Assembly (NCBI RefSeq): GCF_902167145.1
Contig: NC_050100.1
Span: forward strand, 187,357,439-187,421,438
DNA: 64,000 nt
Direction of reading: 5' to 3'
Source: Zea mays
Lineage: Eukaryota > Streptophyta > Magnoliopsida > Poales > Poaceae
Part shown: piece by piece, positions 1 to 64,000 of the stretch
How the letters are laid out: each line of letters opens with the position of its first letter
Position numbering within the stretch: the first letter of the stretch is position 1
Made by a program: the position numbers and the translations under genes
The notes under the pieces: model-generated
Seen by the model: the letters and a program-made list of their open reading frames with translations, nothing else
Databases searched by the model: none
What the model was told of the DNA's origin: nothing

Positions 1-20
1 AACCCCTAACGAGTACTTGA

Positions 21-3010
21 TCATGCTAACCGCGCGCTCATAGCACGCGAAATGTTTCTATATTTTCCAATGTCTTTCTCAGGAACGACTGACGAAGAAG
101 GGCGATTCGAAGAATCGGGGGCAGCATTCACATCGGCTCTTATGTCTTCAGGGACAACCACGCCGGGTCTTCTCATCAAGATTCGTTCCGCCCGAATAGC
201 CTTGTCCATGGCTTTATCACGCTGAGCTTTGAGAGTGACAGCAGTTTCTTCGGCAACTCTAGCAGCCAGCTGAGCAGCTTCTAACTCCTGAGCAATGGAT
301 TTCTTAGAAGCTCGGAGTCCCTTGATGGTGGCATCTTTTGCTGATATCAATTGCGTGAGGCGGGTCACTTCGTCTGCAGATTCTTGCAGCCTGCGACGCT
401 GGTTGTCCAGTTCTTCCATCGTAAAACGGTGGCTCCTCTCCAAGATGGTTAGCGAGTTGCTAGAGTCTCGATACAATCTGTCCAGATTGTCGCGAGAGGC
501 AGCAAGGATACGTTTTTCTTCCTACAAACAAAAATCAACTCATTCAGAATCCAAGCATGTAATAAGGCAAAGCACGGTTTTGTAAGTTACCTTTTCAGAG
601 TCAAGCCGAGCATGAAGAGAAGAACTCAGAGCGTTGGCGTCATCCAAAGCAGCGGAGACCTGATTCAGTTCAGTCTGGCTCTGAGAATACTTCTCCTCGA
701 AGTCAGCACACCGTTGAGCCATTTCAGCTTGATCTCGGGAATGTTTTTCCTCAAGAACTGCAATCTGCCGAGTCATTCCTATCAAGAGGTAATCAAACGA
801 AATGAGGTCAGAAGGTAAAACAATCCACGAATAAAGGCAAGGAAGAAGAAGAAGGGCACTAACCCGCATTAGTCGCCTCCAACTCGGATACACGACGATG
901 AAGCGACACCGGATTCCAACGCTCAAGAGATGAAGCCACTTCTGGGATGGAAGCACCCTGCGATCTCAGCTGGCTGGCCATCCCATCCACCAAAGCCTGA
1001 TGAGAAGAGCGGATGAACATAATGACAAAAATTCATGCAACGTAAAGAACAAGCTAAAGTACAGCACAGTACCTGGAGGTTGGAAAAGAACGAAGGGATC
1101 CCCAAGTCAGGAGAAATCAGCTGATAACCAGGTGCCAGACCACCACCCGAAGCAGCTTGCAGCAGACCAGCAGGAACGAGCTCAGTACATTCAACAGAGC
1201 CCAACGCCAGACCAGTGGGGATGCTGCCCTCTAAAGCGACTCCCTGATCCAGAATTTGGGCCACCACCATACCGCCAGAGTGTGGAGGTGAACCCGCATG
1301 AACATCCATGGAAGTGCAGGAAGGAGACCTCGCTCGGACACCCTCGGGGGCTGGGTCACAGTTGGCACTGCCCACTTGAGCCGGTTCATCCCCGGCAACA
1401 CCCTCGGGGGCTGGGCAGTGGCTTATACTCTTCACCCGAGCTAAGTCTTCCCCGGCGACATCCTCGGGGGCTGGGCACGTGTCAGCACTATTCAAGGGGT
1501 CCAAGCTCTCTGCCGTAACCACCTCTAAGGTTGACGGGCCTTCAGCTACTTCCATGGGACCAGGACAATCCAAGTCAGCATCCCGACCCTCGAGATCATG
1601 CTCTAAGGTCGACGAGGCACGGGATGACCTCAACCCAGCATCGGGCACGGCAGCACAAGTCTCTGTTGCATCAACATCCACAGGCTCTAATAGCAAATCC
1701 TCTGGGACCATATCCTCTAGAGTTTGATCAAAGTTGGCCATGGACAGTTCTTGCAGACCAATAAGGGCAGACAAAGCAGGAGAAGGAACTCCACTACTTC
1801 CACCGCTGGCGATGAACTGCCGACTGTTTTTCCGAGTTAAAGGAGCTTCATCTTCTTCCTCTTCATCCTCCACAGCGGCAACGCAAGCAGCACTCCCATT
1901 GGGATCAGCAACAGTTTGGGCACACCCATTGGGATCAGTGTCAGTAAGACCACTTGCAGGCATTTCTTCAGCAGCAGGAGCTAAGGTACCGGCGTCCTCA
2001 TCAAAACTGGATACTCGCCGGAGACGTCTTCTCTTCTTCTTTTGATCATCAGCAGAAGGCTCGGGCTGACTGGTTCGGCTAGGGCGTCTCGGGCGAGTAC
2101 TGACAGGTTTCGGGACATCCAAAGTTGTATCAACCTCTGGAAGGGGCACTACTGCCAACGTACCATCAGGAGCAGCATCGGACGAATCCTCAGCTAACAG
2201 ATCAAGCATGTCATTTATGTCTGCATCACTAGGGTTCAGAGGCACTTCAAAATAAACCTGCCGTTCATCATCAGGAATCGCCCCGAGCGAAGCAACCAAA
2301 GTACTGACTTCCTCAGCAGAGGGTCGCACTCTAAGGCCTGAATTGCTATCAATCACAGGCGGATTTGACACAAAAAGGGTGAAAGCTTTGGGAGGAGGTA
2401 GGTTCCAAGCCGAGTATGCCACTGGAGCACCAACATTTGAAACTTTACCCCTGAGGATCATTTCAAGTCGGCTTACCAAGTCAACAGAAGGAATTCTCCT
2501 ATTGGTAACCCGAGTTGAGTCGGCCAGCCCTCGATACAGATATGCCGGATAGGCCCTGTCTTTCAGTGGCTGAATGTTCTTGAAAACAAAATCAGTGACC
2601 ACAGCTTCGGCAGTCAGACCTCTCTCTTTCAGTAATCCGACTTCAGTAAGCAGCACGCCTGCCTCGGCCACTTCCTGATCTGTGGGAGACTCAGTCCAAC
2701 TCGGAGTGCGAACGTCTGGCTGTCTTCCTGACCGGGAGGGGAGAGAATTTCCATAATTATCAACTATAAACCACTCCAGACGCCACCCTTTAATGCTATC
2801 TTTGAGGGGAATCTCAAGATACTCGGTCTTCCGCCCACGGCGCATCTCCAAACTGGCACCTCCGACCAGCTGATGTTGCCCCCCGGCCATCCCAGGGCGA
2901 CAATGATACAGATACTTCCATAAACCGAAATGCGGCAGCACACCGAGGTAGGCTTCGCATAGGTGAACGAAAATGGAGATTTGGAGGTTGACGCATCCGG
3001 TGCACCCCAT
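21..3010 (-). pseudogene. Antisense spliced gene of the Grande-like element, 5'-truncated
   Basis: Four exons can be read on the minus strand: 3010-1073, 996-864, 778-591 and 521-21. Donors are CAG|GTAC, CGG|GTTAG and AAG|GTAAC; acceptors are CATCAG|G, GATAG|G and TTGTAG|G. All junctions are in phase and the exons sum to 2760 nt (920 codons with stop). Exon 1 opens with a conserved stretch (CEAYLGVLPHFGLW) shared with the antisense gene of the Huck element at 58-62 kb; I associate it with the plant 'putative gypsy type transposon' domain (PF04195) from memory. An acidic, Ser/Pro-rich linker follows, and the last exons are long coiled coil. Compared with the Huck copy, roughly 110 N-terminal residues are missing, so the 5' end is lost. 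Function unknown. Confidence 0.65.
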
Positions 3011-3131
3011 GGATTATCATTCTAAACTGATATAACGCCGACTTCTAAGGCGTGGGACAAGATTGAAAAGACCAATCCTCAACCGAGATGCAGGAGCGCG
3101 AATGGAGATAATCTTTGGGGAAGACCTTCGG

Positions 3132-3204
3132 GTAGATTATCTTCTAAAATCTACTCAAAGGTCGGGGGCTACACCCATTGGGTGCACCTCCGGTGCACCC
3201 AATG
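3132..3204 (+). promoter_or_regulatory. Inner polypurine-tract module with two hairpins (Grande-like)
   Basis: A 7-bp stem (3132-3138 with 3148-3154) is followed after 7 nt by TCGGGGGCT (3162-3170), a near copy of the tract next to the 3' LTR. Immediately downstream is a perfect 13-bp inverted repeat (3176-3188 with 3192-3204, 3-nt loop). The same order of parts occurs in the Huck element at 63014-63080. Confidence 0.6.
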
Positions 3205-3332
3205 AAGTCCATAATCCTACAATTCAAAATGCCGACCTCTAAGGCACAAGCACAAAACTAAACTTTGGTCAAACGAGTGATCGGAGCAAGAGAAGACAGC
3301 AGGAAGCCATTTCTTGGACCTTGGATCTTTGA

Positions 3333-3369
3333 GTTGATTACCTCTAAATCAACCCAAAGATCGGGGGCT
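3333..3369 (+). promoter_or_regulatory. Polypurine tract with upstream stem-loop (Grande-like)
   Basis: The tract TCGGGGGCT (3361-3369) abuts the LTR start at 3370 and should prime plus-strand DNA synthesis. A perfect 7-bp stem (3333-3339 with 3347-3353, 7-nt loop) lies 7 nt upstream. Spacing equals that of the inner module, while the stem sequence differs. Confidence 0.65.
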
Positions 3370-3998
3370 TGTGGGGGATAGATATCCCCTGGGTCCACTA
3401 AAGAGATAAAAGACCTCACGAAAGGCCCAAGGGCCCAATAAATCGTAAGGTCGTTCTTTCGTGGGCCTGGGGAAAGACAATCAACGAAGCAGAGAAGACG
3501 TAAGACTGGATTGGAGCAAACCCGGACGGCCCACAACGTCGAACGAGTAAATCGCAACAGAGACCCGACTTTCCCGCGCTGAAGCCCCCATGCAACAGAG
3601 CCATGCGAGGATAAGTCGACAAGGGTTACGTAGGGATAAACTCAAGAGGTTTACTATCTTTCAGCTACTTGTTGTTATCATATCCACGTGTACTGCCCCA
3701 CGGTCGAGTATATAAGGCCTAGGGGGCACCCCTTCAGAACGATCGACCCTACTTTACTTAGCCACCCACGTAAACTCTCTGTGCCTTCAATCCAGAGAGC
3801 CCTCTTGTAACCACACTCGAATACTCATCAGGACGTAGGGTGTTACGCATCTCTAAGCGGCCCGAACCTGCAAATCTTGTCCACTGTCCCTCGTGCAATC
3901 GGCATGAACCATTTTGCTACAGTTGTTGACACCGTCCTACTCCTAAAAACACCTTGAGGGGTAACCCCAGGTGTGCGGTCGGACCCAAAACACCGACA
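3370..3998 (+). repeat. 3' LTR, Grande-like (629 bp)
   Basis: It runs from TGTGGGGG to ACCGACA with TG...CA ends and a TATA box (TATATAAG, 3709-3716). It is clearly homologous to the solo LTR at 46362-46972, which shares both ends, the TATATAAGGCC motif and the CAGGTGTGCGGTCGGA motif near the 3' end. The sequence after 3998 is interior Huck LTR. Confidence 0.8.
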
Positions 3999-5326
3999 CA
4001 GCCGACCCCAGAGGATTTACGTCTCGCCCGAGGGCCCCCACAAGCAACGGACACACCTTCGGCTCGCCCAAGGCCCAGTCTTCGCCAAGAAGCAACCTTG
4101 GCCAAATCGCCACGACGACCGACCGTATCGCAGGAGCATTTAATGCAAGGATGGCCTGACACCTTATCCTGACGCGCGCCCTTCAGTCGATAGAGCCGAA
4201 GTGACCGCAGTCACTTCGCCGCTCCACTGACCGGCCTAACAAGAGGACAGCGCCGCCTGCGCCGCTCCGACTGCTGTGCCACTCGACAGAGTGAGGCTGA
4301 CAGCAGCCAAGTCCGGCCTTGGGCACCATGGGAAGCTCCGCCTCGCCCGACCCCAGGGCTCGGACTCGGCCTCGGCCCCGGAAGACGACGAACTCCGCCT
4401 CGCCCGACCCGAGGGCTCGGACTCGGCCCCGGAAGACGACGAACTCCGCCTCGCCCGACCCCAGGGCTCTGACTCGGCCTCGGCCCCGGAAGACGACGAA
4501 CTCCGCCTCGCCCGACCCCAGGGCTCGGACTCAGCTCTGGCCTCAGCCGACGGTCTCCGCCTCGCCCGACCCAGGGGCTCGGACTCGACCTCGACCTCGG
4601 AAGACAGACTCGACCTCGACCTCGGAGGAGCCTCCGCCTCGCCCAACCTAGGGCTCGGACCGACCACGCCACAGGAGGGGCCATCATTACCCTACCCCTA
4701 GCTAGCTCTAGCTACGGGGGACAAGACCGGCGTCCTATCTGGCTCGCCCCGGTAAAACAAGCAATGATGGCGCCCCGCGTGCTCCATGACGACGGCGGCT
4801 CTCAGCCCCCTTACGGAAGCAAGGAGACGTCAGCAAGGACTCGACAGCCCCGACAGCTGTCCTTCCGCAAGGCTCCAGCGCTCCTCCGACGGCCACACCA
4901 TTACACGAACAGGGTGCCAAAACCTCTCCGGCTGCCACGACGGCATGTACTTAGGGCACTAGCTCCTCTCTGCTAGACACGTTAGCGCACTGCTACATCT
5001 CCCATTGTACACCTGAACCCTCTCCTTACGCCTATAAAAGGAAGGTCCAGGGCCCTCTTATAGAGGGTTGGCCGCGCGGGGAAGGACGAGACGGCGCGCG
5101 CGTAGGCCTCTCGCTCCCTCCCCCGCGGACGCTTGTAACCCCTACTGCAAGCGCACCCGACTTGGGCGCGGGACAAACACGAAGGCCGCGGGTTTCCCCT
5201 TTTACGTCTGTCTCCCTCTGGCTTTTCCCCCCTTCGCGCTCCGTCTCGCGCCAACCCATCTGGGCTGGGGCACGCGGCGACAATTTACTCGTCGGTTCAG
5301 GGACCTCCGGGGTCGAAACGCCGACA
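3999..5326 (+). repeat. Huck-type LTR, right part
   Basis: This stretch aligns by eye with the 5' LTR of the Huck element at 52900-54527 from about 160 bp inside it to its end. It has the same CTCGCCCGA-rich minisatellite, the same TATA box (CTATAAAAGG, 5033-5040) and the same CGCCGACA terminus. No primer-binding site follows 5326, so it is a 3' or solo LTR. Its left end was displaced by the Grande-like insertion and lies outside the window. Apparent ORFs here on both strands are products of the repeat. Confidence 0.8.
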
Positions 5327-5396
5327 AATACAGACATAAAATTAAGAGTTAAAATGACTATTATATTGGAACGGAGGAAGAACTTCATAGTATAAG

Positions 5397-5508
5397 GGCT
5401 AGTTTGGAAATTTATTTTTTAAATATTTTTTATTTTTTGAGAGAATATTAACTAATTTCGTTTGTAAAAAGGAAAATTATTTGAGAAAACAGAGTTCCCA
5501 AATTAGCC
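5397..5508. mobile_element. Small MITE upstream of the PPR gene
   Basis: About 112 bp of AT-rich sequence is flanked by inverted ends, GGCTAGTTTGGAAA on the left and the complement GGCTAATTTGGGAA on the right. No transposase is present. It is the only structure I see in the 420 bp between the Huck LTR and the PPR start codon. Confidence 0.5.
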
Positions 5509-5745
5509 ATAAACAATATTTTTGTACAGCTGTATACACCATCTATTAGTCATCACATAGCGTGACAGGGTACGCAGTCCGCTATCAACCAAGCTAGGGG
5601 CAGCAAGCTGAAACATCCGTCGGATCGGTGGATCAAAGGTGCAGATCGCGGCGCGTCTCCTCGTTGCCGTAGGGTTTTTCTCATCGCTTCTCTTACCAGA
5701 GCCACCTCCTCAGCAGGCCGCAGCTACTCCACGGTGACGGCCGCC

Positions 5746-8700
5746 ATGAGAGCCCTCCTCTCCCTCTCCCGTCTCGCCCGACGGCTTCCAGCTTCTCTCA
5801 GCCCTGTGAGGGCGCCGACAACATTACTCCTCCGGCACATCCATGCGGACGCCCCTCCGCCACCGCCATCTCATGACTCGACGCCCTTCGTCTCCCGCAT
5901 CCTCGAATCGGAGCCGTGCCTGACCCCGAACGACGAGTCGGAGCCGGCATCCGATCCGACCCTCGACGAGTTCCTCGCGCGCTTCGTGGCTGCCTTCCGC
6001 CCGCGACTGGCGGCTGCCTTCCCCAACCATGACCGTGACGTGCTCGACGAGATGCTCCGCCTCGTCGCGGACGCCGTGCTGTGCCGCCTCACCGGGACCG
6101 ACCGGGGGGGCGATGCTATTGAGCTCAATGACGACCTCTGGGCGGCCGTATGGGAGGTCAGCGCCTCCGTGCGCGAGGCTATGCGCCGGGATCAGGTCCG
6201 CGCCGACCTTCGCCAATACCTTCACTGCGACGAGGTGAAGGAGATGACGCGGTTCGCTGTCGATGTCGGCATCCGCGGTTCCATGCTCCGGGAGCTCCGC
6301 TTCAAGTGGGCCGGCGAGAAGCTCGACGAGGTCGAGTTCTATCGCGGCCTTGATGACAAGCACGCCGATGCCGAGGCCGGCGCCGACCGGGCGCCAGTGC
6401 CGAGGCTGACTGCTTTGCCGAAGAGGAAGGGAGAGGTGAAGTTCACGATGTACGGGCTGGACATGTCTGACCCAAAGTGGGCTGAGGTGGCGGAGCGAGT
6501 GGCCGAGGCTGAGGCGCATTTTGTGCCTGAGGAGGCCAAGGCTGTAGAAGGGAGGGCGAAGAAGGCTGAGGAGCGGCTGCTGTCCGTTGACCCGAGGAGT
6601 GGAGATCCGGTGCCTGCCATTGAGGAGTGGAAGGAAGATCTCAGGCCAAACCGTGTCGATTGGATATCTCTGCTTGAGCGGATTAAGGCACGGAATGTCG
6701 AGTTATACCTCAAGGTGAGATCTTTGGTAACACTGAAAGCTTGTGTGCATCATGCTGTAATGTTTGTTCTTTAATGTTTTTTTCCCTTTTGCATGTAGTA
6801 AAATTCTTCCTTTGTCCAAAAGTTTTCTCGCTGAAAACTATCTTAATTATTGTTGGAGTATGTAACTAATTACCTGTTTTCACTTGTGGATATTAGAGAT
6901 TCTTTTTTATTACCTTTGGCATTGGTTATCCTGGATGTACTCGGACAATAATAGCTTAACCTGGATAGGCATAAAATGTGGTTAGATGTTTTCATTTCTT
7001 AGAGAAAAGAAAGCTGTATGATGAGAAGCATTTTCTGAAACAATAGTTTGGGACATATGGAGTATAGGTGTATTTTATTGGGCCATTTCGTCCTTTGAAC
7101 CTAGTGACACTAAGCCTATTTGGACATCAACTTTCTGAAATTTTTGGTGGGCTTACTGGAAGTGAATACTAGATTACACTGAATATTTCATTCCAAACTT
7201 ATTGTGCTTGGGCAAAACAGATGCCAGACAAATTGTGTGCATAGTGATTTAGTTTTTTTTTCCCAATATTATTTTGAGCTGCTGTATCTTTTCATGTCTA
7301 CCGAGTGCAAGAGTTTGATTGTAAGCTTCTGGAGATCATTATGCCTTCACCTTCAGACAAGGGTTATGATTCTAGAATTTCTGAAAACTTTAATGAGTAG
7401 TTCTCGTAAGTCCCACAAGGTGATTATCATTTGACGCACATTTGGCAGGAGTTCATGTTCACCAGTTATATCATTTGATGGATATCTGGTTGCGGGGGAG
7501 GGGGCATTGATTTGAGGCTTCGGTGGGGGTGCTATGGGTGCCACTGGTCAGTGACCTCGTGTTTCAGAAGGGTGGTATGTAGGAGAGGGCTGTCGTCAGG
7601 GAGGGTCAGGCATGGCTGCCATTGAGCTCGAGGAGAAAGAGGGTCATTGTTCATGTGAATGGAGACTTCGAGATATGTTAGTCTAGTGCGGCAAGTCTTC
7701 CCTGGATTCAGGGTGGGCACAGATTAGGCAATGCAAATCAATGTGGATCAAGGCATGGACAGGGTTTTTTTGGTAGAAGTGGATTGGGGGGAGAGGGAGG
7801 TGGGGATGCTGGAGCAGTTGTCTGTTGCAGACGGGTGGGACAGAGGCCATTAGTGTCCTGTGGGTTGGTGAAACGTGGGGCCTACTTATTATTGCTGAAG
7901 TCAGGTGAGGAGAGGGCACCACACTACAACTCTATTTTTTTAATGAAAAAGTTGTAAAATAAAAGGAGGTCGCAGACTGGCTTTTCCTGGTACAAGGTCA
8001 TTCACAACTTCACAATGCTGATAGGTCACTTGCGTTCATCGACGATTTAGGCCCTGTTTGGCATAGCTGCTGCTGGTTGAAAAAGCAGCTTATCTGAGAA
8101 GCTGGTGAAAAGTAGCTTCTGCTTATTGTCTGCTTTTAGTTAATTCTGAAAAGCAGCTGAACTAATAAGCTGCTGCAGAAGCTCCTTGCTTGGCACAACT
8201 TCTACTTAAACCTGTGAAGAAGATGAAAATAAGCTGTGCCAAACAGGGCCGTAGTCAACTTCACTATCTTCATGTCATGCCCCCCACTCTCTCCTCCAAA
8301 ACAGTGTTTGATTTAGGTTTTAAATGTATTTTGTCAGCCAAATTTGTTGTTAGCCATGGTAATATATGTTAAATCAATTCTTTAGCTGCCTTAAGAAATG
8401 AAATGTTTTAACACCACTTAACATATGCTACGTATTTGAACTTACAGGTTGCTGAAATTCTGCTAGATCAAGAATCTTTTGAGGCAAACATCCGAGATTA
8501 CTCAAAATTAATTGATCTTCATGCTAAAGCAAATAATGTGGAAAGTGCAGAGAGAGTACTTGGTAAAATGAAAGAGAAGGGTATTGCACCTGATGTCATC
8601 ATATCCATCGTATTAGTCCACATGTATAGCAGGGCAGGCAAGCTAGAGCAGGCCAAGGAGGCTTTTGATTTTATTCGTAGGGAGGATTTTAAACCAGATC

Positions 8701-9500
8701 GGAAACTCTTCAGTTCAATGATTAAATGCTATATCAACCATGGAGAACCAGAACAAGCAGAAAATCTGATAAAAGTTATGAGGGATACACGTGTCAAACC
8801 CACTAGAGAAATCTACATAGGTCTCTTACGATCATATGTTCAGCGAGGCTTGATGGCATATGCAGAGAGGGTTCTTAAGACAATGTCATTTGATAGAGTC
8901 GAGCCTACACAGGAACTCTATACAATATGTATAGAAGCATATGGACGTGTTGGTGATCCAAAAGAGGCCTGTGCCATGTTTGATCAAATGAGGAGGAAGT
9001 TTGGACACGAAGCAGATGACAGTTCAATTGCTGGTGTGGTGGCCGCATACATGAAGAATAACCAACTAGACCATGCTTTGCAGTGGCTGCTGAGTTTAGA
9101 GAAGGAAGGACTTCAACTTGGTGTCAAGACAAATCTCATGTTACTGGATTGGTTGTCTATGTTGCAGCTAGTTCCGGAGGCTGAACAGTTTGTGCAGAAG
9201 ATAAAGAATCTTGGAGAAGAGCCCATAGAAGTCCATGTGTTCCTTGCCGATATGTATGCGAAGTCGTCCCAGGAAGATAAAGCCCGCAGGTCCCTCAAGA
9301 TCTTGGAAGAGAAGAAGAAACTATTGAAGTCTGATCAGTTTGAGAGGGTTATAAGAGGCCTTGTCGATGGTGGGTTTTCGGAGGAGGCAAATAAATTCTA
9401 CAAAATGATGAAATCCTGTGGCTTTGAACCATCAAAAACAATCGAGGTCGCTGTTAAGGCTCTCAGGATTAGGGGCGGTTCTCATCGCACTGGTAGGTAG
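5746..9500 (+). CDS. P-class pentatricopeptide repeat protein, organelle-targeted
   Basis: Two exons: 5746-6714 (323 codons) and 8448-9500. The donor is CAAG|GTGAGA, the acceptor TTACAG|GTT, both phase 0; the product is 673 aa. The start is the ATG at 5746 (context GCCGCCATGAG); an upstream in-frame GTG at 5734 is not a plausible plant start. The N-terminus (MRALLSLSRLARRLPASLS) is Arg/Ser/Leu-rich without acidic residues, as in mitochondrial or plastid transit peptides. Residues about 40-320 form an acidic helical domain I do not recognise. Exon 2 carries at least seven tandem PPR motifs of about 35 residues (patterns such as YSKLIDLHAKANNVESAERV and YTICIEAYGRVGDPKEA), without E or DYW extensions. 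Such proteins bind specific organellar RNAs for processing, stability or translation; the target cannot be read from the sequence. Poly(A)-type AATAAA lies near 9872. Confidence 0.88.
8050..8250. mobile_element. MITE in the PPR intron
   Basis: A 201-bp element has 19-bp terminal inverted repeats with one mismatch: GGCCCTGTTTGGCATAGCT and the complement GGCCCTGTTTGGCACAGCT. The interior is rich in AAGCAGCT/AGCTGCT motifs that can fold back. No clear TSD was seen. The rest of the 1733-bp intron (6715-8447) holds nothing else I can name. Confidence 0.75.
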
Positions 9501-12416
9501 AGCCTGTACGCCGGCAGAGTGGCAGTGATCTACTGGGCACGCAGTCAGGCAAAGAGGGATTCTGGTGTGAGAACCTTGTGGCACTGACACGGTACAATCA
9601 AATTGACAAAACTCAGTGCTGAAAGATGGTTTGGCCAATTTTTTTTTTCTGGTTGTCAATTGTCTCGAGGCGCGACGTTGCTTCCATAGACTATGTAGTT
9701 AATAGGTCCTGGCTAAATGACTTTGTTGTTTCCAGTGATCAGGATTTTCACTTGTATTAGATGAGGTTTGAAGTGATTGTAACACTGATCCATCTTTCAG
9801 GTTGTGCCAAGGAAAACATATATCCGCGATTAGTGGTTATTACTCTGTTCAGACATGCAATGATGTAAGTTAATAAATATTCCTTCTGGCTTCCGGTCAC
9901 AATGGTTCACCAAAACTACATACATCAATAACTTCTAGACTTTATTGAGTCTGGAAACATACTAATTATGTGTAGATTTGCATTAGATATACTCGCAAAA
10001 TTTTAGTTGTTTAAGAGACATTTTAAAATATATTAGAGGTTAAAAATATTTAACAGAAGACTTTTCAAATCAGGTCATGTGTAGATTCGCATTACTTGCA
10101 TAATATTATAAATTTAAAAGAGTTTAAGGAAAGATATTAGAGGTCAAAGGCAACGGATGATTGTTCAGCATGATATACTGTCTATTTAGGATTTTAGGGT
10201 ATGATTTATTGCTCCCACTATATTATGTATATCATACTCCCTCCGTTTCAATTTAAAATATGTTTAACTTTTTATCTTAAGTTTAAACGACTCATCTTAT
10301 TAAAAAAATTTGTTATTATTAATTTTTATTGTGATGTCATTTAGCATATAATCTACTTTAAGTATGGCTTTGAATTTTTGAATTTCCCGCATTTTTTAAT
10401 AAGATTAGCCGATTAAACTTGGTAAAAAAAAGTCAAACAAATTATAAATTGGAACATAGTACCAGTTTCAACTGTTCTCCCACGTTACCTTTCCGCTTAA
10501 TGCAAAAGTAAATTAAAATTATGCATAAATGAGGGTTTCTTGAACTTCGGTTATTGGCTCCATATTCACACCCACCTAACCAATAGAACCCATATTTTTT
10601 GTGTTTTATTAGAATAAAGTTTACACACATGATATATAGAAATTGTGCCAGCGCATGAGCAATTGACTAGTCAGACTTAATGTACAAGCATGCAAGCGAG
10701 CTTTCTTGTCCGTTATATTATGATCTAACCGTGTGTCACATTTAACACTTAAACACTTTCACCACCAACTCACATACCACAATTATATCTACGGTTAAAT
10801 CATAATCTAATGGACATGATGCTCGATTGCACGCTTACACATAAGGCTCGACTACAATAGTCGTTCCCAGAGATGGCAATAGGTAAATACCAACCGAGTA
10901 TCACTATCTTATACACATACCCACACCCACAACAAAAAATAACCCCGTTAGGTTACCCGTATTCACTGGTGGGTATAGATTTTGCTCCATATCCATACCC
11001 ATGTGGGTATGAGTCACCTGTACCCGCAAAGATTAGACATATATCATATGCGGTAAGCATCATTCAACAATTATAATGAACTGTAAAAAAATACTAGCTA
11101 CTAAACATCTAATTTAAATAAACCATGTGACATAATTAAGTACCACACCATTTGATTTCTAACATTAAAGACACACGAGGATGTAAAAATCAAATTGCAT
11201 GGCTATGACTGTACTCAGATCTATAGAAATAATATCTAATTACATAGTTGCACAAAAAACAACTATAAAATCTGCTTAGAGATTATATAACTAGGGTTTC
11301 ATTGTTTTGGTCTAGGGCTCTAGGCCAAGTGCTCAAGTTTATGTTTTTTGGGCAAGTTTGTACTGGGAATTTTATACCCATGGGTTAACGGGTATGAGTG
11401 AGGGTAGAACGTTATAATATCGGTTTACCTATTGTGTGAAGGTTTTTTCCCAATAAGAGACCCATTGGTAAAATATTTAGCCCATATATATACTCTAATA
11501 TAGTAAATACACATCGGGTATCGTGTCACATGTACCTATTGTATATCTAGTCGTTGCCTCTTTTTTATACCCAAAAAAGTGGTGTAACATTTTTTATACC
11601 TATTGTGTGAAGGTTTTTTCTAATATAGTAAATCCTCTTCAATCTTTTTTGATCTAGACACAACTGAACAAGGCCTAATGAGAAACTTATTAATTATGAA
11701 CCCTAAAACATTTTTCTCTTGAATATGGACATGGATCATTTTTATTCTAAGGGTGTGTTCAGTTGTCCAAAAATAGGCTCGGAATCGTTTCAGGTGATCA
11801 AAACTTATATAAATTAGAGAAGCAAATCAGCTAGACCATGCCTCCATTCCGGAAAAAAACGATCCCTAAATACGGTCCAATTATGTCGCAAGGCTATCTC
11901 CACCAGTTCTACTATCTCATCTCATGTTTTAAACTTTACTGTACAAACAGTGCTATCTATATTATACAAACAGTGCTATCTATATAGTAAAACATTATTT
12001 TGCACAATTATATACACGATTTGCTGACACCTAAGCTCTAAAGGACATAGTAAGTGTTTTTCTAAATATATAAATTTTAGTTCCTGTTGATCTCGATCCA
12101 ACCCAGCGTTTTGAATGGTATCACTGTCATGCATATACTCTTCTATGCCTATATAAGAAAAAAAGCTCAAGAGATAAGTTAATTAATCTTATTAATCTGT
12201 ATCATTCATTGTTCATTCATCATACAATTGCAGGGGCTCGTAAATAATTCGGCACAAAAGGTATGCGCCCTGCCCAAAGGGGGCAGGCAGGAACGGAAAA
12301 GTGTGCAGGAACTATGTGTGAAATCAAAGAATATTGCTGCAACCTACTCCCAACGGTCTCTTGCTTCTTTGTGTTGCGCGTACTGGTACTGATGACTTGT
12401 GGGGAGGAGTTGGAGA
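9501..12416. other. Intergenic region with MITE remnants
   Basis: No gene is supported between the convergent PPR and HCT genes. 9501-9880 is probable PPR 3' UTR, and 12180-12416 is probable HCT 3' UTR. A decayed Stowaway-like MITE lies at 10237-10459. 10866-11570 has many TACCC/GGGTA repeats with weak hAT-like ends (AGAGATGGCAA and TTGCCTCTT). 11940-12025 shares a short AT-rich motif (AACATTATTTTGCA) with the segment at 45160. Confidence 0.5.
10237..10459. mobile_element. Decayed Stowaway-like MITE
   Basis: The left end CTCCCTCCGTTTCAATTT follows TA, as in Stowaway elements. The right end (AAATTGGAACATAGTA) matches it only in part. AT-rich interior, no coding capacity. Confidence 0.55.
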
Positions 12417-17130
<4,714 letters not shown>

Positions 17131-19687
17131 GATGACCAGCGGAAAGCAACAGCGGATGGTGGGGGCTGGGGGGTGGAGTTGATGGGGGGTTGCCGGTTGG
17201 ATTTTGTCAGCCCAAGGCAAGCTAGGAGGCGTGGCGTGGCGTTCTGTGCTGGTGTTCGGACCCTGGGTGGACCGCGTCCACCCCACCGGACGCTGGGACG
17301 CGGGAGCCGGTGCTGGTGATCTGATCTGCTCCGATCCGATGAGGTCCGCGCCGCATCAGCAGTGACAGAAGAATGCACGATGGTGGCCTGGGGGGGGGGG
17401 GGGGAGGGCACGCAGCACTTGGAAGGCCGACCGCGCGCGCCGCGTCTCGGCTGTCGCATGTCGGCTCGAGCGCGCGCGCAGCACTTGGAATGCTCTGTCT
17501 ATGCAGCGATCAGCAGCGGCGACGCCGTCCAGGTGAGCACTGACCGCTTCAATGGCGTGGTTTTATATGCATGCACCTGACCTCAGGCGTTTGTTTCGAT
17601 TTAGATGCCGAGGTGGTGGGTTAGACTTGGTACCCTGGCCCTCGGCAGCGGTGGTCTTCTCAGGTTTTACTCGGTTTTAACAGTGCAGTATGTTAAATTC
17701 TTTGGTGATTAATATCGATTTCTAAGTCCCTAGAATACCAATTTATGTCTAAAATACCTCGATGATGAGTAGATCTATTCTACTGAGGGGTAAATATATA
17801 CATACTGTCGTTGTTGTTCCTAACCATCATTGCGGCGGCGTCTTGCAGCGAAGACCCGCCTCCTCCTTCTTGATCTCCCTACGAGTGTCGAGGAGATTGG
17901 TTTTCATCGTTGATCGACGGTGGATCGGCTCCTCCAATGTTGTCTGCAGGGGAACTTCAGATCTCGATGGGATAACGAGGATCTGAGACATAGTTACAGC
18001 GATTTCAGTCACTCCGAGCGCCTAGGGGATCGGTTCCTCTTAAGGTGTCGATTAGGGTTTTGTGGTGGAGCGATTAGCGTTGGCTAAACCAGTCGGCCCC
18101 CTTAATCTATTTATATGGCGTCGTATGACCGAGGGCTGCAACCAACGGTTAGGATAGCCCCCGATCAAGGACGCGGTTAGACGATTAAGATTAACTCTAC
18201 CTCAGTTACTGTTTGTAGAGGATACATCCTAACATAGTACTCCAGCGAGGCTCGATGGCTGCCACCACTTGTCATGCATGATTTCGTCCATGGCTGGACC
18301 AGTTGGCCCTTTTCGTAGCTTCTGCTAGTTTGCGTACTTGCGTGCGCCGGCCGGTGGTGCGCCCACGTCGCAATTCGGCCGCCAGCTCGCTCGCGCCTCC
18401 CCCGCGTCCGGGCCTCTCATCAGGCGTACTGTATGTGTCACTTCACTTGTCAGGCCTCTCAGGTCCCAAGCCCCAACCAACCAGCATCCTTCTCCCTCAT
18501 GTTTGCTGCCGCCGCCGCTGCTGCTGCAAGGTTCTGAGTTGGTGTAGGAATCAATCCAAGTCAGCGCGCGATTCACGCTATAAGAGTGTATATATATTGG
18601 CATTTGGCACAAGGCAGCAGCAGCAGAAGGCGAATCAACCAAGCAAACTCTGCTGTCCTGAACTCGTGCTTTCTTTGGCCTGTCCGGATTCTGGTCTAGT
18701 TGATGACGCGCTACAGGTTACGACGCATACGCATTATAGTTATCATGAGTGCAGATCAAGCAAGCAGCCTGATACAGCGATACAGCTCAGTTTTCCTTTT
18801 CTGCTCTCTGCTTCAAGGACACGGCTTTGGTCGGTCGAGCGTGAATAATAAATCTCAGTGCGTTTGGTGACACAGAAAATGGCGAGGTAATGCATATGCG
18901 GTGGCAACAGCTGCTCGTGTTGGAGGCACTCTGTCGTTCTCCCAAGCTGAAAATTGGTTTGTAAGGTCTTTATGGACAGTTCACATGAAGTTCAGAGATG
19001 TATTGTCATGTTTGGGAAAAATTGGCGAGAGATTGTATCAAACCAAGGGATCCTACTTTCAGCGGCGAGCATCCAAAAGCTAGAGAAGATCGTTTCTGGC
19101 CTCATTTCAAAGATGCTATTGGTAGATGGATTTTCCACAGCTGAACAAATGGATCCTGATTTCCACTTCTGTCTACTCGTAGATGGATTTTCCACCGTGC
19201 AATACTGCTGAGATATCATACACGACCAAACGGTTTAAATTATTAACCATATGTATAATTCTTGCTTAGAATTCGCAAATTCGGATATGTCCGATTTTCT
19301 TTCTATATTACTATCGTTGTACACACTCCAGCACTCTGCAACGGGTACTGCCGTTCCAGTCGGAATGTACAAACAATGGAATTCATATATTGATTATCAA
19401 TAGCAAACTGAGCCAATTTAGTCCTTACAAATATCATTTTTTTTTTCATGTATGAACCACGAAAATTCCCCTTCGTAAGAACAAAAAGTTGACCACGGCG
19501 GGTAGAAACACAAATTTGTCGCAATACCAACACCCCCATGTCAGTAGCAGTAAAGAACAGCACATTTGGGGACCTAACTCTAGCTTGAACGAATTGGCAC
19601 TATCCTATTACCTGCTTGGCACGCTCCAGAAAAACATCAAAATTTCTGGACCTGTTCTTGTTGATTCACAGCTGAAGCTCCAGCCAC
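17131..19687. other. Intergenic region between HCT and GrpE
   Basis: No gene is supported. A G-run lies near 17391-17404. 17762-18234 may be an old LTR fragment on the minus strand (begins TGTTAGGATGTATCC, with a TATAAAT box near 18108-18115). 18840-19220 contains the direct repeat GTAGATGGATTTTCCAC at about 19121 and 19181 inside decayed, unidentified sequence. 19300-19687 includes probable GrpE 3' UTR. Confidence 0.4.
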
Positions 19688-22600
19688 CTATTCTGCATCG
19701 CCGTCATCAAAACCGTCTTCTTCAACATCCTCAACCTTTTGAGGTGCCACACTATCTTCAACAACTGTAGGGTCATCATCTCCAGAATTTTCAGGGCCTG
19801 GCCCTGCAGACACCTTGACCATTGCTGGGCGAAGTAGTCTTTCCCCAAGTTTGAAGCCTTTTCTGAATTCCTGGAGTATGATCCCCTCTTCATACTCCGA
19901 TGATTCTTCTCTCATAATAGCCTCGTGCAGCTGAAACACAAGGTGCAAAAGGGGATCATTTTAAAAGAAAAAAATATGCAAATGCTCGATGTGGGCACAG
20001 AATCCTATAAAGATCTAGCATTTCTGTTGTAGAAGTCAAATATTCAATAGATTCTATCACCCGATTACACAAATATTAAAAATCAGCACATATGCCAATC
20101 TCAAGACTTAAGCTAGATGATGTTTTTTTTTTTTTTGCTAAGGGTGTGTTTGGATCCCCTGAACTAAATTTAGTCCGGGTTTTGGATGCCATTTCGAAGG
20201 ACTAAACATGAGCTAATTGCATAAATTGTGGCAAATTCACGAGACAAATCTATTAAGCTTAATTAGTCCACGGTTAGCACATTCTACTGTAGCAAATCAT
20301 GGGTAATTAGGCTTGATAGATTTGTCTCACAAATTAGCCATAGCTTATGCATTAGTTTATAATCAGCTCAGGTTTAGTCCTCCTAATTGGCATCTAAAAT
20401 ACGGATTAAACTTCAGTTCCGGGGATCCAAACACCCCTAAGAGGCTAAGACTAGCTTACCATAGGATCAAATGGTTTGCCAACAGTTTCAACATCTTCAA
20501 CACCCAATGAATTAAGAATCTCGATGAATTGCTTATTAATGCTCTGATAGCTATTGTTTATTTTCTCCTCTCCCTCTGTTTCCACCTTTATTTGCATTTT
20601 TGCTCTTTCAAAGTTATCGAGAACAGGCAAAAAACTCTCTATAAGTTCCCCTTGCACATTTTCCATCATGTTAAGCTTCTCATTTTCTGTCCTTTTCCTG
20701 AAATTGTCAAAATCAGCACTAATCCGCAAGATACGTTCTCGTTGAGTTGCTAGTTCCACATCTAGAGCAGTGATTTTGTTCAAAAGAGAGTTCTTCTCAT
20801 CCTCGATAGAAAGTAAAAAGGATTCTATCTCAGCAGCTTTTGCGTCATCATCATTAATCAGAGCTACTCTGTATGATTGCAGTGTTGTCACAATAATAGA
20901 TGGAGTTTCGTCTGTGCTTCCAGCACTGTCATCTGCAGCACTCTCTCCAGTAACTTCGGTTTCTGGATCCTCCTGCAGCATAGAAAGACAACATCATATT
21001 AAAAAATCCAAGCATCCAATAGACAGATTATCTGTACATGGACGAGGATAGAATTGCAACAAAATGAACTTGTTGAGCTTTTAAACAAGCATTGAAAGCA
21101 AAGCAAGATATTGTTGCACTATTGCCATCTTTAGAGAAAATTTCAACCTGACATAATAAAACATTTTTCCTTTAAATTATTATATTGATGTCATGTAATC
21201 TGCAGAAAGATTGCATCCCTGCACTGTGATTTAACTATTGTGTAGATGTGTTACACAAATCAGTGTCATACTGTACTAAGGCTAGAATGAAATTTTGATA
21301 ACCTAAAAAAATTGCAACATATAACATTTAGTGAAATGCAACAAGTCAATATCCTCAACTAACAAAAAAACTCAACCTACATGGGGCGAGACAACCCCGA
21401 ATATTGTATTGATAAGAATACCTTCTCACACAGGTCGAGAAAACCCTCGAACCCTATCCCACCCATACACAACGGCATAGTAGCCCATGTGAGAACGACC
21501 ACGACCGGACCAGGCCTTAGACCTATGCTTTGGTGTGGGATAGATAAGGAGATATTTTTAACCTCAGCCTGAAATTCGCTTCCACGAGAAGTCAAACTCA
21601 GGACCTGAGGAGTGCTACTCAGACCACCTAATCAACTCAATTAGAGGCTCTTGAATCAAACAAGAGACTAGAATCTTCAAGAATTAGCACAAGTGCACAG
21701 GCACACAGCTGGGTACAGTTATTGCTGTCACACCACCAGTGGCAGCATCACATGATTATTTTTTACAAGTAGAGAAAAGTTCCACTAAATAAAGATGCAC
21801 TGCCGGTGTGACTACCCTACTTATCAAGGTTTTCCAATAGTTCTCCATAAAAGTGCAGCACCCTTTTTTCTAAAAGATAACTAATGCTTCCAAATTACTG
21901 AAACTTTGGGCAGTCATTACTTACAGAAGTCCAGCAATACTCGCTCTAATATTGGTCAAACTTCGAAATATAGAGTATAGTGAGCACAAGTTGTGAAGCA
22001 CACAAGTTTATGTTGGAAATGAATTATAAGTTAGCATAACACGAATTTTAGAATGTCTCCCAGTGAAAAAAGTAACTATCATGGACAACAAGGCTATATA
22101 ATCGAAGTATCACAACTATCCTACATTGCTAAATATCTGTCTTCTTAGGGACCACCTAAAAATCACTAATCGTGACTAACCAAGATCTGTTTAAGGGTCA
22201 CTCAAGAAAGCAAACCAGAAATCTTCATAACAAAAAAAGACCTACCAAAACATACCGAAAGATTCTTAACTGAACATATTAAACAACTCAAGAATGAAGG
22301 TTCAGCCGCTCATTCCCAAAATTACAGGTACAGCTGCTCAATCCCAAAATTACAGCACTTATGTATCCCGGCCATATAATCAAAACATAGCAAATGGAAG
22401 CAGTAGCATCGACATAAATTGTGTGTCTACTTACCCTAACAAGTTAGGACAAAAAATTCGTCCACAAAAGTCAATGCAAAGCTGTTGCAGATCATTACTA
22501 CCACTATCAACAAAATTGGTGTTCAGAGAAGGGACAATATGGCACCCCCACTAGATATTTTTCTACTCCAAAGTTACTAGTAAGCTAACGATATCAGCAA

Positions 22601-22937
22601 TCTGACAGCTATTCTTCAATTTGAAGCAACCGCCTGTCCAGTGGATACATACAAAGGAGGATCGGCAGAGGTTAGATAAGCTACGGTCACCAAAATACTC
22701 CCTAACCTGCGCCGCCGTCTGCGCGGCCTCCTCGGCCTCGGTGACGCTCAGGCGCCGGAACCGGCCCCCAGAGCGACCGAAGACGTGCGGAGTCGGCAGT
22801 GGCCACGCCCGAAGCTGTCGGACCGGCGCGCGCCGGGAGCAGGCTAGCCGCAGGCACCGCCCACGCGGCTCCCGTGCGGACAGGGGCGACGAGGGCGGGG
22901 GCACGAGGGCCGCGGCCGTTCGGAGTAAGGCAGCCAT
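19688..22937 (-). CDS. GrpE: GrpE nucleotide-exchange factor, plastid-type
   Basis: Three exons on the minus strand, 22937-22707 (77 codons), 20972-20460 (171) and 19930-19688 (80 plus stop), all phase 0. Junctions are GCAG|GTTAG...CTGCAG|GAG and ATG|GTAAG...TTTCAG|CTG; the product is 328 aa. Exon 1 is a transit-peptide-like leader (MAALLRTAAALVPP, Arg/Ala/Ser/Pro-rich). Exon 2 has an acidic stretch, the long GrpE coiled coil and DFDNFRKRTENEK. Exon 3 carries the C-terminal beta domain signature, LHEAIMREESSEYEEG through LGERLLRPAMVKV, and an acidic tail. GrpE releases ADP from Hsp70 (DnaK-type) chaperones. The leader and long acidic N-region fit chloroplast GrpE better than mitochondrial Mge1, but targeting is inferred. 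A Tourist-type MITE sits in intron 2 and a SINE-like copy in intron 1. Confidence 0.92.
20142..20437. mobile_element. Tourist-type (PIF/Harbinger) MITE in GrpE intron 2
   Basis: Inverted ends GGGTGTGTTTGGATCC and the complement GGGGTGTTTGGATCC enclose 296 bp, flanked on both sides by the 3-bp TSD TAA (20139-20141 and 20438-20440). Internal GACAAATCTATTAAGC / GCTTGATAGATTTGTC forms a further inverted repeat. Confidence 0.85.
21370..21660 (-). mobile_element. SINE-like retroposon in GrpE intron 1
   Basis: Read on the minus strand, the stretch starts with a tRNA-like segment (GGTGGTCTGAGTAGC then GGTCCTGAGTTTGAC, loosely A- and B-box-like). It ends GTAGGTTGAGTTTTTTTG, a T-rich tail like that of maize LINE-related SINEs as I remember them. 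No TSD was verified. Confidence 0.45.
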
Positions 22938-23168
22938 GGGCGCGCTGTCACCGGTGGGGAGCGGGCGCGGAGAGGGGTTTTGTTGGCGCTGGCTATCGGA
23001 TTCGGCCTTCGGGGAGCAGAGCAGGCAGCAGCGGGCGAGGTACGAGATAACTCTAGCCTTCGGATGGATGGATGAAAAATTGGGAATGGATCGAGAATTC
23101 GAGAAGGCCTTCGCGGAGGAGAGCAGGCAGTAGCGTGACTGTGACTACGTGTGTCGCTGCTGCTCGGC
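22938..23168. other. GrpE upstream region
   Basis: GC-rich sequence before the GrpE start holds the presumed promoter; no clear TATA was found. The repeat CGGAGGAGAGCAGGCAG-like / GGGAGCAGAGCAGGCAG occurs at about 23112 and 23013. It ends at the TSD (TGCTCGGC, 23161-23168) of the hAT-like element. Confidence 0.4.
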
Positions 23169-23233
23169 TATAGGTGTGCATTCGGTCGGTCCGGCCCGAC
23201 CGACCCAACCCTGAAATGGTCTGATTTATTTAT

Positions 23234-23455
23234 GGTGTATTTGTTTTGTGGAGTCATTCTATGTCTCATAAAGTGATGCATCATAAATTCATTTGATCAA
23301 TTTTAGTAGAATCAACTCACTCCTCATGTATATGCTAATTATTAGCTTATGAGGAATGAAGTGATGATGGATCAACTCATTCTATTCCACAAACCAAATA
23401 AAAAAGTGAGGAGTAAAAATAAGATGAATCACTTCATTTCTCAAACCAAACACAC
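23234..23455. mobile_element. MITE inside the hAT-like element
   Basis: Ends GGTGTATTTGTTTTGTGG and the complement of CTCAAACCAAACACAC enclose about 220 bp with ATGAAGTGAT-type repeats. TAT/TAA flank it, so the TSD is imperfect. It interrupts sequence that continues the hAT-like element on both sides. Confidence 0.55.
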
Positions 23456-24034
23456 TAATAAATTTCAGGCTGATTATGCGATTCAGCACCTTTGAATTTT
23501 GGGCCGTGTCGGGCCAGTCCATGGGTCTAGCCTCAGTCTACAACCTGGTACGTAATTGTTTAAACGTGTCCGGTATATTTCGGCAGTCCAAAATTATAAA
23601 AAGACTGAAATTATAAAAAAACTGAAATTCAATTTTTGGACCAAAATTTAATTTTTGGATCTAAATTCAAAACAAATAAAAGATAAGATAAATAAATTTG
23701 ACCAAAAACAAACTTAATATTTGTATTAAGTTATAAAGCTATGCAATGACTACCTCGTTTACAAATCATTTTGTTAGAAGGAAAAAGAGTATAATCAGCT
23801 CTATATAAAGTTCATAAGTTTAGTTTATTATCTAATGTTTATAACAAAAGTAAAATTACATCACACACTCTAATTCAAAGCCACAAAAAACATCAAACTA
23901 ACATCATCTCTAGCTTTGTATTCTTTATCAAGTACATGAAAGTATGGAATGAAGTGTGGTTTTAATGAATATATGAGCCTTTTCGCGCCTTTATATGGGT
24001 CATTTCGTGTCTGCCACAAACGGACCGTGCTCGT

Positions 24035-25311
24035 TGAAAGTCGCCTAGAGGGGGGTGAATAGGGCGAAACTGGAATTTACAAAGTTAATCACAACTACAA
24101 GCCGGGTTAGCGTTAGAAATATAATCGAGTCCGCGAGAGAGGGTGCAAAACAAATCGCAAGCGAATAAAGAGTGTGACACGTGGATTTGTTTTATCGAGG
24201 TTTGGTTCTCGCAAACCTACTCCCCGTTGAGGAGGCCACAAAGGCCGGGTCTTTTTCAACCCCTTCCCTCTCTCAAATGGTCCCTCAGACCGAGTGAGCT
24301 TTCTCTTCTCAAATCAACCGGGAACAAAACTTCCCCGCAAGGACCACCACACAATTGGTGTCTCTTGCCTCGGTTACAAGTGAGTATTGATCTCAAGAAA
24401 GAATGAGAAAGAAGAAAGCAATCCAAGCGCAAGAGCTCAAAAGAACACAACAAATCACTCTCACTTAACACTAAAGCTTTTGTGGAATTGGGAGAGGATT
24501 TGATCACTTGGGTGTGTTTTGTATTGAATGCCTAGCTCTTGTAAGTAGTTGGAAGGTGGAAAACTTGGATGTCTTGAATGTGGGGTGGTTGGGGGTATTT
24601 ATAACCCCAACCACCAAACTAGCCGTTTGGTGGAGGCTGTCTGTCGCATGGCGCACCGGACAGTCCGGTGCGCCAGCCACGTCACCAGGCCGCTGGGTTC
24701 CGACCGTTGGAGCTCTGACTGCTGGGCCCGCCTGGATGTCCGGTGGCACACCGGACATGTACTGTAGAGTGTCCGGTGCGCCACTTCGCGCGTGCCTGAC
24801 TTCTGCGCGCTCTGGCGCGCATTAATTGCTTCTGCAGGTGACCGTTGGCGCGAAGTAGCCGTTGTTCCGCTGGCTCACCGGACAGTCCGGTGTGCACCGG
24901 ACATGTCCGGTGAATTATAGCGGAGTAGATTCCCGAAGTTGGCGAGTTCAGAGTCGCTCTCCTCTGGAGCACCGGACACTGTCCGGTATACACCGGACAG
25001 TCCGATGAATTATAGCGGAGCGCTTCTGAGTTTTCCCGAAGGTGAAGAGTTTGGCTTGGAGTCCCCTGGTGCATCGGACACTGTCCGGTGGCACACCGGA
25101 TAGTCCGGTGCGCCAGACCAGGGCAGCCTTCGGTTATCCCTTGCTCTCTTTTGTTGAACCCATTTCTTGGTCTTTTTATTGGCTAAGTGTGAACCTTTGG
25201 CACCTGTATAACTTATAGACTAGAGCAAACTAGTTAGTCCAATTTATTTGTGTTGGGCAATTCAACCACCAAAATCAATTAGGAACTAGGTGTAAGCCTA
25301 ATTCCCTTTCA
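24035..25311 (-). repeat. 3' LTR of the Sirevirus (1277 bp)
   Basis: On the plus strand it reads TGAAAGTCGCCTAGAGG...AATTCCCTTTCA. The TATA box on the minus strand is TATAAATA (plus 24597-24604). The U3 side (24650-25110) holds a cluster of palindromes built on CACCGGACAGTCCGGTG. Many differences from the 5' LTR are C/T or G/A transitions, as expected from methylated DNA. Confidence 0.9.
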
Positions 25312-25894
25312 ATCTCCCCCTTTTTGGTGATTGATGCCAACACAAACCAAAGCAAATATGGAAGTGCATAATTGAACTAGTTTGTATAATGTAAGTGCAA
25401 AGGTTACTTGGAATTGAGCCAATATCAATACTTATAAGATATGCATGGATTGTTTCTTTGATTTTTGACATTTTGGACCACTCTTGCACCACAAGTTTTG
25501 TTTTTTTGCAAATTCTTTTGTAAAACCTTTTCAAAGTTCTTTTGCAAATAGTCAAAGGTAAATGGATAAGATTTTGCGAAGCATTTTCAAGATTTGAAAT
25601 TTTCTCCCCCTGTTTCAAATGCTTCCTTTGACTAAACAAAACCCCCCCTAAATGAAATCCTCCTCTTAGTGTTCAAGAGGGTTTTAAGATATCAGTTTTG
25701 AAAATACTACTACTTCCTTTTTTTTGAACACAATGAGGTACCAATTTGAAATTTACCAATTGAAAATCCTTAATTTTAAAATTAGGTGGTGGTGGTGCGG
25801 TCCTTTTGCTTTGGGCTCATGCTTTCTCCCCCTTTGGCATAAATCACCAAAAACGGAATCATTAGAGCCCTTGTAACTACTTTCTCCCCTTTGG
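25312..25894 (-). promoter_or_regulatory. Multiple polypurine tracts of the Sirevirus
   Basis: Next to the 3' LTR is AAAAAGGGGGAGAT (minus strand, plus 25312-25326). Three further copies of the core lie upstream: CAGGGGGAGAAA (about 25601-25613), CCAAAGGGGGAGAAAG (25821-25836) and CCAAAGGGGAGAAA (25880-25893). Multiple PPTs near the 3' LTR are a known hallmark of Sireviruses. Confidence 0.75.
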
Positions 25895-26113
25895 TAAATA
25901 AAACATAGGAGTGAAGGTTATACCAAAGCCGGAGAGATGCTCGGAGCGACGGCGAAGGATGAGTTACGGAGTGGAAGCCTTTGTCTTCGCTGAAGACTCC
26001 AATTCCCTTTCAATACACCTATGACTTGTTTTGAAATTTACTTGAAAAACACATTAGTCATAGCATATGAAAGAGACATGATCAAAGGTATATGAATGAG
26101 CTATGTGTGCAAA
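25895..26113 (-). other. Sirevirus 3' non-coding spacer
   Basis: Sequence between the RNase H stop and the PPT cluster. No env-like ORF is present. Confidence 0.6.
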
Positions 26114-29100
26114 TCAACAAAAGAAGTTCCTAGAATCAAGAATATTTAGCTCATGCCTAAGTTTGGTAAAGGTTTGTTCATCAAGTGGCTTGGTAAAGAT
26201 ATCGGCTAATTGATCTTTAGTATTAATGTATGAAATTTCGATATCTCCCTTTTGTTGGTGATCCCTTAGAAAGTGATACCAAATGGCTATGTGCTTAGTG
26301 TGGCTATGCTCAACAGGATTATCCGCCATGCGGATTGCACTCTCATTATCACATAGAAGAGGAACTTTAGTTAATTTGTAACCATAGTCCCTAAGGGTTT
26401 GCCTCATCCAAAGTAGTTGCGCGCAACAATGGTCTGCGGCAATGTACTCGGCTTCAGCGGTAGAAAGAGCTACGGAATTTTGCTTCTTTGAAGCCCAAGA
26501 CACCAAGGATCTTCCCAAGAACTGGCAAGTCCCCGATGTGCTCTTTCTATTAATCTTACACCCGCCCAATCGGCATCCGAATAACCAATTAAATCAAATG
26601 TGGATCCCCTAGGATACCAAAGCCCAAACTTAGGAGTATAAACTAAATATCTCAAGATTCGTTTTACGGCCGTAAGGTGAGCTTCCTTAGGGTCGGCTTG
26701 GAATCTTGCACACATGCATACGGAAAGCATAATATCCGGTCGAGATGCACATAAGTAGAGTAAAGAACCTATCATCGACCGGTATACCTTTTGATCGATG
26801 GATTTACCTCCCTCGTCGAGGTCGAGATGCTCATTGGTTCCCATGGGTGTCTTGATGGGTTTAGCATCCTTCATCCCAAACTTGCTTAGAATATCTTGAG
26901 TATACTTCGTTTGGCTTAGGAAGGTGCCCTCTTGGAGTTGCTTCACTTGAAATCCTAAGAAGTACTTCAACTCATCATAGACATCTCGAATTTTTTTGTC
27001 ATGATCCTACTAAATTCTTCACATGTAGACTCGTTAGTAGACCCAAATATAATATCATCAACGTAAATTTGGCATACAAACAAGTCTTTTTCAAGAGTTT
27101 TAGTGAAGAGTGTAGGATCGGCCTTTCCGACTTTGAATCCATTAGTGATAAGAAAATCTCTAAGGCATTCATACCATGCTCTTGGGGCTTGCTTGAGCCC
27201 ATAAAGCGCCTTAGAGAGTTTATAGACATGGTTAGGGTACTCACTATCTTCAAAGCCGGGAGGTTGCTCAACATAGACCTCTTCTTTTATTGGTCCATTG
27301 AGGAAGGCACTTTTCACGTCCATTTGATAAAGCTTGAAGCCATGGTAAGTAGCATAGGCTAATAGTATACGAATTGACTCAAGCCTAGCTACGGGTGCAT
27401 AAGTTTCACCGAAATCCATACCTTCGACTTGGGAGTATCCCTTGGCCACAAGTCGAGCTTTGTTCCTTGTCACCACACCATGCTCGTCTTGCTTGTTGCG
27501 GAAGACCCATTTGGTTCCTACAACATTTTGATTTGGACGTGGAACCAAATGCCATACCTCATTCCTAGTGAAGTTGTTGAGCTCCTCTTGCATCGCCACC
27601 ACCCAATCCGAACCTTGAAGTGCTTCCTCTACCCTGTGTGGCTCAATAGAGGAAACAAAAGAGTAATGCTCACAAAAATGTGCAACACGAGATCTAGTGG
27701 TTACCCCCTTATGGATGTTGCCGAGGATGGTGTCGACGGGGTGATCTCGTTGGATTGCTTGGTGGACTCTTGGGTGTGGCGGCCTTGTTTCTTCATCCTC
27801 CTTATCTTGATCATTTGCATCTCCCCCTTGATCATTGCCGTCATCTTGAGGTGGCTCATTTGCTTGATCTTCTCCTTCATCAACTTGAGCCTTATCCTCA
27901 TTTTGAGTCGGTGGAGATGCTTGCGTGGAGGAGGATGGTTGATCTTGTGCATTTTGAGGCTCTTCGGATTCCTTAGGACACACATCCCCAATGGACATGT
28001 TCCTAAGTGCGATGCACGGAGCCTCTTCATCACCTATCTCATCAAGATCAACTTGCTCTACTTGAGAGCCGTTAGTCTCATCAAACACAACGTCACAAGA
28101 AACTTCAACTTGTCCAGAGGACTTGTTAAAGACTCTATATGCCCTTGTGTTTGAATCATATCCTAGTAAAAAGCCTTATACAGTCTTAGGAGCAAATTTA
28201 GATTTTCTACCTCTTTTAACAAGTATAAAGCATTTGCTACCAAAGACTCTAAAATATGAAATATTTGGCTTTTTACCGGTTAGGAGTTCGTATGATGTCT
28301 TCTTGAGGATTCGGTGTAGATATAACCGGTTGATGGCGTAGCAGGCGGTGTTGACCGCCTCGGCCCAAAACCGATCCGAAGTCTTGTACTCATCAAGCAT
28401 GGTTCTTGCCATGTCCAATAGAGTTCTATTCTTCCTCTCCACTACACCATTTTGTTGTGGAGTGTAGGGAGAAGAGAACTCATGCTTGATGCCCTCCTCC
28501 TCAAGGAAGCCTTCGATTTGTGAGTTCTTGAACTCCGGCCCGTTGTCGCTTCTAATTTTCTTGATCCTTAAGCCGAACTCGTTTTGAGCTCGTCTCAAGA
28601 ATCCCTTTAAGGTCTCTTGGGTATGGGATTTTTCCTGCAAAAAGAATACCCAAGTGAAGCGAGAATAATCATCCACAATAACTAGACAGTACTTACTCCC
28701 GCCGATGCTTATGTAAGCAATCGGGCCGAATAGATCCATGTGTAGGAGCTCCAGTGGCCTGTCAGTCGTCATGATGTTCTTGTGTGGATGATGAGCACCA
28801 ACTTGCTTCCCTGCTTGGCATGCGCTACAAATCCTGTCTTTCTCAAAATGAACATTTGTTAATCCTAAAATGTGTTCTCCCTTTAGAAGCTTATGAAGAT
28901 TCTTCATCCCAACATGGGCTAGTCGGCGGTGCCAGAGCCAACCCATGTTAGTCTTAGCAATTAAGCAAGTGTCGAGTTCAGCTCTATCAAAATCTACTAA
29001 GTATAGCTGACCCTCTAACACTCCCTTAAATGCTACTGAATCATCACTTTTTCTAAAGACAGTGACACCTACATCAGTAAATAGACAGTTGTAGCCCATT

Positions 29101-29344
29101 TGACATAATTGAGAAACGGAAAGCAAATTGTAATCTAAAGAATCTACAAGAAAAACATTGGAAATGGAATGGTCAGATGATATAGCAATTTTACCCAATC
29201 CTTTGACCAAACCTTGGTTTCCATCCCCGAATGTGATAGGAGGATCTTGGTTTTTCTCATAGGAGGAGAACATTTTCTTCTCCCCTGTCATGTGGTTTGT
29301 GCACCCACTGTCGATGATCCAACTTGAGCCTCCGGATGCATAAA
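26114..29344 (-). pseudogene. pol: Sirevirus pol (protease, integrase, RT, RNase H), inactivated
   Basis: Read from right to left: a protease DSGC motif just upstream of 29291, in a frame other than gag; the GAG-pre-integrase zinc region (HRRLAH...CSACQAGK); and integrase with HMDLFGP, VDDYSRF and RSDNGPEFKN. A TAA stop follows at 28176-28178, probably a nonsense change because homology continues in frame. RT (28088-26967) shows [17 protein letters not shown] and the catalytic YVDDIIFG. The frame is lost near 26967-26970 (a few bases missing after MSMM) and again near 26565 (one base missing after DADWAG). RNase H continues to 26114 with STAEAEYIAA and ADIFTKPL. Replication would need proteins supplied in trans. 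Confidence 0.88.
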
Positions 29345-30474
29345 CCTACAAAACAAGTTTAGTTCTTGACTTTAGGTACCCAAATGGTTTTGGGTCCTTT
29401 GGCATTAGACACAAGAACTTTGGGTACCCAAACACAAGTCTTTGACCCCTTGTGCTTGCCCCCAACATATTTGGCAACTACTTTGCCGGATTTGTTAGTC
29501 AACACATAAGATGCATCAAAAGTCTTAAATGAAATGCTATGTTCATTTGATGCACTAGGAGTTTTCTTCTTAGGCAACTTAGCACGGGTTGGTTGCCTAG
29601 AACTAGATGTCTCACCCTTATACATAAAAGCATGGTTAGGGCCAGAGTGAGACTTCCTAGAGTGAATTCTCCTAATTTTGTCCTCGGGATAACCGGCAGG
29701 GTACAAAATGTAACCCTCGTTACCTTGAGACATGGGAGCCTTGCCCTTAACAAAGTTAGACAATTTCTTAGGAGGGACATTAAGTTTGACATTGCCTCCC
29801 TGTTGGAAGCCAATGCCATCCTTAATGCCAGGGCGTATCCCATTATAAAGCATACTACGAGCAAATTTAAAATTTTCATTTTCAAGTTCATGCTCGGCAA
29901 TTTTAGCATTTAATTTTGCTATATGATCATTTTGTTGTTTAATTAGAGCCATGTGATCATGTATAGCATTAATATCAACATCTCTACATCTAGTGCAAAT
30001 AGAAGTATGTTCAACGGTAGATGTAGAGGGTTTGCAAGATTTTAATTCTACAACCTTAGCATGCAATATATCATTTTTACTTCTAAGGTCGGAAATTGTA
30101 ACATTGCAAACATCAAGTTCTTTAGCCTTAGCAAGTAATTTCTCATTTTCATTCCTAAGGCTAGCAAGAGAAATGTTTAGTTCTTTTATTTTAGCAAGCA
30201 ACTCAATATTATCATTTGGAATTGAAACATTGCAAGCATTTGAATCAACCTTAGCTAACAAATTAGCATTCTCATTTCTAAGGTTGTCAATAGTCTCATG
30301 GCATGTGCTTAGCTCACTAGATAGTTTTTGTAACGCCCCGAATTTTGCAGTTGAATTTTTTTCTTTTCTTTACTCGCCAAAATTCGGGCGTTACCTTTTC
30401 CTTTTCTTTTTCCCCTCGCTAAACCTTGACCTTTTCCAAAGTTCTAGCGGGATTCGGTTTGGAATTCCCGTACG

Positions 30475-30484
30475 TATAAAAACC
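30475..30484 (+). promoter_or_regulatory. Chromovirus LTR TATA box
   Basis: TATAAAAACC lies 146 bp into the LTR with GC-moderate flanks; the copy in the 3' LTR is identical. The predicted start leaves a short U3 and a very long R/U5. Confidence 0.6.
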
Positions 30485-30827
30485 CTAAATGCTTTATGTT
30501 GCTTGATGCACCATGCCGAACCTTGCATTTCTTTTGATTGCTTTGAAAGCGCAATTGCATTCATGTAGAAAGATCGGATTTCGAAAATATGGAGAAGATC
30601 TTTTCTTTCTTTTTTTCTCCCTCTCTTTTTCTCTCCTCTTTTTCTCTCTCTCCCGCGCCGTGGGCCGACCCCGGCCGGCCCAGCCGCCCCCTGGCGCCCC
30701 CCCCTTGGGCCCAATAGGCCCAACCGCCCCCCCCACCTCCCCTTTTTCCCCCAATTCTTTCTCCCTCCCTCTCATTTTCTCTCATTTTCTTCTTCCCCAC
30801 CCTAGCCGCCGCCCCTACCCCCGCCCC

Positions 30828-30998
30828 ATGGCCGGCTCGGCCGCCCCCTGCGCCGCCCCCTGCCCCGCCCGGTTCGGCCGCCCCATGGCCGGCTCGGCCG
30901 CCCCCTGCGCCGCCCCCTGCCCCGCCCGGTTCGGCCGCCCCATGGCCGGCTCGGCCGCCCCCTGCGCCGCCCCCTGCCCCGCCGGTTCGGCCGCCCCT
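30828..30998 (+). repeat. 57-bp tandem repeat in the chromovirus LTR
   Basis: ATGGCCGGCTCGGCCGCC recurs at 30828, 30885 and 30942, a period of 57 bp (19 codons), with a degenerate continuation. The period keeps one frame open (182 codons, 30513-31061), but the Ala/Pro composition looks like a by-product of GC-rich repeats. The same array is in the 3' LTR near 39713-39885. Confidence 0.85.
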
Positions 30999-31530
30999 GC
31001 GCTCCGCCGGTTCGGCCGCCCCGCCCTCGCCAGCTCGGCCGCCCCTGCGCGCCCCGCCTAGGGCCGGTTCAACCGCCCTAGGGCCGGTTCAACCGCCCCC
31101 CCCCCTTCTGTTTTTTTTTATTTTTTTATTTTATTTTATTTACTTTCTGTGATCATAATTACTGCATTTTAAGTAGGCTAATCGCTGTTCATGCTATGAG
31201 AAAATAGGAAGTTTAATTTAAATTCCGTTATGCTATTGATTCACGTAGTTAATTGTTTACCCTGTGCAATGTTGATCAACTAAAAGTGATTAGGTTTCCA
31301 TTAGTATATATAAATATGTATAACAGAATTATTTTGTTAAAAACCAATTGTGTCATTAGTGCATAAGATTTAACCTCCTGCGAGACCTTTCCCGTTTCTT
31401 TCTAGCCATAACAAATGCGTTATCGAATGTCATACTTGATGCATATTCGCTTTATTTGTTATCTTGTATGGTGTACTGTTCTTTTGTATTAAATGTGTGG
31501 ATGTATGTATGTATGTTTGCGCTCGCATAG

Positions 31531-32659
31531 AGAACGATCCGGTCGAAGAGCCCGAGGAATTCGCAGGAGAAGCCCCTGAGCAGCAGTCGTTTGGTGGAGG
31601 CAAGTGTCCTTTGACCTATCTATGTCCTATTCATTCTTTAATTCACCTCCCGCATTACACATTTATACCTAAGGATTGACTAGCTTTTGTTATCCATGTC
31701 CTTGTTTACCTATTTGGGTCGGATTATTACTACTTAGTCTGATGCTATTGCTCAACTCTAATCAATGAACATGATGTGATTATCTATGATACGCTGTTTT
31801 CCCGTTCTACTTTATGATTATACTTGTGGTTTTCAAGGGGACTCGAGCGGTTTCTCGAGTGCCTCTCCGTAAGGACCTGTTCTATGGATGACCGCCCGGG
31901 AAAACAGTGCAACCATGAGGGTGGAATGGGGTGCCCTTAGCTGAATAATTAGAGGATCCGGGGTGTAGTTCACTTAGCCGTCGTGCCGTCAATGGGGCTC
32001 GGTGTATGCGGCTCGCTCTGCCAAGTTTGGGTTCGCCCCTTGGGGAGGAGTGCGGTGCATTTAGGAAACCTAACGGGTGGCTACAGCCCCGGGGAATCTT
32101 TGTAAAGGCTTCGTAGTGGATCCTTGGCCATTCACCTCGGGAGTGAATAAGGGTCTTGCAAGCCCGGGCCAGAGAGGGAATCACGGCTTGTGGGTAAAGT
32201 GCACAACCTTTGCAGAGTGTTATGAAACTGATATATCAGCCGTGCTCGCGGTTATGAGCGGCCAAGGGAGCTCCAGAGATTAGTGATACTTGATCAGAGA
32301 TATTTTGGTACAGGTGGTTATGAGATTGATGTTTCCGGTTATGATTATGGTGCTGGTAAGTGGTATCCTTTCCGTTTGGAAAGGATACATTGGGTTAATA
32401 ACTTGGGTTAATGCTAAAACTTGGCTTTCTACTAGTAAATAATAATCTGACCAACTAAAAGCAACTGCTTGACTTATCCCCACATAAAGCTAGTCCACTA
32501 CAGCCAAACAGGATACTTGCTGAGTATGTTGATGTGTACTCACCCTTGCTCTACACACCAACCCCCCCCCCAGGTTGTCAGCATTGCAACCACTGCTCAG
32601 GCGAAGATGAAGCTGTGGAAGGAGACTTCCAGGAGTTCCAAGATTACGACGAGTTCTAG
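31531..32659 (+). other. Exon-like pair inside the chromovirus LTR
   Basis: A segment after GCATAG (31531-31599) ends at a GC-type donor, GAG|GCAAGT. A second starts after a C-rich tract, CCCCAG|GTTGTCAG (32574), and ends with TAG at 32657-32659. Joined, the frame stays open: an acidic peptide, then a CQHCNHC Cys/His cluster and an acidic Asp/Glu tail. A strong conventional donor CTG|GTAAGT lies at 32355/32356. First exon and function unknown. Confidence 0.4.
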
Positions 32660-32918
32660 GTGTGGGTTAGCGGCAACCCCCAGTCGGCTGCCTGTGAAGG
32701 CCGTGTTATCTACGTTTCTTTTCCGCACTTTGATTTATTGTAAGAACTATATGGACGTCTCAGACGTATGATGTAATCGACTATTTCCCTTATTAATACC
32801 ATTTTGAGCACTGTGTGATGATGTCCATATTATGTAACTGCTGTGTACGTGAATAACTGATCCTGGCACGTACATGGTTCGCATTCGGTTTGCCTTCTAA
32901 AACCGGGTGTGACATAAG

Positions 32919-32930
32919 TGGTATCAGAGC
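32919..32930 (+). promoter_or_regulatory. Primer-binding site of the chromovirus
   Basis: TGGTATCAGAGC, complementary to the 3' end of plant initiator tRNA-Met, lies 4 nt after the LTR. Confidence 0.92.
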
Positions 32931-33174
32931 CGTGCTGACTGTAGGACCGCTAACCTAGAGTAGAATGGCCGTTCTAAGGATTATAGACCTCTGTCTCTTC
33001 CTTGACTTTGATATCCCTTCAAAAGTTGGTCCTACTGACCAAACCTATGTTCTACTACATATTATACCTTGCTGAAAATTATGTTTTATTCTGATCCTTC
33101 ATTTACTTATGATTCATTACTTGCTGGTCATATTAATTCTGTTCTCACCCTTTTGCTTGCGATGTCTTTTGTAG
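32931..33174 (+). other. Chromovirus leader before ORF1
   Basis: Non-coding leader. It ends TTTTGCTTGCGATGTCTTTTGTAG, a pyrimidine-rich splice-acceptor-like tract placed exactly before the ORF1 ATG (given here as description of 24 nt at 33151-33174; core TGTCTTTTGTAG). Confidence 0.5.
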
Positions 33175-34188
33175 ATGGCTCGACTTAGACACACTGCACG
33201 AAAGTCAGTCATCCCCTTCTTACCTTCCCGCCTTGCTGAGCGTCCGCTTCGCCGTCCTGTGGCCGGACAGTCCAGCCACTTGGAGAGACTACACCACCGC
33301 CTGCGTGAGGAGCAGGAGCGTCGACGACAGGAGCAGCAGAGCTCTTCCCTCTCGCTCCACCAGGAGATAGAGTCTGTGAGGAGCTGCTCCCCTGTGCTTC
33401 CTCTGGAGCCGCCCCCTGCACCACCACTGGGCGCCCCAGCCTCTGGAGTAGCTGCTGGAGGAGACCCAGACGACGGAGATGGCGACGACAGCTCGAGCCA
33501 CGACACCGACTTCTCTGCTAACCCTGAGCCGGAAGGATGGGTTGCTCGACCCATCACTCGCGACGCTGCTCGCGGGTGTCACTTCCATGATGCGCTCGAC
33601 ACCCTGCTACGTCGGGCATTTGACCGGCATACTTGGTCCGTCGAGTATCGCTGTGTGGTCTACCAGCATAGTCGCGGGGTCTACCCGGACCGCTGGGAGG
33701 CTACTTGCTTGGTGCGCTGCCCGGAGGACAGTCTCCAGGGTGCAGAGGCCTGTTCAGAGCACTATTCTATCTCTGAGCGGGACTCAGCTGAGGCAGCCAT
33801 GCAAGATGCTGCACGGCGTGCGCTTTCGCACTACTGCTCGGTTTTCGGTGGGGCAGCTGACGGTCTTGACCTGAAGTATTACCCCCGCCGTTCATCTGGC
33901 AGCACAGGAGGCGTGATTGTCTCACCTGTCGGTGAGGGCAATCCTAGGTTGAGCAGCACAGTCAACCTAGCCGCCGTGCTAAACACGGAGCTGGACCATG
34001 CATTAGACGAGCTGAGTAGGGCTCGTGCTGAGATCGCCCTGCTGCGGGCTGAGCGCGCGGAACGTCGTTTTCTGGACGGTGGTTCCCCCGCTCCCGTTGG
34101 GACTCAGCACCCGTACCGCTCACCTCAGCGTGGACACCAGTCTTATGGCAATCCCGCCTGCAAGACCAAGATCAATCTAGAACCATAG
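33175..34188 (+). CDS. Extra ORF upstream of gag-pol: histone-H3-tail-like N-terminus, dsRBD-like region, coiled coil
   Basis: Open frame of 337 aa starting at an ATG directly after a TTTTGTAG acceptor-like site. The N-terminus MARLRHTARKS matches histone H3 (MARTKQTARKS) without gaps at A1, R2, T6, A7, R8, K9 and S10, counted without Met. Residues about 35-67 are an Arg/Gln/Glu-rich helix and 98-113 are acidic. Residues about 137-225 read helix-strands-helix (DALDTLLRRAF, WSVEYRCVV, RWEATCLV, DSAEAAMQDAARRAL), resembling a double-stranded-RNA-binding domain, whose last helix typically carries an AE..AA..AL pattern. Residues 264-300 form a coiled coil. I know no named family. Its freedom from stops in a very young element and its fixed place between PBS and gag suggest a working accessory protein; a role in chromatin or RNA handling is inference. 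Confidence 0.75.
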   Translation: MARLRHTARKSVIPFLPSRLAERPLRRPVAGQSSHLERLHHRLREEQERRRQEQQSSSLSLHQEIESVRSCSPVLPLEPPPAPPLGAPASGVAAGGDPDDGDGDDSSSHDTDFSANPEPEGWVARPITRDAARGCHFHDALDTLLRRAFDRHTWSVEYRCVVYQHSRGVYPDRWEATCLVRCPEDSLQGAEACSEHYSISERDSAEAAMQDAARRALSHYCSVFGGAADGLDLKYYPRRSSGSTGGVIVSPVGEGNPRLSSTVNLAAVLNTELDHALDELSRARAEIALLRAERAERRFLDGGSPAPVGTQHPYRSPQRGHQSYGNPACKTKINLEP

Positions 34189-34595
34189 ATCGTTAGAGTT
34201 GGATCTTGTAATTAATACGAAATAAATATATACATAGAAGCTTCAATCTTAGCGTTAGTCTCGGTCTTAGTTAGTTTTAGTTAGACAGGGTAGTTTGCTA
34301 TATCCTGTGCATTTATGTTTGTCATGATGAACTATGTTTGATTTGGATCTTTGTAATGATTGTCACCAGAGTGTGGGTATCCCCTGCATTTTGGTTTACA
34401 TACTATGTCAATAAAGTTAGTTATATAGTTGGGAAACCCATTATTCTCCTTTCCTCTTTATCTGAGAAGCTGTGTGGTCTGTGTTGGAGATCAGTGAAGA
34501 TGCTCATCTGTTCAGTGCTGTTGGAGAATTCTATACTCTTTTCTTATGCTGCAAGCTTTGCCAGATCAGTTCTGATGTGTGGTTGCGTTCTGCAG
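34189..34595 (+). other. Spacer between ORF1 and gag-pol
   Basis: AT-rich spacer ending CTGATGTGTGGTTGCGTTC then TGCAG directly before ATG, again acceptor-like with a possible branch site (TTCTGAT). The gag-pol frame is open back to 34338, but the residues before the ATG at 34596 are hydrophobic, lack gag similarity and are probably untranslated. Confidence 0.5.
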
Positions 34596-37500
34596 ATGTC
34601 AGAGAACAGGCGTAGAGGAGGAAGGCGTGCTCAGCAGGAGCGAGCCGCTCCGCAGGATGAGGTGCCCCAGCAGCAACACCTGCCGCCCCCGCCCCCGATG
34701 TCGATTGAGCAGATGTTTCTGATGCAGACTCAGGCAGTTCAAGCCATCGGTCAGACTCTGGCCGCCATTCAGCAGCAGCAGCAGCAACAGCAGCAAGCAC
34801 CACCCCAGCCTCAGATGCCTCAGATGCCTAGAGACAAGCGTGCTGAATTCATGAGAGGTCATCCACCAACGTTCGCTCACTCTTCCGACCCCATGGATGC
34901 TGAAGATTGGCTGCGCACTGTGGAGCGGGAGTTGCATACCGCTCAGTGCGATGACCGGGAGAAAGTTCTGTATGGTCCCCGTCTGTTGAGAGGAGCAGCC
35001 CAGTCATGGTGGGAGTCTTACCTCGCCACCCATGCCAACCCCGACACCATCACCTGGGAAGAATTCCGAGGTAGCTTTCGTCAGTACCATGTGCCTGCAG
35101 GTCTGATGACAGTGAAGAAGGAGGAGTTCCTGGCCCTTAAGCAAGGGTCATCGTCTGTCAGTGAGTACCGGGACAAGTTTCTGCAATTGTCTCGCTATGC
35201 TCCTGAAGATGTCAACACCGACGCCAAGCGACAGTACCGTTTCCTGAGAGGCTTGGTTGACCCTCTGCAGTATCAGCTGATGAACCACACCTTCCCGACA
35301 TTCCAGCACCTGATTGACAGAGCAATCATGACAGAAAGGAAGCGCAAGGAGATGGAAGATCGTAAGCGCAAGATCAGTGGACCCCAGCCTGGAAGCAGCA
35401 GCCGTCCCCGTTTCTCAGGCAATCAACCTCAGCAGTTCAGGCAGAACCAGCGTCCACCTCAGCAGCATCAGCAGCGTCAGCAGTATCAGCAGTTCCAAAG
35501 GCAGTACCCTCAGAATCAGTACCAGAACCGTCAGAGCAATCAGTCAGGAGGTCAGTTTCAAAAGCAGAATCAGCAAGCACCTCGCCTTCCTGCCCCAGCA
35601 AATCAGCAGAACAGTCAGGCAGCACCAGCTCAGGTTGGAAACAGGGCATGTTTCCACTGTGGGGAGCAAGGCCACTGGGTGATGCAATGTCCGAAGAAGG
35701 CAGCCCAGCAGCAGTCAGGCCCCAATGCCCCAGCAAAGCAGAGCGTGCCTCAGCCTGGAGCAGGCAATCGCCCTCAGCCGCGCTATAATCATGGAAGATT
35801 GAATCACTTGGAGGCTGAAGCAGTTCAGGAGACCCCCGACATGATAGTGGGTATGTTCCCAGTCGACTCCCATATTGCAGAAGTGTTATTTGATACTGGA
35901 GCAACACATTCTTTCATTACTGCATCATGGGTAGAAGCACATAATCTTCCAACTACTACCATGTTAACCCCCATTCAAATTGACTCAGCCGGTGGTAGAG
36001 TTCGAGCTGATAGCATTTGTTTGAATATAAGTGTGAAAATAAGGGGGATAGCATTTCCCGCCAACCTTATAGTAATGGGTACTCAGGGAATAGATGTCAT
36101 CCTAGGGATGAATTGGCTAGATAAGTATCAGGCCGTTATCAGTTGTGATAAAAGGACAATCAAGTTGATGTCCCCACTAGGAGAGGAAGTGGTGACCGAG
36201 TTAGTCCCGCCTGAGCCAAAGAAAGGAAGTTGTTATCAGATGGCTGTCGATAGCAGTGAAGCAGACCCAATTGAGAGTATCAAGGTTGTGTCTGAATTCC
36301 CAGATGTGTTTCCAAAGGATTTACCGGGTATGCCACCAGAGCGAAAAGTTGAATTTGCTATAGAGCTTCTTCCTGGAACCGCCCCTATCTTCAAGAGAGC
36401 TTACAGAATATCTGGACCAGAGTTGGATGAGCTTAAGAAGCAGATTGATGAGCTGTCAGAGAAAGGTTACATTCGGCCAAGCACCTCGCCTTGGGCCGCC
36501 CCTGTCTTGTTCGTGGAAAAGAAAGATGGCACCAAAAGGATGTGTATCGATTATCGAGCTTTGAATGAGGTCACGATCAAGAACAAGTATCCCTTGCCCA
36601 GAATAGAAGATCTGTTCGACCAGTTGAGAGGAGCCAGTGTGTTCTCCAAGATTGATCTGAGGTCAGGTTATCATCAGCTCAGGATCCGACCTTCGGACAT
36701 TCCGAAGACGGCATTCATTACCAAGTATGGTTTGTATGAGTTCACAGTGATGTCTTTTGGTTTGACCAATGCGCCAGCGTTCTTCATGAACTTGATGAAC
36801 AGTGTATTCATGGATTATCTTGATAAGTTTGTGGTGGTATTCATTGATGACATTCTGGTTTATTCTCAAAGTGAAGAAGAGCATGCAGATCATTTGAGGA
36901 TGGTATTGCAGAGATTGCGAGAGCACCAGTTGTATGCAAAGTTGAGCAAGTGTGAGTTCTGGATCAGTGAAGTCCTGTTCTTGGGTCACATAATCAACAA
37001 AGAAGGATTGGCTGTGGATCCGAAGAAAGTGGCAGACATTCTGAACTGGAAAGCGCCAACAGATGCTCGAGGAATCAAGAGCTTCATTGGAATGGCCGGA
37101 TATTATCGGCGATTCATTGAAGGGTTTTCGAAGATTGCGAAGCCAATGACAGCGTTGCTAGGCAACAAAGTTGAGTTCAAGTGGACCCAGAAATGCCAAG
37201 AGGCCTTTGAAGCGCTGAAAGAGAAGTTGACTACAGCGCCTGTCCTAGTCTTGCCTGATGTGCACAAGCCCTTCTCGGTGTATTGCGATGCTTGTTACAC
37301 AGGTTTGGGATGTGTGTTGATGCAAGAGGGAAGAGTTGTGGCTTACTCGTCCCGACAGCTGAAGGTTCATGAGAAGAACTACCCAATCCATGATCTAGAG
37401 TTGGCAGCAGTGGTTCACGCACTGAAGACATGGAGGCACTACCTGTATGGACAGAAATGCGATGTTTACACAGACCATAAGAGTCTGAAGTACATATTCA

Positions 37501-39176
37501 CTCAGTCAGAATTGAACATGAGGCAGCGAAGATGGTTAGAGTTGATCAAAGACTATGAGTTGGAAATTCATTACCATCCAGGCAAAGCAAACGTAGTGGC
37601 AGATGCTCTGAGCAGAAAGAGTCAAGTCAATCTGATGGTCGCTCGCCCGATGCCTTATGAGTTGGCCAAGGAGTTCGACAGGTTGAGTCTCGGATTTCTG
37701 AACAATTCGCGAGGAGTCACAGTTGAATTAGAACCTACCTTGGAGCGAGAAATCAAAGAAGCGCAGAAGAATGATGAAAAGATCAGTGAGATTCGGCGAT
37801 TGATTCTAGATAGCAGAGGCAAAGATTTTCGAGAAGATGCAGAAGGCGTGATATGGTTCAGAGACCGCTTGTGTGTTCCCAATGTCCAGTCTATTCGGGA
37901 GTTGATTCTTAAGGAAGCTCATGAGACAGCTTATTCGATTCACCCTGGCAGTGAGAAGATGTATCAGGATCTGAAGAAGAAATTCTGGTGGTACGGAATG
38001 AAAAGAGAAATCGCAGAGCATGTGGCTATGTGCGATAGTTGTCGAAGAATTAAGGCAGAACACCAGAGACCAGCTGGATTGTTGCAACCGTTGCAGATCC
38101 CTCAGTGGAAATGGGATGAAATTGGTATGGATTTCATAGTCGGATTGCCTCGCACTCGAGCCGGCTACGATTCCATTTGGGTAGTAGTGGATCGCTTGAC
38201 CAAGTCAGCCCACTTCATACCTGTCAAGACCAACTACAACAGTGCAGTATTAGCAGAATTGTACATGTCTCGGATCGTTTGTCTTCATGGTGTGCCAAAG
38301 AAGATAGTGTCAGACAGAGGAACGCAGTTCACCTCTCATTTCTGGCAGCAGTTGCATGAAGCCTTGGGCACGCATCTGAATTTCAGTTCAGCTTATCACC
38401 CGCAGACAGATGGTCAGACTGAAAGAACCAATCAAATTCTTGAAGATATGTTGAGAGCCTGTGCGTTGCAAGATCAGTCCGGATGGGACAAGCGATTGCC
38501 TTATGCAGAGTTTTCCTATAACAACAGTTATCAGGCCAGTTTGAAGATGTCACCGTTTCAAGCGCTGTATGGAAGGAATTGCAGAACTCCGTTGCAATGG
38601 GATCAGCCTGGAGAAAAGCAAGTGTTTGGGCCAGACATTTTGCTCGAAGCCGAAGAGAACATCAAGATGGTCCGAGAGAATCTGAAGATAGCGCAATCGA
38701 GGCAGCGAAGCTATGCAGACACAAGAAGAAGAGAGCTGAGTTTCGAAGTCGGAGACTTTGTCTATCTGAAAGTGTCACCGATCAGAGGAGTCAGAAGATT
38801 CGGAGTGAAAGGCAAGCTAGCACCCCGCTACATTGGTCCGTATCAGATTCTTGCAAGACGAGGAGAAGTGGCTTATCAGCTCAGTTTGCCAGAGAATTTG
38901 TCTGCTGTGCATGATGTCTTTCATGTGTCTCAGTTGAAGAAGTGTTTGCGTGTGCCGGAAGAGCAGTTGCCAGTGGAAGGTCTTGAGGTCCAGGAGGACT
39001 TGACCTATATTGAGAAGCCAGCTCAGATCCTTGAGGTTGCAGATAGAGTCACCCGAAGGAAGACCGTCAGAATGTGCAAAGTCAGATGGAGTCACCACTC
39101 TGAGGAAGAAGCAACCTGGGAGCGTGAAGATGATCTGATGGCCAAGTACCCGGAACTCTTTGCTAGCCAGCCCTGA
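34596..39176 (+). CDS. gag-pol: Chromovirus Gag-Pol polyprotein with C-terminal chromodomain
   Basis: Single open frame of 1526 aa from the ATG at 34596 ([10 protein letters not shown]), without stops. In order: a retrotransposon gag domain (about residues 85-250), a Gln-rich linker, a zinc knuckle [14 protein letters not shown] (about 350), aspartic protease with DTGATHSF (about 431), and RT with [11 protein letters not shown] and catalytic FIDDILVYS (about 748). RNase H follows ([26 protein letters not shown]), then integrase with an HHCC zinc finger (about 1105-1152) and a DDE core ([30 protein letters not shown]), a GPY/F-like module (APRYIGPY), and a chromodomain (about 1469-1523, [12 protein letters not shown]). 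This is chromovirus order. Chromodomains of this kind direct integration toward chromatin with particular histone marks. All catalytic residues I looked for are present. Confidence 0.95.
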
Positions 39177-39198
39177 ATCTCGAGGGCGAGATTCTTTT

Positions 39199-39210
39199 AA
39201 GGGGGATAGG
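39199..39210 (+). promoter_or_regulatory. Chromovirus polypurine tract
   Basis: AAGGGGGATAGG lies 2 nt before the 3' LTR and after the gag-pol stop; it is the plus-strand primer site. Confidence 0.85.
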
Positions 39211-39212
39211 TT

Positions 39213-41799
39213 TGTAACGCCCCGAATTTTGCAGTTGAATTTTTTTTCTTTTCTTTACTCGCCAAAATTCGGGCGTTACCTTTTCCTTTTCTTTTTCCCC
39301 TCGCTAAACCTTGACCTTTTCCAAAGTTCTAGCGGGATTCGGTTTGGAATTCCCGTACGTATAAAAACCCTAAATGCTTTATGTTGCTTGATGCACCATG
39401 CCGAACCTTGCATTTCTTTTGATTGCTTTGAAAGCGCAATTGCATTCATGTAGAAAGATCGGATTTCGAAAATATGGAGAAGATCTTTTCTTTCTTTTTT
39501 TCTCCCTCTCTTTTTCTCTCCTCTTTTTCTCTCTCTCCCGCGCCGTGGGCCGACCCCGGCCGGCCCAGCCGCCCCCTGGCGCCCCCCCCTTGGGCCCAAT
39601 AGGCCCAACCGCCCCCCCCACCTCCCCTTTTTCCCCCAATTCTTTCTCCCTCCCTCTCATTTTCTCTCATTTTCTTCTTCCCCACCCTAGCCGCCGCCCC
39701 TACCCCCGCCCCATGGCCGGCTCGGCCGCCCCCTGCGCCGCCCCCTGCCCCGCCCGGTTCGGCCGCCCCATGGCCGGCTCGGCCGCCCCCTGCGCCGCCC
39801 CCTGCCCCGCCCGGTTCGGCCGCCCCATGGCCGGCTCGGCCGCCCCCTGCGCCGCCCCCTGCCCCGCCGGTTCGGCCGCCCCTGCGCTCCGCCGGTTCGG
39901 CCGCCCCGCCCTCGCCAGCTCGGCCGCCCCTGCGCGCCCCGCCTAGGGCCGGTTCAACCGCCCTAGGGCCGGTTCAACCGCCCCCCCCCCCTTCTGTTTT
40001 TTTTTATTTTTTTATTTTATTTTATTTACTTTCTGTGATCATAATTACTGCATTTTAAGTAGGCTAATCGCTGTTCATGCTATGAGAAAATAGGAAGTTT
40101 AATTTAAATTCCGTTATGCTATTGATTCACGTAGTTAATTGTTTACCCTGTGCAATGTTGATCAACTAAAAGTGATTAGGTTTCCATTAGTATATATAAA
40201 TATGTATAACAGAATTATTTTGTTAAAAACCAATTGTGTCATTAGTGCATAAGATTTAACCTCCTGCGAGACCTTTCCCGTTTCTTTCTAGCCATAACAA
40301 ATGCGTTATCGAATGTCATACTTGATGCATATTCGCTTTATTTGTTATCTTGTATGGTGTACTGTTCTTTTGTATTAAATGTGTGGATGTATGTATGTAT
40401 GTTTGCGCTCGCATAGAGAACGATCCGGTCGAAGAGCCCGAGGAATTCGCAGGAGAAGCCCCTGAGCAGCAGTCGTTTGGTGGAGGCAAGTGTCCTTTGA
40501 CCTATCTATGTCCTATTCATTCTTTAATTCACCTCCCGCATTACACATTTATACCTAAGGATTGACTAGCTTTTGTTATCCATGTCCTTGTTTACCTATT
40601 TGGGTCGGATTATTACTACTTAGTCTGATGCTATTGCTCAACTCTAATCAATGAACATGATGTGATTATCTATGATACGCTGTTTTCCCGTTCTTCTTTA
40701 TGATTATACTTGTGGTTTTCAAGGGGACTCGAGCGGTTTCTCGAGTGCCTCTCCGTAAGGACCTGTTCTATGGATGACCGCCCGGGAAAACAGTGCAACC
40801 ATGAGGGTGGAATGGGGTGCCCTTAGCTGAATAATTAGAGGATCCGGGGTGTAGTTCACTTAGCCGTCGTGCCGTCAATGGGGCTCGGTGTATGCGGCTC
40901 GCTCTGCCAAGTTTGGGTTCGCCCCTTGGGGAGGAGTGCGGTGCATTTAGGAAACCTAACGGGTGGCTACAGCCCCGGGGAATCTTTGTAAAGGCTTCGT
41001 AGTGGATCCCTGGCCATTCACCTCGGGAGTGAATAAGGGTCTTGCAAGCCCGGGCCAGAGAGGGAATCACGGCTTGTGGGTAAAGTGCACAACCTCTGCA
41101 GAGTGTTATGAAACTGATATATCAGCCGTGCTCGCGGTTATGAGCGGCCAAGGGAGCTCCAGAGATTAGTGATACTTGATCAGAGATATTTTGGTACAGG
41201 TGGTTATGAGATTGATGTTTCCGGTTATGATTATGGTGCTGGTAAGTGGTATCCTTTCCGTTTGGAAAGGATACATTGGGTTAATAACTTGGGTTAATGC
41301 TAAAACTTGGCTTTCTACTAGTAAATAATAATCTGACCAACTAAAAGCAACTGCTTGACTTATCCCCACATAAAGCTAGTCCACTACAGCCAAACAGGAT
41401 ACTTGCTGAGTATGTTGATGTGTACTCACCCTTGCTCTACACACCAAACCCCCCCCAGGTTGTCAGCATTGCAACCACTGCTCAGGCGAAGATGAAGCTG
41501 TGGAAGGAGACTTCCAGGAGTTCCAAGATTACGACGAGTTCTAGGTGTGGGTTAGCGGCAACCCCCAGTCGGCTGCCTGTGAAGGCCGTGTTATCTACGT
41601 TTCTTTTCCGCACTTTGATTTATTGTAAGAACTATATGGACGTCTCAGACGTATGATGTAATCGACTATTTCCCTTATTAATACCATTTTGAGCACTGTG
41701 TGATGATGTCCATATTATGTAACTGCTGTGTACGTGAATAACTGATCCTGGCACGTACATGGTTCGCATTCGGTTTGCCTTCTAAAACCGGGTGTGACA
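39213..41799 (+). repeat. 3' LTR of the chromovirus (2587 bp)
   Basis: Nearly identical to the 5' LTR. Differences seen by eye: one extra T near 39240, one extra C near 39990, A to T near 40694, T to C near 41010, T to C near 41096, and a shorter C-run near 41450. Confidence 0.93.
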
Positions 41800-43492
41800 G
41801 TTTTTCACATTTTTCTACTTCTAGAGCGTAAGCATTCTTAACCTTAACATGCTTTTTGTTTTCTTTAATAAGGAAGTCCTCTTGGGAGTCCAAGAGATCA
41901 TCCTTTTCATGGATAGCACTAATTAGTTCATTTAGTTTTTCCTTTTGTTGCATGTTGAGGTTAGCAAAAAGAGTACGCAAATTATCTTCCTCATCACTAG
42001 CATTATCATCGCTAGAGGACTCATATCCAGTGGAGGATTTGGATTCAACCTTCTTCTTTTTGCCGTCCTTTGTCATGAGGCACTTGTGGCCGACGTTGGG
42101 GAAGAGAAGGCCCTTGTTGATGGCGATGTTGGTGGCGTCCTCGTCGGAAGAGGAGTCGGAGGAGCTCTCGTCCGAGTCCCACTCGCGGCATACATGGGCG
42201 TCGCCACCCTTCTTCTTGTAGTATTTCTTCTTTTCCTTTCTTTTCCCCTTCTTGTCGTCGCCCCTGTCACTGTCACTAGAAATAGGGCATTTTGCCATAA
42301 AGTGACCAGGCTTACCACACTTGTAGCAAACCTTCTTGGAGCGGGGCTTGTAATCTTTCCCCCTCCTTTGCTTGAGGATTTGGCGGAAGCTCTTGATGAT
42401 GAGCGCCATTTCCTCGTTGTCGAGCTTTGAGGCGTCAATTGGTTGTCTACTCGGTGTAGACTCCTCCTTCTCCTCCGTCGCCTTAAATGCCACCGGTTGT
42501 GCTTCGGACATGAAGGGATCATCTAGCTCGTTGATTTTCTTTGAGCCCTTGATCATATACTCAAAGCTCACAAAATTCCCGATTACTTCCTCGGGAGTCA
42601 TTAGTGTATATCTAGGATTGCCATGAATTAATTGTACTTGAGTAGGGTTAAGGAAAATAAGTGATCTTAGAATAACCTTAACCATCTCGTGGTCATCCCA
42701 CTTTTTGCTCCCGAGGTTGCGCACTTGGTTCACCAAGGTTTTGAGCCGATTGTACATGTCTTGTGGCTCTTCCCCTTTGCGAAGCCGGAAGCCACCGAGC
42801 TCCCCCTCGATCGTTTCCCGCTTGATGATCTTGGTTAGCTCGTCTCCCTCGTGCGCGGTCTTGAGCACGTCCCAAACTTTCTTGGCGCTCTTTAATCCTT
42901 GCACCTTGTTGTACTCCTCTCTACTTAGAGAAGCGAGGAGTATGGTTGTGGCTTGGGAGTTGAAGTGCTCGATTTGGGCCACTTCGTCCTCATCATAATC
43001 CTCATCCCCTACGGATGGTACCTGTGCTCCAAACTCAACAACATTCCATATACTTTTGTGGAGTGAGGTTAGGTGAAATTTCATCAAATCACTCCACCTA
43101 GCATAATCTTCACCGTCAAAGGTTGGCGGTTTGCCTAATGGAACGGAAAGTAATGGAGTATGTCTAGAAGTGTGAGGATAGTGTAAGGGGATCTTACTAA
43201 ACTTCTTGCGCTCATGGCGCTTAGAAGTTATGGAGGGCGCGTCGGAGCCGGATGTGGAAGGTGATGAAGTATCGGTCTCGTAGTAGACCACCTTCCTCAT
43301 CTTCTTTTTCTTGTCGCCACTCCTATGCGACTTGTGGGAAGAAGCTTTCTTCACCTTTCCCTTCCCTTTGTTGCGGGACTCTTCCGATGAAGCTTTCCCG
43401 TGGCTTGTAGTGGGCTTGTCGCCGGTCTCCATCTCCTTCTTGGCGAGTTCTCCCGACATCACTTCGAGCGGTTAGGCTCTAATGAAGCACCG

Positions 43493-43505
43493 GCCTCTGA
43501 TACCA
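43493..43505 (-). promoter_or_regulatory. Primer-binding site of the Sirevirus
   Basis: On the minus strand TGGTATCAGAGGC lies 2 nt after the 5' LTR. It is tRNA-iMet-type with one change (GAGG for GAGC). Confidence 0.88.
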
Positions 43506-43507
43506 AT

Positions 43508-44806
43508 TGAAAGTCGCCTAGAGGGGGGGTGAATAGGGCGAAACTGAAATTTACAAAGTTAATCACAACTACAAGCCGGGTTAGCGTTAGAAATATAATC
43601 GAGTCCGCGAGAGAGGGTGCAAAACAAATCGCAAGCGAATAAAGAGTGTGACACGCAGATTTGTTTTACCGAGGTTCGGTTCTCGCAAACCTACTCCCCG
43701 TTGAGGAGGCCACAAAGGTCGGGTCTTTTCAACCCCTTCCCTCTCTCAAACGGTCCCTCGGACCGAGTGAGCTTTCTCTTCTCAAATCAACCGGGAACAA
43801 AACTTCCCCGCAAGGACCACCACACAATTGGTGTCTCTTGCCTCGGTTACAAGTGAGTATTGATCTCAAGAAAGAATGAGAAAGAAGAAAGCAATCCAAG
43901 CGCAAGAGCTCAAAAGAACACAACAAATCACTCTCACTTAACACTAAAGCTTTTGTGGAATTGGGAGAGGATTTGATCACTTGGGTGTGTTTTGTATTGA
44001 ATGCCTAGCTCTTGTAAGTAGTTGGAAGGTGGAAAACTTGGATGTCTTGAATGTGGGGTGGTTGGGGGTATTTATAACCCCAACCACCAAACTAGCCGTT
44101 TGGTGGAGGCTGTCTGTCGCATGGCGCATCGGACAGTCCGGTGCGCCACCGGACGCTGTCCGGTGCGCCAGCCACGTCACCAGGCCGTTGGGTTCCGACC
44201 GTTGGAGCTCTGACTGCTGGGCCCGCCTGGATGTCCGGTGGCACACCGGACATGTACTGTAGAGTGTCCGGTGCGCCACTTCGCGCGTGCCTGACTTCTG
44301 CGCGCTCTGGCGCGCATTAATTGCTTCTGCAGGTGACCGTTGGCGCGAAGTAGCCGTTGCTCCGCTGGCTCACCGGACAGTCCGGTGTGCACCGGACATG
44401 TCCGGTGAATTATAGCGGAGCAGATTCCCGAAGCTGGCGAGTTCAGACTCGCTCTCCTCTGGAGCACCGGACACTGTCCGGTGTACACCGGACAGTCCGG
44501 TGAATTATAGTGGAGCGCTTCTGAGTTTTCCCGAAGGTGAAGAGTTTGGCTTGGAGTCCCCTGGTGCACCGGACACTGTCCGGTGGCGCACCGGACAGTC
44601 CGGTGCGCCAGACCAGGGCAGCCTTCGGTTATCCCTTGCTCTCTTTTGTTGAACCCATTTCTTGGTCTTTTTATTTGCTAAGTGTGAACCTTTGGCACCT
44701 GTATAACTTATAGACTAGAGCAAACTAGTTAGTCCAATTTATTTGTGTTGGGCAATTCAACCACCAAAATCAATTAGGAACTAGGTGTAAGCCTAATTCC
44801 CTTTCA
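43508..44806 (-). repeat. 5' LTR of the Sirevirus (1299 bp)
   Basis: Same ends as the 3' LTR. It is longer mainly because of one extra CACCGGACGCTGTCCGGTGCG-type palindrome unit near 44147-44168 (about 22 bp). TATA on the minus strand at plus 44069-44076. TSD CTCGT follows at 44807. Confidence 0.9.
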
Positions 44807-44975
44807 CTCGTGTCCGCCCATGGGTCGCGACCTCGGCCTAAACCCGGCCCGATATATCGGGTCGTGCTGGCCCGGCACTAAAATATTTCGGGTCGGGTCG
44901 TGCCTGGGCCATGCTTTTTTCGTGCTTCGAGCCATCCCATCAGGCCCGGCCCAAATGTACACCTATATGCTCGAC

Positions 44976-45212
44976 AGCAAGAAAAAGTTGCTACTGCTGC
45001 TGCAGCCACAGTGTTTACGGAGAGAAAAAAGGCAGCTGCTGCAGCTTCAAGCTCAAGCGAACGGGGAATCGCGGCGAGAGTTTCTTAGACAATCTTCAGC
45101 GAACTCACTGTCTTACCTCCTATTTCAATGTCTAATATGTGAACAATCTACAATATAAAACATTATTTTGCATGATTATATACACGCTATGCTAGAGATA
45201 GCCTTAGGTTGC
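44976..45212. repeat. Segment duplicated at 48608-48780
   Basis: GTTTACGGAGAGA, CTGCAGCTTCAAGCT, GAGAGTTTCTTAGA and ATGTGAACAATCTACAATAT occur in the same order in both places, about 150 bp of diverged direct repeat. Here it directly follows the TSD of the hAT-like element and ends in AACATTATTTTGCATGATT, a motif also near 11990. Identity unknown; possibly an unnamed MITE. Confidence 0.6.
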
Positions 45213-46361
45213 GTTTGACTGGTTGCATTCAGTTCAGCTAGTCCATCAGATGCAGGTCTCAGTAGTTTGGTTGCCTGCACTACATCTAGAGAGCACATTC
45301 TTGTATGCATTCCTCCCTTCTAAGCCTGGTAGCTTGGAAACGCCAGTGGCTTTCGTTTCTTCTTGTCTTGGCTCGTGGCGAACGCGAGGGGACGAGCGCG
45401 GGTTCCAAAATACGGCTCCCACGATGCAGGCGCGGTCGTGCGGGAAGGTCCAGGGTTACCACCTCCCTTTTGTGCACTCGTTGGGTATTTGTAGCCCTCT
45501 GCGCCACCGCAACCCTCTGTCGCCCCTTCATCTTCCTCTATGTGCTCTCTCGTCTTCTCTGCTCTTTCCTCTCTCCTCCTCCTTTCTTCCTTGACTCCGA
45601 GCTTCCTCTCCTGTGAGAGCATGCGATGCGTCGTGCGGTTCCCCTCTTCCTGTTTGGGTTGTGCAAGATCTATGCTTTCTCCTAACATTTGTTTGTGTTT
45701 CCTCTTTCCTCTCGATTTGTTGCATTTATGTAGGGTCTGTGGTCGATTCAACTAGGGTTCTTGAGAAACAGTGGAGGTAACCTTAAAATCCGCCTTAGGT
45801 CTTGTGATTTCCATGGGTATTTTATGAAGGCATGCTGGATTTGCTCATTTGTAGGGTTCGATCTATGTTTTTCTGGCTCGGTCTGACTTGGAAAAGGCAA
45901 GTTTTATTCCTCTTGTTTAATGATTTGTAGATCTGTTATTTGCATGTATTTCCTCGCTCCTTGTGTAGATCCACCGTCCTCCTAACTTGTTCCATCAAGT
46001 TGAGACCCCCTTGTGCGATTCTCGCTCGAGACCTATGCCAACGTTGAAAGTTTCCTCTTTTTCTTGTTGCTCTACTTCCTTTGTTCTCTAGTGTGATGCA
46101 TATAATTCATGTCCCTGCCTGTATGCAGATATGTTGATTCGATGTTGTATCTAAGCGCATGTCCTAGTCGATGATGTTTCATTATGTTATATGAGCACTG
46201 CCTTTTGTTGTTATGATGTTATATGAGCCATGCCTTTTCCATTCTTGCTATGAATTATATGGAACATGTGGATTAGAGAACATCGCTTGTCAATCAAGAT
46301 GCTGCTTTTGTTATTGTCATTTATGCGTACTTCATGAGTAGTGATCAATTGAGTCACCTGC
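45213..46361. other. Unassigned sequence
   Basis: Pyrimidine-rich stretch (45490-45600) followed by T-rich sequence with splice-like signals (TTTATGTAG|G near 45733) resembling a plant gene leader or a transposon 5' region. No coding sequence could be supported. The last 40 bp resemble decayed copia RT continuing from 46973. Confidence 0.35.
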
Positions 46362-46972
46362 TGTGGGGGCGAATATCCCCTGGGTCCACTCGGGGGTGAA
46401 AACTTCGTCCGGGGCCACATGACAGTCGCCCCTCTGTGACGACATCCCGTCGTGGGCCGGGCAAAGGGAAACGATGGAAGCGAGCCGACCCAGGAGCGTG
46501 TTGGGCCCACGCCCGGACTAGTCGCGGGTTGGGCATGATCGTGTTGAGGTCGTTCGTTTTTCTCGCGCCCGACATCCTCAAACACCGGAGATAGCTCGGA
46601 GCGGAGGCGCCGGGTTTTCCTTGGGACAGTGAAGGTTGTTTGCTATTAACTAGGAGACAAGCAGGAAAAGTATGATCAACATGTACGCGGGAAGCACCCT
46701 ACGGACGTGTATATAAGGCCAAGGGGGATGCCCTCCATTTTCATATCATTAGCATCTCACAGCTCGGTAGACACCACCTGTAATACCACTCACATACAAA
46801 GCCAACCCAGGAAGTAGGGTATTACGCTCCTCAAAGCGACCCGAACTTACTGAAATCTGCTTGTCTCTCTCTCGTGCCCAAGCGCGAACCATCGAGTTAC
46901 GATCTACAACACCGTCCTACCCAAAAGCACCACGAGGGTACCCAGGTGTGCGGTCGGACACAAACATCGACA
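46362..46972 (+). repeat. Grande-like solo LTR (611 bp)
   Basis: TGTGGGGGCGAATATCCCC...CATCGACA with a TATATAAG box (46710-46717) is homologous to the LTR at 3370-3998. It is flanked by CCTGC (46357-46361) and CCTAC (46973-46977), a 5-bp TSD with one mismatch, and has no internal region. It therefore arose by LTR-LTR recombination of a full element inserted in the older copia fragment. Confidence 0.85.
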
Positions 46973-47960
46973 CCTACCATGTGTTTAATTTTGTTAAACC
47001 ATTTGGAATCAATCAAATTACAACCAGATGTTGGAGGAACCAAGTACCAAGTTTTGTTTCGAAGTAAAGTAGAAAATTCAGAATCTATTGCAGCTTTCCG
47101 ATGGGGGTCAAATAATGCTACTTTTAAATTAGGAGGCTCAGTATCAGACATAGATTGAAGACCATACCGTATGGTGCCATCAGAGAATATTTTTGGGGCA
47201 GCGAATACCAAAATGAAGTCGGGTGCACAGAGTAATGGGCGCACATACCGGGGATTATGACGTTGGATGTGCAAATTCCAGAGCAGCTGCATGTGCAGAA
47301 GTCTATGCTAGAATCATTGAGGGGCTAGTCCATCGTGGACTCGTGGTGTCGAATGCAGGTAGAGACAGGGCGCCACGTGGCAAGGTTGGAGCGGCCGTGC
47401 CCCGCACATCGTGAGGTGCTATCGGCGTCGGCGTAGATCCCACTGGAGAAGACACAAGCATGTCAGCTGATGACACCTGGGAGAAAGACGACGTAGATTG
47501 GGTTCCTAGGATCTTCTATGGCTGCGAAAAATCGTTAGACCACATATGCATGAAATAAACTTGGTACTAATGAATCATTAACCCCAAGTGAATCTGTATG
47601 GATTGGATCTTGTTTAGCAAGTAATAAAAGTTCATATGTGTACTTAGCATCAGTAGTGGAGTGCACGACAGAGAAAGGAAAGAGAGCCTCATCAAAAACA
47701 TCACCACGACTAATGTAGACTCGTTCAGTGGATATATCTAAGCACTTATAGCCTTTGTGCAAGTTACTGTAACCAAGAAAGAGACATTGTAAGGAATGGT
47801 ATTGAGGTTTGTGGGAATTGTATGGCCATAGGTTGGGCCAACATGCACATCTGAATATTCAAAGATTGGAGTAATCGGGAGTGGCACATGTTTGATGAAG
47901 ATTTTGTTCCCAATCCTCGTGTTGCTGCTGCAGTCACCAATGTTCAACAAAATGATCCTA
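46973..47960 (-). pseudogene. Decayed Ty1/copia pol fragments
   Basis: On the minus strand, 47762-47535 resembles the region after copia integrase (HKGYKCLDIS, VYISR.DVFDE). 47290-46973 is the start of RT (AIDSEFSTLLRNKTWYLVPP, IDSKWFNKIKH). Several frame breaks. The copy is older than the solo LTR inserted in it. Confidence 0.75.
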
Positions 47961-48780
47961 ATTAGTACCTAGATATTGGGGCTATATACCACATTACCGA
48001 CGAGTTAGAACAACTAACCACTCATGGGCGCTACAATGGTGTTGATCAAGTCTGTGCACCAAATGGATATTAACCACATTGGTGAATATGTTATACCCGC
48101 CTCCTTTCGACTCTCCATCTTAATAATGTTCTTTATGTTCCTCATACACATAAACAAATCATCTCTATTCATAAATTCACTCTTGATAATAACATCTTCA
48201 TTGAATTAAATACTCATTTTTCCTGATCAAGGACCAGGTAACTAAAGAAGGTCCTGCTGCGCGAACCATATAGGCTGGTCTGTATCCTTTGCCTCACTTG
48301 TCGCCACATGCTTAGAAGCTCCTTCTTCCAGTAGTCAAGCTGACTCCTGATCGATGCATCACATATTAGGCCACCCCTCTAGCGAGATTCTATTTCGATC
48401 CATTAGGTAAACAATCTTCTATGTTCTTCTTTAGACAATAAAGAGGCAATATATATGTGATGCTTGCCTTCGTGCCAAGGCACATCAGCTACCATATCCT
48501 ATGTCTATAAGTCATTCTAAAGCTCCTTTGAAGCTAATCTTTTCCCATGTATGGGGTCTAGATATTGACCATGAGTCAATGACGGTAACTACCTGTGTAT
48601 TCGGTTGAAGTAAGAAAAAGCTGATGATCACAATGTTTACGGAGAGAGAGAAAAGCCAGCTACTGCAGCTTCAAGCTGAAGCGAGCGGGGAAGGTGAGAG
48701 TTTCTTAGAAAATTTTCGGCAAACTCACTGTCTTACCTCCTATTTCAAACTCTAATATGTGAACAATCTACAATATAAAA
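47961..48780. other. Decayed retroelement sequence and duplicated segment
   Basis: 48540-48000 probably continues copia integrase on the minus or plus strand in degraded form, but no clear motif was found. 48608-48780 is the second copy of the segment at 44976. Confidence 0.35.
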
Positions 48781-49313
48781 TAGTTACGAGCACAGGCGGG
48801 TACGATTATGGGCCGTTCACGGAGGCACGAAATAGCCCATTTATAGGCACGAAAAGACCCATATTCATTTGGTCATTCGCTTCTAATCATGGAAATGGTT
48901 CACTCCAATTTAGCTAGCCGCATGTTTAATCATGGAGATGAGTTGTTAACCACCCATTGGTTTTGTATTCTTTGGTTTTTTTAATTATAAAGCTTGAAAT
49001 TTTAATATCTACTAAATGATACATTTGTTTTGAATTTCGGGCTTTGTTGTGAATTTTAGGCTTTGATGTAAATTTTGGGCTTTGATAAGAATTTTGGACC
49101 CTATGCGAATTTCGAGCCAAAATTTGGATTTCAGGTTTCTTACAATTTCGGGCCGCCAGAAATAAGCCCGACATGTTTAACCAATAACGTGCCGGACCAC
49201 GGGCTAAGCCCATGGGCTGGGCCGGCACGACACGTAATAGTTACAGGCCGGTCCGAAATTCAACTGTGCAGGGCTTTTTCGGGCTTGGACCGGGCTGGAC
49301 GGCTCGAATATAC
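48781..49313 (-). mobile_element. Truncated second copy of the hAT-like element
   Basis: Inverted relative to the copy at 23169. It ends ATATACACCTATA at 49313, and its interior matches the other copy (minus strand ATATGGGTCTTTTCGTGCC against ATATGAGCCTTTTCGCGCC near 23972). The far end is missing. Confidence 0.6.
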
Positions 49314-49360
49314 ACCTATACTTATAGCTATGGAATTAAATAAACAAGAATTTCATATAA

Positions 49361-50046
49361 TCACATAATAATAAAAAATTTCTTTATTTCCCCTAAACTT
49401 TGGATATTACAACCAGTCATATCATCAACATAAATTTTCATCTTGGTATAAAATTCTGTCCTAGTATAAGCACCTTCCTTGGTGGTTGCCAGCGTGATGC
49501 GCATGTCGATAGATCTGGCTCGCGTTCTTGACACATACGTTGCGGCGAGAGCATTCCATACTTCAGTAGACGACGGGAGCGTCGCAACTCCAATAAGCAC
49601 CTCTCTTGACAAAGATGATAGGAGGTAGCCTACTAGCATGGCTTGATCTCGAGTAATCCAACGAGCGAACTCCGGATTCGGTGTAGTCGCCGGTCTTGGT
49701 GCCAACTGTGGGCGAGAGGCTTCTTCTCATCGCCGGTGAGGAATCCTTCAAGTTGAGCAGCGGGAATCGCAGGCATAATCTGAGCATGCCATAGCACATA
49801 ATTTGTGTGGGTAAGCTTCTCGGTAATGGGAATCGAGGAGGAAGGAATGATGAAGGAGACTTCTTGCGCCATTATTCTCGATGTGCTCGAGGGTAGTATG
49901 TGAATGTAATTGGATTGAAGCGTTCGGCCCCTGACGCCTCTCTCGCCTCCCATTTTGAGGGAGGATAACATTGTCTCAATCCTTAATCTTAAACCAAACA
50001 TCTTATTTGAGAGATCGTTCCGTCCTGTCATTACAACCAAACACAT
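49361..50046 (-). pseudogene. Decayed Ty1/copia gag fragment
   Basis: Minus-strand frames show copia Gag (UBN2-like) features: LTHTNYVLWHAQIMPAI, QLEGFLTG, then WITRDQAMLVGYLLSSLS and TLPSSTEVWNAL, separated by a frameshift near 49700. It lies upstream of the pol fragments in the same orientation, so it probably belongs to the same old element. Confidence 0.75.
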
Positions 50047-50490
50047 CAGAGAAAAATTTAATCTTATTCTAAACTAACCACCAAAAGATAGAGATCAAAA
50101 GAGATTATAGGTTAGTTATAAGAGCTTAACATGTCCTACGTACTGGTCTCATCGCAGGCTCTTATAACTAACCTAAACCTGAACCCCAGGATTGAGGAGG
50201 GATTCCAATCTTCCTCAATTCACCTCTAACCGAATTCCAATCTTTCTCAATTTACCTCCAACCGAACAATATTCTCTAACAGCGATTACAAAGATATCCT
50301 ACTCCTACCCAAACCCGACTGGTCCGCCCATGGCACGAACGAACATGTACATCCTACTGGTCTCATCTATATAAATACATAGAACGTCTGTCGTTGTTTC
50401 AAAAACCCCGTATACTAGTGCCTCTATATAAAAAAAAAAAAACTACCGCAACTCGATCGATCAGGCCCGCCGCAGGCCGCAGCCGTAACC
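50047..50490 (+). promoter_or_regulatory. Promoter and leader of the RING-H2 gene
   Basis: TATATAAATA at 50368-50377 lies 114 bp before the ATG; a poly-A run is at 50429-50442. An inverted repeat (about 50050-50180, TAGGTTAGTTATAAGAGC with GCTCTTATAACTAACCTA) is a probable small MITE. Confidence 0.6.
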
Positions 50491-51420
50491 ATGTCCATGC
50501 GTCCTCGCTACACCTACGCCCACGGGCCGGACGGGAGCTACTCCTTAAACATCCAGCTCACCGCGCTGCCGTGCCCCGGCATGGCGCTCCACCTCAACAC
50601 CGTCATCGACTGCACCCCGGGCAATGCCTGGCTGGACCGCATCCCGCCGATCACCATCGACTTCCTCAATAAGCTGCCGCAGCAGAGCGAGGCCCCGACG
50701 CCGGCATCAGCCGTTGCCGCCCAGCTGACCCGCCGCTTCACGTGCTCCACCGGCGACTTCGTCAGACAGCTCCAGCGAGTGGAGCCGATGGTCACGGCCG
50801 CGGGGCTGCCCCTGGAGTGCGTGCCCAGCGTGGAGGAGTTCATCCACCTGTCGGTCTCCAGCAACTCGTTCTACAAGGCAGTGGCGATCACCGTGGAGGC
50901 CGGCGCGTCCGTGGACGACGAGGACGAGGAGCTGCCGCCCGGCGCGGTCGTCGGGGAGTGCGCCATATGCTACAAGGAGTACCTGGTCGACGGACCCACG
51001 TCAGTGAAGCTGGCGTGCAACCACACGTTCCACCGCAGGTGCCTGGACCGCTGGACAGCCGTGTACCCGACATGCCCCTACTGCCGGGCGCCGGTGCCGG
51101 TGGAACAGGACTACTGGGACGACGAGGATGATTGCGACGACTCGGAGTCGGGGTATGATGACGTCACCAGCGAGGAGGGCGGCGACTCGGAGTTGGAGTA
51201 TGACGTCCCCAACGAGGAAGACGACGGCTCCTCGCCGGCGCCCGACGGCGGTAGCCAGGAAGTCACCGCGGCCTCTCCGCCTTCTTCGACTCGAGTCTTT
51301 AAAATGGCGGCTTTGTTCGTACTAATCCTGCTTTGGTATGTTAGAGCATCTCCAAAACCAAAAGACTCTTTATTTTTGACTCTTTATTTGACTCTTTATT
51401 TGTCACTTTATAAATATTAA
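50491..51420 (+). CDS. RING-H2 zinc finger protein, probable E3 ubiquitin ligase
   Basis: Single-exon gene, 309 aa, starting at ATG 50491. The RING-H2 finger spans residues 157-198 with ligands C157, C160, C176, H178, H181, C184, C195 and C198 (C3H2C3). It binds E2 enzymes; substrate unknown. The N-terminal 150 residues hold no named domain. An acidic, Asp/Glu-rich tail (205-247) and a hydrophobic stretch (about 272-284, MAALFVLILLWYV) follow; the latter may anchor the protein or be chance. The last 25 residues are encoded by a MITE at 51344-51635, which also supplies the stop. Intronless, GC-rich genes of this kind are common in grasses. Confidence 0.85.
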   Translation: MSMRPRYTYAHGPDGSYSLNIQLTALPCPGMALHLNTVIDCTPGNAWLDRIPPITIDFLNKLPQQSEAPTPASAVAAQLTRRFTCSTGDFVRQLQRVEPMVTAAGLPLECVPSVEEFIHLSVSSNSFYKAVAITVEAGASVDDEDEELPPGAVVGECAICYKEYLVDGPTSVKLACNHTFHRRCLDRWTAVYPTCPYCRAPVPVEQDYWDDEDDCDDSESGYDDVTSEEGGDSELEYDVPNEEDDGSSPAPDGGSQEVTAASPPSSTRVFKMAALFVLILLWYVRASPKPKDSLFLTLYLTLYLSLYKY

Positions 51421-51635
51421 ACTTTAAATATAACATCTCATTCCAACAGACTCTCTAACATGTAAGTTAGCTTGGCTAGCGAGATTTGCTAGCCAAATTT
51501 GGCTAGTGAGAGAGTTAATTTATAGAGCCGGATAGCTTGTCAAGTTAAATGGCTAGCCTGTTGGAGAGGTATTTTGCTATTAAGTAGCTAAAATTTAGCT
51601 TGACAAGCTATTTAGCTAGTTTCTTGGAGATGCTC
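51344..51635. mobile_element. Tourist-like MITE at the 3' end of the RING gene
   Basis: Ends GAGCATCTCCAA and the complement (TTGGAGATGCTC) enclose 292 bp, flanked by TTA at 51341-51343 and 51636-51638. The interior has GCTAGC/TTAGCTA repeats. Confidence 0.85.
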
Positions 51636-51682
51636 TTAGTAGTTTGTTAGTTCGGTCAGGAATCTGTCCCTGATCTGTCAAA

Positions 51683-52899
51683 TCTATACTACTTATTAAG
51701 AACGCAAGGGTAGCTTGCCTCCTTGCGTTCTGCCGTTAGACAATCTCAACCGTCCGTTCTATGCTTCTCTGATCTAAACCGTCCGATCCCACACAACAGT
51801 CCCACTCCTCGATCCTGCCCACCAGCCCCGAAGCCATTGCGCCCTGAAGCCGTCGCGGGTGCTGCTGCGGTGCGGAGGCCCGGGACCGAAATTGAACTAC
51901 GGTTGGTGAGGTGGCGGCGGACCGGGTGGCGGCGGGGGCGGGGCCCAGCGTGGTAGGGCGGCGCCGGCATCCTGTTGTAGGGCACCTGCGGCGGCGGCGG
52001 CGTGTACGGATTCATCTGCGGCGGGTAGCCGCCCTGCGGAGGCGACGGTGCGTACGGCCTGTAAGACGCCATCGCGCGGCGGCTAGGGTTCCTCGGAACC
52101 CGAGCCCCAGCACACAGACACCGCGCCCGCGGACACTGCTCGCTCCCCCTTCTCCTTCGTCGCCGCCACCGCAGAAGCCTCTACCACTGCACGTTCGAGG
52201 CCACCGACACCTATTCTACCAAATCTATGGGAGCGCGAGGTAGTCGGCGTCTCGGCAATTTGGCGAGGAGCAGGAAGGAAGGAAGGGGCGATGAGAATTT
52301 CACGACAGCTTGCGAATCCTCGCTCAGGATGCCGACGGGCACGGCGCCCACGGAGGTCACCTTCTGCGCCTCTTCAAGGTGGTGCTCATCGGCTCCATAG
52401 ATCTGGCACCATGCTTAGCCGACCATGGCGAGGCCATCAAGGAGGACACCAGCCACGATCCGTCAGGTTTCTCTCCCTCCTCTTTCCCTTTGTGTCTGTG
52501 ATGTCGGGGTTGGATATGCATTGCAATGGGGGCGTGATGGTGCGGTTGGAACTCATAACCGTCCCCCATCCGTGTGAAGCGGTGGTGTGGGTGTCCCACT
52601 TGGGAGACTCGGGCACTGCGCATCCGGCAGCTTGTCTGGTGGGGGTCTATAGGGATTTTTTTACTTTCTCTACTCTCAACTCGAGTGTTTCAAAAGCATC
52701 TTACACCCGACTGTCAGATGGCTTTAAAACACTCGAAACTGGACAGATAACAGAATCGAGTGTTTATAGGCTATGGAACACTCAATTCTCATATCAGATA
52801 GAAAAAAACTAACCAGATTATTTCTATGGAAGCCAAATTGGAAGGTTTGCAGAGGGGAACCAAATAAAACATGCATACAAACAAAAATAGAACAGCAAG
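51683..52899 (+). mobile_element. Helitron-like 5' end with gene fragments
   Basis: TCTATACTACTTATTAA after an A resembles maize Helitron 5' termini as I remember them. It is followed by a perfect 11-bp stem (AGAACGCAAGG / CCTTGCGTTCT). Inside is what looks like a captured first exon on the minus strand (from 52072, MASYRPYAPSPPQGGYPPQ, Pro/Tyr-rich) without the rest of its gene. A short plus-strand stretch near 52355-52385 encodes LFKVVLIG, the start of a Rab GTPase P-loop, which then loses similarity. Captured fragments are usual in maize Helitrons. No 3' hairpin plus CTAG end is in view before the Huck insertion at 52900. Confidence 0.45.
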
Positions 52900-54527
52900 T
52901 GTCGGGGACCATAATTAGGGGTACCCTCAAGACGCCTAATTCTCAGCTGGTAACCCCCATCAGCATAAAGCTGCAAAGGCCTGATGGGTACGATTAAGTC
53001 AGGGATCAGTCCACACGAGTGACTCGATCACGTTTCACCCGAGCCTAGCCTCGGCCGAGGGCAGCCGACCTCGAGAGACTTCCGTCTCGCCCGAGGCCCC
53101 CCTTTTAACGGCGGACACACCACCGGCTCGCCCGAGGCCTTGGCTTCGCTCAGAAGCAACCCTGACTAAATCGCCACACTGACTGACCAAGTTGCAGGAG
53201 CATTTAACGCAAAGGTGGTCTGACACCTTTATCCTGACACGCGCCCCCCGGCAGAGCCGAAGTGACCGCCGTCACTCCACCGCTCCACTGACCAGTCTGA
53301 CAGAAGGACAGCGCCGCCTGCGCCACTCCGACTGCAGTGCCACTCGACAGAGTGAGTCTGACAGGCAGTCAGGCCTTGCCAAAGGCGCCATAGCGAACTC
53401 CGCTCCGCCCGACCCCAGGACTCGGACTCGGGCTAAGACCCGGAAGACGACGAACTCCGCTCCGCCCGACCCCAGGGCTCGGTCTCGGGCTAAGACCCGG
53501 AAGACGGCGAACTCCGCTCCGCCCGACCCCAGGGCTCGGACTCGGGCTAAGACCCGGAAGACGGCGAACTCCGCTCCGCCCGACCCCAGGGCTCGGACTC
53601 GGGCTAAGACCCGGAAGACGGCGAACTCCGCTCCGCCCGACCCCAGGGCTCGGACTCGGGCTAAGACCCGGAAGACGACGAAACTCCGCCTCGCCCGACC
53701 CCAGGGCTCGGACTCCGCCCTGGCCTCGGTCAAACGATCTCCGCCTCGCCCGACCCGGGGGCTCGGGCTCGGCCTCGGCAACGGAAGACAGACTCGACCT
53801 CGGCTTCGGAGGAGCCCCCACGTCACCCTGCCTAGGGCACAGGCCCGCCACGTCAACAGGAAGCGCCATCATCGTCCTACCCCGAATCGACTCGGGTCAC
53901 GGAGAACAAGACCGGCGTCCCATCCGGCCAGCTCCGCCGGATGGGCAATGATGGCGCTCCACGAGCTCTGTGACGACGGCGGCCCTCAGCTCTCTTACGG
54001 AAGCAGGGCGACGTCAGCAAGGACTCGACCGCTCCAACAGCTGTCCCTCCGCCAGGCTCCGTCGCTCCTCCGACAGCCACGACATCACGCCAGCAAGGTG
54101 CCAAGACCTCTCCGGCTGCCACATTGGCATGTACCTAGGGCGCTAGCTCTCTCTCCGCTAGACACGTAGCACTCTGCTACACCCCCCATTGTACACCTGG
54201 ATCCTCTCCTTACGACTATAAAAGGGAGGACCAGGGCCTTCTTAGAAGAGGTTGGCCGCGCGGGACCGAGGACGGGACAGGCGCTCTCTTGGGGCCGCTC
54301 GCTTCCCTCACCCGCGTGGACGCTTGTAACCCCCCTACTGCAAGCGCACCCGACCTGGGCGCGGGACGAACACGAAGGCCGCGGGACTTCCACCTCTCTC
54401 ACGCCCGACTCCGGCCACCTCGCCTCTCCCCCCTTCGCGCTCGCCCACGCGCTCGACCCATCTGGGCTGGGGCACGCAGCACACTCACTCGTCGGCTTAG
54501 GGACCCCCCTGTCTCGAAACGCCGACA
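52900..54527 (+). repeat. Huck 5' LTR (1628 bp)
   Basis: It runs from TGTCGGGGACCATAATTAGG to CGAAACGCCGACA with TATA box TATAAAAG (54217-54224). ORFs on both strands in 53190-54170 come from the 57-bp minisatellite and are not genes. Confidence 0.92.
53395..53736 (+). repeat. 57-bp tandem repeat in the Huck LTR
   Basis: GAACTCCGCTCCGCCCGAC starts at 53395, 53452, 53509, 53566 and 53623, a strict 57-bp period, with a sixth variant at about 53680. The same array is in the 3' LTR from about 63674 and, with CTCGCC variants, in the fragment at about 4330-4570. Confidence 0.9.
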
Positions 54528-54529
54528 GT

Positions 54530-54547
54530 TGGCGCGCCAGGTAGGGG
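54530..54547 (+). promoter_or_regulatory. Huck primer-binding site
   Basis: TGGCGCGCCAGGTAGGGG begins 2 nt after the LTR. It starts TGG, complementary to tRNA CCA. I did not assign the tRNA species. Confidence 0.75.
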
Positions 54548-54587
54548 CACGCTGCGTGCTGACGAACAGCTCCCCGTCAAGCTCCAG

Positions 54588-57500
54588 ATGGGCAGTCTCC
54601 AGCAACCTCTCCGGCCCGGGACGGTGCTTCGTTTCGGGACTCTTGAGTTCATGTCCTTCGACGGCAGCTACGGCATGATACTTCTTCCACCGCCGCGCGA
54701 CAACGACAATGGCGGCCGACAACCCGCCCGCCGGCGGCGGAATCGACGACACCTTCCCCGCGTGGTGGAAGAACAACATTCGAGCTCGCTCCGTTTTCTC
54801 CCCCGCCAACGGAGGAGGAGGCGGGGCCATCAAGGCCAAGCGGGAGGCCGCGCTTCGTTGGCCGTCGAGCGAATCGACGCCCCCGACGCCCCGACGGAAG
54901 GCACGCCGGGCGTCGACCTCGCGTTCGAGACGGAGGCAGGCACCGTCCCCCCGCGACACGCTGATCCCGAGCAAGAAGACGACGCCAGCGCGCTCGCGGA
55001 AAGCCTGCAGGACGTCGCCCTCGTACCTGAGATGATGGTGCAACCAGTCCCCGATGTGACTACGTCGCTCCTCGTCGACCAAAAGGTACCGACTAACTCC
55101 CATCTTACGTCATTTCGACTCGGCCTCAACCCGCCAAGCGACCTCGCTTTGGCGGGCACTCTCATTGAGGCGAGTGCAACCCCACTGGGGTTTCGTATGC
55201 GGTCGCCTTGGGACCGGTTGACGGACGTCTCAACCTACGGGCCCTCCGGGTCCGAGGAAGATGACGATCCCAGCATCTGTTGGGATTTCTCCGGACTTGG
55301 CAACCCTAGTGCCATGCGGGACTTCATCACCGCATGTGACTACTGCCTCTCCGACTGTTCCGACGGAAGCCGCAGCCTTGACGACGAGAGCTGCGGCCCA
55401 AGCCGCGAATGTTTCCACATCGAGCTAGGGGATCCCTCCGAAGGCAACCATCTCGGCATGCCGGAGGACGGTGATCTTCCTAGGCCGGTGCCTCGCGCCG
55501 ACATCCCACGGGAGCTAGCTGTGGTCCCCGCTCCGGCGGGGGGTTACGACCCACAACTCGAGCAAGTCCGCGAGGCGCAGGCCAGGCTCAACGAGGGAAC
55601 AGGAGCGCTTGAGCCGATCCGTCGGGACGTCGGGCAGGTATGGGCGGGCCAACCCCTGGCCAGAGAAATACGTCACCTGCCCCAAGGTCTCCAGCACCGC
55701 GTCGCCAACGATGTCAGGGTCAGGCCGCCGCCCGCATCCAGTGGGGTTGGTCAGAACCTGGCAACCGGAGCGATGCTCCTCCGCGCGATGCCGGAGCCAT
55801 CAACCACCGAGGGTCGGCGAATCCAGGGAGAGCTCAAGAATCTCCTGGAAGGCGCTGCGGCCCGACGGGCCGAGAGCACTGCCTCCCGAAGGCAGGGATA
55901 TCCCTCGGAACCTCATGCCGTGACTTCCCGATTCATGCTGGAAGCCTCGGTCTACACCGGGCGCACGCGTAACACCGCGCCTGCGGCCCCGGGCCACCTC
56001 GGCAACGAGCACCATCGACGCGACCGTCGGGCCCACCTCGACGAAAGGGTGCGCCGAGGCTACCACCCCAGGCGTGGGGGGCGCTACGACAGCGGGGAGG
56101 ATCGGAGTCCCTCGCCCGAACCACCCGGTCCGCAGGCCTTCAGTCGGGCCATCCGACGGGCGCCATTCCCGACCCGGTTCCGACCCCCGACTACTATCAC
56201 AAAGTACTCGGGGGAAACGAGACCGGAACTGTGGCTCGCGGACTACCGCCTTGCCTGCCAACTGGGTGGGACGGACGACGACAACCTCATCATCCGTAAC
56301 CTCCCCCTGTTCCTCTCCGACACTGCTCGCGCCTGGTTGGAGCACCTGCCTCCGGGGCAGATCTCCAACTGGGACGACTTGGTCCAAGCCTTCGCCGGCA
56401 ATTTCCAGGGCACATACGTGCGCCCCGGGAATTCCTGGGACCTTCGAAGCTGCCGGCAACAGCCGGGGGAGTCGCTCTGGGACTACATCCGGCGATTCTC
56501 GAAGCAGCGCACCGAGCTGCCCAACATCACCGACTCGGATGTCATCGGCGCGTTCCTCGCCGGCACCACTTGCCGCGACCTGGTGAGCAAGCTGGGTCGC
56601 AAGACCCCCACCAGGGCGAGCGAGCTGATGGACATCGCCACCAAGTTCGCCTCTGGCCAGGAGGCGGTCGAGGCTATCTTCCGAAAGGACAAGCAGCCCC
56701 AGGGCCGCCCATCGGAAGAGGCTCCCGAGGCGTCTGCTCCGCGCGGCGCCAAGAAGAAAGGCAAGAAGAAGTCGCAATCGAAACGCGACGCCGCTGACGC
56801 GGACCTTGTCGCCGCCGCCGAGTACAAGAACCCTCGGAAGCCCCCCGGAGGTGCAAACCTCTTCGACAAGATGCTCAAGGAGCCGTGCCCCTACCATCAG
56901 GGGCCCGTCAAGCACACCCTCGAGGAGTGCGTTATGCTTCGGCGTCACTTCCACAGGACCGGGCCACCCGCCGAGGGTGGCAGGGCCCGCGACGACGACA
57001 AGAACGAAGATCACCAAGCAGGAGAATTCCCCGAGGTCCGCGACTGCTTCATGATCTACGGAGGGCATGCGGCGAATGCCTCGGCTCGGCATCGCAAGCA
57101 AGAGCGCCGGGAGGTTTGCTCGGTGAAGGTGGCGGCGCCAGTCTACCTTGACTGGTCCGACAAGCCCATCACCTTCGACCAGGCCGACCACCCCGACCAT
57201 GTGCCGAGCCCGGGGAAATACCCGCTCGTCGTCGACCCCGTTGTCGGCAACGTCAGGCTCACCAAGGTCCTGATGGATGGGGGCAGCTGCCTCAACATCA
57301 TCTACGCCGAGACCCTCAAGCTCCTGCGCGTCGATCTGTCCTCCGTCCGAGCAGGCGCTGCGCCCTTCCACGGGATCATCCCTGGGAAGCGCGTCCAGCC
57401 CCTCGGACGACTCGACCTCCCCGTCTGCTTCGGGACGCCCTCCAACTTCCGAAGGGAGACCCTGACGTTCGAGGTGGTCGGGTTCCGAGGAACCTACCAC

Positions 57501-57836
57501 GCCGTACTAGGGAGGCCATGCTACGCGAAGTTCATGGCCGTCCCCAACTACACCTACCTGAAGCTCAAGATGCCGGGCCCCAACGGGGTCATCACCGTCG
57601 GCCCCACGTACAAACACGCGTTCGAATGCGACGTGGAGTGCGTGGAGTACGCCGAGGCCCTCGCCGAGTCCGAGGCCCTCATCGCCGACCTGGAGAACCT
57701 CTCCAAGGAGGTGCCAGACGTGAAGCGCCATGCCGGCAACTTCGAGCCAGCGGAGACTGTTAAGGCCGTCCCACTCGACTCCAGTGGCGACACCACCAAG
57801 CAGATCCGGATCGGTTCCGGGCTCGACCTCAAATAG
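54588..57836 (+). CDS. gag: Huck Gag and protease, closed by a stop before RT
   Basis: Open frame of 1082 aa from the first ATG after the PBS. A long low-complexity N-terminal part (about 1-510) is followed by a gag domain (ITKYSGETRPELWLADYRLA through LWDYIRRFSKQRTELP), a Lys-rich segment, a CPYHQGPVKHTLEEC zinc-binding motif and a retropepsin-like domain with LMDGGSCLNIIY. The Asp-Gly-Gly-Ser active-site variant is usual in this family as I recall it. The frame ends with TAG at 57834-57836, where the next codons (EAVLVDFLRANADVF) continue pol homology, so this looks like a CAG-to-TAG change. Could still supply Gag particles. Confidence 0.85.
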   Translation: MGSLQQPLRPGTVLRFGTLEFMSFDGSYGMILLPPPRDNDNGGRQPARRRRNRRHLPRVVEEQHSSSLRFLPRQRRRRRGHQGQAGGRASLAVERIDAPDAPTEGTPGVDLAFETEAGTVPPRHADPEQEDDASALAESLQDVALVPEMMVQPVPDVTTSLLVDQKVPTNSHLTSFRLGLNPPSDLALAGTLIEASATPLGFRMRSPWDRLTDVSTYGPSGSEEDDDPSICWDFSGLGNPSAMRDFITACDYCLSDCSDGSRSLDDESCGPSRECFHIELGDPSEGNHLGMPEDGDLPRPVPRADIPRELAVVPAPAGGYDPQLEQVREAQARLNEGTGALEPIRRDVGQVWAGQPLAREIRHLPQGLQHRVANDVRVRPPPASSGVGQNLATGAMLLRAMPEPSTTEGRRIQGELKNLLEGAAARRAESTASRRQGYPSEPHAVTSRFMLEASVYTGRTRNTAPAAPGHLGNEHHRRDRRAHLDERVRRGYHPRRGGRYDSGEDRSPSPEPPGPQAFSRAIRRAPFPTRFRPPTTITKYSGETRPELWLADYRLACQLGGTDDDNLIIRNLPLFLSDTARAWLEHLPPGQISNWDDLVQAFAGNFQGTYVRPGNSWDLRSCRQQPGESLWDYIRRFSKQRTELPNITDSDVIGAFLAGTTCRDLVSKLGRKTPTRASELMDIATKFASGQEAVEAIFRKDKQPQGRPSEEAPEASAPRGAKKKGKKKSQSKRDAADADLVAAAEYKNPRKPPGGANLFDKMLKEPCPYHQGPVKHTLEECVMLRRHFHRTGPPAEGGRARDDDKNEDHQAGEFPEVRDCFMIYGGHAANASARHRKQERREVCSVKVAAPVYLDWSDKPITFDQADHPDHVPSPGKYPLVVDPVVGNVRLTKVLMDGGSCLNIIYAETLKLLRVDLSSVRAGAAPFHGIIPGKRVQPLGRLDLPVCFGTPSNFRRETLTFEVVGFRGTYHAVLGRPCYAKFMAVPNYTYLKLKMPGPNGVITVGPTYKHAFECDVECVEYAEALAESEALIADLENLSKEVPDVKRHAGNFEPAETVKAVPLDSSGDTTKQIRIGSGLDLK

Positions 57837-57990
57837 GAAGCAGTGCTCGTCGACTTTCTCCGCGCAAACGCCGACGTCTTTGCGCGGAGTCCCTCGGACA
57901 TGCCCGGCATACCGAGGGATGTCGCCAAGCACTCGCTGGATATCCGGGCCGGAGCCCGATCCGTCAGGCAGCCTCTGCGCCTCGGTCATC
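57837..57990 (+). pseudogene. Remnant of Huck pol
   Basis: In-frame continuation after the stop resembles the segment just before Ty3/gypsy RT (ADVFARSPSDMPGIPRDVAK, then RQPLR). Similarity ends near 57975 and is followed by non-coding 3' sequence with [21 protein letters not shown], RNase H and integrase have been deleted. Confidence 0.75.
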
Positions 57991-58412
57991 AAGGAAGGGT
58001 CGGCCTCGCCTCGGCAGAGCCCGACCCCCCCCTCGGGGGCTAAAAAGGGGGAACCCCTCGGCGTCAAGATTGGGCATACTTCTCCGTGTCAAAAATTTTC
58101 AATCAAAAAAGGGGCCTCTTGCGTTCTCCCGGCTATGTCAGAAGCAGGGTCTCGAGGAGCGAACGCGGGTACATGTAAATGGCAAGGCCGACTGAGCCGA
58201 GGAACTCCCGTGCCTCCGGGTTAGGGATACCTCACTCATCACCTGCCACGAAGAATGGCCCAACTCGAGAAGCCACCCTATTATTGACAAGCCAGGACGA
58301 ACATGCAGATGGAAAGAAAGGAGAGTACGACTTCATGCAAGAAAAACAAAGTGTTCAGGCCTCAGCAGCCGCGGTGAGACGCACATCCAACAAGAAATTG
58401 TTCAAACGAGAA
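57991..58412 (+). other. Non-coding Huck sequence after the pol deletion
   Basis: GC-rich spacer between the pol remnant and the stop of the antisense gene. It may hold the 3' UTR of the antisense gene on the minus strand. No other feature seen. Confidence 0.5.
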
Positions 58413-61400
58413 TTAGGCGCCGCCTTGGGAAGGAGCCGCGCCCTCAGCTCCATCCTCGCCGTCGGTGGGGTCCATCTCGGCCTCCGGTGACGTCGCAGGG
58501 GGAAGGATCTCCGCCTCAAAGGTGGCCGCCCGCACCGCGCTCGGACCCGCGGCGACCGCGTCAAGCCGCTGGACCTCCGCTAGGGCAGCATCGTCTTCGT
58601 CAGGAAGACAGTACCCCTCACTAACCCGCTCCAGGTCCACAACATAGTGGGAAGCAAGCACGGCAAAGGCCCGCCTGACGCCGTGGTGTAGCGCTTCGCG
58701 GACTCTACCGCGCGCGTGATCACCCAAGGCTCGAAGGCGGCTCTGAGGGGAGCTTCCTGAAGGGACGTCGCCGGAGCCGAGGACACGATAAAAGTCCGAG
58801 ACGGCCTCGGACATGGCCGCGAGGTCCGCCTCCCTCTGCTCGGCAGCTCCGGCAAGCGCCTCGGCAAGCGCCTTGGCGGACTCGTCAAGGACGGACTCAA
58901 GCTCTGCAAGCAACCAGGAGAAATACCTCAAGCACAAGCAAAGGAAACGGACAAGAACAAGAACCAGGGAGGACCAAGACGTACCTCCGGCTCGGGCACG
59001 ATGCTCCGAGGCCGCGACCTGGGCCGCGGCTAAGTCAGCCGCGAGGGTCTCGGCTCGGCTTTCGGCCTCGGCAGCCCGGCCCTGAGATCGGTCCCGTTCC
59101 TCGACGACCTGGACGAGCTCCGATCGCTGCCGTTGCGCCTCCGCACGCGCTACTGCCGCCTCGGCTCTCAGGTCGGCGCAGAGCAGCTAGAGGTCCGCCA
59201 CCTTGGCATCCTGCTGAGAAAGGCGTGCGGTAGCCCCAGCGAGCGAGGACCTCAGGGATCGCAGCGAGCCCCAGACATCAACCTCGCGGCGGATGAACGA
59301 CGACTTGGCGGCGCTCCGGTCCGTCAGATCCTGGGGAAAGGAAACAGGGCGTCACGACGAGTGTCTCGCTCACAGAAGGAAAAAAGGTATGCCCGAAACC
59401 GCTACCTGGAGGATTTTGGGGACGTCTCTGCAGAAAACCTCCAGCGACGACCGGAGCGACCCCACCGTTGCCTCTGCACACTCGCGGAGCTCACCCCAGG
59501 ACTGGTCCTCCTGCTCATCATCAAGAACGAAGACAGGGTCCGAGGCCTCGCGGGTCCGGAATCGGAGCAACGGGCGCCGGGCCTCGGGGCTCCGCCGCAC
59601 AGCGATGAGGCTGTCACCCGGCTGGACGGATTGCGCGTCCACGCCCACCTCTTCTGAGGTCTTGGGCGCCGACGCATCAGCCATCCCGACGCTGGCGGCA
59701 ACTGGACGCCCTTCGACAGGGACGGCGGCAACCTCGACGGTGGCAGGCGCCGGCATGGCCGGCACGACAGGCGACCTCAGGGCCACGTGGGCGTCAGCCG
59801 CTTCCTCAACCACGATAGCCGCCTCGGCTGAAGAGCCGGCCTCGGGAGCCCGCTCCTCAGAGATTGGCGACGCCCGAGCCCCCTGCGGTGAAGTACCCCG
59901 CGAAAGGGTCGGCTGAATGGCGCTGGCCACACAGTCCGGCGCCGTCTTGAGGGCCTTCCGGGGTGCCAGGTCGGTCTGGCCATGACTTCGCTTGCTGGAT
60001 ATAAAAAAAAAGAGAGGAGGAAAGAAAGATCACGACCGAGACATATGAATGGGAAGCCAAGACGAAGACATTCCGAGATACTCACCCACTTCGGGCCATG
60101 ATCCACCGCGCCTGGGGGGAGCCTTCCTGGATCCCGGCTCCCGAAACAGCCGCCGAGGTCCACTTCGCCGGCACCTTCGGCACCACCCTTGTTTGGGGCG
60201 CCCGGGAAGCAGATTCCCCGGGCACGGCCGCGACGACTTGAGGGTCACCCCCATGCGCCGCCGACACGAGCGGCGGCCCCTGGGGAACAGACGCCTTGGC
60301 CTGGACCTCCGGAGCTGCCTCAGCTCCTCCGGCTGAGGGGTCAGGTGACCTCTCGGTTCGCCCCCGTGCCTCGGGTCGGGAGCCCGACGCCCCGACTTCG
60401 GGGGCTGACGGAGTCGGCCCGCTCGGGGGCTGGCTCGACGGCTCCTGGCCACACCCCAAGCCGGGGCTGAGGCCGAGACGGGCGGCCATGTCATCCTCTT
60501 CATCATCATCATCGTCATCATCGTCGTCGGGCGTCTCCGGCGACGGCTCCCTCGGGAGTCCGTCCCTCTCCTGCTGGCGACGGCGCTTCTCCAAGGCGTC
60601 CCGAGCCCGCCTCCGCTCGCGGGCCCGGGCCTTCTCCACGTCCTTCTTTTTCTTCTTCTCCTCCGCGGCGACCCGCCGCGCTGCACGGTCCACCGCGTCC
60701 TCCGGGACCCGTGGCTGGGAGGGTTTGTGCCACCCCACATCCTAAAAGGAGGGGAGAAAGGAACCCGATCATAAGGACCCAGAGCGACCCGATATACGAA
60801 GAAGGAAGGAGCGAACACTCACCAAAGTTACACACCCCTGGTCGGGGCGCATCCGAAGCTGGGAGTATGCGTGAGGGTCCGGCTTCCCCATCGCAGCCAA
60901 CACCCGCCATTAGAGGGCGTTGAAGGGGAGAGGATCAGGGGACATTCGCGAGCCCTCCCAGTCAGCTTCCGGGGTCATCTCCCAGAGCGGCAGCCGCCGC
61001 TCCGCCAATGGAAGCACCCTCCGATGGTGGATAGCGGCGATCACTTCCGCAGCGGTAAGTCCCCCCTCCCGCAACTCCTTCAGGGCCTGGAGAAGGGGTT
61101 CGAGATTCTTCTGCCTCTCGTACGGGGTCCCGTGGCGCCAGGCGTCGGTGGCAGCAGTAACTACTCGCTGGGAGAACGGTGGGAGCAACTCACCGTCATT
61201 CCGGAGGTAGAACCACCGGCGCTGCCACCCCTTGTTCGAAGACGCAAGAATGGCAGGAATGTACTGCAACGCCCGCGACTGCCTCAACAAGAGAATGCAG
61301 CCGCCGGCCCGCACCGCTGCACGGATCCTCCTCTCCCCCGTCAACAAGGCGAAAGGCTCGGCGAGGAAGAGATGAGTCCACAAATCCCAATGAGGGGCGA

Positions 61401-61740
61401 TCCCCAAGTACCCTTCGCATACCGCTACGAAGATAGCGGCCTGCGAGATGGAGTTGGGGGAGATGTTGTGCAACTCCACCCCGTAGTGGAATAGGATGGC
61501 CCGCATAAAGCGGCCCGTCGGCACACCAAATCCCCGCTCATGGAAGGAGACGAAGCTCACGACGTACCCCGGCGGTGGGGACGGAGCGGCTCCGCCCACG
61601 GGAGGAATCCACTCTGGCCGCTGCTTGTCGGTGAGGGGGCGGAGCAAACCCTCGCCGACCAGCTCCTCCAGATCACTCGCCGTCACCGTGGAGAAGGGCC
61701 ACGGATCGCGTGGGGGGATTATGGTCACTCGATCCGCCAT
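58413..61740 (-). pseudogene. Five-exon antisense gene of the Huck element
   Basis: Exons 61740-60823, 60741-60086, 59994-59406, 59330-58985 and 58903-58413. Donors are TTG|GTGAG, TGG|GTGAG, CAG|GTAGC and GAG|GTACG; acceptors are TTTTAG|G, ATCCAG|C, CCCCAG|G and TTGCAG|A. Introns are 75-91 bp. The exons total exactly 3000 nt with all phases consistent (1000 codons with stop). Exon 1 starts MADRVTIIPPRDPWPF and has the CEGYLGIAPHWDLW stretch shared with the Grande-like antisense gene (PF04195-type, recalled). Exon 2 is Lys/Arg-rich then poly-Asp/Glu; exons 4-5 are Ala-rich coiled coil. Two nonsense codons interrupt it: TAA at 60910-60912 and TAG at 59187-59189, each explained by one C-to-T change in a Gln codon. 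Function unknown. Confidence 0.75.
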
Positions 61741-63013
61741 CACCAAAATGGAGGAGATGGCGGCGCGGGGGGCAGGGAGGGCGGTTTTCTCTCTTCTCCG
61801 ACTAAAGTTTCCCGGGTTGCGAAAACCTAAAGGGAAAAGAAGGGAGCAGAGCAAAGAACCGTCACCGGACCCCCTCTCAAGTATATGAAGGCCAGGGCGA
61901 AACCGTTTCCAGCACACCGCCCGGACCGGACGCGGGATTCAAAAAGCGCGAAGCGAAACAGCCGTTCCTCGAACGGCTCACGCACGCGCAACGGCCGCCC
62001 CGCCAACCACTCGCCCCGTCGCATTAACTCCGCGGCGGGACACGCGGCGCCTCTGGCGGGAGAAGCGCGCGACGCTTCGCCTTCGCCGTAATAACCGCGT
62101 CAAAAAAGGTACGCCACGTCGTTCGATTTCGTATCCTTTTCCTTTTTCCTCTTTCTCTATCTCTTGCAACAGGGACCGGGAAAGGGGGATACCCCGAAAA
62201 GGATCCTTCTCCGCGAAGGAACCGGGCTCCGAGCCCCCCCCTACTGATCAGGTGTTCGAAGACTAGCCCTCCGAAGGGTTCAACAGTCGCCTCAGATCGC
62301 GTGGGCCCGACACCCACTACTGGTCAGGGGTTCGAAGGCCAGCCCCCCGAAGGGTTCCATGGCCGCCTCAGGCTACTCGGGCTCCGCGCCCATTACTGAT
62401 CAGGGGTTCGAAGGCTGGCCCCCGAAGGGTTCACAGTCGCCTCAGACACCGAGCGAGGGATGACCAGGGGTACGTTCGATACATAACCGAGGCTCGGGCT
62501 GCGCTCCCGAGGTACCCTAGGACATTTCCGAGACCAGCGGGAACGATCTTGTAACGGAATCCCATCGGAGGGAGGCATCGAGCCCTCGGACCCCGTCGCC
62601 AGGGGACCGGGTCCGGCAAATCACCCGCAGGTACTTTTGGGCGTGCCTCTGGGCCCCTAGCCGACCCCCAACGAACGGGGCACGGACGTCCACTCGGATT
62701 ACCCGCTTGCAGCTCACCGGAGACACCATGTTCGGTGCCCATCGAGGGTAACATGGCGCTCTCCCCCCCTCCTCCTTGCGGAAAGGCGACGTAGGGGCGT
62801 ATGTAAAAAAGCCGAGTCTGTCCCTGATCGTCCTCTCACCCTGTGCAGAGGCTCGGGGGCTGCTCTCGCAAAACCGGCTCCGGCCAAACCGTTGACAGCG
62901 TCAACATACCAGCCCGAGAGCTTGGGCCCCGACCGTGCACCCGGGCTACGACCAGTTCGCATGAGGGAACGACCAGACCAGCCGAAGCATTACGCAAGGC
63001 ATTAAGACCTCGA
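61741..63013. other. Huck non-coding region upstream of the antisense gene
   Basis: No sense gene. The antisense promoter should lie here; a weak minus-strand TATA-like ATATAC is at about 61881-61886. A repeat of period about 76 bp (ACTGATCAGG.GTTCGAAG, then CCCCGAAGGGTTC) has copies starting near 62241, 62317 and 62393. Confidence 0.6.
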
Positions 63014-63080
63014 AGGAGTGTAACCACTCCTCCGAGGCCTCGGGGGCTACACCCGGCGGGTGCGCTCGCGCGCACCCACC
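63014..63080 (+). promoter_or_regulatory. Inner polypurine-tract module (Huck)
   Basis: Stem 63014-63020 with 63025-63031 (7 bp, loop TAAC), then 8 nt, then TCGGGGGCT (63040-63048), then an imperfect hairpin GGCGGGTGCGC / GCGCACCCACC (about 63056-63080). It has the same order of parts as 3132-3204. Confidence 0.6.
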
Positions 63081-63143
63081 GGAAAAAATGCAACCGAGAA
63101 AGGCTGGTCCCCTTGCAAAAAAGTGCGACGAAAGCCTCCAAGC

Positions 63144-63178
63144 GAGTGCTAACACTCCCTTCGAGGCTCGGGGGCTAC
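63144..63178 (+). promoter_or_regulatory. Polypurine tract with upstream stem-loop (Huck)
   Basis: Stem GAGTG (63144-63148) with CACTC (63153-63157), loop CTAA, 10-nt spacer, then TCGGGGGCT (63168-63176), 2 nt before the 3' LTR. Confidence 0.6.
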
Positions 63179-64000
63179 TGTCGGGGACCATAATTAGGGG
63201 TACCCTCAAGACGCCTAATTCTCAGCTGGTAACCCCCATCAGCATAAAGCTGCAAAGGCCTGATGGGTACGATTAAGTCAGGGATCAGTCCACACGAGTG
63301 ACTCGATCACGCTTCACCCGAGCCTAGCCTCGGCCGAGGGCAGCCGACCTCGAGAGACTTCCGTCTCGCCCGAGGCCCCCCTTTTAACGGCGGACACACC
63401 ACCGGCTCGCCCGAGGCCTTGGCTTCGCTCAGAAGCAACCCTGACTAAATCGCCACACTGACTGACCAAGTTGCAGGAGCATTTAACGCAAAGGTGGCCT
63501 GACACCTTTATCCTGACACGCGCCCCCCGGCAGAGCCGAAGTGACCGCCGTCACTCCACCGCTCCACTGACCAGTTTGACAGAAGGACAACGCCGCCTGC
63601 ACCACTCCGACTGCAGTGCCACTCGACAGAGTGAGTCTGACAGGCAGTCAGGCCTTGCCAAAGGCGCCATAGCGAACTCCGCTCCGCCCGACCCCAGGGC
63701 TCGGACTCGGGCTAAGACCCGGAAGACGACGAACTCCGCTCCGCCCGACCCCAGGGCTCGGACTCGGGCTAAGACCCGGAAGACGGCGAACTCTGCTCCG
63801 CCCGACCCCAGGGCTCGGACTCGGGCTAAGACCCGGAAGACGGCGAACTCCGCTCCGCCCGACCCCAGGGCTCGGACTCGGGCTAAGACCCGGAAGACGG
63901 CGAACTCCGCTCCGCCCGACCCCAGGGCTCGGACTCGGGCTAAGACCCGGAAGACGACGAAACTCCGCCTCGCCCGACCCCAGGGCTCGGACTCCGCCCT
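63179..64000 (+). repeat. Huck 3' LTR, cut by the window end
   Basis: The first 822 bp match the 5' LTR with about eight or nine differences and include the start of the 57-bp minisatellite. Confidence 0.92.

Follow-up and report, generated by a model that had tools for sequence, protein, structure and literature searches.

The accessory protein ORF0, carried by a young chromovirus of Zea mays, has evolved under purifying selection. Its N-terminus resembles the tail of histone H3, and this H3-like start is constrained together with the residues after it, in a block about 50 residues long, the most conserved portion of which lies mostly past the H3 likeness. A longer conserved N-terminal segment accounts for the evidence better than an H3 mimic under selection, and the H3-like decapeptide is probably a coincidental part of that segment. 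The best explanation overall, to which about an even chance is given, sees ORF0 as an accessory protein kept by purifying selection that perhaps binds RNA; the H3 likeness would be coincidental and the start sites possibly spliced. All positions refer to the window, that is, the whole stretch of 64,000 nucleotides that was analysed; copies were searched in 2.18 Gb of genome sequence (655 contigs). The anatomy described below can now be tested: the N-terminal block and a second region are constrained, a variable linker lies between them, and the start sites are splice-like.

The element and its relatives

The features of the element are listed here, with the basis of each assignment in brackets.

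30324..30328, no strand: target site duplication GTTTT, left copy (flank comparison)
30329..32914, plus strand: 5' LTR, TGTAACGCCCC...GGGTGTGACA (LTR self-alignment)
32919..32930, plus strand: primer binding site TGGTATCAGAGC (read in the sequence and aligned with relatives)
33175..34188, plus strand: ORF0, accessory protein of 337 aa (ATG-opened ORF and homologues)
34596..39176, plus strand: gag-pol polyprotein of 1526 aa, with gag, protease, RT, RNase H, integrase and chromodomain (Pfam)
39042..39161, plus strand: C-terminal chromodomain, group II-like (Pfam and alignment to a solved chromodomain)
39213..41799, plus strand: 3' LTR (LTR self-alignment)
41800..41804, no strand: target site duplication GTTTT, right copy (flank comparison)

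The order gag-protease-RT-RNase H-integrase, with a chromodomain at the C-terminus, as found by Pfam, marks the element as a Ty3/gypsy chromovirus. Its primer binding site is presumably of the initiator-Met tRNA type. The description of the element as very young, given in the earlier note, is borne out: the LTRs are 99.65% identical, differing by 5 mismatches and 4 gap openings in 2,597 aligned columns, GTTTT is duplicated on both sides, and the element is intact (30329-41799). At a substitution rate of 1.3e-8 per site per year, the 5 mismatches mean an insertion age of less than 0.1 million years. The group II chromodomain and the long LTR would agree with the Tekay clade, which is defined by RT/integrase phylogeny.

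ORF0s upstream of gag-pol are known in Retrosat2, RIRE3, RIRE8 and FRetro3, with homologues in ZMsat2 (maize), Sorsat2 (sorghum) and Brasat2 of Brachypodium (PMC3485330). According to the accessible portions of the same source, identities among grass ORF0s range from 7.6 to 90.2%, Ka is higher than for gag-pol, and ORF0s were not found outside grasses; models suggest hydrolase-type enzymes, the effect on transposition is unclear, and these ORFs, although carried by abundant retrotransposons, have no established function. With Retrosat2, RIRE3 and RIRE8, which are long-LTR grass Ty3/gypsy elements, the window element shares the extra ORF between 5' LTR and gag-pol (accessible portions of PMC3485330). 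On this layout, compared by description only, it falls in the same group, and its ORF0 is an accessory protein of a known kind, the Retrosat2/RIRE3/RIRE8 type, in a young, abundant grass chromovirus. The LTR ends differ, being TGTAACGCCC in this element and TGTCACACCC in Retrosat2 and RIRE8; an H3-like start is not mentioned for the ORF0s of Retrosat2, RIRE3 and RIRE8 in the accessible portions of PMC3485330.

Two direct repeats of 1.3 kb, 96.6% identical (24034-25311 and 43507-44806), flank the chromovirus along with minus-strand gag-/pol-like ORFs, which are of copia type when judged by eye only: it is as if the chromovirus had inserted into a copia-like element.

The H3-like start and its conservation

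33178..33207, plus strand: ten codons for ARLRHTARKS, similar to histone H3 residues 1-10 (ungapped comparison)

ORF0 starts with MARLRHTARKS. After the Met, ARLRHTARKS and the ARTKQTARKS of H3 are identical, without gaps, at 7 of 10 positions (A1, R2, T6, A7, R8, K9, S10), and ARKS lies at the same distance from the N-terminus as in H3, just as had been claimed. Positions in the decapeptide and in H3 are numbered without the Met, while ORF0 regions (1-11, 12-31 and so on) are numbered with Met as 1. The probability of at least 7 H3 matches out of 10 is about 3e-7 to 1e-6 per N-terminus, depending on whether the composition model is that of ORF0 or a generic one; the model takes Ala to follow Met in 20% of proteins. 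The figure is small, but it includes no correction for the large number of proteins and well-known peptides open to comparison. Histone mimics of ARKS and ARKT types have been described, and in common with the H3 tail and such mimics ORF0 has a TARKS correctly spaced from the N-terminus. It differs from the H3 tail in the replacement of K4 and Q5, in the lack of a match to H3 residues 11-13, and in the longer conserved block around the decapeptide. That ORF0 might be a captured histone was also considered, and was ruled out because the similarity to H3 ends at residue 10. Among the papers listed in a literature search that lay mostly outside subscription journals, none reported H3 mimicry by retrotransposons.

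A protein search yielded 847 ORF0 homologues, 120 of them listed. A second search, with scoring restricted to residues 70-340 of one divergent member, yielded 808 matches, again with 120 listed. The listed proteins come almost all from the source 'jgi' and bear uninformative names, and the relatives reached by these searches are near ones. When ORF0 with a Gly-Ser pad was used as query, to pass only longer ORF0s, one protein was found (43% of the region), which also bears RT domains. Neither contigs of prokaryote genomes nor viral contigs yielded a confirmed relative of ORF0, and no relative of gag-pol was confirmed among the viral contigs; ORF0 itself has no match in Pfam and NCBIfam. Two 10-kb stretches taken at arbitrary places contain only distant pol pieces, with ORF0 absent.

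Three ORF0 subfamilies are present in the same genome, indicated as window type, P0062 type and P0112 type, each with at least 118-119 scored copies. Internal stops are absent from all 119 window-type copies scored, out of 11,799 first-look candidates. In all 8 window-type and all 12 P0062-type loci examined, position 3 of the decapeptide is L and position 5 is H; the 30 P0112-type loci combine I with C in 22 cases, L with C in 7 and R with C in 1. What distinguishes the subfamilies is thus position 3 (L or I) and position 5 (H or C), and H3 is matched at neither; the chance that two differing positions both fall among the 3 non-matching ones of 10 is 3/45 = 0.07. The DNA pattern for M-A-R-x-x-x-T-A-R-K has 5,542 matches in the genome (2,758 + 2,784), against none for the backward control: all 100 matches listed are ORF0-type 30-mers, while the others must include true H3 genes.

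Among proteins, conservation was evaluated by entropy on 107 of 235, whose N-terminal block was recognised by short motifs, a choice that favours conserved starts. To lessen this bias, loci were also sampled independently of the ORF0 start, by a primer-binding-site pattern with 1,351 occurrences in the genome. The sample includes 40 loci, part of the listed places with a TAAG spacer on contig C1; an ORF0 start is recognisable in 38, the threshold for placing it being 12 matches out of 41 with the N-terminus of the window copy, so that a fully lost start would fall among the 2 misses. One of these (L090) looks like another family, while nothing recognisable is present in the other (L109). The exact pattern leans to the window type (33 loci with H5, 5 with C5). 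In the 38 starts, Met, T6 and K9 are always kept, A1, R8 and S10 are found in 37, R2 and A7 in 36. The majority residue has a mean fraction of 0.974 at the H3-matching positions and of 0.959 over the 16 residues that follow: the two values are nearly equal, and the sample therefore does not separate the H3-matching positions from their surroundings. When the primer site is preceded by a GAAG spacer, no ORF0-like start is found in ten fetched loci (L053-L061, L071); of the other ten loci in that comparison, four (L062, L066, L068, L069) have one.

Free variation at A7 to S10 in homologues, which the earlier note had named as speaking against its idea, is not observed. Differences do occur: among the 104-105 proteins covering these positions, R2 differs in 18, R8 in 14, A7 in 12 and S10 in 8. 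In old ORF0 copies the commonest replacements at Arg codons are H, C, W and Q, which we interpret as the expected decay of methylated CpG.

Selection along ORF0

33175..33324, plus strand: conserved N-terminal segment, residues 1-50, MARLRHTARKSVIPFLPSRLAERPLRR... (entropy, pN/pS, sampled loci)
33325..33534, plus strand: variable linker, residues 51-120, pN/pS 0.71 (pN/pS)

When the window copy is compared with 4 intact P0112-type loci, pN/pS is 0.27 for the whole ORF0, at a pS of about 0.54. By region, it is 0.20 for residues 1-11, 0.10 for 12-31, 0.14 for 32-50, 0.71 for 51-120 and 0.19 for 121-225. A set of 28 loci gives much the same figures: 0.28 for the whole, and 0.24, 0.11, 0.14, 0.67 and 0.19 for the same regions. 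The comparison leaves out two loci, L010 and L016, which match from residue 2 onwards. The N-terminal 50 residues are a single conserved segment, which a variable linker separates from a second conserved region.

Within the first segment, the H3-like part is not singled out, since pN/pS for residues 1-11 is above that of both 12-31 and 32-50. The same is seen on single windows: the window of 11 codons that opens at residue 1 holds rank 192 of 327 by pN (28 copies) and rank 69 of 327 by entropy over the 107 proteins; second of 327 by entropy is KSVIPFLPSRL, the window at residue 10. Constraint focused on the residues of the proposed mimic, for which a comparison of residues 1-11 with the rest had been suggested, is thus not found. 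The statement that the similarity stops after residue 10 holds for the likeness to H3; it does not hold for the conservation of ORF0, residues 12-31 being the more constrained.

The chromodomain as a possible reader

The presence of a chromodomain at the end of the integrase, on which the earlier note built a reader for methylated ORF0, is confirmed, although the Pfam Chromo match at the gag-pol C-terminus is weak (20.2 bits, with a cut-off of 25.1): the region aligns to solved chromodomains, with a best E of 3.1e-5. In the alignment with the solved 2m2l, the Trp is kept, while Leu and His are found opposite Phe and Tyr. The cage is described as Y24/W45/Y48 in the accessible portions of PMC3350952, and in our reading the Leu and His columns correspond to its first and third positions. 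Of the three aromatic cage residues that characterize H3K9me-binding (group I) chromodomains, one (W) is therefore kept. In their accessible portions, published sources describe seed-plant chromoviruses as devoid of the cage motif (PMC6317226), and group II chromodomains as devoid of the cage residues (PMC6317226, PMC3605345; "usually" in PMC2832683) and not interacting with methyl-H3K9, yet still able to target a fusion to heterochromatin through an unknown partner (PMC2832683). The domain of the window element shares with the group II chromodomains of seed-plant chromoviruses, as far as these are described in the accessible portions of PMC3350952 and PMC6317226, the C-terminal integrase site and the retention of the middle cage residue only, and nothing distinctive was seen in it.

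The idea that the element's own chromodomain binds a methylated ORF0 tail may draw on the existence of a chromodomain-like C-terminus, on the kept W and on the heterochromatic localisation of group II domains. The Leu and His at the first and third cage positions, taken with the published statements on the missing cage and on the lack of methyl-H3K9 interaction, make such a loop improbable, to the point that it can hardly be believed. One step of the H3-mimic idea is in this way removed.

Predicted structure

33583..33846, plus strand: predicted helix-three strands-helix region, residues 137-224 (low-confidence structure models)
33943..34077, plus strand: predicted long helix, residues 257-301, coiled-coil-like in our reading (structure model)

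Two ORF0 models agree on a helix, three strands and a helix, the second one adding a short strand before them. No significant Foldseek match was obtained for the low-confidence model. The predicted order of elements is similar to the topology of dsRNA-binding domains; ORF0 differs from these in having no listed family and no significant fold match. No dsRNA-binding family is found among the Pfam families listed, nor a dsRNA-binding domain in the VIA-align list for the model, an absence that excludes nothing. Folds of ribosome hibernation factors, with the same helix-three strands-helix order, are among the best VIA-align rows for the low-confidence model.

Possible roles of ORF0

A helix-three strands-helix region followed by a long helix suggests, as the most likely mechanism, an RNA-binding, self-associating factor, which would act on the element RNA in export, in packaging or as a shield against silencing; resting on modelled structure, this proposal is tentative. 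The conserved N-terminal segment probably serves for nuclear entry, or for binding of nucleic acids or partners. A rival proposal is that residues 1-31 are a localisation signal, either nuclear or an organelle-type presequence, whose H3 likeness derives from an Arg/Ser/Ala-rich make-up. The first 20 residues after Met, with no acidic residue and five Arg/Lys, fit with this, and so does conservation that extends over the entire stretch and past residue 31. A presequence helix, on the other hand, would not usually contain prolines such as those at 14 and 17, and the proposal is considered unlikely.

As for mimicry, the start is indeed kept in three subfamilies; a focus of constraint on residues 1-11 is not found, and reading by the element itself is improbable. 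The other variant is a mimic read by the host: after removal of Met, ARLRHTARKS would be methylated at K9 by SUVH-type enzymes, and host readers such as LHP1 or CMT3 would bind it, so that it would serve as a decoy or a tether. By occupying LHP1, CMT3 or SUVH enzymes, with the element's own chromodomain not involved as reader, it would locally weaken the H3K9/DNA-methylation loop by which the expressed element is silenced. The 7 of 10 identities at the H3 position speak for it, together with the retention of K9 in 38 of 38 sampled loci and of the other matching positions in 36-38, the location of the subfamily-variable positions 3 and 5 outside the H3 match, and the 5,542 genomic pattern matches, with all 100 listed of ORF0 type. 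These points have to be set against the lower constraint on residues 1-11 than on 12-31, the replacement of K4 and Q5, the V-I-P found where H3 continues with T-G-G after S10, and the differences at R2, R8, A7 and S10 among the proteins. Moreover, AAG Lys codons are silent under the commonest decay, so that the invariance of K9 in old copies says little. On balance, a host-read mimic is very unlikely, and a coincidental likeness within a longer conserved segment is preferred. If the mimic reading were true, it would mean that the family has seeded probably thousands of H3K9-tail-mimic copies through a crop-size genome, and that a transposon turns the heterochromatin mark of its host against the host itself.

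Start codons and splice-like sites

33150..33174, plus strand: 3'-splice-site-like tract whose closing TAG abuts the ORF0 start codon (same triplet in 50 of 50 loci)
34570..34595, plus strand: 3'-splice-site-like tract ending in CAG directly before the gag ATG (CAG or TAG in 40 of 40 placed loci)

The TAG directly before the ORF0 ATG at 33175 is an in-frame stop: without splicing, ORF0 therefore cannot begin further upstream. The region from -18 to -4 before the start is on average 67% pyrimidine (50 loci), and a CTNAY motif is found at -30 to -14 in 41 of 50 loci. The gag ATG is preceded by CAG (36) or TAG (4) in all 40 loci, of 50, in which gag residue 1 could be placed by a pattern not requiring AG; the other 10, out of register, were not counted. 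Both tracts look like 3' splice sites touching the start codons. L061 and L090, which seem to belong to another family with the same primer site and no ORF0-like start, feature a frame that opens with MVNTRKGGGID directly after CAG or TAG; the AG-ATG arrangement may reach beyond the ORF0 family.

No conserved splice donor was found, either by matrix scoring or in aligned relatives. The best one, CTG/GTAAGT at 32356, scores 10.7 of 12.4 with a donor matrix; it would join in frame to ...MRLMFPVMIMVL-MARLRH, and the frame is open upstream, with Met codons. ORF0 and gag may come from spliced RNAs, with 3' splice sites abutting their start codons, a proposal from sequence features that is plausible but falls somewhat short of an even chance; alternative splicing may then choose which ORF is translated first. 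Splicing would be unusual here, since plant LTR elements are generally without introns, Ogre and EVADE being notable exceptions (accessible portions of PMC12786077).

If the splice-like site is used, the N-terminus of ORF0 might not be free: splicing onto TAG/ATG would join an upstream in-frame exon, so that the ATG at 33175 would not be the N-terminus and the H3-like stretch would be internal. The TAG in 50 of 50 loci puts a T at -3, which is poor for translation initiation, and the best-scoring donor joins in frame. This donor, on the other hand, is not seen in aligned relatives, the alignment being poor there, and 49 of 50 loci have ATG as their start codon, with Met in 38 of 38 sampled by primer site; an internal position of the H3-like stretch is quite unlikely.

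A further segment of 90 nt, PGCQHCNHCSGEDEAVEGDFQEFQDYDEF-stop, follows a C-rich tract ending in CAG within the 5' LTR (32570-32659; the 3' LTR is near-identical). Its length and frame are kept in all 30 loci, of 50, matched by a pattern fixing both ends. In frame, pN/pS is 0.06 against 7 P0062-type loci and 0.39 against 15 P0112-type loci, while in the other frames the values are 6.25 and 0.22, and 1.77 and 1.14. Its place behind the C-rich tract is like that of an exon inside the LTR.
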